DNA of 64,000 nt, taken from Gammaproteobacteria bacterium. Its GTDB lineage: Bacteria; Pseudomonadota; Gammaproteobacteria; Nitrosococcales; Methylophagaceae. Location: contig JARGFJ010000004.1 in NCBI GenBank assembly GCA_029210875.1, positions 35,745 to 99,744 of the forward strand. Reading direction: 5' to 3'. The notes under the pieces are model-generated. The model was not told the origin of the DNA. It worked only from the letters and a program-made list of their open reading frames with translations, and made no database searches. Below, piece after piece: positions 1-64,000 of the stretch. A program made the position numbers and the translations under genes. Every line of letters begins with the position of its first letter. Within the stretch, counting starts at the first letter, position 1.

Positions 1-118
1 CACCACTGCTTAAAGCAGACGTTACAGCAGAAGTCATACCATCAACAGCTAATGCTGCTTTTGCTTTAGAAATATCAGCCGCACTTGCAATTGCATCAAT
101 CAATTCAGATTTATTCAC
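1..118 (-). CDS. HU-family DNA-binding protein, partial (runs off window start)
   Basis: Reverse strand from GTG at 118 reads (V/M)NKSELIDAIASAADISKAKAALAVDGMTSAVTSALSSG, typical HU N-terminus. Confidence 0.85.
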   Translation of the reverse strand, partial: MNKSELIDAIASAADISKAKAALAVDGMTSAVTSALSSG

Positions 119-330
119 ATTCAGTTCCTCTCAAAATTATTAATATAGTTATCGTCCCAATAACATTAGCCAGCCCCGCCAAAGAATGGGAAGTGTGTAT
201 CTAACTACAGCAAATTCAGTGTGTCAAGACGGAGCTCACCTTTTGGATTATCTAAAATTACCATTTAAGCTTAATCATTTGAAAAACGACTGTACCAGTC
301 AAAAATCATGCCTGAATTTATATGCACTAT

Positions 331-1140
331 TTACTGACTATTTTGCACCAACCAGGCTTTAGTAATTGCGATATATTGAGCAATAGTAAGTGTTTCTGGC
401 CTTTGTTTTAAATCAATACCTTCAGCCAATAATGCCTCGGGAGTGACTATATCTTTCAATGTGTTAGCAATGGTTTTTCGACGCTGTGAGAAGGCTTTAG
501 TGACTATTTTATTCAGTGATTCAATTGGCATATCACCACCTAAATAACGATCACGTGGTTTAAGATATATGATTGCTGATTCAACTTTTGGCATCGGATC
601 AAATGCTTCAGGCGGCACGACAAACAACTGTGTTGCTTCGCATTGATATTGAATCATGATACTCAAACGACCGTAGCTTTTTGAATCAGGTTGCGCACAG
701 ATGCGCTCTACAACTTCTCGCTGAAGCATAAAACACATATCACTTATACAGTGTGATTGTGCCAGCAAATGAAATAACAATGGTGTTGTAATGTTATAAG
801 GCAGGTTACCTATCACTCTCAGCTTTTCATCATCGTTAGAGACTAACGTTGTGTAATCAAAGGTCAACGCATCCGCTTGGTGTATCGTTAACTGATCATA
901 ACCAGCAAATTTCGTTTTCAACAAAGGTACAAGATCACGATCAAGTTCAATTACATCAAGCTTGTCACAGCTTTCTAATAAAGGCTTTGTTAGCGCCGCT
1001 CGACCTGGGCCTATTTCGACTAAATGTTGGCCCGATTGAGGGTTGATTGCTGACACAATATCAGAAATAACATGTTGATCTTGCAAGAAGTTCTGACCAA
1101 ACCGTTTGCGGGCTTTCGGATAGTGAGATGAGCTACTCAT
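331..1140 (-). CDS. rsmA: 16S rRNA (adenine1518/1519-N6)-dimethyltransferase
   Basis: KRFGQNFLQD, VEIGPGRAALT, NLPYNITTPLL motifs; sits in ksgA-pdxA-surA-lptD order. Confidence 0.97.
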   Translation of the reverse strand: MSSSSHYPKARKRFGQNFLQDQHVISDIVSAINPQSGQHLVEIGPGRAALTKPLLESCDKLDVIELDRDLVPLLKTKFAGYDQLTIHQADALTFDYTTLVSNDDEKLRVIGNLPYNITTPLLFHLLAQSHCISDMCFMLQREVVERICAQPDSKSYGRLSIMIQYQCEATQLFVVPPEAFDPMPKVESAIIYLKPRDRYLGGDMPIESLNKIVTKAFSQRRKTIANTLKDIVTPEALLAEGIDLKQRPETLTIAQYIAITKAWLVQNSQ

Positions 1141-2132
1141 CGTGCATTTCGATTATTATTCATTGTAAGTGCCATAGTGATTGCAGCAATTAAACTTGTG
1201 CTTTTTGCTTGTCCAGTACCAGCAAGTTCTAGTGCTGTGCCATGATCTACTGAAGTACGAATAAATGGAAGCCCCAAAGTAACATTAACCGCTTGACCAA
1301 AACCATGATGTTTCAATACTGGGAGACCTTGATCATGATACATTGCTAATACGACATCATATTCTTTTAATTTTTCATCAACAAATAGTGTATCGGCAGG
1401 CCATGGGCCACTTATGTTCGAATTTTGTAGCTTGAATTGCTCAATTACAGGTGAAATAACATCAATTTCTTCATACCCTAAATGGCCGCCTTCACCAGCA
1501 TGTGGATTGAGTCCACACACTGCAATTCGTGGAGACTTAATTCCAAATTGGTTTTGAAAACTGGTTTCAATAATGGAAATAATTTTAGTTAGAGATGATC
1601 GTGTTATCTGCTTACTCACTTCTTTCAAAGGTAAATGTGTTGTAGCAAGCGCAACACGAAGTTGCTCTGTCGCTAGCATCATTACAACTTTATTAACACC
1701 AGCGCCGTCCGCTAAAAACTCTGTATGACCAGTAAACTCGATACCGGCATCATTGATGATACCTTTATGGACAGGCGCAGTGACCATCGCGTCAAATTGA
1801 TTATTGATGCATCCATCTAGCGCTATTTGCAGAGAATTCAATACATATTCTGCATTTCGTTTATCCAATTTACCTGCCTGACTTGTATGAGATAAGGATA
1901 CGGGTATGTAACGCACCTCACCTTTAGCAGATGGATATGGCTTCTGTTTGAGATCAGCCTCGGTCAGAGAGAGCTCTAATCCTAATTCATTTGCCCGCTG
2001 TTGAAGTAAATTCGGATCGGCAATAACTATCAACTCACACGGAAATTGCTGCTGAGCCATTTGAAGACATAAATCAGGTCCAATTCCTGCTGGCTCACCG
2101 GCAGTTATAACGATACGAGGATAATCAATCAA
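1137..2132 (-). CDS. pdxA: 4-hydroxythreonine-4-phosphate dehydrogenase
   Basis: ITAGEPAGIGPDL, GHTEFLA, MYHDQGLPVLK motifs and synteny. Confidence 0.97.
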   Translation of the reverse strand: MIDYPRIVITAGEPAGIGPDLCLQMAQQQFPCELIVIADPNLLQQRANELGLELSLTEADLKQKPYPSAKGEVRYIPVSLSHTSQAGKLDKRNAEYVLNSLQIALDGCINNQFDAMVTAPVHKGIINDAGIEFTGHTEFLADGAGVNKVVMMLATEQLRVALATTHLPLKEVSKQITRSSLTKIISIIETSFQNQFGIKSPRIAVCGLNPHAGEGGHLGYEEIDVISPVIEQFKLQNSNISGPWPADTLFVDEKLKEYDVVLAMYHDQGLPVLKHHGFGQAVNVTLGLPFIRTSVDHGTALELAGTGQAKSTSLIAAITMALTMNNNRNAR

Positions 2133-3394
2133 AAGTCACGGTACTCAACATACGCTTCGTCACGTAATTCACGTAACCAATTTTCCAGTTCTTCATTTAT
2201 TTTTCTAATACGAATTTGTTCGCGTGCTTTATTTCGTTTAAATTCTTCTGCCATATTTTCTTCACGACGTTCAATTACTTTTATTAAATGCCAGCCAAAC
2301 CGACTTTTGAACACATCGCTGAGTTCACCTATAGCTAAGGCATTCATTTTTTCTTCGAATTCCGGCACCATAACACCAGGACTAGTCCAGCCTAAACTAC
2401 CGCCTTCAATTGCTGAACCGGTATCATCTGAATGAGCCCGAGCCAATTCAGCGAAATCATCACCATTTAATATACGTTCACGTAATTGATTCAAGCGCAA
2501 TTCAGCATCACTATCTGTTACCAGCTCATTGGTTCTGATCAAAATATGGCTCGCTAAAGTTTGTTTGACTAAATGTGTTTCCTCACTTTTTTTCTCAGCA
2601 AGTTTAACCAAATGATAACCACTGCCACTACGAAGCACTTTACTTACTTCAGATACTTTCATTTGAGGCACTTCATTGGCAAACAAAGTCGGTAATTCAC
2701 CTTTTTTCCGCCAGCCCAAATCACCACCTTCTAATGCATTTTGACCATCAGAATAACCCGATGCAACCTGTGAAAAGTCAGCTCCTTCTGCAAGTAAAGC
2801 CTGAATTTTTGCTAATTTAGCCTGTGCAGCCTGAATTTGCTCTGGCATTGCCGCATCAGGTAGATTAATGAGAATATGCAACAAATGATATGTTTCTTCA
2901 TCACCACCTTGTGCTACTTGTGTTGCCAAAAAGTTATCTATTTCCCTATCGGTAACAACAATACGATCTTCAACCTGGCTTTTTCGTAAACGACTAATTA
3001 TCATTTCTTCTCGAATAGACTCCCTGAAATCGCTAAATGCAAAGCCATCTTTTTCTATAACATCACGAAATTCACGCAATGATAAATTGTTATTTTCAGC
3101 GATCTGTCTAAGTGCAGCATTGAGTGCGTCATCACCTACTCTTACACCACTACTTGCTGCTCTCTGAAGTTGTAGACGTTGCATAATCAGGCGTTCCAAT
3201 ACCTGTTTACTCATGATATCAGAAGAAGGAATAGCGGCATTACGTTGGCGAAGCTGTTGGCGGACCGTATTCTCCATATCGGCCAATTCACTTTCCAATA
3301 TCACTTCATCATCGACTACTGCGATAATCCTGTCTAAAGGTTGAGCAACTGCAGTTGCAACCAGTGATAAGGAAAACAGTAAAATTTTTATCAT
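2129..3394 (-). CDS. surA: Periplasmic chaperone / peptidyl-prolyl isomerase SurA
   Basis: Signal peptide, SurA N domain, two parvulin domains (GGDLGW, GGSLGW). Confidence 0.97.
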   Translation of the reverse strand: MIKILLFSLSLVATAVAQPLDRIIAVVDDEVILESELADMENTVRQQLRQRNAAIPSSDIMSKQVLERLIMQRLQLQRAASSGVRVGDDALNAALRQIAENNNLSLREFRDVIEKDGFAFSDFRESIREEMIISRLRKSQVEDRIVVTDREIDNFLATQVAQGGDEETYHLLHILINLPDAAMPEQIQAAQAKLAKIQALLAEGADFSQVASGYSDGQNALEGGDLGWRKKGELPTLFANEVPQMKVSEVSKVLRSGSGYHLVKLAEKKSEETHLVKQTLASHILIRTNELVTDSDAELRLNQLRERILNGDDFAELARAHSDDTGSAIEGGSLGWTSPGVMVPEFEEKMNALAIGELSDVFKSRFGWHLIKVIERREENMAEEFKRNKAREQIRIRKINEELENWLRELRDEAYVEYRDF

Positions 3395-3525
3395 CGAATA
3401 TCCAAGGTTAAATTTAGGTGGCTAGCATTATAGTAATTAAAGTCATATTTACAAGATGAGTTTAGATTTATGCATCGCTGTTAAGGATTTATGACTGTTG
3501 ATGGAACGTTTAAGTTTCTATTTTC

Positions 3526-5769
3526 TCAAGAATCGTAACCAAGAATACTTTTCTTCAATACACTATCGATATCTTGCCCAAAGTTTCCTAAACCTTTCAG
3601 TTCAATTTGGAAATAAATGGCTAAATTCCGATCTTCATCCGATGCATCATTAATGAAATTTCTTACGACAAGACGAGTAGCCCAACAGCAACTTTCATAC
3701 TGAACACCGGCCAAACCTTCCATTGTCCGATTGTCTTTAAGTGAACGATACCAGCGTCCAACAATGCTCCATTGTTGATTAAATGGGATCTGTGTAGATA
3801 GATCAAGCTGTTCTAAACTGGCGGCTGTACGGTGTGGGTCGGCTAAATTTTGACGTCGGTAACGATGGGCAGCATTAAAGACTAAGCCAGTGTTATTTCT
3901 ATAGCGTAATTCAAGTGCTGACATATTGGATCGGGTATCACGCGTGTCCCATTGTATCTCACCACGAGCAGTCCATTCATCAGCAATTGAAGCAACCACT
4001 TCAGCAACCATATCCGAATCTGATCTGGTATCAAAAGGCGTGTTATTAAAGGATACTTCTCGGTCCTCAAAGTATTGAATTTGTCCCAAACTGACACGAA
4101 GATTTTCTTTGCCTGTTTGAGCATCAATAATACGTGATGTTAACGCAAGTGTTAGTTGATTTGCATCACCGACACGATCTGATCCTGAAAACCGATCATG
4201 GCTAAACATTTGCCCCATGCTAAAGGTGTTTAAACTGGTATCAAAAACGGGAATATCAGACTGATTTCGCTCTGGAATATAAAGATAAAATGCGCGGGGT
4301 TCCAAGGTATGAATATAGCCATCGCCAGCAAAAGTCATATCCCGTTCAAAGAATAAACCACTATCTACACTCACAACAGGTAAGGTTCGAGCAGGCGACG
4401 TATCGCCTCCAATAGTAACACTACGGTCTAAATCATATCGTGTGTGGTGCAAGGCAATACGAGGAGTGATAAATGCTGCTGCTGTTGCCAAAGGCAGACT
4501 TATTGATGGTTCAATATCAACGCGTTGACCGGTAACTTTATCAGTGTGATCAAAATCAACGTATTCGGCCTTCATAGCATAGGTTAATCCCATGGCTTGA
4601 TCAGGCAAATATCCATTTAATAGCAATTGAGGTAGGCGCTGATAAGGTGCATTAACATTGGTCAATGTTTGAAAACCTTGAACTCGACCTGTGAAATCCC
4701 AATTGGTGCCGTTATAACCGACATCGAGCTCACGGTTAAGATGCGTTGTACTCGCCAAACTTAAACTAGGACTAAAATCTTCTAAATAGGCATCATCAGA
4801 TACATAGTTATAGTCAATATTTGTCGACCAGCGAGACATGAATTTGTTTGAATGTTTTAAAGTGAAATGTTTCCGGTCTTCCTCAAAATAAGGATTAATA
4901 TCATCACCATCATTTTTCAGGTTATCACTGCCTAAATAACCCGCATCAATAACACCGCTGCCATTTTCATATAAATATCTGAATTCACCATTGAGCATTA
5001 AGCCACGTTCAGACATATAGCGAGGTGTTACTGTAGCATCATAATTCGGTGAAATATTCCAATAATAGGGTGTTTGAAGATCAAACCCCGTTTCATCACT
5101 GTTACCAACAGTCGGTGCCAGGAAACCCGATTTTCGTTCATCATTCAAAGGGAAACTGATATAGGGTGTATAGGCAACGGGAAACCCACCTAATCTGACA
5201 ACGACATTACGTGCTGAACCAACGCCTGCTTCATGATCCAAGTTGACAGATGTTGACTGCAATAGCCATGAATCATCACCTTCTGAACAGGTCGTATAGG
5301 TGGCATTTTTAAGATTTGTACGTACTATACCTTCGCGGTGTACATGACTTGCTGTGCCTCGAGCATGATTCTCACGTAGTTTGAAACCAGCATCAATCAG
5401 ATTACCACTATCGTTGGTTAACGACCATTCAGCCTCTTGCCCATCAATGATCATGTCACTATCACGCAGTCTGACATCACCTTGTGCTGTGATATCTCCT
5501 GAAATCTGATTATAGGTAGCTCGGTTTGATTTTAGTTCTTGTCCACCACGCGAGACAATGACGTTACCGGTAAAAACGGACGTACCATCATCGACTAATT
5601 GCGCATTATCAGCTTTAACATCGGTTGCAGTTTGTTCTGGATTAGCAACATAAGGTAAATAACCATTATCAGAAGCTGGATGACATAACTGCCATTCACT
5701 TGAATCAGCCATAGCCAAAGGACTAAAACATGATAATGTTGCCGCAGAATAAACTATCAATTTGCGCAT
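3526..5769 (-). CDS. lptD: LPS-assembly protein LptD
   Basis: ORF 3526..5862; MRKLIVYSAATLSCFSPLAMA signal peptide suggests start near 5769; OstA and beta-barrel domains; upstream of surA. Confidence 0.93.
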   Translation of the reverse strand: MRKLIVYSAATLSCFSPLAMADSSEWQLCHPASDNGYLPYVANPEQTATDVKADNAQLVDDGTSVFTGNVIVSRGGQELKSNRATYNQISGDITAQGDVRLRDSDMIIDGQEAEWSLTNDSGNLIDAGFKLRENHARGTASHVHREGIVRTNLKNATYTTCSEGDDSWLLQSTSVNLDHEAGVGSARNVVVRLGGFPVAYTPYISFPLNDERKSGFLAPTVGNSDETGFDLQTPYYWNISPNYDATVTPRYMSERGLMLNGEFRYLYENGSGVIDAGYLGSDNLKNDGDDINPYFEEDRKHFTLKHSNKFMSRWSTNIDYNYVSDDAYLEDFSPSLSLASTTHLNRELDVGYNGTNWDFTGRVQGFQTLTNVNAPYQRLPQLLLNGYLPDQAMGLTYAMKAEYVDFDHTDKVTGQRVDIEPSISLPLATAAAFITPRIALHHTRYDLDRSVTIGGDTSPARTLPVVSVDSGLFFERDMTFAGDGYIHTLEPRAFYLYIPERNQSDIPVFDTSLNTFSMGQMFSHDRFSGSDRVGDANQLTLALTSRIIDAQTGKENLRVSLGQIQYFEDREVSFNNTPFDTRSDSDMVAEVVASIADEWTARGEIQWDTRDTRSNMSALELRYRNNTGLVFNAAHRYRRQNLADPHRTAASLEQLDLSTQIPFNQQWSIVGRWYRSLKDNRTMEGLAGVQYESCCWATRLVVRNFINDASDEDRNLAIYFQIELKGLGNFGQDIDSVLKKSILGYDS

Positions 5770-6053
5770 AACCATCCTCGTGATGCTATTTAAGCCAATA
5801 GTTTGGCTGAGTTGAACAAAATATAAAGCACAATTTATCGCATAGAAATGACTTTTCATCAAATAAGCCTATTAATATAACGTCCAAATTTTATTGAAAA
5901 GACCTAACATCAACCACTTACTAATAAACACGCATAATAGAACCGACGTATACTCTAAGTTTTTTCCGTCAACTATTATCAAAAAGTGTATTCATTTTGA
6001 AATATTTTATTGACAGCTAAAACCTAAAAACCTATAGTATGCGCTTCCTTTCG

Positions 6054-6129
<76 letters not shown>

Positions 6130-6153
6130 GAGTACCGAAGTAAACAGTTTTAG

Positions 6154-6229
6154 GTCCCCATCGTCTAGAGGCCTAGGACACCGCCCTTTCACGGCGGTAA
6201 CAGGGGTTCGAACCCCCTTGGGGACGCCA
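6154..6229 (+). tRNA. tRNA-Glu (TTC anticodon), copy 1
   Basis: GTCCCCATCGTCTAGAGGCCTAGGACACCGCCCTTTCACGGCGGTAACAGGGGTTCGAACCCCCTTGGGGACGCCA. Confidence 0.96.
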
Positions 6230-6239
6230 TATAAATCAA

Positions 6240-6270
6240 CCGCTTAGGTAAAACTAAGCGGTTTTTTTTA
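6240..6270 (+). terminator. Rho-independent terminator after tRNA-Glu copy 1
   Basis: CCGCTTAG-GTAAAA-CTAAGCGG-TTTTTTTT. Confidence 0.85.
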
Positions 6271-6317
6271 TCATATATTTCATAACTTCAACAGAAGTTA
6301 TGCACACAACGTTTTAG

Positions 6318-6393
6318 GTCCCCATCGTCTAGAGGCCTAGGACACCGCCCTTTCACGGCGGTAACAGGGGTTCGAACCCCCTTGGGGACGCCA
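6318..6393 (+). tRNA. tRNA-Glu (TTC anticodon), copy 2, identical to copy 1
   Basis: Same 76-nt sequence as 6154..6229. Confidence 0.96.
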
Positions 6394-6400
6394 GTCTTAC

Positions 6401-6450
6401 CCCCCTAGAGCCGATCTTGTAATGAATTTCGGCTGTAGGGGTCTCTTTTA
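6401..6450 (+). terminator. Rho-independent terminator after tRNA-Glu copy 2
   Basis: CCCC..AGCCGA-tcttgtaatgaatt-TCGGCT..GGGG then T-rich tract. Confidence 0.65.
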
Positions 6451-6672
6451 TAGGATGTTCACTCCTTTAGCAACTAAGACCAATGGGAAGATATTATTAG
6501 CGCCATCAATTGCGGCACCAGCGATATATTCATCCGTAATAGCTAACGCGCCAAACTCATCAAATAATAATGTGTCGGTATCTTCACCAATGATACGTGC
6601 TACATTGTCACTGCGTTTTTTAGCAGCCGTGGCATCATCTTCGGCTAATTTCTTGGCATTATCTGCCATCAA
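6448..6672 (-). pseudogene. Small orphan ORF, possibly the 3' part of a frame-disrupted phage gene (N-terminal part near 6658..6783)
   Basis: MMADNAKKLAEDDATAAKKRSD...; upstream short ORF MAKQRFTQPRIFSLSTPDDIKHRQPEQFEF overlaps in another frame. Confidence 0.35.
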
Positions 6673-6796
6673 TTTCTAAACGTCTTCTGCAGTCAAACTC
6701 GAATTGTTCGGGTTGTCGATGCTTAATGTCATCAGGCGTACTTAAGCTAAAAATTCGAGGCTGGGTGAATCGTTGTTTTGCCATAAAAACCGTCCA

Positions 6797-6841
6797 TAAA
6801 AAAAGCCAGGCAACCACATAACTGTGAGTGCCTGGCTTTTC
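6797..6841. terminator. Strong bidirectional-looking terminator hairpin
   Basis: AAAAGCCAGGCA...TGCCTGGCTTTT with A- and T-rich flanks. Confidence 0.8.
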
Positions 6842-6963
6842 GCTCTTGGGGTGCGTTATACCTTTTAGCAGTGCCTATTTTCCTAGGTTAAGGCAAGCAA
6901 AAAAAGGGAAAATTGTGATTATTTAGACTGGGTTAACTAACACATGCGAGACCATGATCGATA

Positions 6964-7143
6964 TTAAGACCTGTAGGTTAATGGTATGGCTACCCATTGC
7001 TTACAATTGCATTTAGCCACCGCACCTTGTGCCAATACTTTTACGATACGAGATTTAACCACCTCACCATCGAAAATAATCGAGCGGCATTGATGGCATC
7101 TTACTGAGGGTCTGATTGTTTGGATGGGTTGACAGTTTGCCAT
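6964..7143 (-). CDS. Small zinc-ribbon protein resembling phage Mu Com translational regulator (59 aa, below the ORF-track cutoff)
   Basis: MANCQPIQTIRPSVRCHQCRSIIFDGEVVKSRIVKVLAQGAVAKCNCKQWVAIPLTYRS*; CxxC...CxC arrangement; overlaps the upstream ORF. Confidence 0.6.
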   Translation of the reverse strand: MANCQPIQTIRPSVRCHQCRSIIFDGEVVKSRIVKVLAQGAVAKCNCKQWVAIPLTYRS

Positions 7144-7346
7144 CTTTGTAAGTTACGTCCATCAGGGAAATAATCGCTCAAGTCTATTTCGGGATCGTTG
7201 TTATCAACGGCAAGATTGAGTTTATCGATAAAACCATCACTCATTTCATTTTCATGTGACATGCCATCGATATGCGGTGGCCAACCAAACGCGTTGAAGT
7301 AACGCTCTGCAGCAGCAAAATATTTGTCTTTTTGTTGTTCACTCAT
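7101..7346 (-). CDS. Hypothetical small protein, paralogous to 7525..7758
   Basis: Shares YFNAF..(P)PH..G, SD(G/D)FI(D/A)KLN(L/Q)AV(D/G)NNDP(E/D)IDLSDY with the neighbour. Confidence 0.7.
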   Translation of the reverse strand: MSEQQKDKYFAAAERYFNAFGWPPHIDGMSHENEMSDGFIDKLNLAVDNNDPEIDLSDYFPDGRNLQRWQTVNPSKQSDPQ

Positions 7347-7489
7347 TGAGCCACCCCGTTGTTTTAAATATATCGTCTATGGCGTCGGAAATTGGTTGGA
7401 AGCTCTCACCATCCCGTTGTGATGTGTATTTTAACACAGCATTTTTTGCTGATTGAGTCGAGTATTAAGTTGCTCGTTTAGTGTTGTGT

Positions 7490-7517
7490 GGGTTGAGGGT
7501 TGAGGGTTGAGGGTTGG
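7490..7517. repeat. Heptanucleotide tandem repeat (GGGTTGA)x3 plus one variant unit
   Basis: gggttga gggttga gggttga gggttgg. Confidence 0.9.
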
Positions 7518-7524
7518 TCATTGA

Positions 7525-7758
7525 TTAAGCACTCAATGGATCGGCAAGGTAATCGCTTAAATCAATATCAGGATCATTATTGCCAACAGCTTGGTTTAGC
7601 TTTGCTATGAAATCATCACTGTATTCAATATCAGTCGTTAAGCCTTCAAAATGAGGCGCTTTTTTGAATGCGTTAAAATATCTATCCGCTGCTTGGTTAT
7701 ATTTTTGCTCTTGTTTACTCATTTGTAATAATCTCCCTAGCGGGTGACGATGTTTCAA
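7525..7758 (-). CDS. Hypothetical small protein, tandem paralogue of 7101..7346 (start likely internal MSKQEQKYNQ)
   Basis: RYFNAFKKAPHFEG...SDDFIAKLNQAVGNNDPDIDLSDYL. Confidence 0.65.
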   Translation of the reverse strand: MKHRHPLGRLLQMSKQEQKYNQAADRYFNAFKKAPHFEGLTTDIEYSDDFIAKLNQAVGNNDPDIDLSDYLADPLSA

Positions 7759-7769
7759 TCACAACCTAG

Positions 7770-7858
7770 GGGGCTGGGGCTGTTTTTCGCCCCACCGCGT
7801 TGGAAATGACTTATGTAGTCATTTCCGCCTTGTTCGACCAAAAAACAGCCTCCAGCAG
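7770..7858. repeat. Large imperfect palindromic intergenic element, copy 1
   Basis: GGCTGGGGCTGTTTTT...AAAAAACAGCCTCCAGC outer arms; inner palindrome GGAAATGAC-ttatgta-GTCATTTCC. Confidence 0.75.
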
Positions 7859-7893
7859 GGGGGACGATGGAAGATCAACAGCCCCTAGTATTA

Positions 7894-8994
7894 TCAATAC
7901 ACCTTTTTCATTAAAAAATAGCCTATAACGGCAAATACTACTGTCGGAATTGCTGCCGTCAGCCACGGTAATACACCAAAAACCAGTCCCATATGCTGAA
8001 AGCTTTCATTAAATAAATGAAAGCCGATACCAACCAAAGCGCCAGCTAAAATACGCCCACCCAATGGTGTCGATCGCAATGGTCCAAATATAAATGGCAC
8101 GGCAAGAAAAACCATCACAGCAGAACTAATTGGCATCATAATTTTCATCCAAAATGCCATTTGATATTGTTGTACTGCTTGATGATTTGTTTTTAGGTAA
8201 TTGATGTATTTTACTAAACCCCATACAGGCAGAAATTCAGGCGGTACTACAACGATATTAATCATGCCCGGATTTAACTGTGATTTCCAACGTGCATATT
8301 CAACGGCTCTGACGCTTACCCCGTCTTCATCTATCGTACTCTGAACGACATTAGATAAGGTCCAACTTTCATCCTCATACACAGCTTCTACCGCTTTGGT
8401 AACAATACGCAGTCGATTTTCAGGATCGAACTCATAGATTGATATGCCTGAAAAACGGCCATCTGGCAATATTTGTGCAATATGATTGAAATGCAAGCCA
8501 TCTCGCGTCCAAAAGCCATTTTCTGATCGCGATCCTACTGTTCCGGTTTGAGCTAAAGATTGCAACTCTCTTGCATATTGCTCAGCCGGAGGCCTGATAA
8601 TTTCACCAACAAACACCGCTATAAACATTAAAAAGACAGCAACAATCATCACTGCTTTATTTATTTGCTGAATTGAAATACCCGCTGCCCGCATTACAAC
8701 AAGTTCACTCTGGCTGGCTAAATTTCCTAAACCCAACACACTTCCAAGTAATGCCGCGATAGGCAGTAATTCATAAATGCGTTTAGGCATAGACAGCGCT
8801 ATAAATTCAAAGATATCTGCTAACTGATACGTCCCTCGCCCTAAATCATCCAGTTCAGTGACTAAATCCATAAAGGTGTATAAACCCAACAGGATGAGCA
8901 ATACTAACATCGTACTGCTTAAAATGGTTTTGGCTATATAGCGTTGTAAAATGGTCACTGAATTTGGCCTTTCGCATGCTGATATTGCAGCCAT
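7894..8994 (-). CDS. lptG: LPS export permease LptG
   Basis: YjgP/YjgQ family, overlapping lptF; ORF start may be downstream (MLQRYIAKTI-like region). Confidence 0.95.
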   Translation of the reverse strand: MAAISACERPNSVTILQRYIAKTILSSTMLVLLILLGLYTFMDLVTELDDLGRGTYQLADIFEFIALSMPKRIYELLPIAALLGSVLGLGNLASQSELVVMRAAGISIQQINKAVMIVAVFLMFIAVFVGEIIRPPAEQYARELQSLAQTGTVGSRSENGFWTRDGLHFNHIAQILPDGRFSGISIYEFDPENRLRIVTKAVEAVYEDESWTLSNVVQSTIDEDGVSVRAVEYARWKSQLNPGMINIVVVPPEFLPVWGLVKYINYLKTNHQAVQQYQMAFWMKIMMPISSAVMVFLAVPFIFGPLRSTPLGGRILAGALVGIGFHLFNESFQHMGLVFGVLPWLTAAIPTVVFAVIGYFLMKKVY

Positions 8995-10091
8995 AAATGA
9001 CGAAGTTTATGGCGATTAAATAATACAATCACAATTATCATCATTAATAAATGCACCCAAACCGCACCAAATAATGGTGCGATCACGCCTTTAGATACCC
9101 ATGCTCGCGTTACCCCTAGCAAATTACTGTAAATAATATAAACCAATATCGCAGAAAAGAAGCCAGCATAACGACCTTTACGTGGCCCAGCGTTAGCCAG
9201 TTTAATCGCTAAAAGGCACAAAATAATCGTCATCACTATTGCAGATACCCGCCATTGAATTTCAGCAATATCTACTGGCCCACCACGATGCCATAACTCA
9301 GAAGTAGGAAGTGCTTTATGGCGTTCTCTTACCTGTTGCTCTTCGCCTTTTTCTACCAGCAAACTGTGACTGGCAAATTGCGCAATAATAAAATCTTGAT
9401 CACCCGCCTCACCTTGATAACGAAAGCCATTTTCTAAAATAAGATATTTATTGCCATTTTCTGAATCGATCTCAAAATGTCCGCTTTCAGCACGAAATAC
9501 CATTGGCTTATCATTGCGATGAATTTCGATAAACACATTTTCCATACCTTGTTTATCTTCGGTTAATCCTTGTGAATAAAACGTCCAGTCTCCATTGCGA
9601 CTTTCTTTAAAATTACCTGCAACCAAGCCACTTGTATCAGCTGCAATTTTTGCATTCTGTTCTAACTTATAGCCATCAGTTGTAACCAAAGGCACAATGA
9701 ATAAGGAAAGCAGACCGACACAAACAGCAATAATCGATGAAAAAATCAGTACATTGTTAACAATCTGTCTCTCAGGAATGCCACAAGCCGCCATTACTGT
9801 AAGTTCACTATCAGAACTCATCCGGCCCATTGCTAACATCACAGCTAATAACGCGCCTATCGGTAAAATCATATGTAAGGCACTCAGTGAACTATAACCA
9901 AGCAAGGTAAAAATTATATCGCCCGGTAAATTACCCACTGCTGCTTGTGCGAGGTATCGTGCAAATCGGGTTGCAATGAAGATTAACCACAGTACACTTG
10001 TCACAGCTATCAAGCTTAAAAAAAACTCACGCAATAGATATCGATCGATAACTGAAAAATATGAGCGAAAAAGTTGTCGAATTGTGGGCAT
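8955..10091 (-). CDS. lptF: LPS export permease LptF
   Basis: YjgP/YjgQ family, divergent from pepA as in other gammaproteobacteria. Confidence 0.95.
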   Translation of the reverse strand: MPTIRQLFRSYFSVIDRYLLREFFLSLIAVTSVLWLIFIATRFARYLAQAAVGNLPGDIIFTLLGYSSLSALHMILPIGALLAVMLAMGRMSSDSELTVMAACGIPERQIVNNVLIFSSIIAVCVGLLSLFIVPLVTTDGYKLEQNAKIAADTSGLVAGNFKESRNGDWTFYSQGLTEDKQGMENVFIEIHRNDKPMVFRAESGHFEIDSENGNKYLILENGFRYQGEAGDQDFIIAQFASHSLLVEKGEEQQVRERHKALPTSELWHRGGPVDIAEIQWRVSAIVMTIILCLLAIKLANAGPRKGRYAGFFSAILVYIIYSNLLGVTRAWVSKGVIAPLFGAVWVHLLMMIIVIVLFNRHKLRHLWLQYQHAKGQIQ

Positions 10092-10195
10092 TATTAAGTG
10101 GTCTTGGTTAAAATAGATTTATTTATGAATATCATAAAAAAACATGCAGTCTAAATGATCCCTAGCCTAATTGCATAAATTCACAGGAGATACAA

Positions 10196-11680
10196 ATGCA
10201 GTATTTTGTCACATCAAACGCACCAACGACACATAAAACAGAGTGCGTTGTGGTCGCAGTGTTTGACCAAGGTGAGCTCAGCGCGAGTGCATCAGTTCTA
10301 AATCAACATGCTAACGGCTATATTCAAACCATCATTGACCGTGGTGATATTACAGGTAAAGCTGGACAAACCTTACTGTTACAAGATGTTGCAAATATCA
10401 CCAGTCCGCGCATATTATTAGTTGGCTGTGGCAAAAAAGAGGCTACCAGCGAAAATGACTTTATTTCTGCCATTACGGCCTCAGCCAAATTGCTTAATGA
10501 TTTGGGCGCAACCGAAGCAACGACCTGCTTAGCTGAAATAGAAGTCAAACAACGCTCTGTTGAATGGAAATCGCGTCAAATTGTAATCAGTACAGAAACA
10601 GCACTTTACCTATATTCAGCAACCAAAGACGTCAAACCTACTAAACAGCCTTTGCAAAAACTCGGCTTTTTTGCCAATGATAATGCTGCACAACTAGAAC
10701 TGGCAATTGCGCGTGGACAAGCTATCGCCAATGGCATGAACTTAGCTCGTGAGCTGGGCAATCTTCCTGGCAATATTTGCACACCTACGTACTTAGCAAA
10801 CCAAGCGATAGAAATCGGTCAACGTTTTGAAACAGTTACAACACGTGTCATTGATGAATCCGAAATGGCAGAATTGGGTATGGGTTCATTCCTGTCTGTT
10901 TCACGCGGTAGTCGTGAGCCAGCAAAATTAATTACACTCAATTATAACGGTGCAGGTGACGAACGTCCTGTTGTACTGGTAGGTAAAGGCTTAACCTTTG
11001 ATGCCGGCGGCATTTCACTTAAGCCGTCACAAGGTATGGATGAAATGAAATACGACATGTGTGGCTCTGCCAGTGTGTTTGGAACAATCAGTGCCATTGC
11101 AGAACTTAATTTACCAATCAATGTAGTTGGTGTTGTCCCAAGCTCAGAAAACTTACCTGATGGCGATGCCAATAAACCCGGTGATGTTGTTACCAGCATG
11201 GCTGGAAAAACCATCGAAATTCTTAATACAGATGCCGAAGGTCGCTTATTGCTATGTGATGCCCTCACCTATAGCGAACGTCTTAATCCGGAAATAGTTA
11301 TTGATATTGCAACCTTAACCGGGGCCATTATTGTCGCGTTAGGTAATCATGCAACAGGCTTGATGGCAAACAATCAAGATTTAGCAGATGACCTATTAAA
11401 AGCCGGTAATGATAGTTTTGATCGTACGTGGCAATTACCCTTGTGGGATGACTATCAACAACAACTGGACAGTAACTTTGCAGACATTGCCAATGTCGGT
11501 GGCAAAGAAGCTGGTAGTGTTACTGCAGCCTGTTTCCTATCTCGTTTTACAGAAAAATTTACCTGGGCACATTTAGATATTGCCGGTACAGCCTGGGTCA
11601 GTGGCAAAGCAAAAGGCGCCACTGGTCGACCTGTACCGTTGTTAGTGCAATATCTACTTAACCGTATCGAAAGCAAATAA
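10196..11680 (+). CDS. pepA: Leucyl aminopeptidase (cytosol aminopeptidase)
   Basis: VGKGLTFDAGGISLKP and NTDAEGRLLLCDAL motifs. Confidence 0.98.
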   Translation: MQYFVTSNAPTTHKTECVVVAVFDQGELSASASVLNQHANGYIQTIIDRGDITGKAGQTLLLQDVANITSPRILLVGCGKKEATSENDFISAITASAKLLNDLGATEATTCLAEIEVKQRSVEWKSRQIVISTETALYLYSATKDVKPTKQPLQKLGFFANDNAAQLELAIARGQAIANGMNLARELGNLPGNICTPTYLANQAIEIGQRFETVTTRVIDESEMAELGMGSFLSVSRGSREPAKLITLNYNGAGDERPVVLVGKGLTFDAGGISLKPSQGMDEMKYDMCGSASVFGTISAIAELNLPINVVGVVPSSENLPDGDANKPGDVVTSMAGKTIEILNTDAEGRLLLCDALTYSERLNPEIVIDIATLTGAIIVALGNHATGLMANNQDLADDLLKAGNDSFDRTWQLPLWDDYQQQLDSNFADIANVGGKEAGSVTAACFLSRFTEKFTWAHLDIAGTAWVSGKAKGATGRPVPLLVQYLLNRIESK

Positions 11681-11691
11681 CATTTTCAGCA

Positions 11692-12117
11692 ATGACTAAA
11701 ATCGACTTTTATATTTTAAAAGGTCAACACGCTCACGATCGGCAGGTGTTTGCCTGCCGATTGGCTGAAAAAGCCTACAAATTAGGTCATCAAATTTATA
11801 TTCATGCCCGTGATGCAGAGCAATGTGAACAACTCAATCAGGCATTATGGTCATTTCGTTCTGACAGTTTTGTACCTCACCAATTAGACGATGGCCAAGC
11901 AAATGAACAGTGTCCGATATTGATTGGTCATAGTGCATCGCCCCCGCGCTTGATGGATTTATTAATTAATTTAAATACGGAACAACCGCTATTTTTCAGC
12001 CAGTTTGAACGAGTAGCAGAGATCATAGATGATAATGAACACATTAAAGTTGCTGGCCGTCAAAGATTTCAATTCTATAAACAGCGTGGTTACCACATCG
12101 ATACCCATCACATTTAA
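11692..12117 (+). CDS. holC: DNA polymerase III chi subunit
   Basis: DFYIL, HARDAEQCEQLNQALWSFRSDSFVPH; directly after pepA. Confidence 0.93.
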   Translation: MTKIDFYILKGQHAHDRQVFACRLAEKAYKLGHQIYIHARDAEQCEQLNQALWSFRSDSFVPHQLDDGQANEQCPILIGHSASPPRLMDLLINLNTEQPLFFSQFERVAEIIDDNEHIKVAGRQRFQFYKQRGYHIDTHHI

Positions 12118-15100
12118 TTACCTGATAATAATAATGTCAGCTCATCAGCTGCAACGGGCTTACTGAAATAGTAGCCTTGGGCATAGTGGCATCCCATGAG
12201 TGTTAATAACTCTTGTTGGGATTGATATTCAACACCTTCAGCAACCACATTCAACTTCAAGTTGTTCGCTAACGCAATGATCGATTTAACAATAGCGTGA
12301 TCAGCGTTGTCTTTATACAACTCACTCACAAACGATCGATCAATCTTCAATACATCAACCGGAAATCGTTTCAAGTAACTCAAGCTGGAATAGCCTGTGC
12401 CAAAATCATCAATACTCAAAGAAACGCCTAATTTTTTAAGTTTTTTCATAATGGTGATGGCTGTTTCCACATCGGTCATAAGCACACTTTCAGTAATTTC
12501 AAACTCTATTTTTTCTGGCTGAACAGCACAATTATTTATTAATGTTTGTATGTTATTAACAAACTGTTTTTGTTGAAATTGTCGTGCCGACAAATTGATT
12601 GCCATGCTCTCCAATTGAGGAAAGTCAGTCAGCCATTGTTTCATCTGCTGACATGCTGTAGTGACAACCCATTCGCCAATAGGAATGATTAAACCGGTCT
12701 CTTCCGCCAACGTAATAAACTCAATCGGAGCCACCAAACCAAGCTCAGGGTGCTGCCAGCGAATCAATGCCTCCACACCCGTTATTTTGTTAGTCTGCAG
12801 ATTTATTTTAGGTTGGTAATACAACAAAAATTGCTGTTGGGTAATGGCTAATCGTAACGCTTTTTCCATGCTCATCCGACGCATTACTTTTTCATTAATT
12901 TCACGCGTGTAAAACTGGATGGTATTCCGACCCGATTCTTTCGCTATATACATAGCCGAATCAGCATGTTGAATCAGGTCATCACCCGAAACAGAATCAT
13001 CGGGGCAGATACTGATACCGATACTAGCTGTAATCGTTAATTCATGCTCGGCAATCAAACACGGCTTAATGAGCTTGGACAACAACTTGTCCGCAATATG
13101 ATTCACATCTGCCAAACTATCGATTTCTGGCAGGATCACGACAAACTCATCGCCACCAAACCGCGCGACTGTATCATCAACGCGCAATGCTGAAAGTAAA
13201 CGAGTTGCGACTATTTGTAACAGTTCATCGCCGATTTGATGTCCCAGCGAATCATTAATAATCTTGAATTGATCCAGATCGATAAATAAAACTGCCATTT
13301 TAGTTTGATGACGCTGAGACTGAGCTATCGCCTGATTGAGTCGATCACTTAACAAATTACGATTTGGCAGATCGGTCAATTCATCATGGGTTGCCATAAA
13401 AGCAATTCTTTCTTGATCAGCTTTGCGTTCGCTAATATCTTCGATTACGGCAATGTAGTGAGTGATTGTTCCTTGTGCATCAACAAGCGGGGTAATGGTC
13501 TGAAAGATATAAACCAAACTACCATCTTTGCGGCGATTAACAAGCTCACCTTGCCACACATTGCCACTGCTGATCGTTTGCCAGATATTTTTAGCATACC
13601 CTTGCGGTTGCTCAGATGATTTTAACAGACGCGGTGTTTGACCAATGACCTCATCCAGACAATACATGCTGTAGCGTTCAAATGCATGATTAACCCATTC
13701 AATCGCTCCATCCGCATTAGTAATCATAATAGCATTCGCTGTTTTTTCAACCGCAGCCTGATGCAAGCGCATCATGTGTTGATCTTCAGCCAGTTGGCAG
13801 ATCAAACGCAAGTTAGCCGAGAAACTCGACAACATGCTCTGGTAATCACGATCAAAGCGTTTAACCGTCACTGTTTGCACACCGATGACGCCCTGCATCT
13901 CGTTACCAAAACAGAAAGGTAAAAACACATTGTCGAGTAAGCAATCATAGTTCAGGCGTTGCTGCCAGGTCGAAGACAGATCGGAATCGACTGTAACGCG
14001 AATCAGCTCTGCCTGATCAATACATCTCATCACCGGGCTATCTGATTCATGCAACCCTGACCATATTCCTCGTTCATCAAACAAAAAATCATCGCCTTCC
14101 CCTGCTGAAAACAAGCGAACATCTTTAGCTTGACATAACTTAATCCAGAACAAATCTACATCTAAAATGTGCACCATTTCATTGCAAATAAAATCCAGTA
14201 CAACATCAACCGAACACGCTGAGGCCAGCACCATTTGTTCTGCTGTACGTAAGGTGTCATTAATAGTGCGTCGTAACCGAATTAGATGAATATTTTCAAC
14301 CGTACCAACGATTAACGCACTGGAGTTACTATCTGCATCCCTATTTCTTTGCAGCGACATGTCGACCCAAACATAACGTTTATCCTCGGTCATCATGCGT
14401 AACTCGCCTTGCCATGAATTGATAGAGTCAGTAATCAACGATTCCAATGTCTTTTGTACTACAACTCTATCCACAGGATGAACAAAATCCACTACAGACT
14501 TATTGAGTGAAGATCGATACTCATAACCAGTCAAGCTCTTCCATACCGAGCTTAAAAAGCGCCATTTGCCTTGTGCATCAATTTGAACGATAACTTCACG
14601 CACATTATTAATGACTCGGCGATAGCGGCGCTCTGACTTAATAATTTGCTGCGACTCTTCGGTTAAATCTTTATGCATCCGATCAATTGCACGGCTTAAT
14701 TCCTCTAACTCATCATGTGTAGACAATAATTGGGTTTGTGGCGATGTTTTACCTTGTGCATAATCACGCAAGCGATGTGTCAACATAATTAAAGGATTAA
14801 CCAATAACTTTCGTGCTGCCACATTGATCATTACGGCTAGTAAAAATATGGTGAAGATCATAATCAAACCTATATGCACCGTTTTGTTGATCAGGGGTGC
14901 AAGCACTTCATCAGTGGGTACCAACCGCAAATAATGCCAGCCCATCGGCTCTATCGAAATCGCCACAACCTGATAGGATCGTCCTTGGATAAAAATGGCA
15001 TTCTGTAATTGAGCGCGTGCTGATACGGGTTGTTGCAAAACCTGAATTAATGCCGTTTCATTTGGATCAAGTTCAAATGTCTCAGGGTTTTGTTCCAATT

Positions 15101-15923
15101 CTTGCTGCCACGGTCCAGCCAGAATAAAGCCGCCACGACTATCGACAATAATATGCTGCTCGCCTTTGTACTCATCAGCTTGCGAATACAATAAGGAGAA
15201 TAGATCTTTTAGCTGGATATCATGACCTAATGTCGCTCGCCATTGCCCATCAATGTCTAATGGATAGACAGCACTGACCATCCAGGTTTTTGAGACATCA
15301 TCAAACAAGGCGGGAGTCCACTTAACGACTCTATCTGGATTCTGTTCTGGAGATGCTAATGTCATCCATGGCGTTGTTGTGTAATCGGTATCAGGCATCA
15401 TCAAATACACAAAGTCAGGATAACTTAGATCAAAAATGAGTTCACTACGGTCATGTCTCAACATCCAGACATTATCAGCAACACCATTTAACGGCAATGC
15501 CGATCCATATTTAGTAAAGACATCCAGAGCTGTACCATAAAACGACTTATCGCTGTCAGTTGGCTCATCGTCGATGGGTAAAAACAAACCTGCCTGTGAG
15601 CTACCATCATAAATCTCACGACGATTACGCCAGATACCATCATCAGAACGCATCATGGTGCGATTAAAATTATCAATGGCATAAGGCCGAGCCTGACTCA
15701 ACTCACGGCTCAATAAACGTGCCAGTGATTGCAGACTACTATGGGTAGCGATTAAATTAGTTCGGTGAATATCAACCAAAAGCTGTGTTTGGTTTTTGAT
15801 TTCAGCCATTTCAGTTCTAAGTAAGGATTTTTGTGAACTGTAATAAAAAAACAATAATGCCGGAATTAACACCGACAAGACACACACCATCACCATTAAA
15901 CTTAATTTGCGAGACAGATTCAT
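12114..15923 (-). CDS. Multi-sensor diguanylate cyclase/phosphodiesterase (extracellular sensor, HAMP, PAS, GAF-like, PAS, GGDEF, EAL)
   Basis: ARFGGDEFVVILPE, EALIRWQHPELG, DDFGTGYSSLSYLKRFPVDVLKID; TM segments flank the N-terminal sensor. Confidence 0.93.
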   Translation of the reverse strand: MNLSRKLSLMVMVCVLSVLIPALLFFYYSSQKSLLRTEMAEIKNQTQLLVDIHRTNLIATHSSLQSLARLLSRELSQARPYAIDNFNRTMMRSDDGIWRNRREIYDGSSQAGLFLPIDDEPTDSDKSFYGTALDVFTKYGSALPLNGVADNVWMLRHDRSELIFDLSYPDFVYLMMPDTDYTTTPWMTLASPEQNPDRVVKWTPALFDDVSKTWMVSAVYPLDIDGQWRATLGHDIQLKDLFSLLYSQADEYKGEQHIIVDSRGGFILAGPWQQELEQNPETFELDPNETALIQVLQQPVSARAQLQNAIFIQGRSYQVVAISIEPMGWHYLRLVPTDEVLAPLINKTVHIGLIMIFTIFLLAVMINVAARKLLVNPLIMLTHRLRDYAQGKTSPQTQLLSTHDELEELSRAIDRMHKDLTEESQQIIKSERRYRRVINNVREVIVQIDAQGKWRFLSSVWKSLTGYEYRSSLNKSVVDFVHPVDRVVVQKTLESLITDSINSWQGELRMMTEDKRYVWVDMSLQRNRDADSNSSALIVGTVENIHLIRLRRTINDTLRTAEQMVLASACSVDVVLDFICNEMVHILDVDLFWIKLCQAKDVRLFSAGEGDDFLFDERGIWSGLHESDSPVMRCIDQAELIRVTVDSDLSSTWQQRLNYDCLLDNVFLPFCFGNEMQGVIGVQTVTVKRFDRDYQSMLSSFSANLRLICQLAEDQHMMRLHQAAVEKTANAIMITNADGAIEWVNHAFERYSMYCLDEVIGQTPRLLKSSEQPQGYAKNIWQTISSGNVWQGELVNRRKDGSLVYIFQTITPLVDAQGTITHYIAVIEDISERKADQERIAFMATHDELTDLPNRNLLSDRLNQAIAQSQRHQTKMAVLFIDLDQFKIINDSLGHQIGDELLQIVATRLLSALRVDDTVARFGGDEFVVILPEIDSLADVNHIADKLLSKLIKPCLIAEHELTITASIGISICPDDSVSGDDLIQHADSAMYIAKESGRNTIQFYTREINEKVMRRMSMEKALRLAITQQQFLLYYQPKINLQTNKITGVEALIRWQHPELGLVAPIEFITLAEETGLIIPIGEWVVTTACQQMKQWLTDFPQLESMAINLSARQFQQKQFVNNIQTLINNCAVQPEKIEFEITESVLMTDVETAITIMKKLKKLGVSLSIDDFGTGYSSLSYLKRFPVDVLKIDRSFVSELYKDNADHAIVKSIIALANNLKLNVVAEGVEYQSQQELLTLMGCHYAQGYYFSKPVAADELTLLLSGN

Positions 15924-16035
15924 TTGTTCACCCTATCCTGGACGACTCCATTGGTATCTCTATCCTCACTGACATAGTCAACAATTAAAGATGTATAATG
16001 CGCGTCTTTATCTTCATATTCAACCGACAATTATT

Positions 16036-18789
16036 ATGGAAAAAACCTACACTCCTGACGCAATCGAACAACGCTGGTACCAAATATGGGAACAAAACGG
16101 CGAATTCACACCTTCTGGTCAAGGTATGCCTTACGCCATTATGTTGCCCCCGCCCAATGTCACTGGTAGCTTGCACATGGGTCATGGCTTTAATAATACG
16201 ATCATGGATACCCTCAGCCGTTACCATCGAATGAAAGGTGATAACACCTTATGGCAGCCAGGCACTGATCATGCCGGTATTGCAACTCAAATGGTGGTTG
16301 AACGCCAATTGAATGCCGAAGGTAAAACCCGTCATGATCTCGGTCGCGATAAATTCATTGATCGCATCTGGGATTGGAAGCAAGAATCGGGTGACAACAT
16401 TACCCGCCAATTACGTCGTCTTGGCTCTTCTTTAGATTGGTCGCGTGATCGTTTCACCATGGACCAAGACTTATCTGAAGCGGTCAAACATGTGTTTGTA
16501 CAATTGCATAGAGAAGGTCTGATTTATCGTGGCAAACGCTTGGTCAATTGGGATCCTGTCTTACATACTGCCGTGTCAGATCTCGAAGTACTATCTGAAG
16601 AAGAATCAGGTCATTTGTGGCATTTTCGTTATCCATTAACCGATGGTTCAGGTCATTTGATTGTTGCCACAACACGTCCTGAAACCATGTTAGGTGATAC
16701 AGCTGTTGCTGTTCATCCTGGGGATGAGCGTTATCAACATCTGGTTGGTAAAACTATTACCTTGCCACTTGTTGGTCGTGAAATTCCTATTATTGCCGAT
16801 GACTATGTTGATCCTGAATTTGGTACCGGCTGCGTTAAAATTACGCCTGCACATGACTTTAATGATGCCGAAATGGGCCAACGTCATAATCTCGAACAAA
16901 TCAATGTTCTTACCATTGATGCCGCCATCAATGACAATGCACCCGAAAAGTACCGTGGTTTAGATCGTTATGAAGCACGTGATGTTATTGTCCATGATCT
17001 GAAAGAGCTTGGCTTATTAGAAGGTATTAAAGATCACACCTTGATGGTACCTCGTGGTGATCGTTCTGGTGCTGTTATTGAACCCTTCTTAACTGATCAG
17101 TGGTATGTCAAAGCCGATGTGTTGGCTGAACCCGCTGTTAAAGCCGTGCAAGAAGGTAAAGTTAAATTTGTACCGGGCAACTGGGATAAAACCTTTTATA
17201 ACTGGATGGATGGCATTCAAGATTGGTGTATTTCACGCCAAATCTGGTGGGGACACCGTATTCCAGCGTGGTATGACCAGGATGGTAATGTCTATGTTGC
17301 CCATGATGAAAAACAAGTTCGCACACAACATAATCTCGCGGATGATGTTGTTCTGACTCAAGATGAAGATGTATTAGATACCTGGTTTTCATCGGCACTT
17401 TGGCCCTTCTCAACATTAGGTTGGCCTCAAAATACTGATGCTTTAAACACATGGTATCCAACTAGCGTCTTGGTCACTGGTTTTGACATCATCTTCTTCT
17501 GGGTTGCCAGAATGATGATGATGGGCATCCATTTTATGGGCGATGTGCCATTTAAAGAAGTTTATATTCACGGTCTGGTGCGTGATTCACATGGTCATAA
17601 AATGTCTAAATCAAAAGGTAATGTGCTAGATCCTATTGATATTATCGATGGTATTGATTTAGAAACATTAGTTGCCAAACGCACCTCTGGCATGATGCAA
17701 CCACAGCTTGCCGCCAAAATCGAAAGAGCCACTCGTAACGAATTCCCGCAAGGCATCGAAGCACATGGTACTGATGCCCTGCGTTTTACCTTTGCATCAT
17801 TGGCTTCAACCGGTCGTGATATCAACTTTGATATGAACCGTATTGGTGGCTATCGTAATTTCTGTAATAAATTATGGAATGCCGCCCGTTATGTGTTGAT
17901 GAATACCGAAGGCCAAGATACTGGTATTGATAACACCAATGTTGAGTTAAGTTTGGCTGATCGTTGGATTATGTCAAAATTACAATCAACTGAACAAGCG
18001 GTGACTGCCGCCATTGAAAGCTATCGTTTTGATCATGCCGCCCAGGAAATTTATGAGTTCATCTGGAACAACTATTGTGACTGGTATTTAGAACTGTCAA
18101 AACCAGTATTAAATAACGACAATGCGAGCGAACAAGCCAAGCGTGGTACCCGCCGTACCTTGGTGCGTGTATTAGAAACGGTATTACGTTTAACGCATCC
18201 CTTTATGCCGTTTATCACTGAAGAAATTTGGCAAACTATCGCACCACTTGCGGGTAAATCAGGTTCGTCAATTATGAGCCAGCCTTATCCTGTTGCCGAT
18301 TCAACGAAAATCGATGAAACTGCCGTTGCCGATATGGAATGGCTAATGGAATTTATTACAGGCATTCGTTCAATTCGCTCACAAATGAACATTCCACCCA
18401 AAAAGCAACTGCCTGTTTTATTAAATAACAGTAGTGATATCGACCAGCAACGTTTACATTCAAATCGTGACTTTTTAAGTCGTCTGGCTAATCTGGAACA
18501 TATTGTCTTGTTAGAAGGGGATGCTCCGGCTTCCGCTACCGCTCTTGTTGGCAAAATGGAGATTCTGATCCCATTAGAAGGTTTAATTGATAAACAAGCT
18601 GAATTGGATCGTCTTGATAAAGAAATTACAAAACTTGATAAAGTGATCAAGCAATCAGCAGGCAAATTGAGCAATGAAAATTACGTTGCCAAAGCGCCAG
18701 CTGATGTTGTTCAAAAACAACGTGACAAGTTAGCTGAAATGGAACAGTCATTGTCACAACTGCAACAGCAACGTAATTCATTAGCTTAA
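16036..18789 (+). CDS. valS: Valyl-tRNA synthetase
   Basis: [15 protein letters not shown] (HIGH) and KMSKSKGNV (KMSKS); start [12 protein letters not shown] at 16036. Confidence 0.98.
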
Positions 18790-18800
18790 ACACTTAAATT

Positions 18801-18836
18801 CAGGTTCTATCGATCAAATCAGGTTCTATCGATCAA
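18801..18836. repeat. Short tandem direct repeat TCAGGTTCTATCGATCAAA x2
   Basis: caggttctatcgatcaaa tcaggttctatcgatcaaaa. Confidence 0.85.
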
Positions 18837-18878
18837 AAAGGGTCGGATTAATTGAAGCTTAATCCGACCCTTTTTTTA
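18835..18878 (+). terminator. Rho-independent terminator of valS
   Basis: AAAAAGGGTCGGATTAA-ttgaagc-TTAATCCGACCCTTTTTTT. Confidence 0.9.
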
Positions 18879-18906
18879 CCGTTAGTAACTTAACTGGTAG
18901 TGCTGC

Positions 18907-19371
18907 CTATCCGAATAGGCGGTTAAACCAACTTTTTCCACTATGTTTTTCTTTATCGCCATGTCCGTTAGATTCCAGATTAGCTTTTACACAATCAACA
19001 TAATCCGCATCATCATGCTTGATATGGTTGATGATCCATCTGGACAACATAGTGTGTAACTCTGTAGTAATATCCTCACCAAGCTCAAACCGTTCTAAAT
19101 ATTCCTGGATGCGACGAGTGAATAAATCGTGTACTTTTTTATGCGGTTTGCAAAATTTGTAACCGGCCTCTTCCTGCAGACTTTCTTCAAACGCAAAGTG
19201 CGACAAAGTATAATCTACACAGTCATTTAGCACGTCTGCAATAGCTTGCTGATCATTATTTTTTTTGGCTTGTTCAAGCTCATTGATGAATTCAACAATA
19301 CGCATGTGCTGTTGATCAATCACTTTTATGCCTATTTCCAGACTGTTATCCCATACAATAGCCACGTTCAT
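18907..19371 (-). CDS. Bacteriohemerythrin
   Basis: MNVAIVWDNSLEIGIKVIDQQHMRIVEFINEL, HFAFEESLQEEAGY, HKKVHDLF, HIKHDDADY; AGGAGGGA-type RBS before start at 19371. Confidence 0.92.
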   Translation of the reverse strand: MNVAIVWDNSLEIGIKVIDQQHMRIVEFINELEQAKKNNDQQAIADVLNDCVDYTLSHFAFEESLQEEAGYKFCKPHKKVHDLFTRRIQEYLERFELGEDITTELHTMLSRWIINHIKHDDADYVDCVKANLESNGHGDKEKHSGKSWFNRLFG

Positions 19372-19686
19372 CCCTCCTGATAAATATGTTGCCAATACCC
19401 TATTTGCTAACGCCCAAGAGTATACGACAAGTCCAAGTTTATAATTGACGTAATCGACCATTACTTGATCTGGTTCAAAAAACGTTATACGTCTATGGTG
19501 ACCTAGAAAAGTATTTTTGTGATTGTGCTCAACAGCAAGACACCAATTGAATTGACACGAAAATGAGACAATGAAACAAATAGCACAGTTAATTCAGCAG
19601 CTTAGATATCGGTATAGTAAAGTATTTCCAGACCTTTACTCCAATGCTAACCTAGTCAATTTATTAATTAGCGTTTTTATACTTGC

Positions 19687-21387
19687 TTACGTTTTTGCAC
19701 CCAGGTAGTGATAATCCCGATATTCCGGGATCCAAAAGTGTTTTTCTATGGCTGCGATTAACGCCTCATCGGACAGCTCGGGTGCTACGCCCTGTTCTTG
19801 CCCTACTTTTGCTATAACCATCGCAATTTTTTTACTTAATGTAACAATGTCAGTTAATGGTGGCAGTAAAGCGCCTTCGCCTGTTTGCACCATTGGTGAA
19901 GAGTTTGCGAGTGCTTCACTTGCTGCAATTAACATTTCATCGGTGATCCGTGACACTTTGCCAGCAACCACAGCCAAGCCAAATGCAGGAAATATATAGC
20001 TGTTATTGCATTGGGGAATCCTATAACGACGATCATTAAAGTCGATCGGATCAAATGGACTTCCGGTTGCAATAATCGCCTTGCCATCGGTCCAGTTCAA
20101 TAACTGTTCCGGTGTCGCTTCAATCTGACGTGATGGATTACTAAGCGGCAAAATGATGGGACGCTCACATTTTTGCCACATTGTTTCAATGATTGCTTGT
20201 GTGAATAATCCTGCTTGTCCGGATACCCCTATTAATGTTGTCGCATTAGTGTATTTGACTACTTCGGCTAACGAAGCATAATGGCTTTGTATTTGCCAAT
20301 CATTAACCACGGTTTTAGCTTTACTAAAGGCTTGCTGAAAATCTGGCAAATCCATGCCTTGTGTTAATAAACCATGTCTATCGACCATAAATATTTGGCT
20401 TCTGGCTTGTAGTTCTGACAGTCCTTCGCTACGCATTTGAGCCACAATTTGTTCAGCAATACCACAGCCTGCTGCCCCAGCACCTGCAAATACAATTATC
20501 TGCTGACTTAATCGTTCATTTTTTGCATAACAGGCAGCGAGCAAGGTGCCGACTGTAACCGAGGCTGTACCTTGAATATCATCGTTAAAACAGCATAGCT
20601 GATCGCGATAACGCTTTAATAATGGCAAAGCATTGGTCTGATTAAAGTCTTCAAATTGCAATAATACTTCGGGCCAACGTTTTTTTACTGCTGTAATAAA
20701 TAAACCGACAAATTCATCATATTCATTTTGCTCGATTCGAGGGTGTTGCCAACCAAGGTAGTACGGATCGTTTAATAATTTCTCATTATTAGTACCGACA
20801 TCAAGCATGATAGGTAATGTATACGCTGGACTGATTCCACCACAAATCGTATACAAAGATAGTTTTCCGATAGGAATGCCCATGCCACCTACACCTTGAT
20901 CGCCCAAGCCTAAAATACGGCTACCATCGGTTACCACAATCACTTTTACATTACGTTTGCTGACATTGGCCAGTATGTCATCAATTCGGTGTCGTTCGGG
21001 ATAAGAGACAAACAGACCGCGAGTACGTCGATAAATTTCAGAAAAGCGTTCACACGCTTCACCGACAACAGGGGTATAGATAATCGGCATCATCTCTTCA
21101 AGATGATCGTGTAACAAACGATAAAACAGTGTTTCATTTTCATCTTGCTTTGCACGCAGATAAATATGTTTATTTATTGGCTCATCAAAGCTCGAATACT
21201 GTTGGTATGCTCGTGCAACTTGCTGTTCGAGTGTCTCATAACACTGAGGTAATAATCCTGTAAGCTTGAAACAACGCCGTTCTTGCTCACTAAAAGCACA
21301 GCCTTTATTGAGTAAAGGCATACTCAACAAGGTTGAACCAGAATACGTCAATGTGATCGGTGACTTGATAGAACCTTGTTGTTTCAT
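19687..21387 (-). CDS. maeA: NAD-dependent malic enzyme
   Basis: [45 protein letters not shown] motifs. Confidence 0.96.
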
Positions 21388-21469
21388 GCGTGCCCCTATT
21401 TTTAGATAGTTGTTGTACTGAATAATACAACTAAATTAGGGGCTAATTGTAGGATGATGTAAATTTTAT

Positions 21470-21802
21470 TTAAAACATGCCTAATTGAAGCTGCGCGGCT
21501 TCCGTCATCATGTCTTTAGTCCAAGGTGGATCCCAAACTAACTCAACATGGACTTTGTTGACACCGTCCACTGTTGCTACTTTTGCTTCAATATCGCCAG
21601 GGAAAGATTGCGCAACTGGACACCCAGGCGCTGTCAAGGTCATATTGATATTGACATTGCCTGAATCACTGATGCTGATATCGTAAATAAGACCTAACTC
21701 ATAGATATTGATCGGGATTTCAGGATCAAAGATGGTTTTAAGCATCTCAATCACATCTTCTTTCAGCTCTTCAGGTGTCATTTTAAAATCTTGTAAACTC
21801 AT
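21470..21802 (-). CDS. sufT: SUF system FeS assembly protein SufT (DUF59/MIP18 family)
   Basis: DPEIPINIYELGLIYDI, LTAPGCPV, VELVWDPPWT; within suf cluster. Confidence 0.88.
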   Translation of the reverse strand: MSLQDFKMTPEELKEDVIEMLKTIFDPEIPINIYELGLIYDISISDSGNVNINMTLTAPGCPVAQSFPGDIEAKVATVDGVNKVHVELVWDPPWTKDMMTEAAQLQLGMF

Positions 21803-21810
21803 GCTCTGCT

Positions 21811-22263
21811 CTATTCTGTTGTTACTGAAATATCGTGATCGTTATCCATTGCGGCATGGATAGTGTGCCAAGATAAGGTTGCACATTTAACGCGTGCTGG
21901 AAATTCCTTTACACCACTTAATACTTCTAATTTACCTAATGACGATGTATCTATTTCTTCGCCCGTCATTTGTTTATGCACAAGCGTGTATAAACGATCT
22001 GCTTCAGCAATGGTTTTGCCTTTTAAAGCTTCGGTCATTAACGAGGCTGAAGCAACGGAAATAGCACAACCACTACCCTGAAAACTGACATCTTCAATCA
22101 CATCACCATTCAATTTGAGATACACAACCAAAGCATCACCACACAATGGATTATTGCCATGTGCAAGATGATTAGCATCACTCATTTCACGAAAGTTACG
22201 TGGTTTTTTATTGTGATCCATGATCACTTGTTGATATAAATCTCTTAAATCACCAGCACTCAT
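21811..22263 (-). CDS. sufU: Fe-S cluster assembly sulfur-transfer/scaffold protein SufU
   Basis: LYQQVIMDHNKKPRNF, NPLCGD, FQGSGCAIS, RVKCATLSWHT; adjacent to sufS. Confidence 0.93.
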   Translation of the reverse strand: MSAGDLRDLYQQVIMDHNKKPRNFREMSDANHLAHGNNPLCGDALVVYLKLNGDVIEDVSFQGSGCAISVASASLMTEALKGKTIAEADRLYTLVHKQMTGEEIDTSSLGKLEVLSGVKEFPARVKCATLSWHTIHAAMDNDHDISVTTE

Positions 22264-23483
22264 TAGGCAAATAGCTCCTGTACTTTTTTGATTGCATCTA
22301 CTAAGGCATCAATTTCTTCAAAGGTATTATAAAAAGCAAATGAAGCACGCGCTGTTGCTGGAATACCAAAAAACTGCATAACCGGCTGAGCACAATGATG
22401 ACCGGTGCGAATTGCCACACCTTGTTGATCAAAAATGGTACCCACATCATGAGGATGTACACCCGCGATCATAAATGACACTACGCTGGCTTTATGCTCT
22501 GCTCTACCAATAATGCGAACACCATCCAGTGCGTCTAAACGTGTTGTAGCCACCACCAATAAATCATGTTCATGCTGAGCGATCTTATCAACACCCAATG
22601 TTTGCATATAATCTATAGCCGCACCCAAACCAATTGCGCCAGCAATATGCGGGGTGCCTGCTTCAAATTTATATGGCAACTCATTGTACTGCGTATGGGC
22701 GAAACTGACCGATAAAATCATGTCACCACCACCCTGCCATGGTGGCATCGCTTCTAATAAATCTTGCTTGCCATACAAGGCACCGATACCAGTAGGCGCA
22801 AACATTTTATGACCAGAAAACACATAAAAGTCACAGTCCAGATCCTGTACATCAACAGCCATATGTGGCACGGCCTGAGCACCATCAACTAATACAGGAA
22901 TACCTTTAGCATGCGCTTTTGCAATCATATCTTTAACAGGGTTAATCGTACCCAAAGCATTAGAAACATGGCCTACTGCCATGATTTTGGTCCGTTCGTT
23001 TAGTAATTCATTTAAACCTGATAAATCCAGTTCACCTTTAGTTGTCATCGGGATGACTTTTAAGTTAGCGCCTGTTTGTTCACACACCATTTGCCAGGGC
23101 ACAATATTGGCGTGATGTTCCATATGACTAATTAAAACGTCATCACCTTTGGCTAACATTGGACGCACAAAACTTTGTGCAACCAAGTTCACTGCTTCAG
23201 TAGCGCCACGAACAAAGATAATTTCTTTATCAGATTTGGCATTGACAAAGGCACGCACTTTATCGCGAGCACCTTCATAGGCATCAGTGGCACGTTGACT
23301 TAAACGATGAACACCACGATGAACGTTGGCATTGTCTTGTCGATAATAATCAGAAATCGCATCAATAACCTGATTTGGTTTTTGACTGCTCGCCGCATTA
23401 TCTAAATAGACTAGCGGATGACCGTTGATCTGCTGATCAAGGATCGGAAAATCTCGGCGGATAGCAGCTAAATCTAAGCTCAT
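22263..23483 (-). CDS. sufS: Cysteine desulfurase SufS
   Basis: YLDNAASSQKP, FSGHKMFAPTGIGALYGK, RTGHHCAQP. Confidence 0.97.
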   Translation of the reverse strand: MSLDLAAIRRDFPILDQQINGHPLVYLDNAASSQKPNQVIDAISDYYRQDNANVHRGVHRLSQRATDAYEGARDKVRAFVNAKSDKEIIFVRGATEAVNLVAQSFVRPMLAKGDDVLISHMEHHANIVPWQMVCEQTGANLKVIPMTTKGELDLSGLNELLNERTKIMAVGHVSNALGTINPVKDMIAKAHAKGIPVLVDGAQAVPHMAVDVQDLDCDFYVFSGHKMFAPTGIGALYGKQDLLEAMPPWQGGGDMILSVSFAHTQYNELPYKFEAGTPHIAGAIGLGAAIDYMQTLGVDKIAQHEHDLLVVATTRLDALDGVRIIGRAEHKASVVSFMIAGVHPHDVGTIFDQQGVAIRTGHHCAQPVMQFFGIPATARASFAFYNTFEEIDALVDAIKKVQELFA

Positions 23484-24790
23484 TCTTTTTCACCTGTTTT
23501 AGGTAACCGTTGTTCAACTACCTTAGCTAATGCTTCTCTAATAGTGTGATTGGGAATACGTGTTAACACGTCAACTGCAAACGCATAGGTTAATAAACTT
23601 CTTGCACTGACTTCGTCCAAACCACGAGCTCGTAAGAAAAATAACTGATCTTCATCTAGTTGTCCGATCGCACTGCCATGACCACATTTGACATCGTCAG
23701 CATAAATTTCCATTTCGGGTTTACTATCAATTTCACAGCCGCGCGATAACAGTAAATTACGATTACTTTGATTGGCATCCGTTTTTTGGGCATCTTTATG
23801 CACCATCACTTTACCGTTAAATACGGCATGACTATTACCATCCAACACACCTTTGTATAACTCATCGCTAGTTGTGTTAGGTACTGCATGATCAATACGG
23901 GTATGGTTATCAACATGTTGTTCACCATCAACTAAATACAAACCATCCATTGTGACGTGTGATTGTTCGCCTAATAATTGGCTATGAATATCATTGCGCG
24001 CCAATTTAGCACCTAATGAAATATTATTTGTTAACCAGTGACTAGCTTGTGCCAGATGGGCTGCTAATGTCGCAATATGAAAGGCATTATTTGATTCTTG
24101 CTGTAATTTATAGTGGGTTAACTCAGCTCGTTCAGCCAAATTAACCTCTGTTACAACATCGGTAAAATAGCTGTCCTGTGTCAAACCAACATAATGTTCA
24201 ATCACCGTAGCTTTAGCACCCGTTTCCAGCTCAATCTTATGGCGTAGGTGTGTCGCCAAATTAGCTGTGTTGCCCGTATTGATAACGATAATTTCGATTG
24301 TTTTTTCAATCTCAATAGCGCTATCAACCGAAATAACAACGCCTTCAGACATCAGCATGGTATTGAGGGCATTTAGTCCAACTTTAGTCAGTTCAGTTTG
24401 TTGTCCTAAACTATGTTCAAGTTGATCCACAGACTCAGATAACGCTGTAATGCACAATCCTGATTGCAAGGCATCAATATCAGACAATTCTTCTGAAAAA
24501 ACGCCATCGACAATGACAACACGATAAGCATCGTGTAACAGAGCAACCGAATCAACTTCATCGGCTGCTATCTCAACTGACTCCGTATGATGATTAAATA
24601 TTTGTTGGGAAAAATCCCACAAGCTGGTGTATTTCCAATCTTCCTCTTTTTTAGCAGGCAAACTGAACATATTAAATTGCGTTAACGCATCTTGGCGTCG
24701 TTTTTTTAACCAGGGCGCAGTGCCTTCAGCAGCAATTAACGCCTCAGCAACACTCGCAAATGGAGTCGCTAATTCGCTTAATTGTTTCAT
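23480..24790 (-). CDS. sufD: Fe-S cluster assembly protein SufD
   Basis: SufBD family; [37 protein letters not shown]. Confidence 0.96.
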
Positions 24791-25548
24791 GCAGACACAC
24801 CTTCGGGTTGTTCATCCACCCAACTGTAACCTGTTTTCTCCAGTTCTTTGGCCAATTCCTTATCACCAGATTTAACGATTTGACCTTTAGAAAGCACATG
24901 AACAAAGTCAGGCACGATGTAATCTAATAAGCGTTGATAATGCGTGATCATAATGATCGAACGCTGTTGTGAACGTAATGCATTAACGCCTTCAGATACG
25001 ATTTTAAGTGCATCAATATCAAGACCAGAATCCGTTTCATCAAGAATGGCTAATGACGGTTCAAGCAATGCCATTTGCAGGATTTCATTACGTTTTTTCT
25101 CGCCACCAGAGAAACCTTCATTAACGCTACGGTGAAGGAATTGCTCGTCCATTTTGACTAATTCCATTTTGCTGCGAACTAGGGTTAGGAAATCAATCGC
25201 ATCCAATTCATCTAAACCTTGGTATTTACGCACCGCATTTAGTGCTGCTTTTAATAGATAAATATTGCTCACACCTGGAATTTCGACTGGGTATTGAAAT
25301 GCTAAAAACACACCGCGTTGAGCACGTTCTTCCGCTTCAAGCGCTAGTAGATTTTCATTTTTATAAATGACTTCACCTTGGGTGATTTCATAGCCATCTC
25401 GACCAGCCAATACATTTGACAAGGTACTTTTACCTGCACCATTTGGCCCCATAATGGCATGCACTTCGCCCGCGTTAACAGTTAAGTTAATACCGCGTAA
25501 AATTTCTTTGCCGTCAACACTGGCATGTAGGTTTTTAATTTCTAACAT
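24787..25548 (-). CDS. sufC: Fe-S cluster assembly ATPase SufC
   Basis: [10 protein letters not shown] Walker [14 protein letters not shown] signature. Confidence 0.98.
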
Positions 25549-25567
25549 TTAGAACTCTCTTTATAGT

Positions 25568-27016
25568 TTAACCAACTGAACCTTCTAGCGATAAGCCAAG
25601 TAGGTTTTGTGCCTCTACCGCAAACTCCATCGGTAATTCACGAATAACCTGTTTACAAAAACCATTCACAATCATTGACACAGCATCTTCAAGATCTAAA
25701 CCACGTTGCTTACAATAAAAGAGTTGGTCTTCACTAATTTTTGAGGTTGACGCTTCATGCTCAACTTTTGCTGTTGGGTTTTTAACTTCAATATAGGGGA
25801 ATGTATGGGCTGCACTTTTATCCCCCATTAATAATGAGTCACATTCCGTATAATTACGTGCATTGTCAGCATTGGGGCCAACACGGACCAAACCACGGTA
25901 GGCATTTTGAGAACGACCGGCAGATACACCCTTTGAGATAATGGTTGAACTGGTGTTTTTACCGAGATGGATCATTTTGGTGCCCGTATCAGCCTGTTGC
26001 ATATTATTGGTCACAGCAACAGAATAAAATTCACCTACCGAGTTATCACCCTGTAACACCACACTTGGATATTTCCATGTGATTGCAGAACCTGTTTCAA
26101 CTTGTGTCCAAGATACTTTTGAACTTTCACCACGGCATGCTGCACGTTTGGTTACGAAGTTATAAATACCACCTTTACCGTTTTCATCACCCGGATACCA
26201 GTTTTGCACGGTAGAATATTTGATCTGTGCACGATCCATCGCCACTAATTCGACTACTGCCGCATGCAATTGATTTTCATCACGCATCGGTGCGGTACAC
26301 CCTTCTAGATAACTCACATACGAATCATCATCAGCAATAATCAATGTACGTTCAAACTGTCCGGTGTTAGCCGCATTAATTCGGAAATACGTTGATAATT
26401 CCATCGGGCAACGTACGCCTTTAGGAATATAAACAAATGAACCATCACTAAATACAGCCGAATTCAACGCTGCGTAATAGTTATCTTTATATGGAACAAC
26501 ACTACCCAGATATTGTTTAATCAGCTCAGGATGTTCGTGCACTGCTTTAGAAAATGGCATAAAAAGAATGCCTTGTTCAGCTAACTTATCCTGAAATGTA
26601 TTGGCCACTGACACACTATCAAATACGGCATCCACCGCAACACCCGCTAAACGTGCACGTTCATCAAGTGGCACACCCAATTTTTCATAGGTACGCAATA
26701 ATTCCGGATCAACTTCATCCAGACTTTTCGGTCCATCTGTTTTTTTCTTAGGTGCCGAATAATAACTAATATCCTGATAATTGATTTCAGGATAATGGAC
26801 ATGTGCCCATTCTGGTGTTTCTAATGTTAACCAGTGACGATAGGCTTGTAGACGCCATTCTAATAAAAACTCTGGCTCGCCTTTGATCTGTGAAATTTGA
26901 CGAACAATATCCTCACTTAAACCCGCAGGCAAGCTATCGGCTTCAATATCGGTTATAAATCCAGCAGCATATTCTTGTGGAACAAATTCTTCTATTTGCT
27001 GTTTTTGCTCAGCCAT
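25568..27016 (-). CDS. sufB: Fe-S cluster assembly protein SufB
   Basis: SufBD family; [59 protein letters not shown]. Confidence 0.97.
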
Positions 27017-27503
27017 TTAATTCACCTTCGTTTAGTGTTTTTAGACCCACATTTGAATTCAGTGGATAAAAATGTATTGGACTCACTTGAGCCGTTTTTG
27101 ATGGTGGCACAAGCATGTCAGACAATTTAACCTCATCTAATGCGTGGAAAACCGCATTATTGATGCGTGTCCAGTTTGTTTGTATAGCGCAATGCGTTTC
27201 CTGTTCACAATGACTCTCATCGCTGACACATTCTGTTAAAGCTATCGGTCCTTCAATTGCTGTAATAATCTCCGCTACCGAAATATCATTTGCATGTCGG
27301 CTCAAACTGTAACCACCTGTCGCACCACGCTCTGACTTTAACAGCCCAGCACTGGAAAGTGATTTAAGTACTTTTTTTACTGTGGGCAGAGGTACACGAA
27401 CAGCATCCGCTAAGGTGTGGGCACTATGCTGCAACTCTGTTTTTTGCGCCAGATAACTCATCAATACGATACCGTAATCGGTTAATTTTCCCATACGTAA
27501 CAT
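27009..27503 (-). CDS. SUF-system Rrf2-family transcriptional regulator
   Basis: [30 protein letters not shown]-terminal Cys cluster; RBS AGGAGAG before start at 27503; heads the suf operon. Confidence 0.9.
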
Positions 27504-27520
27504 GCGATCTCTCCTAATGA

Positions 27521-27535
27521 GTACTATTATAGTAC
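27521..27535 (-). promoter_or_regulatory. Candidate autoregulatory operator/promoter of the suf operon
   Basis: Perfect palindrome GTACTAT-T-ATAGTAC overlapping a TATAAT -10 on the minus strand; TTGGTT 17 nt upstream as -35. Confidence 0.55.
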
Positions 27536-27698
27536 CATTTAAATTAATAACCAAGCCTTTTACTCAGTTATTTCAACGACTATTTACTTTAAAAATATGA
27601 GAGAATGCCTGCCGTGAACTTTATCAGTATCAAAGTTACTAAAAGCGTAGCAACACTGATAACACAAACACTTAACCCCTTGATTCGAGAGCATTTAG

Positions 27699-28379
27699 AT
27701 GAAATTTAAGACACTCGCACTAATTCCTTTTTTATTCGGAGCACAAGTAATGGCTGATACACATGCCGCAAAACTAGACACTGACAAACAACAACTAAGC
27801 TATATCTTCGGCATTCAAGTCGGTCAAAACATGATGCAAGAAGGCGTAGAATTAGATATGGATGCGTTCAGTGCCGGTGTTGCAGATATGTTTGCTGGCA
27901 AACCACCTCAATTAGACCAAGCCACTGCTGAAAAAGTAATTGGTGAATTCCAGCAGAAAAAAGCCAAAGAAATGGCGGATGAAATGAACAAAAAACAAGC
28001 CCAAGCTAAAGCTTACCTTGACGAAAATGCCAAAAAAGAAGGTGTCATTACAACGGCTAGCGGCCTTCAGTACACAATTCTTACCGAAGGTGATGGCGCA
28101 ACACCAACAGCTAAAGATAAAGTTATTGCACATTACAAAGGTACATTATTAGACGGTACTGTTTTTGACAGTTCTTATGACCGTGGTGAACCTGCAACAT
28201 TCCCTGTTACCGGCGTTATTCAAGGTTGGCAAGAAGCACTTCAAATGATGAAAGAAGGTGCTAAATGGCAAGTTGTTGTTCCTGCTAACCTGGCTTATGG
28301 TCCTCGTGGTGCAGGTCAATTAATTGGTCCAAATGAAACCTTGATTTTTGATATTGAGTTAATTGCTATTACACAATAA
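27699..28379 (+). CDS. FKBP-type peptidyl-prolyl cis-trans isomerase (FklB/Mip-like)
   Basis: N-terminal dimerisation domain, VIAHYKGTLLDGTVFDSSYDRGEPATFPV, FKBP fold motifs. Confidence 0.94.
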   Translation: MKFKTLALIPFLFGAQVMADTHAAKLDTDKQQLSYIFGIQVGQNMMQEGVELDMDAFSAGVADMFAGKPPQLDQATAEKVIGEFQQKKAKEMADEMNKKQAQAKAYLDENAKKEGVITTASGLQYTILTEGDGATPTAKDKVIAHYKGTLLDGTVFDSSYDRGEPATFPVTGVIQGWQEALQMMKEGAKWQVVVPANLAYGPRGAGQLIGPNETLIFDIELIAITQ

Positions 28380-28421
28380 CAACGATCAATCTGTATGCTA
28401 ATAATAAAGCCGGCTAATTAC

Positions 28422-28982
28422 CTAGCCGGCTTTGTTATTTAAAATACTATCCAAATAATTCCAATCAAAAAAGGGTCCTGGATCAGTTTTACGATCAGGT
28501 GCAATAGCTTGATGCCCTACTATCTTAGTGTAATTCAACTGTGGATAACACGCACATAATGCCTTAATAACAGAAGCTAACTGTTGATATTGAGCCGGTT
28601 CAAAAAGTTTATCATCACACCCTTCAAGCTCTATGCCAATCGTAAAATCATTACAACGTTCACGCCCATTCCAACATGACACACCCGCATGCCATGCCCG
28701 TTTATGAAATGGCACATATTGAATAATCTCACCATTTCTACGAATTAGAACATGAGCAGATACCTTTAATTGTGCGATATTCTGAAAATAAGGATGTGCT
28801 GTCGGATCAAGTTGATTCAAAAATAAATCATCTATCCAACCACCACCAAACTCACCCGGCGGTAGACTGATATTGTGTACAACGATGCCTGTTATATCAT
28901 CGCAATCAGGACGTTCGTCTTGATTGGGTGAAAAATGGTATTCCACCTCATTTAATAATCCAGTTTCATAATTTACCTGCAT
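28422..28982 (-). CDS. ampD: 1,6-anhydro-N-acetylmuramyl-L-alanine amidase AmpD
   Basis: VVHNISLPPGEFGG, FHKRAWHAGVSCWNGRERCNDFTIGIELEG, GHQAIAPDRKTDPGPFFDW. Confidence 0.96.
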   Translation of the reverse strand: MQVNYETGLLNEVEYHFSPNQDERPDCDDITGIVVHNISLPPGEFGGGWIDDLFLNQLDPTAHPYFQNIAQLKVSAHVLIRRNGEIIQYVPFHKRAWHAGVSCWNGRERCNDFTIGIELEGCDDKLFEPAQYQQLASVIKALCACYPQLNYTKIVGHQAIAPDRKTDPGPFFDWNYLDSILNNKAG

Positions 28983-29106
28983 TCACTCTAATCTCATCTA
29001 TTCGCATAGTTACAATAAGATTAACATTATGCACATACAGTCTGAAGCATAAATAGCCTATACTTATCACTTTATTATCATGGCATAACTTAAAAAGGTC
29101 GGAACG

Positions 29107-30540
29107 GTGGGAATCAATAACACTGCTCATACAGAACAGAATATCCGGCTGATAAAAGACTATTTAAACAAACAAAGTCTTGTGCAAGGTCTTGTTATTA
29201 GACAAGACAATCATGATAAACAAGATTTAATCGAATCATTGGCGAAACGACAGCATCAAGCTGAAATACATCAATTAGTCAACCGACTTCATCCTTCTGA
29301 TATCGCTAATTTACTAGAACAATTACCGCCACAACAGCGTGATATCGTCTGGCAACATATTGATAAAAATCATATTGGCTCTGTTTTGCTCGAATTATCA
29401 GATAACTTACGCCAAGCGTTACTGGTCACATTAGAGTCAGATGAACTAATCAAGATAGTGTCTCATCTTGATTCAGATGAAATAGCTGATTTAATTCTCG
29501 ATTTACCTGAACATGTCACCGAAGATTTATTATCATCATTACCTGAACATCAACGGTTAGATGTTGAATCAACACTTCGTTTTCCTGAAGATACTGTAGG
29601 GGCCTGGATGGAATATGACATTCCAGTTGTTCGTGAAAATATCTCGCTTGATGTTGTGCTTTGTTATTTACGCAAGAAAGGTAGTATTCCAGACAGCTCA
29701 GATCGCCTAATTGTTGTCGACGATTCAGGGCAGTTCAAAGGGATATTACTTGTTGGTACATTACTGGTTATGAACGGTGAGAGTTTAGTTACTGATGTAA
29801 TGCAAACTGATGTTTCCGTTTTTCACACCAATGATTCAGCTGAAGATGCCGCACATGACTTTGAACGTTATGAATTAATTATCGCCCCTGTTATCAATTC
29901 TCATGGCAAGTTAGTTGGTGTATTACGTGTCTCTTCATTAATGGATTTGATGAATGCATCATCTCAACGCAAGTTCCTTGCTCAGGCCGGGGTATCCAAA
30001 GATGAAAACTTATTTGATCCCTTTTTAAATTCAGCACGAAACCGATGGCCCTGGATTGCGCTTAATTTATTTATTGTACTGATCGCTACCCGTGTTATTG
30101 ATCACTTCGAAACAACGATTACTGGTATGGTTGCTCTGGCAGCCTTATTGCCCATTACTGCCAATATTGGAGGTAATTCAGGCAATCAAGTAGTCGCTTT
30201 GGTGATTCGTGGATTGGCCTTAAAACAGTTAGAACGTAAACACTTGCCCCGATTATTCTTAAAAGAATTTCTGGTCGCCTCAACCAATGGACTGATGTGG
30301 GGCAGTATTACAGGAATCTTGATTTTGATATTTTATGGTAATACCAGCTTATCTATCGTCATTTTACTTTCAATGCTATTTACCATGATTTTATCGGCTA
30401 TGGTTGGTGTCAGTGTACCGTTACTACTTAAAAAGATGAATCAAGATCCGGTTTTGGGGAGTAGTGTAATCATCACTGGCTTTACTGACACGATGGGGTT
30501 TTTAATCTTTCTAGGATTAGCCACGCTAGTGCTAAACTAA
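29107..30540 (+). CDS. mgtE: Magnesium transporter MgtE
   Basis: MgtE N domain, CBS pair, C-terminal MgtE TM domain (PITANIGGNSGNQ). Confidence 0.95.
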   Translation: MGINNTAHTEQNIRLIKDYLNKQSLVQGLVIRQDNHDKQDLIESLAKRQHQAEIHQLVNRLHPSDIANLLEQLPPQQRDIVWQHIDKNHIGSVLLELSDNLRQALLVTLESDELIKIVSHLDSDEIADLILDLPEHVTEDLLSSLPEHQRLDVESTLRFPEDTVGAWMEYDIPVVRENISLDVVLCYLRKKGSIPDSSDRLIVVDDSGQFKGILLVGTLLVMNGESLVTDVMQTDVSVFHTNDSAEDAAHDFERYELIIAPVINSHGKLVGVLRVSSLMDLMNASSQRKFLAQAGVSKDENLFDPFLNSARNRWPWIALNLFIVLIATRVIDHFETTITGMVALAALLPITANIGGNSGNQVVALVIRGLALKQLERKHLPRLFLKEFLVASTNGLMWGSITGILILIFYGNTSLSIVILLSMLFTMILSAMVGVSVPLLLKKMNQDPVLGSSVIITGFTDTMGFLIFLGLATLVLN

Positions 30541-30670
30541 GCTTAACTCCGTTTAGTAACTATTGACGTTAAATCATGTCTACCGCTGGTGAAATAACCT
30601 AAAAAGATAGAAAATTAAACTTCCAACAGTTACCCTGTTAACCTTATTAAATTTCTCGTGATCACATTCA

Positions 30671-31516
30671 ATGACAATCAAAAACACCATAGCTACACGC
30701 GATATTCAGGCACAAGTCAAACTGGCACTTCAAGAAGATATCGGTCAACAGGATCTAACTGCTGATTTAATTCCGGCTGATTCCGTTGCAAAGGCGACAA
30801 TTATAACTCGGGAAGTAGCAACCTTATGTGGTCAGGACTGGTTAAATGAAGTGTTCAAGCAATTAGACCCCAATATAGCAGTGGCGTGGCATTTCAATGA
30901 TGGCGATAAAATGCAAGAAAATGATGTGATCTGCGAGTTATCTGGTTCAGCTCGCACCTTACTCACCGGTGAACGCACCGCAATGAATTTCATTCAAACT
31001 TTATCAGCGACAGCTACTCTAACATCCCACTATACGGATGCTGTCGCTGGTTTAGCTGTAGAAATTTTAGATACTAGAAAAACCATTCCTGGACTGCGTT
31101 TAGCTCAAAAATATGCCGTTCGCTGTGGCAAAGGATTTAATCACCGTATTGGCTTATTCGATGGCGTTTTAATTAAAGAAAATCATATTCAGGCAGCAGG
31201 ATCGATTGAAGCTGCTGTGGCAGCATCGAAACAATCTCACCCCACTATTCCTGTAGAAGTAGAAGTTGAAGACTTTGTTGAATTACAACACGCATTACAT
31301 GCCAAGGCTGATATTATCCTATTAGATAATTTTGATACTGATGCCTTGGTAAAAGCAGTCGCATTAAACCAGGGCCAAGTCAAACTGGAAGCCTCAGGTG
31401 GTATAAGCTTAGAAAATGTTAGAGCCATTGCACAAACAGGCGTCGATAGAATATCAATTGGTGCGTTAACTAAAGATATTCGAGCAATCGATCTGTCAAT
31501 GCGTTTTAACGCATAA
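30671..31516 (+). CDS. nadC: Nicotinate-nucleotide pyrophosphorylase
   Basis: EDIGQQDLTADLIP, ILDTRKTIPGLR, KYAVRCGKGFNHRIGLFDGVLIKENHI. Confidence 0.97.
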   Translation: MTIKNTIATRDIQAQVKLALQEDIGQQDLTADLIPADSVAKATIITREVATLCGQDWLNEVFKQLDPNIAVAWHFNDGDKMQENDVICELSGSARTLLTGERTAMNFIQTLSATATLTSHYTDAVAGLAVEILDTRKTIPGLRLAQKYAVRCGKGFNHRIGLFDGVLIKENHIQAAGSIEAAVAASKQSHPTIPVEVEVEDFVELQHALHAKADIILLDNFDTDALVKAVALNQGQVKLEASGGISLENVRAIAQTGVDRISIGALTKDIRAIDLSMRFNA

Positions 31517-31578
31517 AAAATTGCCGTGATGTTGATAGCAACATCACGACAATAAACAACAACGATTACGCGCTTATT

Positions 31579-33855
31579 TTACATTGAGACTTTAACACCA
31601 ACCCAACCGGCTCTTGGTGCACCTACACCTTGGAAACGAGCATCATCCATTGTTGGAAAGATTTCATCTGGCTCACCCAATAAGCCAAAGTTTGCATAGT
31701 CCTTATCAAATAAGTTATCGACCTTGGCAAAGATCTTGATGTTGGATGTCACCTTGTAATCGGCATGCAGATTAACCACGGTATAGCCACCTGTTTTGCC
31801 TAACTCATTAGATTCGTCACCTCGGTAGTATTGACCTGCATTGACAATCGCGTCCGCACCCAAAGCAAACTTGGGTGTGAACTGATAATCTGCAGCCAAT
31901 TTCACGTTGTGAGCAGGTATACCAGGCAATCTATCGCCGGATTGAACCTGAATATCTCCATTACCATCTGCATTAGGATGATTAGGACTACTCATAGTAA
32001 AAGGTGTTCTAAATTCTGCTTTAACATAGGAATAGTTTGCAGCCCAGGATAAATCGCCATAATCACCCGAAAGACCAAGCTCAACACCTTTGCGTAAGGT
32101 TTCACCTACATTATCAAAAAAACCGGTGTTGCCAGTTGCACCACTGGTGCTTTTAAACAAAATATCATCTTCATTTTTTGTGCGGAATAGACCTGCATTC
32201 CATGAAACCACATTATTTAATGTACCCCTTAACCCTGCTTCCCAACTTTTTGCAACGACTTGCTCTAAAGGCGGATCAGCTAAAAATGCATTAGGTAAGG
32301 TACACGGATCATTTGGATCAGAACAGCCTAATTCAGATGGCGTTGGAGCACGGGATGATTCACTGTAACTAAGGTATGTATTGGTTGTTTCTGTGAAACT
32401 ATATGTTACGCCAGCAGCTGGATTAAAACGAGTATAGGTATGAGTTGCATTAATTGACGATGTTGGATCTAAATTATCCTGCACTTTAATTTGAGTGTTG
32501 TTATAACGCCCACTCAATGTCACAGCAAGCGCATCAGTTACTGATAAAGTGTCAGTGAAAAACAAGCTGTAACTTCTATTGCGTGATGAAACATCAACTG
32601 CATCATCTTCTACAAATAATCCTGAACTTGTGGTGCCACGATCTGCCGTTAATTCACTGACCTCGACGCTTGAACGGAAATCACTTTGACCCTGGTCATA
32701 ACTTGCACCTGTCACCAATTGGTTTTGCATACCAGCAACATCATTTAGAAATGTTAACTGAGCACTTAAACCACCGCTGTCTTCTTCAAGAAAACCACGG
32801 TTATTTACTGCATCATAGTTATCAGCGATGTCATTACCAAATTGGTCTGTTATTCTATTGCCATCATCATCAACGAGGAAACCGGTATTTCCTGCCTCTT
32901 CAGCAAAAGGAGTCCCATCACCATTAAAACTATCCGTATTATTATTACGGTAATAAGCATTACCCGAAGCCAGCAGGCTATCATTGATCCAGTGACTGGC
33001 ACTTAGATTAACTAACTGCATTTCATTCTGGGTGTTATCAGGCCAGGTGAAAACGGCTTTACGATTCTGAGCAATTAACTCAATAGGCGACGCACCATTA
33101 CCATTCAAGTCGTTATCTGCTGCAGTCAGACTTAAATCTAACGTTGAAGTGTCACTACGCCAACTGACATTAGCAAAGGCTTGTCTCACTTCAGATTCAG
33201 AATGATCACGCCAGCCGTCTTCTTTAAACCAGTTACCCGTTACGAAATAACCCCATGTGCCATCATTCGCACCACTTTCAAACTCCCCTGCTCGTCGATT
33301 AAATGAACCAGCGTAGGCTTGTGCTGAATGACCTTCATGAGTAAAACCATTTTTACTTTGAATGGATAGGGCACCGCCCAATGTATTCAAACCAAATAAA
33401 GGATTAGAACCCGGCATCAAGTTAATACTAGCAATGGCTGATTGCGGAATGGTATCCCAATGCACATTATCACCAAATGGTGCATTTAAACGCACACCAT
33501 CCATATAAACAGCAAGACCTTGAGGCATGCCTAATAATGGTGTTGCACTAAAACCACGATAATTCACATCAGGCTGGTAAGGATTATTTTGAGCTGAATT
33601 GATATTAACGCTACCCAAAGTACGACTCATAAAATCACTCAAATCAAGACTTTGGACTTTTTCAATATCCTCTGAGGTAGCCGTTTGTACATTAGCAGCA
33701 ATCATATCTGCTGGCAAACCCACGCCATGCAAAGGTGTGGTACCTATGACTTCAATACCACTTAATTCAACACTGTCTTCAGCATACAGACTTGGTGACG
33801 TTAACGCTGATGCCAACATTACCGCTAAAATTTTGCGATTTTGTATTACATTCAT
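31579..33855 (-). CDS. TonB-dependent outer-membrane receptor
   Basis: Signal peptide, plug domain (YRGFSATPLLGMPQGLAVYMDGVRLN), C-terminal barrel. Confidence 0.93.
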   Translation of the reverse strand: MNVIQNRKILAVMLASALTSPSLYAEDSVELSGIEVIGTTPLHGVGLPADMIAANVQTATSEDIEKVQSLDLSDFMSRTLGSVNINSAQNNPYQPDVNYRGFSATPLLGMPQGLAVYMDGVRLNAPFGDNVHWDTIPQSAIASINLMPGSNPLFGLNTLGGALSIQSKNGFTHEGHSAQAYAGSFNRRAGEFESGANDGTWGYFVTGNWFKEDGWRDHSESEVRQAFANVSWRSDTSTLDLSLTAADNDLNGNGASPIELIAQNRKAVFTWPDNTQNEMQLVNLSASHWINDSLLASGNAYYRNNNTDSFNGDGTPFAEEAGNTGFLVDDDGNRITDQFGNDIADNYDAVNNRGFLEEDSGGLSAQLTFLNDVAGMQNQLVTGASYDQGQSDFRSSVEVSELTADRGTTSSGLFVEDDAVDVSSRNRSYSLFFTDTLSVTDALAVTLSGRYNNTQIKVQDNLDPTSSINATHTYTRFNPAAGVTYSFTETTNTYLSYSESSRAPTPSELGCSDPNDPCTLPNAFLADPPLEQVVAKSWEAGLRGTLNNVVSWNAGLFRTKNEDDILFKSTSGATGNTGFFDNVGETLRKGVELGLSGDYGDLSWAANYSYVKAEFRTPFTMSSPNHPNADGNGDIQVQSGDRLPGIPAHNVKLAADYQFTPKFALGADAIVNAGQYYRGDESNELGKTGGYTVVNLHADYKVTSNIKIFAKVDNLFDKDYANFGLLGEPDEIFPTMDDARFQGVGAPRAGWVGVKVSM

Positions 33856-34026
33856 CTCTCTTCGGAATCCTTACTTTATCGTTATTATTAATATCGTGAA
33901 TTAGTTTTATTGCTTTGCACTTTGCTTGCCTTAATTTAAGGCATAAAATTTAGAAACCGCATTATATGTGATAATGTCTGTTTATCCAGTAGGAAATATT
34001 CCTTTTTATTACAGAGCTAGAAATAA

Positions 34027-34674
34027 ATGAATGAGATAAGTGTATTACTGGTCGATGATCATGAAGTTGTCAGAGCAGGTTTTAAAATTCTACTGGCTTC
34101 ACAAGCTGATATTGGCGAGATCACCGACATCAATCGTGGCGAACTGGTTGCACAGGAATATGCTCGCGTCACGCCAGATGTTGTAGTGATGGACTTATCA
34201 ATGCCAGGTATTGGAGGTCTGGAAACAATTAGACGATTAGTTAAACAGGATCCACACGCTAAAATATTGGTCTACAGCATACACGATGAATCTATTTATG
34301 TAGAAAGGGCAATGCAAGCTGGCGCCAGGGGCTATGTTACCAAAAATAGTGCTGCTGAAATCCTCGCTGTTGCCATAAGAAAGATAGCTAGCGGCGAAAC
34401 ATATATCGAAGAAAACCTGCTACCCGACTTTAGCGACATAAGGTACGACACTACCTCGCAGTACAAAGATATGATCGATTTACTGACACCGCGTGAGTTT
34501 GAGGTATTTCAGCGTCTGGCAAAAGGAATGACCGTACACGACATATCAGAAAACCTTCATCTCGGCTATAAAACTGTGGCTAATTACAGCACACAGGTAA
34601 AAACTAAACTCAAAGCAAATAGTGCAGCAGAAATTGCTAATATCGCGATGGTCTTAGGTATTATCAAGCCATAA
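34027..34674 (+). CDS. LuxR/NarL-type response regulator (UvrY/GacA-like)
   Basis: LLVDDHEVVRAG receiver, LTPREFEVFQRLAKG HTH_LuxR. Confidence 0.93.
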   Translation: MNEISVLLVDDHEVVRAGFKILLASQADIGEITDINRGELVAQEYARVTPDVVVMDLSMPGIGGLETIRRLVKQDPHAKILVYSIHDESIYVERAMQAGARGYVTKNSAAEILAVAIRKIASGETYIEENLLPDFSDIRYDTTSQYKDMIDLLTPREFEVFQRLAKGMTVHDISENLHLGYKTVANYSTQVKTKLKANSAAEIANIAMVLGIIKP

Positions 34675-34726
34675 TCACATGATTTTATTGTAAAAGCATG
34701 ACCACAAATCGTTAATTTAAGTAATT

Positions 34727-36106
34727 CTAAAACCACGCCAATGATTTGTGTAGCTTAACTACGTCGCCAATAATAAGTAATGTTGGCGCGGCAGGTTGCT
34801 CACGTTGTGCAAGTTCAGGTAAGTCGGCAATGGTGCTAATCCATACTTTCTGATTATCAGTTGTACCCTGTTGTACTAATGCCGCTGGCGTATCGGCTGC
34901 CATACCATGTTGTTGCAGTTTTGCACTTAATACAGGCAATCCAACAAGCCCCATATACACAACCACTGTTTGACGCGGTTGTACCAGTGCAGGCCAATTT
35001 AGATCTAATTCACCTTGCTTCAGCTGACCGGTAACAAATACACAACTTTGTGAATAATCACGGTGTGTCAGTGGAATGCCTGCGTAGCTGGAACAACCGG
35101 AAGCAGCGGTAATACCCGGAACCACCTGGAATGGAATTTTTTCGGCTGCCAAGGTTTCAATTTCCTCACCACCACGCCCAAAGATAAACGGATCACCACC
35201 TTTAAGACGTAAGACACGTTTGCCTTGTTTGGCATGCTTTAATAACAGTTGATTGATTTCTTCCTGTCGTACAGCATGCCACGCACGTTGCTTGCCGACA
35301 TAGACTTGTTCAGCTTCTCGGCGAACCAGGGACAACACTTCTTTACTGACTAGCCGGTCATAAAACACCACATCAGCTTGTTGCATTAAGCGCAATGCTT
35401 TAAAGGTAAGTAGATCGGGATCTCCCGGTCCTGCTCCAACAAGATAGACTTCACCTTTATCCATATCGTCGAGTTTGGTATCAGCAAGTGTTGCTTCCAT
35501 CACGTTTTGGGCAAGCTCATCCCTACCAGCCAACACATGTTCAGCAACTTTGCCTTGCAAGATTGTTTCCCAGAAACGACGACGCATATCAATTGTCGGT
35601 AATTTGTCTTTGACTGCATCACGATAACGCCCCACCATATCGGCTAAACGGGCATAACTTGGCGGGATCAAGGTTTCAAGACGAGCACGTAATTGTCTTG
35701 CCAAGATCGGTGATTTGCCACCACTCGAAACAGCAACAACGATCGGTGTTCTATCTAAAATTGAGGGTAAGATAAAGTCACACAATTCAGGACAATCTGC
35801 GACATTAACAAGAATATTTTTGGATTTTGCATATTTGTGAACATCACGATTAACCGTATCAATGTCTGTTGCAGCAATCACTAACAATTGATCTGATAGC
35901 TGTTCAGGTTTAAAGGTATCTTGTAACCATGTGACGTGTTTATTTTCAATTAAGCTTGTTGTTGATGTTGATACATTGGGTGCAATGATCGTGACATTTG
36001 CTTGCGCTTTTAATAATAAACCTGCTTTGCGTGCTGCTATTTCACCACCACCAACAACAATACATTCACGACCTTTTAGATCGACAAATAATGGTAAATA
36101 TTCCAT
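34727..36106 (-). CDS. cysG: Siroheme synthase (multifunctional)
   Basis: N-terminal VVGGGEIAARKAGLL; C-terminal uroporphyrinogen-III methyltransferase VYLVGAGPGDPDLLTFKA. Confidence 0.97.
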   Translation of the reverse strand: MEYLPLFVDLKGRECIVVGGGEIAARKAGLLLKAQANVTIIAPNVSTSTTSLIENKHVTWLQDTFKPEQLSDQLLVIAATDIDTVNRDVHKYAKSKNILVNVADCPELCDFILPSILDRTPIVVAVSSGGKSPILARQLRARLETLIPPSYARLADMVGRYRDAVKDKLPTIDMRRRFWETILQGKVAEHVLAGRDELAQNVMEATLADTKLDDMDKGEVYLVGAGPGDPDLLTFKALRLMQQADVVFYDRLVSKEVLSLVRREAEQVYVGKQRAWHAVRQEEINQLLLKHAKQGKRVLRLKGGDPFIFGRGGEEIETLAAEKIPFQVVPGITAASGCSSYAGIPLTHRDYSQSCVFVTGQLKQGELDLNWPALVQPRQTVVVYMGLVGLPVLSAKLQQHGMAADTPAALVQQGTTDNQKVWISTIADLPELAQREQPAAPTLLIIGDVVKLHKSLAWF

Positions 36107-36889
36107 CTATAATTCTTTTTCAACTAAAGGTAATTTGAGACCCTGTAACACAAAGCCATCTTCTAAATTTTGTACAACTGCAACGATACTGGAATTGCTT
36201 AGATTCCAGTCATCATCAATCGTGATCTGTGTTGTTAGATCGGTATGTCCAGTTTGATTTAGCTCAAACGGGCCTAACCATTTTCGCACTAAATTTTGAT
36301 GATTAAAGGTCGCGCCAGCATTATCCCCACCACCAATTTTACTTTTAATATTATTTTCGGTCACAGCTAGATATAGCGTTGAAAACGGCTGGTTAGCATC
36401 ACCTATAACATCAATCTTACTATCGATGAGTAACTCATCAGCGTGCTGTGTAACCTGTATCTCAAGATGCGCTTCCGGTTTAAAGCCATTTACCGCTTTG
36501 ACAACCTCTTTCACATACTGTCGCCAATTATGAATGACCTCACCGCTCACCACAAACTCAGGTGTATAGACTGTTTGGTAGAGATTAAGACGAGCTAATT
36601 GCCGTTGTCGATCTGAAAATACAGGACTGGCAAATCGATCAATCCAGCCTTTTTTATCATCTAGATAATCAACGTGAAATCCAAGTATAACCATGTGATT
36701 ATCGTCAATACCCTGCTGTGGTAACTGTTCTACCCAGCGATCTGCTGCTGGACATAAACCACAACCCTCGGCAGTAAATAATTCAAGTACTGCTATCTGT
36801 ATCTCGCCACTTTCCGCTTGCCATGTTTGAGCTAACGTTAGACTTGGCAGTAAAAAAATTAGTGCAACTATCTGTCTAAATACCTTCAT
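36107..36889 (-). CDS. DUF1223-family secreted thioredoxin-fold protein
   Basis: MKVFRQIVALIFLLPSLTLAQ signal peptide; ELFTAEGCGLCPAADRWVEQL; VDYLDDKKGWIDRFASP. Confidence 0.88.
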   Translation of the reverse strand: MKVFRQIVALIFLLPSLTLAQTWQAESGEIQIAVLELFTAEGCGLCPAADRWVEQLPQQGIDDNHMVILGFHVDYLDDKKGWIDRFASPVFSDRQRQLARLNLYQTVYTPEFVVSGEVIHNWRQYVKEVVKAVNGFKPEAHLEIQVTQHADELLIDSKIDVIGDANQPFSTLYLAVTENNIKSKIGGGDNAGATFNHQNLVRKWLGPFELNQTGHTDLTTQITIDDDWNLSNSSIVAVVQNLEDGFVLQGLKLPLVEKEL

Positions 36890-36899
36890 GGGCCACCGC

Positions 36900-38003
36900 C
36901 TATTTTGTATCAGCTTCATTACGTGGGATAGCGTTCGAGTCTTGATAGTAGTTCCGATGTTGGGCATCACTAATAATAGCTAATTCTCGCATGATAGCAG
37001 TAGCATAACACCCTGCTGGCAAGAAAAATTGAAGCTCTAACTGTGCGTCATCCAAAAACTGCCATGAAAAATGGTCTGGAAATAAACGTAATGAACGACG
37101 TTCCTGACTTAGGCCCGCCTTTTCTAAGCCATGTTGCCAATCTTGCCATTGATTTAATACATCCTGTTCACATTGCAATGAGTCGGAATGATTTGGCGAT
37201 ATGCCGCGGCCCCACAAAGCACCTGTTGGATGAATATCCATCGCTGTCACACGCGCTTTTACGACTTCATCAACTTGATCACAGACAAATGAACTGGCTT
37301 TGGTTCCAGCTAAAGCCATCACATCACCCATCAAAGCTTTGTTCCAATTTCTATCTTGAATCCGTCGTGCCAAAATTAAATTAAACAGCCATGATCTCGC
37401 AGCAGAAAGATAAATACTTTTCTGATTACGTTTTTTAGGCGCTTTGCCACTGACAAACCAATAATCAGCACGATTAAGGTTACTACCATTATGACCAAAG
37501 CGTTGTTCACCAAAATAATTGGGCACACCTTGTTGTTTAACTAATTCCAGCGCCTGTTGCCACTGCTCTCTCTCACCTAAGACATCACTTAAGATCAATT
37601 TAAACTGGTTGCCAGCTAACACACCGCGTTTTAACTTTTTACCGTGAGCAGTCTGTTCAACAATAGTGATGTCATCGCTTGCAAACTCAGACCAATTTGG
37701 CTGTTCAACGCCTTCCATATTGACACTAAACCATTGAGTGGTGACAGCATGACGATCTTTCAAACCGGCATAACCAATAGCGACCTGTGGCACACCTGCA
37801 AATTTAGCTAATTCACCTGCTAGCCAATCTGTATTAATGCCACGCTTTTGAATTTTTAACCAAACATGACCGCCAACGCCATCAGGCTCAAAAGGCAGTT
37901 GTTCGATAACGTGAAAATGTTCAGGTAAACCACGAATCGTGGCACTGCACTGCGTTGCTAAGGTATTAACTCTAGCTAAACCTTCAATATCAAACTGTTT
38001 CAA
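36900..38003 (-). CDS. truD: tRNA pseudouridine(13) synthase TruD
   Basis: [32 protein letters not shown]. Confidence 0.97.
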
Positions 38004-38482
38004 AGCGGTTTTACTTTATTAATTAACACAACGGCATGAGCGGCAATGCCCTCTTTACGACCGGCAAAACCAAGGTTTTCAGTGGTGGTTGCTTTGACAT
38101 TAACATCATCAATTGTCACGGCCATATCTGACGCTAAATTGGCTCGCATTGCAGGAATATGAGCTGCCATTTTGGGTGCTTGAGCAATGATAGTGCTATC
38201 AATATTGCCAACTGTCCAACCACGATCAGCCAGATCACTGACAACACGTCTCAACAATATGCGACTGTCGATATTTTTAAAGGCAGGATCATGATCAGGA
38301 AAGTGATGACCAATATCCCATAAACCTGCAGCGCCTAATAAAGCATCACAAATCGCATGAATTAACACATCACCATCCGAATGTGCTTCCAAGCCGTGAG
38401 TGTGAGGAATTGTTTCACCGCCAATAATCAAAGGTCGATTTTCAGCAAACTTGTGCACATCATAGCCATGACCAATTCGCAT
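38000..38482 (-). CDS. ispF: 2-C-methyl-D-erythritol 2,4-cyclodiphosphate synthase
   Basis: [29 protein letters not shown]. Confidence 0.98.
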
Positions 38483-39189
38483 TATTGCTCTCCAGCTTGT
38501 TGTTGTAGGAATAGACCAGCCAACGCTAAATCTTGGGGCAAGGTGATCTTAATGTTATCTGAATGCCCCTCAACTATCATAGGTTGAAAGCCAGCTAACT
38601 CCATGGCACTGGCATCATCTGTCACAGCTAACTTTTGTTGTTTTGCTTGAGTTAAAGCCACAGATAATGCCTGTAAGCGAAACATTTGAGGTGTCATTGC
38701 GCGCCATAAGCCTTGACGACACACTGTTTGCGTAATCTGTTGTGATGCATCCACACGTTTGACCGTATCGTTGACAGGTACAGCTAAAATCCCACCAACG
38801 GCATGCTCGAATAAGGCATCCAACATCGCATCAATATCATCGTGCCGCAAACAGGGGCGTGCTGCATCATGCACCAATACCCATGGGTCATCCGACGTTA
38901 TTTTTGCTAGTTTATTAAGTGCATTGAGTACAGAGTCAGATCGTTCCTGCCCCCCATCAACAACATGAATAAAGGCATCTTCAGGTAATGTCAGCGATGA
39001 CCACCAAGGGTCATCACTTGCTACGGTGACGATAATGCCAACAATTCTGGGATGAGAAGCTAATCTGCCTAAGGTATGCTCAAGAATAGTCTGGCCGGCC
39101 AATTCCAGATATTGCTTAGGTCGGTCAGACAACATTCTGGTCCCAATACCTGCAGCAGGGACAATTGCCCAGACTGCGTTATTGCCCAC
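38482..39189 (-). CDS. ispD: 2-C-methyl-D-erythritol 4-phosphate cytidylyltransferase
   Basis: [21 protein letters not shown]. Confidence 0.97.
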
Positions 39190-39466
39190 TGTTTGAATCT
39201 TCTATAACTTGGAAAAAAGTCTCATCAGACTTGATCATGCCCAGTTCATTACGAGCTCGTTCTTCTAACGCCTCAAGACCACCTTTTAGATCTTGAACTT
39301 CAGCTGCTAATATCTGATTACGTTGTTGCAACTCTGTATTTTCCTGACGCTGTAGTTCAACAACTCTATGCATTTGCAACATCGCTGGCAGGCCATCATG
39401 ACTAAACCACAGACGATATTGAAGTAATAGCAACAGCACTGTAAGAATCAACATAATTGGCTTCAT
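39179..39466 (-). CDS. ftsB: Cell division protein FtsB
   Basis: Short TM plus coiled coil (QRNQILAAEVQDLKGGLEALEERARNELGMIK) between eno and ispD. Confidence 0.93.
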   Translation of the reverse strand: MKPIMLILTVLLLLLQYRLWFSHDGLPAMLQMHRVVELQRQENTELQQRNQILAAEVQDLKGGLEALEERARNELGMIKSDETFFQVIEDSNSGQ

Positions 39467-39481
39467 TGGTGCAAAGTTCGA

Positions 39482-40771
<1,290 letters not shown>

Positions 40772-40865
40772 TCACGATTAAACAATCGCATTAGTTATCT
40801 CAAAAGTAGTTACAACCCACCGACCACAAAAGTGATGATTTGACGTCGTTATCTAAATCCATTTG

Positions 40866-41701
40866 TTAGATCAAAGAATCTTCAATAAAATCGTGTTGTT
40901 TAACGGTACTATCGATTGCCATTAATGTCTCAAGCAAGGCTTCCATTTTAGCTAAAGGCCAAGAATTGGCACCATCGCTTAATGCTTTTTCTGGTTCAGG
41001 ATGTGTTTCCATAAACACACCTGCAACACCTACAGCAACCGCTGCACGAGCTAAAACAGGTACAAATTCACGCTGACCACCGGATGATCCGCCTTGACCA
41101 CCGGGTTGTTGTACTGAATGTGTCGCATCAAATACTACAGGGCAATTCATTGAACGCATTACGGGTAAACCACGCATATCTGAAATAAGCGTGTTATAAC
41201 CAAACGATGTACCACGATCACACAACATAATTTGTTGATTACCGGTTGATTTAGCTTTATCAGCCACGTGTTGCATATCCCACGGTGCTAAAAACTGGCC
41301 TTTTTTAATATTAACGGGCAAGCCTTGATTGGCAACATTCACAATGAAGTTGGTTTGACGACATAAAAATGCAGGGGTTTGTAAGACATCAACCACACTA
41401 GCGACTTCGGCTAAAGGTGTATCTTCATGCACATCCGTTAATACTGGTAGACCATATTCTTTTTTAACTTTTTCCAGGATCGCCAGACCTTTTTCTAAAC
41501 CCGGCCCGCGGTAGCTTGCTGTTGATGTACGATTGGCTTTGTCAAATGATGATTTGTAAATAAAGTGTATGCCTAACCGATCCGTCAATTCTTTTAACTG
41601 ACCCGCCACATCCATCGTCATTTGTTCACTTTCAATAACACAGGTACCTGCAATTAAAAACAGTGGTTGTTTACCACCCACTTCTTTTCCACATAATTGC
41701 A

Positions 41702-41702
<1 letters not shown>
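40866..41702 (-). CDS. kdsA: 3-deoxy-8-phosphooctulonate (KDO-8-P) synthase
   Basis: [33 protein letters not shown]. Confidence 0.97.
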
Positions 41703-43384
<1,682 letters not shown>

Positions 43385-43440
43385 TCAAATCAGGTGAATA
43401 AATTAACAGAATTAGTGATTTGGCTCAATGAAAATCTAGA

Positions 43441-44757
43441 TTATTGCGTTATTTCTATTACGGGCAAATAGCCTTGTTCACGTTCCGCAACAGTATAGGC
43501 TTCTGCTAAGCCGTATCCGACCACAGCGATCAATTCCTGTTCACGATAAATCAAAGGAACACTATCCCGAAGCCATGGCGGAACAGACCATTGCTGAAAT
43601 AGATGTTTCAAACTACTGTGATGCGATTCAGATAGTTTAATGCGCTCACCACCCTGGCGAAATTTTATGGTTAAACCAGCTTCAATTATGGCTTTACTCA
43701 GTCCTTGCCCAACAGCTTGTTGCCATACTACACAACGATCATCATCCAGTTTTATCGGCGCACTATCTGCTAAAGTCACAACCTGTTTTGGATCATGTCT
43801 ATTTACACGTGACCTGATATGGAGCCTGTCTTGATAGCGCCGTGCTTCAACGTCAGCCCATTGCACTAATGGATTGGCGTCCTCTCTGGCATGGCATACT
43901 TTTGTAAGAATCTGTTCCAGACAAACAGTTGAAGGTAATGAGCTGGTGTGCAGGCTAATAAAATAACGTAATACATTGCGTTGCCGTGCTGCATTGAACC
44001 TGACTAGTTGGTTGATTGACAGGCTATGTGTAACATCAACAAGTGCGTCAATATCAAGTTGTGCCAACTCATCTAATAGCTGTGATGCTTCAGCACAATG
44101 TTGTGCGCTTCTACTTAAGGTTTTAGCCGCCGCTGGCCAGCGTTGTTCAATGTTTGGCCATAGATCATGACGAATATAATTTCTGGCCCAGCGCGTTTCA
44201 ACATTACTTGGATCATCAATCCATTTAAGATCATGTCGCCTTGCATACGCAACTATATCTGTTTGCGAAACAGTAAGAAAAGGCCGGACTAGCTGTGCCT
44301 TGCCCAGTTGTGTCATTTTAGCCATGCCAGCCAAACCTTTTGGCCCAGCACCACGTAATAATTGTAATAATAAGGTTTCAGCTTGATCGTGCTGATGTTG
44401 TGCTGTCAGTACCACATCACCTTCAGATACAGATGTTTGAATTGCGTGATAACGTGCTTGTCTTGCGGCAGCTTCCATGCCTAAGCTAGCAATATTATCT
44501 ACTACAACATTAATATTGGTAAACGCTACCCGCAATCCTGCGGCAACATCAGCGCAATGTTGCGTCCATTTATTTGAATCAGCATGAAGCCCGTGATTAA
44601 TATGAATGACATGCAGATTGTTAAGTTCAGAACGGCCACTTGTGGCTAATAGATGTAAAAGCACATGCGAATCGATGCCACCACTATAGGCAATCCAAAC
44701 CCGTTTACCTTTAGCGATGGCAATGACATCATCAATGATATGTTGGAAGTTATTCAC
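43441..44757 (-). CDS. tilS: tRNA(Ile)-lysidine synthetase
   Basis: AYSGGIDSHVLLHLL PP-loop, TAQHQHDQAETLLLQLLRG. Confidence 0.95.
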   Translation of the reverse strand: MNNFQHIIDDVIAIAKGKRVWIAYSGGIDSHVLLHLLATSGRSELNNLHVIHINHGLHADSNKWTQHCADVAAGLRVAFTNINVVVDNIASLGMEAAARQARYHAIQTSVSEGDVVLTAQHQHDQAETLLLQLLRGAGPKGLAGMAKMTQLGKAQLVRPFLTVSQTDIVAYARRHDLKWIDDPSNVETRWARNYIRHDLWPNIEQRWPAAAKTLSRSAQHCAEASQLLDELAQLDIDALVDVTHSLSINQLVRFNAARQRNVLRYFISLHTSSLPSTVCLEQILTKVCHAREDANPLVQWADVEARRYQDRLHIRSRVNRHDPKQVVTLADSAPIKLDDDRCVVWQQAVGQGLSKAIIEAGLTIKFRQGGERIKLSESHHSSLKHLFQQWSVPPWLRDSVPLIYREQELIAVVGYGLAEAYTVAEREQGYLPVIEITQ

Positions 44758-44799
44758 CGTGATGGCTAATAACGCTTAGTGATAACACTGAGCTTAAGT

Positions 44800-45756
44800 T
44801 TAACCTTCAAACTCACCGTAATTTAACAAGCGCTGTAAACGGTTTTCAATCAGTGCATCAATTGGCATAGCTTCAAGTTCACGCAACTTCATTTCAATAG
44901 CATCACGCACACGTTCAGCCATTTCATCAACATTACGATGCGCACCACCCAACGGTTCTTGCAAAATCTGATCAATCAAACCTAAACCTTTAAGTCTGTC
45001 GGAGGTTACACCCAAGGTAGCTGCAGCATCAGAGGCTTTTTCAGCACTTTTCCACAAAATAGATGCACAACCTTCAGGTGAAATAACAGAATAAATACTG
45101 TATTGCAGCATCATAAGATGATCAGCCACACCAACCGCTAATGCACCGCCTGAACCACCTTCACCAATCACCGTACTGATAATGGGCGTTTTAAGTTGCG
45201 CCATTTCATATAAATTGCGTGCAATCGCTTCACTTTGACCACGTTCTTCAGCACCGATACCAGGATAGGCGCCCGGTGTATCAATAAATGAAATAACCGG
45301 TAGACCAAAACGTTCAGCTAATTTCATAACACGTAATGCTTTACGATACCCTTCTGGTCGCGGCATACCAAAATTACGGGCGATTTTTTCTTTGGTATCA
45401 CGACCTTTTTGATGACCAATCACCATCACTGGTCGATCATTTAAGCGTCCCATTCCAGTGATTAAGGCTTGATCATCACCATAAGTACGATCACCATGAA
45501 GCTCTTCAAAATCAGTAATGATGCGTTCAATATAATCCAAGGTATAAGGGCGTTGGGGATGGCGCGCCATTTGTGTGGTTTGCCAAGGAGTTAACGCTGC
45601 AAAGATCGACTTGGTCAGCTCTTTACTTTTATCTTGTAACCGTTGAATTTCATCAGTGATATTGAGCTCACTATCACTGCTCATATAACGTAACTCATCG
45701 ATTTTAGCTTCTAATTCGGCGATGGGTTGTTCGTAGTCGAGGAAATTTAACTGCAT
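44800..45756 (-). CDS. accA: Acetyl-CoA carboxylase carboxyltransferase alpha subunit
   Basis: [35 protein letters not shown]. Confidence 0.98.
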
Positions 45757-45820
45757 GAGTGCTTGTTACCTTAAATTCAAATATTCTGAGAGATTATACA
45801 CAAACCAAAGTCAAAATGAG

Positions 45821-46924
45821 CTAACTCATAAACAGCTTATTGTCTTCGCCTGTAGAACTCGCAACGTCATCACCCATCCGAATGGCAAGGCTAACGTCAT
45901 TTTTAGAGTCTGCATTGGCAATAGTTTCGTCAAGTGATATTTTGCCGGCCTTATATAGTGTTATTAAGGTCTGATCGAATGTGATTGTGCCGTCATCGGT
46001 ACTTTCTTTCATTGCATCTTTAATACCTGAAATATCACCTTTTGCAATCAGTTCCGCGATATAGGGTGAGTTCAACATCACCTCAACTGCAGGCAAACGA
46101 CGATTATCATTACTAATAATCAGGCGTTGAGAAATAATGGCACGTAAATTTAACGATAAATCCATTTGTAACTGACGATGTGCCACTTCAGGAAAGAAAT
46201 TCAAAATTCGGTCAAGTGTCTGATTAGCATTATTCGAGTGTAAGGTCGCTAAACATAAATGCCCGGTTTCAGCATAGGCAATGGCATGTTTCATCGTTTC
46301 CATATCCCGAATCTCACCGATCAAAATGACATCAGGCGCTTCTCGCAAGGCATTTTTAAGCGCATTTTCATACGACAGCGTATCAATACCCACTTCACGC
46401 TGTTGCACGATTGATTTCTCATGGTTGTGAATAAATTCAAGTGGATCTTCTATTGTCAAAATATGTGATGCCGAATGTCGGTTACGGTGACCAATCATTG
46501 CTGCTAAGGTTGTTGACTTACCAGATCCTGTAGAACCTACTACCAATACCAAACCACGTTTTTCCATGATGATATCACCTAAAACCTCTGGCAAATTCAT
46601 CTCAGAAAATCTAGGGATCGTTGTTTGAATATAACGAATTACAATCGATACTTGGCCTCGCTGACGAAATATATTTACTCTGAAACGACCCACATCTTTG
46701 AGAGAGACCGCAAAATTCATCTCTAACACCTCAGCAAACTCCTTGCGTTGTGCATCATTCATCATTGATTGTGCCATTTCATCGGTATCACCTGGAACCA
46801 GCGTGGTCATACCAACCGGCTTTATAACTCCTTCAATTTTGATTTGTGGCTCGGCACCAGTACAAAAAAACAGATCGGATGCTTTTTTATCTGACATCAA
46901 CTTTAAATATGGTGTCATATCCAT
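45821..46924 (-). CDS. pilU: PilT/PilU-type twitching motility ATPase
   Basis: KASDLFFCTGAEPQIKIEG, VGSTGSGKSTTLAAMI, LIGEIRD; no other pilus genes adjacent apart from the next ORF. Confidence 0.8.
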   Translation of the reverse strand: MDMTPYLKLMSDKKASDLFFCTGAEPQIKIEGVIKPVGMTTLVPGDTDEMAQSMMNDAQRKEFAEVLEMNFAVSLKDVGRFRVNIFRQRGQVSIVIRYIQTTIPRFSEMNLPEVLGDIIMEKRGLVLVVGSTGSGKSTTLAAMIGHRNRHSASHILTIEDPLEFIHNHEKSIVQQREVGIDTLSYENALKNALREAPDVILIGEIRDMETMKHAIAYAETGHLCLATLHSNNANQTLDRILNFFPEVAHRQLQMDLSLNLRAIISQRLIISNDNRRLPAVEVMLNSPYIAELIAKGDISGIKDAMKESTDDGTITFDQTLITLYKAGKISLDETIANADSKNDVSLAIRMGDDVASSTGEDNKLFMS

Positions 46925-46959
46925 GGAAAATCCTCTTACAAAATAATTTTGAGCATAAG

Positions 46960-48594
46960 TTAATTTAATCGCACACGATACACTTCGGCTAACGAAATTT
47001 CTTTATTTCTGGCGCGTTCAAGTGCATTGGCTGTCAATGGAACCATGCCTGCATCAACTGCACTCTGATGAATTGTCGTTGTAGCTACATCAGGGCTTAC
47101 CAACGAACGTATATCATCAGTCATACATAATAATTCATATACTGCCAGTCGTCCTTTTATACCTGTGTGATTACACTGTTCACAGCCTCTGCCATGATAA
47201 AAAGTTTCATCCATAGATAGTTCTAAAGCGTGTCTTACCAATCGATCTTCAGGTTCTATTTCTAAACAGTCAGGGCAATTACGTTTTACTAATCGTTGAG
47301 CAAGCACACCCAGTAGGCAACTATTCAACAGATAGGGTTCCACTTCCATTTCCAATAAGCGAGTCACGGCACCAGCTGCATCATTAGTGTGAAGCGTACT
47401 TAGTACCAAATGCCCTGTTAAAGCGCTTTCAACCGCTATTTTTCCTGTTTCGTGGTCACGTATTTCACCGACCAAAATAACATCTGGATCATGCCGTAAG
47501 ATATTGCGCAGTGCTCGTGCAAAGGTATAACCCGTAGTATGATTTATCTGTATTTGCTCAATACCATCCATGTGATATTCGACCGGATCTTCTACCGTAA
47601 TGATATTGACATTCTGGTTTTTAACTTCACCCAAAGCGGCATATAAGGTTGTTGACTTGCCAGACCCTGTTGGCCCCGTGACCAGAAAAATACCATTACT
47701 TTTATGTAATAAATCTCGAAAAGCATCTTCATCTCTATTACTAAAACCAAGTTCTGAAATCGACTTTAAACCAACTTGCGCATTAAGTAGCCGGATAACA
47801 ACACTTTCACCCTCAACTGTTGGCATAATTGAAATACGCAAATCAACGGTAGCATCACCTGTATGCACACAACTACGCCCATCTTGAGGAATACGTCGTT
47901 CGGCAATATTCATTCCACCGATGATTTTTATTCGACTGACTACAGCAGCCAATAATGTTTTACTTATAAAACGGATGGTAGTGAGTGAACCATCTAATCG
48001 ATAGATTAATTCAACATTTTTTTCGCGTGGACGAATATGAATATCAGATGCGTTACGCTCAATTGCATCACGAATAATATTGCTAACAAGGCGAACAATT
48101 GGTCGTTCACTACCTAAACGCTCCAATTCTTGCACACCAGCTTCGTTATTGAGGTGATTATCAATGGATTCTAGAGCAAGCTCATCGTCTTGAACGCCAT
48201 AATAATGCTGAACAGCCCATTGAATATCTTTAAGCGTAGCCACAGCAATATCTATGCTTAGGCCTGTGATAAACCCGAGCATTTGATAGAGATTTTGTTG
48301 CATCGGATTAGCGGCCGCAACTAACAACCTGGCTTTATCGACTTGAAGAGGAATAACATTATGTGAACGTGCAAATTCGGCAGGGATCAATGCAAGCACG
48401 GCTTCATTAAAATTATAGTTATGCAATTTTACAAAGGGAATGTCTAATTGTTCAGCTAATTTTTGTTCGGGAACAATTTGGTCAGACTCAAGCTTGTGTT
48501 TAGCTGAACACTCTGAAACAAAATGCAGTGCATCAGAGATCAAACTATCTGTGTTCTGATTTTTTAACGTTTTATCATCTTCATGTCCAGACAC
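46960..48594 (-). CDS. GspE/PilB-family type II/IV secretion ATPase
   Basis: VTGPTGSGKSTTLYAAL, ILVGEIRDHETGKIAVESALTGHLVLSTLHTNDA, CxxC...CxxC zinc motif. Confidence 0.9.
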   Translation of the reverse strand: MSGHEDDKTLKNQNTDSLISDALHFVSECSAKHKLESDQIVPEQKLAEQLDIPFVKLHNYNFNEAVLALIPAEFARSHNVIPLQVDKARLLVAAANPMQQNLYQMLGFITGLSIDIAVATLKDIQWAVQHYYGVQDDELALESIDNHLNNEAGVQELERLGSERPIVRLVSNIIRDAIERNASDIHIRPREKNVELIYRLDGSLTTIRFISKTLLAAVVSRIKIIGGMNIAERRIPQDGRSCVHTGDATVDLRISIMPTVEGESVVIRLLNAQVGLKSISELGFSNRDEDAFRDLLHKSNGIFLVTGPTGSGKSTTLYAALGEVKNQNVNIITVEDPVEYHMDGIEQIQINHTTGYTFARALRNILRHDPDVILVGEIRDHETGKIAVESALTGHLVLSTLHTNDAAGAVTRLLEMEVEPYLLNSCLLGVLAQRLVKRNCPDCLEIEPEDRLVRHALELSMDETFYHGRGCEQCNHTGIKGRLAVYELLCMTDDIRSLVSPDVATTTIHQSAVDAGMVPLTANALERARNKEISLAEVYRVRLN

Positions 48595-48608
48595 GTAACA
48601 ACCCCAGG

Positions 48609-51600
48609 TTATTTTCTATATTTCATTTTAACAGTACTTACTTGATCCAATATGGATAATTCTGCCAACAAAGCATCTGTTGGCGCAACATTCCACTCTT
48701 CACCTAATTGAATAAGTGTACGCGCATCTTTATTTTTATATTCTATTTCTAATGGTGTTAAACCACCACGATATGGGCCGATGGATGCTTTCAAACTATC
48801 AATCCAATCACTATTATCTTGATCATTTTCTAAAGTAATTGATAAGGATTTGCCACACATTTCACGAGCACGGGCTATGTCATAAACTGTATCAGCTGTC
48901 GCGGCTAAACCACCAGTAAAATTATCCTGCCCAATTTTGCCCTGAATAATCACTAATTTATCGGGTTGAATGACCGATTGATATTGCTCATAGACCTCTG
49001 CAAACACACGGACTTCAAGTCGTGCAGTTTGATCATCAAGAGTAATAAATGCCATACGACCACCATTTTTACCCTTCATAGTGCGTATTGCCACAATTAA
49101 ACCTGCTGTTATCACTGGGATTTCATTACGTTGATAACCTTTCGACTCAGGCGCTTCTAATTGACTGATTTTTTTTGGTATAAATCGTGATAATTCATCT
49201 GCATAACGATCGATTGGATGACCGCTCAAATACAAACCTAAGGTTTCTTTTTCAGCGATAAGCAATTGTTGTTCTGACCATTCAATCGCATCAAGCAGTG
49301 GTTCATCGGTTTGATCTTGATCAACCGCTATCAGACCAAACATATCATTTTGACCACTATCGTGATTATTACGATGTTGTTCAGCAATCTGTAATGCTTT
49401 GGGAATACTGGCTTCCAAACTGGCACGATGACCGCCTAAGGAATCCATCGCACCCGATTTAACCAAAGCATCCATCACCCGTCGGTTGACCTTCTTCATA
49501 TCAACACGCTGACAAAAATCATACAAACTTGAAAATGGCTTACCGCGTTGTCGTTCTTCTACAATACCAGCCAAAGCCGCTTCACCAACGCCTTTAATTG
49601 CACCCATACCATATCGAATAGAACGTTCATCTGCCACCGTGAATTGAATTTTACTGTGATTAACATCAGGGGGTAACACCGTCAGTTTCATATCACGGCA
49701 ATCATCAATTAAACCTACCACTTTATCGGTATTATCCATATCGGCTGATAACACTGCCGCCATAAATGCAGCGGGATAATGGGCTTTTAACCATGCTGTT
49801 TGATAGGCAACTAAAGCATAGGCCGCTGAATGTGATTTATTAAAACCATACTCAGCAAATTTTTCCATCAAATCAAAAATTGGCCCTGCCGTTTTTTCAT
49901 CAATATCGCGTTTTTGTGCACCTTCTAAAAATAAAGCACGTTGTTGTGCCATTTCTTCGGCTTTTTTCTTACCCATGGCGCGCCGTAACATGTCAGCACC
50001 ACCCAAGCTATAACCTGCCAGCACTTGAGCAATTTGCATAACTTGTTCTTGGTAGACAATAACCCCGTAAGTAGGTTTTAAAACCGGTTCAAGATCAGGA
50101 TGCGGATAATCGACCTTGGCCCGACCATGTTTACGGTTAACAAAGTCATCAACCATGCCTGACTGTAAAGGCCCCGGACGGAACAATGCTACCAACGCCA
50201 CGATATCTTCAAACGTATCAGGTTGCAGGCGTTTAATTAACTCCTTCATACCTCGCGATTCAAGCTGGAATACCGCTGTCGTCTCACACCGTTTTAATAA
50301 ATCATAGGTAGCAATATCATCTAAAGGCAGATTGGTAATATCAATCTTTGCAGCCTCTTCTGCAGGCAGCATCGCTTTAACATTTTTAACTGCCCAGTCG
50401 ATAACGGTCAGCGTTTTCAGACCTAAAAAGTCAAATTTAACCAGACCAACGCTTTCAACATCATCTTTATCGAATTGCGATACAAAACTGGCACCATTAT
50501 GTTCACAATAGACCGGTGTATATTCCGTTAATGCTTTAGGTGCGATAACAACACCACCTGCATGTTTACCGACATTTCGAGTTAGACCTTCAAGCTGCAA
50601 CGCCAGATCAATCAGGGTTTTAACATCTTCTTCTTTGTCATAGCGTTCTTGTAACAAGGGCTCTTGTTCAAGCGCTTTAGTTAAGGTCATTTTCAATTCA
50701 AATGGCACTAACTTGGCCAGACCATCCACTAAACCATAGGGAAATCCCAGAACCCGACCCACATCACGTAATACCGCTTTTGCTGCCATCGTACCGTAAG
50801 TGATGATCTGTGATACATGATCACGCCCATAATGTTGTGACACATAGTCAATAACGCGATCACGGCCTTCCATACAAAAGTCGATATCAAAGTCAGGTAA
50901 CGATACCCGCTCGGGATTAAGAAACCGCTCAAACAGCAAGTCATATTGCAAGGGATCAATATCGGTAATTTTGAGCGCATAAGCGACTAATGAACCCGCA
51001 CCCGACCCCCTGCCCGGCCCAACAGGAACCTGATTATTTTTAGCCCACTGAATAAAGTCGGCAACGATTAAGAAATAACCTGGAAAGCCCATTTCATTGA
51101 TAACATCAAGCTCAACCTGCAAGCGACTTTCATAAATAGGACGCTGTTGCGCTCGAACTTCTGGATCTGGAAATAATACGTCCAGACGTGGTTCTAACCC
51201 TTTATACGATTCTTGGCTAAAGAACTCACCAATCGTCATGCCTTCTGGTACAGGGAAATCAGGTAAGTAATGCTCACCTAAGGTTAATTCAACATTACAA
51301 CGTTTGGCTATTTCAATGGTATTGGTAATGGCCTCTGGAATATCACTAAACAATTCGACCATTTCTTCAGGACTACGCAAATATTGCTGTTCTGAATAAT
51401 TGCGCGCACGGCGTGGATCATCTAATAACCGACCTTCATTAATACATACTTTCGCTTCATGTGCTTCAAACTGATCGGGGGTTAAAAACCGTACATCATT
51501 GGTCGCAACCACAGGTAAATCATGCATAACGGCAACCGCAAGTGCACCATCAATATAACGCTCTTCATCTTCTCGGCCAGTGCGGATCAGTTCAAGATAA

Positions 51601-52094
51601 AAACGATTGGGGAATAATGTTTTCCAATGTTCAACTATCGATTTTAATTCTGCTGTCTGATTATTAAGCAGCGATCTTCCCAAAATACCTTCACGGCCAC
51701 CAGTAAGACATATCAAGCCATCGGTAGCGCCCTCAAGCCAATCCAAATCGAGCATGGGTACGCCTAGATGTTGACCTTCAATATAAGCTCGTGACAATAA
51801 GCGGGATAAATTACGATAGCCTTCATTATTTTGACATAACAAAACAAAGCGACTGTTTTTCTTGGGATCAGCAGGATCACGCAAACGTAAATCAGCAGCC
51901 AATATTGGTTTAACACCTTTATATTGTGCGGCTGTGTAGACCTTAACCGCAGCAAAAAGATTATGTTGATCAGTAACAGCAATGGCTGGCATGCCAGCTT
52001 GTGCAACAGCTTCTATTAAAGGTTTAACACGGACTAAACCATCAACTAGCGAATAATCAGTGTGTAAATGTAAATGGACAAATTGGGCAGACAT
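48609..52094 (-). CDS. dnaE: DNA polymerase III alpha subunit
   Basis: FVHLHLHTDYSLVDG PHP domain; PDFDIDFCMEGRDRVIDYV active site. Confidence 0.98.
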   Translation of the reverse strand: MSAQFVHLHLHTDYSLVDGLVRVKPLIEAVAQAGMPAIAVTDQHNLFAAVKVYTAAQYKGVKPILAADLRLRDPADPKKNSRFVLLCQNNEGYRNLSRLLSRAYIEGQHLGVPMLDLDWLEGATDGLICLTGGREGILGRSLLNNQTAELKSIVEHWKTLFPNRFYLELIRTGREDEERYIDGALAVAVMHDLPVVATNDVRFLTPDQFEAHEAKVCINEGRLLDDPRRARNYSEQQYLRSPEEMVELFSDIPEAITNTIEIAKRCNVELTLGEHYLPDFPVPEGMTIGEFFSQESYKGLEPRLDVLFPDPEVRAQQRPIYESRLQVELDVINEMGFPGYFLIVADFIQWAKNNQVPVGPGRGSGAGSLVAYALKITDIDPLQYDLLFERFLNPERVSLPDFDIDFCMEGRDRVIDYVSQHYGRDHVSQIITYGTMAAKAVLRDVGRVLGFPYGLVDGLAKLVPFELKMTLTKALEQEPLLQERYDKEEDVKTLIDLALQLEGLTRNVGKHAGGVVIAPKALTEYTPVYCEHNGASFVSQFDKDDVESVGLVKFDFLGLKTLTVIDWAVKNVKAMLPAEEAAKIDITNLPLDDIATYDLLKRCETTAVFQLESRGMKELIKRLQPDTFEDIVALVALFRPGPLQSGMVDDFVNRKHGRAKVDYPHPDLEPVLKPTYGVIVYQEQVMQIAQVLAGYSLGGADMLRRAMGKKKAEEMAQQRALFLEGAQKRDIDEKTAGPIFDLMEKFAEYGFNKSHSAAYALVAYQTAWLKAHYPAAFMAAVLSADMDNTDKVVGLIDDCRDMKLTVLPPDVNHSKIQFTVADERSIRYGMGAIKGVGEAALAGIVEERQRGKPFSSLYDFCQRVDMKKVNRRVMDALVKSGAMDSLGGHRASLEASIPKALQIAEQHRNNHDSGQNDMFGLIAVDQDQTDEPLLDAIEWSEQQLLIAEKETLGLYLSGHPIDRYADELSRFIPKKISQLEAPESKGYQRNEIPVITAGLIVAIRTMKGKNGGRMAFITLDDQTARLEVRVFAEVYEQYQSVIQPDKLVIIQGKIGQDNFTGGLAATADTVYDIARAREMCGKSLSITLENDQDNSDWIDSLKASIGPYRGGLTPLEIEYKNKDARTLIQLGEEWNVAPTDALLAELSILDQVSTVKMKYRK

Positions 52095-52142
52095 AAAACG
52101 CTGCTAACTCACTTTTTCGATTTGATTCATACTAATTCCATG

Positions 52143-53519
52143 TTATGGAAAACGTACAGGATCAGGCTTAACATCGCGCCCTAAGGTACCATCTACAATA
52201 GCTTGTGCCTGTTTTTTACCCATGACAAACGCATCCGCCTCTGTCATAGCCGTTTTAAAAGTGTCACGAGCTTGCTTTGGCTGTCCACTATCTTGTCTGA
52301 GATACAATGTTTGAGTTGGGTAGGCAAACTCAACGCCTAGCTGTTTCGCCAAACGTAAAATATCCAGCAAAAAGCGATGACGTTCACGTAGTTCGGTATT
52401 CCAATCGGGCGTTTCCCAAAATACATACACTAGAATATCGAGTGATGCTGCACCATACTCATTGAAATAGACCTGATAGTAATCTTTTCTCATATACGGA
52501 TGCAGCTGGATTAATTCACGGATCCCTTCACAAAAAGCATCAATTTTTTCCGGTGGTGTGTCATAGGTTAACGCTAACATTGACCTCATACGACGATAAC
52601 GCCGTGCGCCCATATTATCTATTTTAGTGGTCGTTAAAATCGAATTGGGCAGTGTGATCAATGAGTTGTAAAACGTCCGTATCCGCGTACTTCTAAATCC
52701 GACCGTCTCAATCATTCCTTCGACATCACCAATAATCACCCAATCACCGATATGAAAAGGTCTGTCTAATAAAATTGTAATTGAGCCAAAAAAATTGCCT
52801 AATAAATCCTTCGCCGCTAATGCAAAGGCTAAACCACCCAGACCTAGACCCGCTAATAAACTCGTGACATCAACGTTTAAATTATCTGCAATAAAGATAA
52901 TCCCGATTACAACGACAAATACACGAAGACTCTTGGTCACCATCGGCACAAATAAGTCGTCAAATTTATTTTCTGTTCGTAATGCTTGTTTGATTAACAA
53001 TGTATCAACTACATCGACTAATCTAAATGCACTCCAAATGCCAGATAAACTGACTAACACCTTGACCGCTATTGATAAAATCAATGCTGCTGTATCAGGC
53101 AAGGCTAATAGCCCTAATCCAGCAGACCAGATCAATGCCATAGCCATTAAACCGAGTGGTCGTAAGGTTGTAGGATCTAAATCATCATAAACTGGCTTAC
53201 GTTTCTTCCAGAGCGTTATATATGACTTTAAAAACCAGGCAACTAATTTATCGGCTAACGCTCCTAAAACAATGGTCACTAATAAACCAAGCCATTGCCA
53301 ATATTCGAGTAAAAATCGCTCTTTTAAAACGGAAGGTATCGTTCCATCAGGTAATAACGATCTAATATCACTATCATCAGGCACTGGCAGATCAGCACTT
53401 TTATCAGAAGTGACGACCAAGGTTTGTTGGACAACATCAGGATTGGCATCGGCAGCAAATACAGAGGGTATCAATAGTACGGAACATATCATCCAACAAA
53501 CAACAACTAACTGTTTCAT
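52143..53519 (-). CDS. MscS-family mechanosensitive channel
   Basis: LLAGLGLGGLAFALAAKDLLGNFFGSITILLDRPFHIGDWV. Confidence 0.93.
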   Translation of the reverse strand: MKQLVVVCWMICSVLLIPSVFAADANPDVVQQTLVVTSDKSADLPVPDDSDIRSLLPDGTIPSVLKERFLLEYWQWLGLLVTIVLGALADKLVAWFLKSYITLWKKRKPVYDDLDPTTLRPLGLMAMALIWSAGLGLLALPDTAALILSIAVKVLVSLSGIWSAFRLVDVVDTLLIKQALRTENKFDDLFVPMVTKSLRVFVVVIGIIFIADNLNVDVTSLLAGLGLGGLAFALAAKDLLGNFFGSITILLDRPFHIGDWVIIGDVEGMIETVGFRSTRIRTFYNSLITLPNSILTTTKIDNMGARRYRRMRSMLALTYDTPPEKIDAFCEGIRELIQLHPYMRKDYYQVYFNEYGAASLDILVYVFWETPDWNTELRERHRFLLDILRLAKQLGVEFAYPTQTLYLRQDSGQPKQARDTFKTAMTEADAFVMGKKQAQAIVDGTLGRDVKPDPVRFP

Positions 53520-54571
53520 GCTAAATTTAACTCTCTTTCTGGATCAGGGGCATAACTCAGCACCGTTTTAGCAGCCTCTTTCCATTGCTGACTGGCAAAT
53601 AATTCAGTGCGAGTAATGCCATGACGGCCATGCAAACGAACCAAACGCATATGACGAATTGGATCATCTTTTACTTTCAAGCCATCAATCACCTGAATAA
53701 CGCTTTCAGGTTTATTGCACACTAACACCATATCGCAACCGGCAGATAATGCAACTTGCGCACGAGCTAAACTATCACCCATTATTGCTGCGCCTTCCAT
53801 GCTCAAATCATCACTTAAAATGGCACCTTGGAAACCTAAACGATCACGCAAGATTTCCTGGAGCCAAAAAGGTGAAAAACCAGCAGGCAGCGAATCACTT
53901 TGTTCATAGACAATATGGGCAGGCATAATGCCAGCGAGATCCTGTTTACACAATTGTGAAAACGGCAAAATATCCGCCTGAATCATGTCTTCAAAGTGAC
54001 GTGAATCAACGGGCAAACCTAGATGAGAATCGACTTCAACCGCACCATGTCCGGGAAAATGCTTGCCCACAGCAGGCATATAGGCTCGTTTCATACCTTG
54101 AATATACGCTTTAGCCATGGCCGATACCGCTTGTGGATCACGATGAAACGCACGATCACCTATGATCTCACTCACGCCATAATCCAAATCAAGCACAGGT
54201 GCAAAACTAAAATCGACCCCAACAGCACGTAACTCTGCTGCCATCAACCAACCTGTGGTTTCAGCACGTTCCATGGTTTGTTGAGGATGCTGCATATAGT
54301 GTTTACCTAACGCACCAATCGGCGGTAAACGAGTAAAGCCCTTTCTAAAGCGTTGCACCCTGCCGCCTTCATGATCAACCGCAATCACTAAATGCGGATC
54401 GCGTAAGGCACGAATACTGGCTGTTAAGGCTGCAACTTGTTCGGGAGACTCATAATTACGACTAAATAAGATAACGCCACCTACTAAAGGATGACGCAAA
54501 ATATCACGTTCTGTTTCGCTTAGTTCCAAACCAAGCACATCGACCATTAATGGGCCTAATGTCATAGTCAA
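53516..54571 (-). CDS. nagZ: Beta-N-acetylhexosaminidase NagZ
   Basis: AVDHEGGRVQRFR, KHFPGHGAVEVDSH, SDDLSMEGA. Confidence 0.97.
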   Translation of the reverse strand: MTMTLGPLMVDVLGLELSETERDILRHPLVGGVILFSRNYESPEQVAALTASIRALRDPHLVIAVDHEGGRVQRFRKGFTRLPPIGALGKHYMQHPQQTMERAETTGWLMAAELRAVGVDFSFAPVLDLDYGVSEIIGDRAFHRDPQAVSAMAKAYIQGMKRAYMPAVGKHFPGHGAVEVDSHLGLPVDSRHFEDMIQADILPFSQLCKQDLAGIMPAHIVYEQSDSLPAGFSPFWLQEILRDRLGFQGAILSDDLSMEGAAIMGDSLARAQVALSAGCDMVLVCNKPESVIQVIDGLKVKDDPIRHMRLVRLHGRHGITRTELFASQQWKEAAKTVLSYAPDPERELNLA

Positions 54572-54576
54572 TTACC

Positions 54577-55068
54577 TTATTCATGGATAAACACACGTGT
54601 TCCGGCTTTCACCTTGTCAAACAACGCAAGTAAATCCTGATTATGCATACGAATACACCCATGAGACAACGGAACGCCCATAAGCAATGAATCCGGACAA
54701 CCATGGATATAAATATAACGTTGCATTGTATCAACATTTGCCAAACGATTTTTGCCCAATTCCAAACCGCTTAACCACAAAATCCGCGTCAAGATCCAAT
54801 CTCGCTCAGGAAACTGTTGTCCTAAGGCATCATTATAAATCTCACCGGTCGGACGACGACCAACAAATACCGTATTTATCGGCTGACCAGCACCGATACA
54901 GGCACGAATTACATGATGTCCACGCGGTGTACAACCACTATTCTTGCGTTCTCCAGCACCATTTAAAGCAGTTGATACTGGCGATTCAAACACAGACACA
55001 CCATCAATCAATAGCTGACAACGTTGTTTAGAAATAGAGATATCAAGCACTATGGCTTTCATTAACAT
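54577..55068 (-). CDS. L,D-transpeptidase (YkuD family)
   Basis: IHGCPDSLLMGVPLSHGCIRMHNQD catalytic motif. Confidence 0.92.
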   Translation of the reverse strand: MLMKAIVLDISISKQRCQLLIDGVSVFESPVSTALNGAGERKNSGCTPRGHHVIRACIGAGQPINTVFVGRRPTGEIYNDALGQQFPERDWILTRILWLSGLELGKNRLANVDTMQRYIYIHGCPDSLLMGVPLSHGCIRMHNQDLLALFDKVKAGTRVFIHE

Positions 55069-56075
55069 AACCCCAGCTTTTCTAACGGACTCACCACCGC
55101 CTGTAAATTTTGCTGCAACACATGAGTATAAATTTCAGTCGTCTTCACATCAGCATGGCCTAACAACTTTTGCACCACCCGGATATTGGTGCCCGCCTCT
55201 AATAAATGAGTGGCAAACGAATGTCTAAACGTATGCGATGTCACTCGTTTATCAATACCTATTTTGTTCTTAGCTGAACGAATTGATTTTTGTATCACTG
55301 ATTCATTTAAATGGTGACGACGGACAATCCCTGTTTTTGGATCAGTTGATAAGGTTTTGGAAGGAAACACATATTGCCAGCCCCATGCCACCCCCGCATT
55401 AGGGTATTTTTTATCCAAGGCATTGGGTAAATACACACCTGCTATATTATCGATGCGGTCTTGTTCGAACAATGCCTTCGTTTCCAACAAATGAGCCTCT
55501 AACTCAGCCACAACTGATTTACCGAGTAAGGTTGTTCTATCCTTTCCACCTTTACCATCACGCACAATTAAATAACCATTAGCAAAATCAATATCTTGCA
55601 CGCGCAATCGAAGTACTTCCATCACCCTCAAGCCACCGCCATACATCAACTTGGCCATCAAACCTGCCACACCTGACATAGACGCTAATAATTGGCTGAC
55701 TTCTGACTGACTCAAGACAACAGGCAATCGAACGGCCTTCTTAGAACGGATCGGCTCTAAATCATCAGCCATAGGTAAATCCAATACCTGCTTATAAAGA
55801 AACACAATCGCATTCAAGGCAAGACTTTGCGTTGAAGCCGCATAATTCTTATTCACCGCCATATCAGACAAAAAACCTTCGATTTCTGATCGGCCTAACT
55901 CTTTAGGATGCCGTTTACCGTTAAAACGAATAAACGCCAAGATCCACTTTATATAAGACTGTTCGGTGCGTATTGAATAATGATGATAACGAAGCACCTC
56001 CCGAACCTGATCCATCAAGCGAACGGATTGAGGTTTAAATTTTAATTTTTCGGATGACGTGTTTTGATAGGCCAC
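55062..56075 (-). CDS. intI: Chromosomal integron integrase (IntI-type tyrosine recombinase), GTG start
   Basis: GGGLRVMEVLRLR box I, HTFRHSFATHLLEAGTNIRVVQKLLGHADVKTTEIYTHV box II, IntI-specific insertion YLPNALDKKYPNAGVAWGWQYVFPS. Confidence 0.95.
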   Translation of the reverse strand: MAYQNTSSEKLKFKPQSVRLMDQVREVLRYHHYSIRTEQSYIKWILAFIRFNGKRHPKELGRSEIEGFLSDMAVNKNYAASTQSLALNAIVFLYKQVLDLPMADDLEPIRSKKAVRLPVVLSQSEVSQLLASMSGVAGLMAKLMYGGGLRVMEVLRLRVQDIDFANGYLIVRDGKGGKDRTTLLGKSVVAELEAHLLETKALFEQDRIDNIAGVYLPNALDKKYPNAGVAWGWQYVFPSKTLSTDPKTGIVRRHHLNESVIQKSIRSAKNKIGIDKRVTSHTFRHSFATHLLEAGTNIRVVQKLLGHADVKTTEIYTHVLQQNLQAVVSPLEKLGLC

Positions 56076-56099
56076 AAATAATTCCCGCTTTAAGCTTGA

Positions 56100-56180
56100 T
56101 TATTCAATTACAGGGAATTATAGTCCGTATAAGTATAAAAATTACAGGGAATTTTTTTCCCGTTAATAACAATGTTATGC
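56100..56180 (+). other. Putative attI recombination site
   Basis: Intergenic region upstream of intI; TAACAAT-GTTATGC core-site pair at about 56167..56180; two direct repeats ATTACAGGGAATT at 56107 and 56141. Confidence 0.6.
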
Positions 56181-56657
56181 CTTATAGATCGTGCGTCCAT
56201 GCTCTATTACAAACTTTAGTGGTATTTTCGGATTGTTAATGTCCTTGCCACCATCAGCGTGCCATTTCTCTATCCACTTTGAGTAATAGGGTTCTAAATT
56301 GTTCGGTGTTAGCTGATGGATGGAAAGCAGTCTTATCCCTTCATAAACTGCAAAAATCCAGTCAACTTGTCGATATTTTTCTATAATCACCGGGTTCATA
56401 TGGTGGTGAGTGGAAAAGCTTCTTGTAAGCAGCGTATTTACTGACTTCAATTCATATTCATTTCCATTGGCATCCTTTGCATCGTTACCTTCTCTGCCTG
56501 GTAAGACTTCCAGCCCGGTTATAAGCAAAACTTGCAGTATTTTTCCGCCATTGTCTTGAAAAATATCATTGATGCCATGCTTTTCAGCTAGCTCTTGCAA
56601 TTTTAAAACGTGGGGATAAATTGCTTGGAATAACTTCAAATCTTGATGACTACTCAT
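56175..56657 (-). CDS. PvuII-like type II restriction endonuclease (expected CAGCTG)
   Basis: [49 protein letters not shown]...[28 protein letters not shown]...[24 protein letters not shown]; closely matches R.PvuII as remembered. Confidence 0.93.
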
Positions 56658-56880
56658 TTCTTAGCAAGTCCTTAATGTCTATGGCTAAGGCGCTTGCTAG
56701 GCGTTCCATGTTATCGATTGATATATTCCTTTCGCCACGCTCCACGGAACCAACATAGGTTCTGTGGAGCCCGGCAAGATCAGCAAGCTCTTCTTGAGAA
56801 AGATTGGCTTTTGATCGAATCTCCTTGAGATTTCGAGCAAAAATCTTTCTGACGTTATGTGTGGTGTTCTTAGTCTGCAT
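56650..56880 (-). CDS. R-M controller (C) protein, HTH_3/XRE family
   Basis: [52 protein letters not shown]; 5' of and overlapping the endonuclease gene. Confidence 0.93.
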
Positions 56881-56902
56881 CGCGTTATAATCCTGTCATG
56901 AT

Positions 56903-56927
56903 GACTTTGCGTCTACAGACTATAAGT
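56903..56927 (-). promoter_or_regulatory. Candidate C-box operator of the R-M controller
   Basis: Minus strand ACTTATAGTC-TGT-AGACGCAAAGTC, two dyads between C gene and methyltransferase. Confidence 0.6.
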
Positions 56928-56954
56928 AGCACCTTAAAGAAGAGAACCTTTTGA

Positions 56955-57980
56955 ATGAAATGCTTACCTACCCTTAAAAACTCGCCTGCCTATACAACTG
57001 ACTGGGGGAGTGCGTATTGTGGTGACTCACTTGAATTGCTTGCGCAATTTCCTGATGACAGCATCAATTTAGTAATGACAAGCCCTCCTTTCGCGCTGCT
57101 TCGAAAAAAAGACTATGGAAATAAGGATCAGCACGAATACATTGAGTGGCTTTCTGAATTTGCGAAACTAGTGTTGAAAAAATTAACACCTGATGGGAGC
57201 TTTGTCCTTGATTTGGGTGGCGCTTATCAAAAAGGAGTGCCCGCCAGAAGTCTTTATAATTTCCGAGTTCCAATCCATTTTTGCGACGATCTTGGCTTTT
57301 TCCTTGCTGAAGACTTTTATTGGTTTAATCCGTCAAAGTTGCCAAGCCCAATTGAGTGGGTAAATAAGCGAAAAATGCGCGCCAAGGACTCTGTCAACAC
57401 TGTTTGGTGGTTTAGTAAAACTGAGTTTCCAAAAGCAGATGTAACAAATGTTCTCACTGAATACAGTGATCGCATGAAAAAGCTTTTGGAAGATCCTGAT
57501 AAATTCTACGACCCGAAAAAAAGACCCTCTGGCCATGATATAGGAAAGGGTTTCGGTAAAAACAACAGTGGAGCTATTCCTTCAAATCTCCTTCAAATAC
57601 CAAATTCCGAATCAAATGGCGGATATATGGCTGGGTGCAAAGAGATTGGTATTAAAAGCCATCCTGCTAGATTTCCAGCAAAGCTTCCAGAGTTTTTCAT
57701 AAAATTTTTGACTGAACCTGAAGATATAGTCGTAGATATTTTTGGAGGTTCTAACACAACAGGGTTTGTGGCAGAAGCGGAACGAAGAAATTGGTATTCT
57801 TTTGATATGGAGCCAGAGTATGTTGCGGCTTCGGCATTCAGATTCCTTGAAAAGGGAGTTGAGGCGTCAACACTTAGAGAGATTTATGAATCTATTAAGA
57901 GTGGGAAGAGTGTTGATATTAAAGAATACAAAAAGCAGCTTAGTATGTTTAGAGAGCCGACTGCCGAGTACAAAGCATAA
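56955..57980 (+). CDS. PvuII-like DNA (cytosine-N4) methyltransferase
   Basis: NLVMTSPPFALLRKKDYGN, GSFVLDLGGAYQKGVPARS, EDFYWFNPSKLPSPIEWVNKRK, HPARFPAKLPEFFIKFLTEPEDIVVDIFGGSNTTGFVAE; closely matches M.PvuII as remembered. Confidence 0.95.
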   Translation: MKCLPTLKNSPAYTTDWGSAYCGDSLELLAQFPDDSINLVMTSPPFALLRKKDYGNKDQHEYIEWLSEFAKLVLKKLTPDGSFVLDLGGAYQKGVPARSLYNFRVPIHFCDDLGFFLAEDFYWFNPSKLPSPIEWVNKRKMRAKDSVNTVWWFSKTEFPKADVTNVLTEYSDRMKKLLEDPDKFYDPKKRPSGHDIGKGFGKNNSGAIPSNLLQIPNSESNGGYMAGCKEIGIKSHPARFPAKLPEFFIKFLTEPEDIVVDIFGGSNTTGFVAEAERRNWYSFDMEPEYVAASAFRFLEKGVEASTLREIYESIKSGKSVDIKEYKKQLSMFREPTAEYKA

Positions 57981-58079
57981 CAAGTGCCAGCAAGCGGACT
58001 TGGGTAAACTGTCACCGTTTTTGCAAAAAGCCGCAAAAACGCCGCCAATTCACCCAAGCCGTTGTGGCAGGCGTTATCT
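57975..58079 (+). other. attC site 1 (end of R-M cassette)
   Basis: TAACAAGTGCC...GCGGaCTTGGGT...ACCCAAGCCG..GTGGCAGGC-GTTATC; imperfect dyad with an unpaired A on one arm; inner stem CCGTTTTTGC/GCAAAAACG. Confidence 0.85.
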
Positions 58080-58086
58080 TCAATAG

Positions 58087-58959
58087 GTGCCAATCGGAGT
58101 ACATATGGCAAACACAGGCAAGGAGTATGAGCTTTTTGTGGCAAATCTACAGCAAGCTCTTTTAAATGCTGAGACTATTACGACGCAGAAGAATATCCAA
58201 GTTGAAGTCGATAAAAAGATTACGGACAATTGTGGCATAGAACGACAGTTCGACATATATTGGGAGTACGAGTTAGGCGGAATAACGTATAAAACTGTTA
58301 TTGAGTGCAAAGACTACAACTCAAATGTATCTGTAGAAAAAATAGATGCACTCATTGGGAAAATGCGTGACATTCCAGATTTAAAAGCTGTTTTTGCCAC
58401 AAGGAAAGGCTACCAGTCTGGCGCAAAAACAAAAGCAGAACAGAATAAAATCGATCTTCTTATCGTGCGAGAGCAGAATGACACTGATTGGACGGATGAA
58501 GATGGCACTCCGCTTATCAAGAAAATCTTCATTGACATGCATTTGTGCATGCCTGCACACATTCACAAATTCGAGCCTGTAATTGATGGTGAGTGGGTAA
58601 AAGAAAATACCGCCATCGACACAACCAAACCAATCAGCCTATCAGGGCTGAACAACGAAATATTTATTGAAAATACCGATGCAGGTGAAACTACCTCACT
58701 CCATGAATTGGCAAGCAGGTTGGCGCCTCTAGAAGGAAAAGAGTACGGAGTGTTCGAAAAAACCGAAAAGTTTGATAATGCTTTTATCTACCATAAAGAT
58801 TTAAAGCTGAAGCTTGCTGGATATAAAATTGAATATTCAATTTCAAAACCAATAAATGAGCCTATTGAAATTGATTTTTCAAAGGAGCTTGTTGGTGTTG
58901 TTGAATATTTACAAAAAGGCACAAAAAAGTCGATATTTAGAGATGGACTCATTAAGTAA
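58087..58959 (+). CDS. Standalone PD-(D/E)XK restriction-endonuclease-like protein (Mrr_cat-like), integron cassette gene
   Basis: ERQFDIYWEYELGGITYKTVIECKDYNSNVSVEKIDALIGKMRDIPDLKAVFATRKGYQSGA; start probably MANTGKEYELFVANLQ (ATG about 58105). Confidence 0.8.
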   Translation: MPIGVHMANTGKEYELFVANLQQALLNAETITTQKNIQVEVDKKITDNCGIERQFDIYWEYELGGITYKTVIECKDYNSNVSVEKIDALIGKMRDIPDLKAVFATRKGYQSGAKTKAEQNKIDLLIVREQNDTDWTDEDGTPLIKKIFIDMHLCMPAHIHKFEPVIDGEWVKENTAIDTTKPISLSGLNNEIFIENTDAGETTSLHELASRLAPLEGKEYGVFEKTEKFDNAFIYHKDLKLKLAGYKIEYSISKPINEPIEIDFSKELVGVVEYLQKGTKKSIFRDGLIK

Positions 58960-58964
58960 AGCGA

Positions 58965-59024
58965 AGATAACAACGCCATCAAATCCGACGCTCGTACCTC
59001 GCGCGGTTTATGGCAACGTTAAGC
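58965..59024 (+). other. attC site 2 (short)
   Basis: TAACAACGCCATCAAATCCG...CGCGGTTTATGGCAAC-GTTAAGC; imperfect dyad and GTTRRRY core. Confidence 0.8.
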
Positions 59025-59082
59025 GTAAAAAACAAGTTCCAAAATAATATGTGCGGACACTCAGCCAAAAGGCGTTTTTGAA

Positions 59083-60249
59083 ATGACAGGCGAAGAAAAT
59101 ACTGAAGAAATCACAAAGCTACGTGAGATTAGATGGAAGACCCATCTATCGCAGAGAGTTCAGGATTTTGCCAAAGTCATAAGCGATGATGATGTCTTTG
59201 AAAAGTATTTTGGTCAGCCTTACGTAGAGAAACTAACCTCAAAATCCAAAGATATAACGAAGCTGGTGTTTAAACTTGGCGTCATTTATACGGCGCTAAT
59301 GCTGTCTTTGTTTGCCTCTCACAATGTAAGCGAGTCGGAATTTGAGGTTTTTGGCTATGGATTTAAAAATCTTGGCTCTTACAAAGAGCTGCTTCTATTT
59401 CTCGCAGTGAGCATTTCTCCAATTAGTGCTATCCTCCTCGCATACCAAAAATATATCAATGCATTAGTAACAGAGTGTCTCAAGAAGTTGGCGCCAGATG
59501 AAAGCACAAGAAAGTTCTATTCGTTTACATTCACTGATGACTATTTTGATGGACTGATAAGCAGAAACTCAGGGGCTTCAACATATTGGCATGGATCAGT
59601 CAAGTTACTTACTGTTGTGTTTGGGTTCACGTTATTATTCCTTCTAATAACGTTGATCGCAGGCTCATTCTTTATTCAAATCAGTGTGATTTATGACGTC
59701 GCAACAAAGCCCTCGCTTTCACAATATGTCAATTTATTTGTATTAGTCTATGCAATCACATCCATTTTGTTTTCATGGCTCATCAGCATATTGCAATTTC
59801 CAATGCCAGAAGTCGATTTAAGAAACTACTCCAGGCTGTCCGAACTTGAAAATAATGACCCGGATAAATACAAAGAGCTAATGCGAAAGTTTTCAGCTGA
59901 AAGTTCAAAAAAAGAAGCCATTTCAACAATAATCACGTCATTTGTAATATATATGTCGATTTTCACCGCTATCGTATTCTATTGGCACCCAAGTTCGCTT
60001 GATGATTTAACCTTTATTCTTGGTAAAGGTATGTCTGGTGCCTTTATAGTTCTCTTTTTCTCCAACGAGCTAATGGGCTTTATTCGTAAGCGTGTGTTGG
60101 CATGGTTCTTTAGAAACTATTCGGAAGGTGTTCCTAATAGACTGGTAATGTTTGGTAAGGTTCAGAAGTTCCTTTTATTCATCAGAATGATTGTTCCGGC
60201 TGTTATGTCTATTGGGTACGCTTTCTATGCATTGCGAGCAATTAACTAG
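59083..60249 (+). CDS. Uncharacterised multi-TM membrane protein, integron cassette gene
   Basis: Several hydrophobic segments (LGVIYTALMLSLFA, LLLFLAVSISPISAILLAY, LLTVVFGFTLLFLLITLIAGSFF, LFVLVYAITSILFSWLI, IITSFVIYMSIFTAIVFYW); no family recognised. Confidence 0.8.
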   Translation: MTGEENTEEITKLREIRWKTHLSQRVQDFAKVISDDDVFEKYFGQPYVEKLTSKSKDITKLVFKLGVIYTALMLSLFASHNVSESEFEVFGYGFKNLGSYKELLLFLAVSISPISAILLAYQKYINALVTECLKKLAPDESTRKFYSFTFTDDYFDGLISRNSGASTYWHGSVKLLTVVFGFTLLFLLITLIAGSFFIQISVIYDVATKPSLSQYVNLFVLVYAITSILFSWLISILQFPMPEVDLRNYSRLSELENNDPDKYKELMRKFSAESSKKEAISTIITSFVIYMSIFTAIVFYWHPSSLDDLTFILGKGMSGAFIVLFFSNELMGFIRKRVLAWFFRNYSEGVPNRLVMFGKVQKFLLFIRMIVPAVMSIGYAFYALRAIN

Positions 60250-60255
60250 TGTCGC

Positions 60256-60336
60256 GCTTAACAATGCCGTCAACTCGGACGCTTTTTTCGTTCGCTGCGC
60301 TCACTACAAATACGCCGGTTACAGCTGGCGTTAGAG
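60256..60336 (+). other. attC site 3
   Basis: GCTTAAC (RYYYAAC)-AATGCCGTCAACTCGGACGC...CGCCGGTTACAGCTGGC-GTTAGAG; VCR-like dyad. Confidence 0.87.
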
Positions 60337-60357
60337 TCGTAGCTGACCAAGCCCATA

Positions 60358-60697
60358 AGGAGTCGTTTTCGATAAATTTCCACCAGAAGTAGTTGATAAG
60401 CTAAAGAACTATGTGTACCGACTTATCGATCCGCGCAATGGCGAGACATTCTATGTTGGCCGAGGTATTGGAAATCGTCTGTACTCCCATATTCGTGACG
60501 AACTGAGGAATGAATCCGACGATGTTGGCGACAAACTGAGAAGGATTAGAGAAATACGCCTCGCTGGTTTTGATGTTGCACATGTTGTGCATCGGCACGA
60601 CCACTACAGTCGCCTTTATACCCTTTATAGCTGTAGACATATGGCATCCTCAAAGACTAGTATGCTTAGTTGTAGTCGGAATAAATACCCTTAACAA
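60358..60697 (+). pseudogene. LEM-3-like GIY-YIG domain gene remnant (start codon missing, C-terminus diverged)
   Basis: DKFPPEVVDKLKNYVYRLIDPRNGETFYVGRGIGNRLYSHIRDEL...LRRIREIRLAGFDVAHVVHRHD; no ATG/GTG/TTG before the domain after TAA at 60355-60357; unrelated tail. Confidence 0.7.
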
Positions 60698-60724
60698 TCG
60701 GCTCCATCGTAATTTAACTGCTGG

Positions 60725-61612
60725 TTGACAGAATATATGCCTAATGCCCTGCTGTTTTTTATTTCGTTGCTGGCAATGGTTGCGTTTGCAGGAAACTCTC
60801 TGCTTTGCCGCGTTGCTTTAGCGGGCGGCGAGATTGATGCCGCGAGTTTTACAATAATACGCCTTTTATCGGGTGCTGCTGTCCTTGTTGCATTGATTGC
60901 CTACCAACATAAGTTACGCTCTATCGGAGGAAACTGGCTGTCGGCGTGCGCTCTTTTCACCTATGCAGCCGGCTTTTCATTTGCCTACATCAATCTTTCA
61001 ACCGCTACTGGCGCATTGATGTTGTTCGGTGCAGTGCAGATCACCATGATCAGTTTTGGGATGTGGTCTGGCGAGCGTCTTAATGGCCGCCAGATTGTTG
61101 GTGTCTTGTTTGCCGTTGGCGGTTTAGTGATCCTGCTGCTTCCTGGTGCTCAGGCACCATCGTTACTTGGCGCGCTATTGATGCTCGGAGCTGGAGTCGC
61201 CTGGGGGGTGTATTCTTTACGTGGCCGCGGGATCGGCGACCCCACGCTGGAAACAGCAGGTAATTTTGTTCGCGCCATGCCAATAGCGGTGATCCTGAGT
61301 GTGTTGTTTTACCCGAGCACTGATATCAAAGCCGTTGGTGTTGTCTATGCTGTTGCGTCGGGCGCTATTGCGTCTGGCCTGGGCTATGCGATCTGGTACA
61401 TGGCGTTGCCTCATCTAAAAGCAACAACGGCAGCCACTGTTCAACTGAGTGTTCCTGTCTTTGCGGCGGCAGGCGGTGTGATGTTTTTATCTGAACCGGT
61501 GACTTTGATGCTGGCAATCTCTTCAGTTGCGGTTTTAGGGGGTGTTGGACTATTTTTAGTAAGCAAGCGCGATACAAAGCGTGCCCAACACATCACTGGA
61601 GGGGACGTTTGA
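60725..61612 (+). CDS. DMT superfamily (EamA) transporter
   Basis: About 10 TM segments, two EamA repeats; start may be MPNALLFF. Confidence 0.88.
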   Translation: MTEYMPNALLFFISLLAMVAFAGNSLLCRVALAGGEIDAASFTIIRLLSGAAVLVALIAYQHKLRSIGGNWLSACALFTYAAGFSFAYINLSTATGALMLFGAVQITMISFGMWSGERLNGRQIVGVLFAVGGLVILLLPGAQAPSLLGALLMLGAGVAWGVYSLRGRGIGDPTLETAGNFVRAMPIAVILSVLFYPSTDIKAVGVVYAVASGAIASGLGYAIWYMALPHLKATTAATVQLSVPVFAAAGGVMFLSEPVTLMLAISSVAVLGGVGLFLVSKRDTKRAQHITGGDV

Positions 61613-61630
61613 AACGTCACCCATTTTTTC
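61600..61630 (+). terminator. Possible terminator overlapping EamA stop codon
   Basis: GGGGACGTTT-ga-AAACGTCACCC then ATTTTTTC. Confidence 0.45.
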
Positions 61631-61704
61631 TGCTGAAAAAGGTCGTCGTCTCAAACTCCTCTGAGTTCAGCTGTTAAATCCGTGCCCTGTTCAGGATTTG
61701 AACC

Positions 61705-61776
61705 CAAAAAGCGTAGATGACTTATGTAGTTATTCTACATAAGTCATTTCCAACAGTGTTGGGTGGAAAAACAGCA
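61705..61776. repeat. Palindromic intergenic element, copy 2 (inverted relative to copy 1 at 7770)
   Basis: GACTTATGTAG-ttatt-CTACATAAGTC; reverse complement GCTGTTTTTCCACCCAACACTGTTGGAAATGACTTATGTAG aligns to copy 1 GCTGTTTTTCGCCCCACCGCGTTGGAAATGACTTATGTAG. Confidence 0.75.
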
Positions 61777-61906
61777 AAGACAATGACCACGGATATAACA
61801 CTCAATCTATACAGAATCTTGATACCGTGTATTTGAAACTTAACGCCTTCTTGATAAATGCTGCTGTATCATATTCTTTAAATGCCCGTTGGCCAAAGGA
61901 AAATCG

Positions 61907-63199
61907 ATGCCCCCTGCTTCAGTAGTTGTTTGTATCGGTAGTTCAGCAAAGACTCAGAAACTGATCGCTGCAGGTGCTGAATACGCACTTGACAGTGGTG
62001 TGCCACTCAAGATTTTGCATGTCAGCCATTCGACTCAAAACACTGATGATGCCGATGCGCTTATCAATAAAAATCTGGCGATTGCAAACTTGCTTGATGC
62101 GGAACGTATCAAAATAGTCGATAGTGATGTCACCCATGGCATTCTAAACTATTTACAATCACATCCTGTATCGGCTGTTTTTATTGGTCGTTCATCAGCA
62201 CGCAAATGGCGACCTTGGGGCTTAAACGACATCTCATCTCAGGTAAAAATGCAGACCAATCAAGTTGATGTCAATATTGTTGACATAACGTCTGTTGATG
62301 CTGTACAGAACGGCTTAGATCGTGTCATTGAATATAGCATTTGTATCGCTGCAGTATTAGTACTGACTGGTTTTCTTCACTTGATCCAGCATTTTATTGC
62401 AGAGGCCGATATCATGATGGCCTATCTAGGTGTTGTAGTCGTAATAGCTTACTATTTAGATCGTGGTCCAACGTTATTTGCCTCGATTGCCAGTGTCGCA
62501 GCATTTGATTTTTTCTTTGTCCCCCCTTTTTACACCTTCGCTGTAGATCACGAAAAATACCTGATTTCATTTGCCGTTATGGCAGTAGTTGGTATTTTAT
62601 TTAGCTCATTCAGTGAACGTAGCAAACAACAACTGCGCGAAGCGTCGGCCAGAGAAGAACAGCTTAGAAACTTATACCACTTAGCTCGCTCTCTGGCAGC
62701 TGCATCAACCAATCAGGAAATCGTACGGCTGGCCTGTTTTCATATTTCAGCGATACGTGATCTGGAAGTCGGATTTTTTCAACTCAAAGACGATGAAATC
62801 AACCTTATTGAACAAGGTTCTATTGTTAATCCTACTGCAATGTCATTTGCCAAATCGAAATCCTGCATTGACCTGCAACAGGAGGTCTCTGATCTGACTA
62901 ATCAGGAAATATGGAAATATTACCCTATTGAACCGAATTGTGGACTTGGGGTGGTCATACATTCAGATCGCGCATTGACCAACAAGCAACGCCATCTTTT
63001 GCAGACATATCTTTCCTTGATCAAGCTCGCCATCACACGATCGCAGCTTTCAGAGCAAGCAACAAAAGCACAGCTTCACGCTGAGAGTGAGCAACTGCGC
63101 AATGCTATTTTAAGTGCCGTTTCTCATGATCTCAGAACACCACTGGGCACTATCATGGGCATGACCAGTACCTTACTTGATCAAGATGCCAGACTCTGA
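61907..63199 (+). pseudogene. KdpD-like sensor histidine kinase (USP, DUF4118 TM, GAF-like, HisKA), truncated after the H-box
   Basis: USP-like N-term, 4-TM DUF4118, AVSHDLRTPLGTIMGMTSTLLDQDARL then stop at the transposase-fragment boundary; ATPase domain absent. Confidence 0.85.
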
Positions 63200-63924
63200 C
63201 CGATCCCCACGAAATTTGAGATAGCTAAACATTAAGCGGCTCCTGCATTAACAATTGTATTTTTTGACAAGCGGCATTCCAATCTTGTTTTTTTAATCGT
63301 AAACGTCGGTCTCGAAATGCTCTCAAACCAATATATTGATACGATAAAACAGTCCCAGTCTTGAGTGAGTTAGCTTGGTAGCTAAGATGACGTTGAGTTA
63401 GTTTAATCGCCATTCCCAACAAAAATAAAACGTATTGAGCCAACATCGCTATCAGTAATAAGACAGATAGATAATTTAACGTTCGTGTTTTGCTTTCATT
63501 AAAGTTAAGCCCTGTTTTTAAGTCTCGAAAACTTTCTTCTATTTGCATCCGTGTTCGATATATTTTAACTATCTTTTTAGCCTCTCTTACTGTTTTACTT
63601 GGTAACGAAGTGGCTAATAACCAAGGCTCTTGTTCACGGCTGGCATTAGAGCGTGAGTTGGAACTCGCACGTGAACGCTCGCCTGTGGCGGTGAGCTTTT
63701 TACGGCCTTTGCTGTTTTGTTTATAGACAACAAGATGTGTAGCAAAACTGTTTTTGCGTCTCATAATATAACGGCCAAGGGATTTTTCTTTTGTGGTGGC
63801 TTTTTGATACAGTTCACGGGTTAAAAACCACTCCTCATCAGGATGTTGCTTACACATCGTTTTGTTTCTAACTCTTCCAACATAATCCCAACCCAAGGAT
63901 TCAATGAGTTTAAACCATGGTACG
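63195..63924 (-). mobile_element. IS4-family transposase fragment (C-terminal half), interrupted at its 5' side
   Basis: YRTRMQIEESFRDLK matches Y-(2)-R-(3)-E-(6)-K; reading frame extends upstream as VPWFKLIESLGWDYVGRVRN until about 63921 then stops. Confidence 0.85.
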
Positions 63925-64000
63925 TGTCAACAACACTTTAAAATTGACCCCTTTTGGCTTTAAAACACCGGTTTAAATTTGACCCCCTTGAGCAGGATCT
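63925..64000. mobile_element. Putative terminus of an IS21-type element (runs off window end)
   Basis: Begins TGTCAACAACAC at the break in the IS4 ORF; repeated subterminal motif TTAAAATTGACCCC / TTTAAATTTGACCCCC. Confidence 0.55.

Follow-up and report, generated by a model that had tools for sequence, protein, structure and literature searches.

Three genes of a restriction-modification (R-M) system, coding for an endonuclease (R), a controller protein (C) and a DNA methyltransferase (M), lie next to the integrase gene of a short integron in the 64-kb stretch of DNA analysed here, hereafter the window. Their positions and those of the surrounding integron features are compiled in Table 1.

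Table 1. Features of the integron and its R-M cassette in the window (L115 and L117 are two genomes of the same genus)
Feature	Position	Strand	Basis
intI, integron integrase, 337 aa, GTG start	55062-56075	minus	TIGR02249, IntI4 2a3v
attI region, ending at core G 56174	56076-56174	plus	comparison with L115 and L117
Candidate Pc promoter TTGATT-17-TATAGT, directed into the array	56096-56124	plus	promoter scan, L115/L117
Gene cassette 1, R-C-M and own attC, 1,899 bp	56175-58073	plus	complementary cores, attC folding
R, PvuII-family restriction endonuclease, 160 aa	56175-56657	minus	PF09225, R.PvuII alignment
C, controller (HTH_3) protein, 76 aa	56650-56880	minus	HTH_3, PADLOC Control_protein
C-box operator region, between C and M	56898-56931		pPvu1 comparison
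M, N4-cytosine DNA methyltransferase, 341 aa	56955-57980	plus	PF01555, 1boo, MTase_II
attC1, R'' GCATAAC, R' GTTATCT	57975-58079	plus (recombinogenic bottom strand)	folding
Cassette 2, Mrr_cat-like nuclease ORF (58087/58105-58959), attC2 (58965-59024)	58074-59018	plus	PF04471 8.1e-8
Cassette 3, ORF of 388 aa (59083-60249), attC3 (60256-60336)	59019-60330	plus	cores
Remnant cassette 4, truncated GIY-YIG protein (N-terminal part of PD-T4-3)	60331-60694	plus	PADLOC

The original prediction of a complete PvuII-like R, C and M set is borne out by each of the three proteins. The sole Pfam match of R is Endonuc-PvuII (E 6.6e-63), and its closest relatives in the PDB are the R.PvuII structures 3ksk/1ni0. 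A loss of catalytic residues would have counted against a PvuII identity, but all of them are kept. In the alignment with R.PvuII (68% identity), residues D35, D59, E69, K71 and H84-H86 are invariant, which correspond to D34, D58, E68, K70 and H83-H85 of PvuII. Both the D/E-x-K catalytic residues and the HHH loop are present. C matches HTH_3 in Pfam (7.6e-16) and Control_protein in PADLOC (5.3e-29), with C.BclI as its top PDB match. M is assigned to N6_N4_Mtase by Pfam (6.2e-41) and to MTase_II by PADLOC (1.7e-176); its best solved match is M.PvuII (E 2.8e-161, residues 9-323), and it carries the motifs SPPF at 43-46 and FGGSNTTG at 263. The divergent layout, with C and R on one strand and M on the other, was found as predicted. 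C lies upstream of R and overlaps it by 8 nt. The three reading frames, the catalytic residues and the operator are all intact.

The closest well-studied counterpart is the PvuII R-M system of plasmid pPvu1 from Proteus vulgaris (NC_002632), which has the same R-C-M order, divergent layout and C-R overlap, and shares its operator sequence and catalytic residues with the window. The DNA identity is 67% over 82% of the 1,991-base query. In the operator region, 31 of 34 positions are identical to pPvu1 1269-1302, and this block is retained in other PvuII-family relatives. The two systems differ in their setting. pPvu1 is a small multicopy plasmid in which no attC was detected, whereas the unit of the window is a cassette at a chromosomal-type attI. 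R of the window is longer than that of pPvu1 by two residues (KA), whose codons lie, together with the stop codon, in or beside the cassette core.

The integrase scores 440 bits against TIGR02249, compared with a cut-off of 265, and aligns nearly end to end with its closest PDB match, IntI4 (E 1.1e-92, residues 22-334). The R..H-R..H..Y residues are visible in this alignment, and there are no internal stops. The gene is in cis to the cassettes and reads away from the array. The integrases of L115 and L117 are 82% and 74% identical to it, and both genomes hold other first cassettes. For this reason conservation ends at the core: the last 120 bp before it are identical at 104 of 121 positions in L115 and at 86 of 122 in L117, and past the core G/TT identity falls to about 32%, the random level. 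The attI border, previously only putative, is thus supported by comparison with two related integrons. The candidate Pc promoter matches the consensus at 9 of 12 positions and is the sole sigma-70-like site in 56060-58090. As shuffled sequences contain more such sites (mean 4.4), the promoter scan is weak on its own; the hexamers and their spacing, read from the sequence, are identically placed in L115 and L117. A short inverted repeat GGGAA..TTCCC (56147-56161) lies just inside attI and has a counterpart at the corresponding position of L115 and of L117. Its inner letters vary among the three genomes while its ends remain complementary, and on the minus strand it scores terminator-like for R transcripts. 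An Rfam search of the array returned a sub-threshold match only.

Complementarity of core and inverse core is a requirement for the excision of one circle. Cassette 1 starts at G/TTATGC (between 56174 and 56175), and the inverse core GCATAAC (57975-57981) complements this start. The R stop codon makes up the first three bases of the cassette, and the M stop codon falls within its inverse core. The bottom strand of attC1 folds with −32.4 kcal/mol (z −6.3 to −6.7), and none of 200 shuffles was as good. The site is 74-76% identical to attC-like sites in two same-genus genomes (G017/G018) and 78% identical to one attC-like site on a Shewanella plasmid. The folded attC1 and the attI border seen in two genomes agree with the earlier claim that the R-M module sits exactly between an attI core and an attC. 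Of the extent assigned to it, 56175-58079, the start holds and the end has to be moved: the cassette stops at 58073, the G of GTTATCT, and 58074-58079 belong to cassette 2. An attC-like site on a Shewanella plasmid (L128, 1095-3083) lies near a group II intron reverse transcriptase. Group II introns of this kind are known to target attC sites.

The same module was found elsewhere with the same borders. A DNA search of plasmids yielded a match on a Saccharobesus litoralis plasmid that has 78.5% nucleotide identity and starts and stops at the cassette borders. It is followed by a well-folded attC (z −6.0) and by a second cassette with its own attC. The attC of this copy differs from attC1 and is of an Alteromonadales type, with 81-94% identity to sites from Pseudoalteromonas replicons. 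Loci with a PvuII-like R numbered 80 in a genome scan. In a tree built on M plus R, the window falls into a clade of six (SH-aLRT 99), together with Saccharobesus, Methylovulum, a member of the Thiotrichaceae, a Bathymodiolus symbiont and a 'Chloroflexi' MAG. All six members have a G followed by TTATGC (CTATGC in one) at the R stop, and their flanks are unrelated. As this G lies outside the R gene, G/TTATGC at the R stop points to a shared cassette core. Among 192 related genomes, 24 of them of the same genus, the R family was found only in the window's own genome and in two others of the same class; such rarity fits a recent gain. In two close relatives (L006 and L007, R stop at 3998 when oriented), the G/TTATGC core is kept and no attC is seen downstream. 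Both could be fossil cassettes, or the R-M genes may have inserted outside an integron.

A distant clade (support 98) contains a Leptolyngbyaceae locus (L032, 1387-5940) in which the PvuII-like R-M cassette stands between two folded attC sites of an integron-type array with four attC sites in all. Related cyanobacterial loci have weaker attC sites. Core and inverse core are complementary over at least 8 bases in 6 of 75 relatives compared with about 1% in crossed controls, a modest excess. As short core matches are common by chance, only loci with a folded attC were counted as firm cassettes, namely the window, Saccharobesus and the Leptolyngbyaceae locus. Few further loci were confirmed when the 3′ side was scanned more strictly for attC. 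Three loci (L018, L039 and L048) have weaker or partly decayed attC sites, of which that of L018 folds no better than shuffles, and two (L015 and L058) have matching cores alone. An integron integrase over the cut-off is encoded in 12 of the 27 genomes with PvuII-like loci, as a raw count. Viral contigs hold more distant relatives only, and matches in phage records are at 40-42%. Judged by these sequences, members of at least two bacterial phyla carry PvuII-family relatives as cassettes. As cassette members are found both in the clade of the window and in the distant cyanobacterial clade, at least two separate recruitments of the family into integrons are likely.

The window and Saccharobesus share an R-C-M body of 78.5% nucleotide identity, which exactly at the inverse core passes into a genus-type attC in the window's genome and into an attC of Alteromonadales type (as much as 94% identical to Pseudoalteromonas sites) in Saccharobesus. 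One tentative reading, to which we give slightly less than even weight, is that the PvuII family moves between integrons and swaps its attC on the way, and that the separate cyanobacterial clade was recruited independently. If this exchange is real, the PvuII family offers a natural marker for tracing how an attC comes to be attached to a cassette, and entire self-enforcing R-M units recur as integron cargo in different phyla.

Taken together, the protein families, catalytic residues, operator, attI and attC borders and the occurrence of the cassette elsewhere, all of which can be read directly, make it highly probable that a complete type II R-M system of the PvuII kind makes up cassette 1 of this short chromosomal integron and that it was inserted, and moves, as a cassette. 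What we infer beyond this concerns its specificity, its regulation, the effect of Pc, defence and addiction. By homology to PvuII, M would add N4-methylcytosine at CAGCTG and R would cleave unmethylated CAGCTG in incoming DNA, thereby restricting phages. In the PvuII circuit, C is an autogenous activator and repressor, and promoters exist for C/R and for M (PMC3695507). Accordingly built, C of the window would bind the operator between C and M, first delay and then boost R, and limit itself. On entry of the cassette into a naive cell, the delay set by C would give M a head start. The unit would be put into attI by IntI via its own attC and would travel between genomes in this form. With promoters of its own, it should be functional at any place in an array and have no need of Pc. 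If the cassette stands first, transcripts from Pc would run sense through M and antisense through C and R, to the advantage of M; other R-M systems are known in which R is under antisense control (PMC3695507). If the cassette were excised, M would be lost, R would stay active as methylation became diluted, and the daughter cell should be killed, as with type II R-M systems on plasmids. The cassette may therefore punish its own loss and may hold the array in place. An unprotected R would be harmful, since the window contains 16 CAGCTG sites compared with 20.7 expected. The site is not clearly avoided within the window, so long-term activity of R is not visible in its composition. The locus is known from one assembly.

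It is very improbable that the R-M genes landed otherwise between intI and an unrelated attC. Boundaries in one genome can coincide by chance, and several plasmids besides pPvu1 carry a PvuII R-M system with no attC detected. Against this, core and inverse core of cassette 1 are complementary and have the stops of R and M within them, and Saccharobesus has the same module and borders with another attC. Since that module is flush at the cores and four further relatives have G/TTATGC or GCTATGC at the R stop, the arrangement is not a chance juxtaposition. Genuine cassette genes might still be silent or decaying passengers, with R unexpressed and neither defence nor addiction in play. The end of the array is decayed and cassette 4 truncated, the genome holds a second, broken IntI, and the annotation of the Saccharobesus copy is fragmented and includes frameshifts, all of which would suit such a fate. 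It sits badly, however, with a window in which the three reading frames, the catalytic residues and the operator are all intact, and we regard it as rather unlikely.

A more serious competitor, although still a minority view in our estimate, is that addiction rather than defence is the function that matters. The cassette would then resemble the toxin-antitoxin cassettes of large integrons and would owe its retention to the lethality of its excision. Toxin-antitoxin and type II R-M systems are grouped together as post-segregational killers, and CAGCTG sites are present in the window. In Vibrio cholerae, toxin-antitoxin cassettes with their own promoters penalise cassette excision (PMC11023631). 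The array is nevertheless short and partly decayed and does not have the appearance of a stabilised one, and its defence neighbours, the Mrr-like nuclease and the PD-T4-3 fragment, suggest selection for defence. An addiction role is plausible for the R-M cassette. Like the unit of the window, the toxin-antitoxin cassettes of Vibrio chromosomal integrons contain several genes with their own promoter and should punish excision (PMC11023631). Unlike in these, the part of the toxin would be played in the window by a DNA nuclease with sequence specificity and that of the antitoxin by an epigenetic mark, and the excision penalty is a prediction.

R-M genes and other anti-phage genes on integron attC cassettes have been reported or cited before (PMC9892861, PMC12444791), and R-M cassettes are therefore an established kind. 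The original prediction had called a self-regulated three-gene cassette unusual. This is fair, even though R-M systems in cassettes were known already. The unit of the window shares carriage by attC with the published defence cassettes and differs in that a single cassette holds an entire divergent type II system under the control of C. Orthologue families of R.PvuII, including C-R fusions, have been described from many phyla and comprise the R family studied here; integrons are not mentioned there (PMC3850674). In the searchable literature, which mostly excludes subscription papers, we found no report of a PvuII system in an integron. One of the best-studied R-M systems, together with its timing circuit, fits into one mobile cassette and is so used in more than one bacterial group. 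An immune module that is complete and potentially self-enforcing can thus travel in integrons as a single unit. Whether an R-M cassette protects against phages and, in the manner of toxin-antitoxin cassettes, penalises its own excision can thereby be put to a clean test. Of greater interest are that such cassettes recur across phyla and that close relatives differ in their attC. The pair of related modules with unlike attC sites is relevant to the question of how genes turn into cassettes.

The array looks rich in defence genes, because cassette 2 encodes an Mrr_cat protein and cassette 4 a truncated PD-T4-3. The core of cassette 2, TTATCT, is complementary to AGATAAC, and that of cassette 3, TTAAGC, to GCTTAAC. 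In attC3, the R and L boxes pair, and the overall energy is not above that of shuffles. The protein of cassette 3 has no match in Pfam, NCBIfam or PADLOC; by eye, it shows long hydrophobic stretches. The cassette 4 protein (60413-60694) matches PD-T4-3 in PADLOC with 9.8e-29 over 64 of 256 positions. No matching inverse core and no clear closing attC were seen for this cassette.

The Mrr-cat nuclease of cassette 2 directly adjoins the cassette of the N4-cytosine methyltransferase, so that a methyl-directed nuclease and m4C marks may be in conflict or in partnership. In E. coli, McrBC attacks M.PvuII methylation (PMC2614495). A decayed second integron with an attC-like site close by is present in the same genome (G000, C10, 23795-24427; L119, 5739-6434). 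Its integrase is 78-89% identical to intI of the window and broken by an internal deletion and a change of frame. Beyond the array, a sensor-kinase-like ORF (61889-63896, KdpD-like by eye) ends early, immediately ahead of a transposase-like ORF located where the contig ends.
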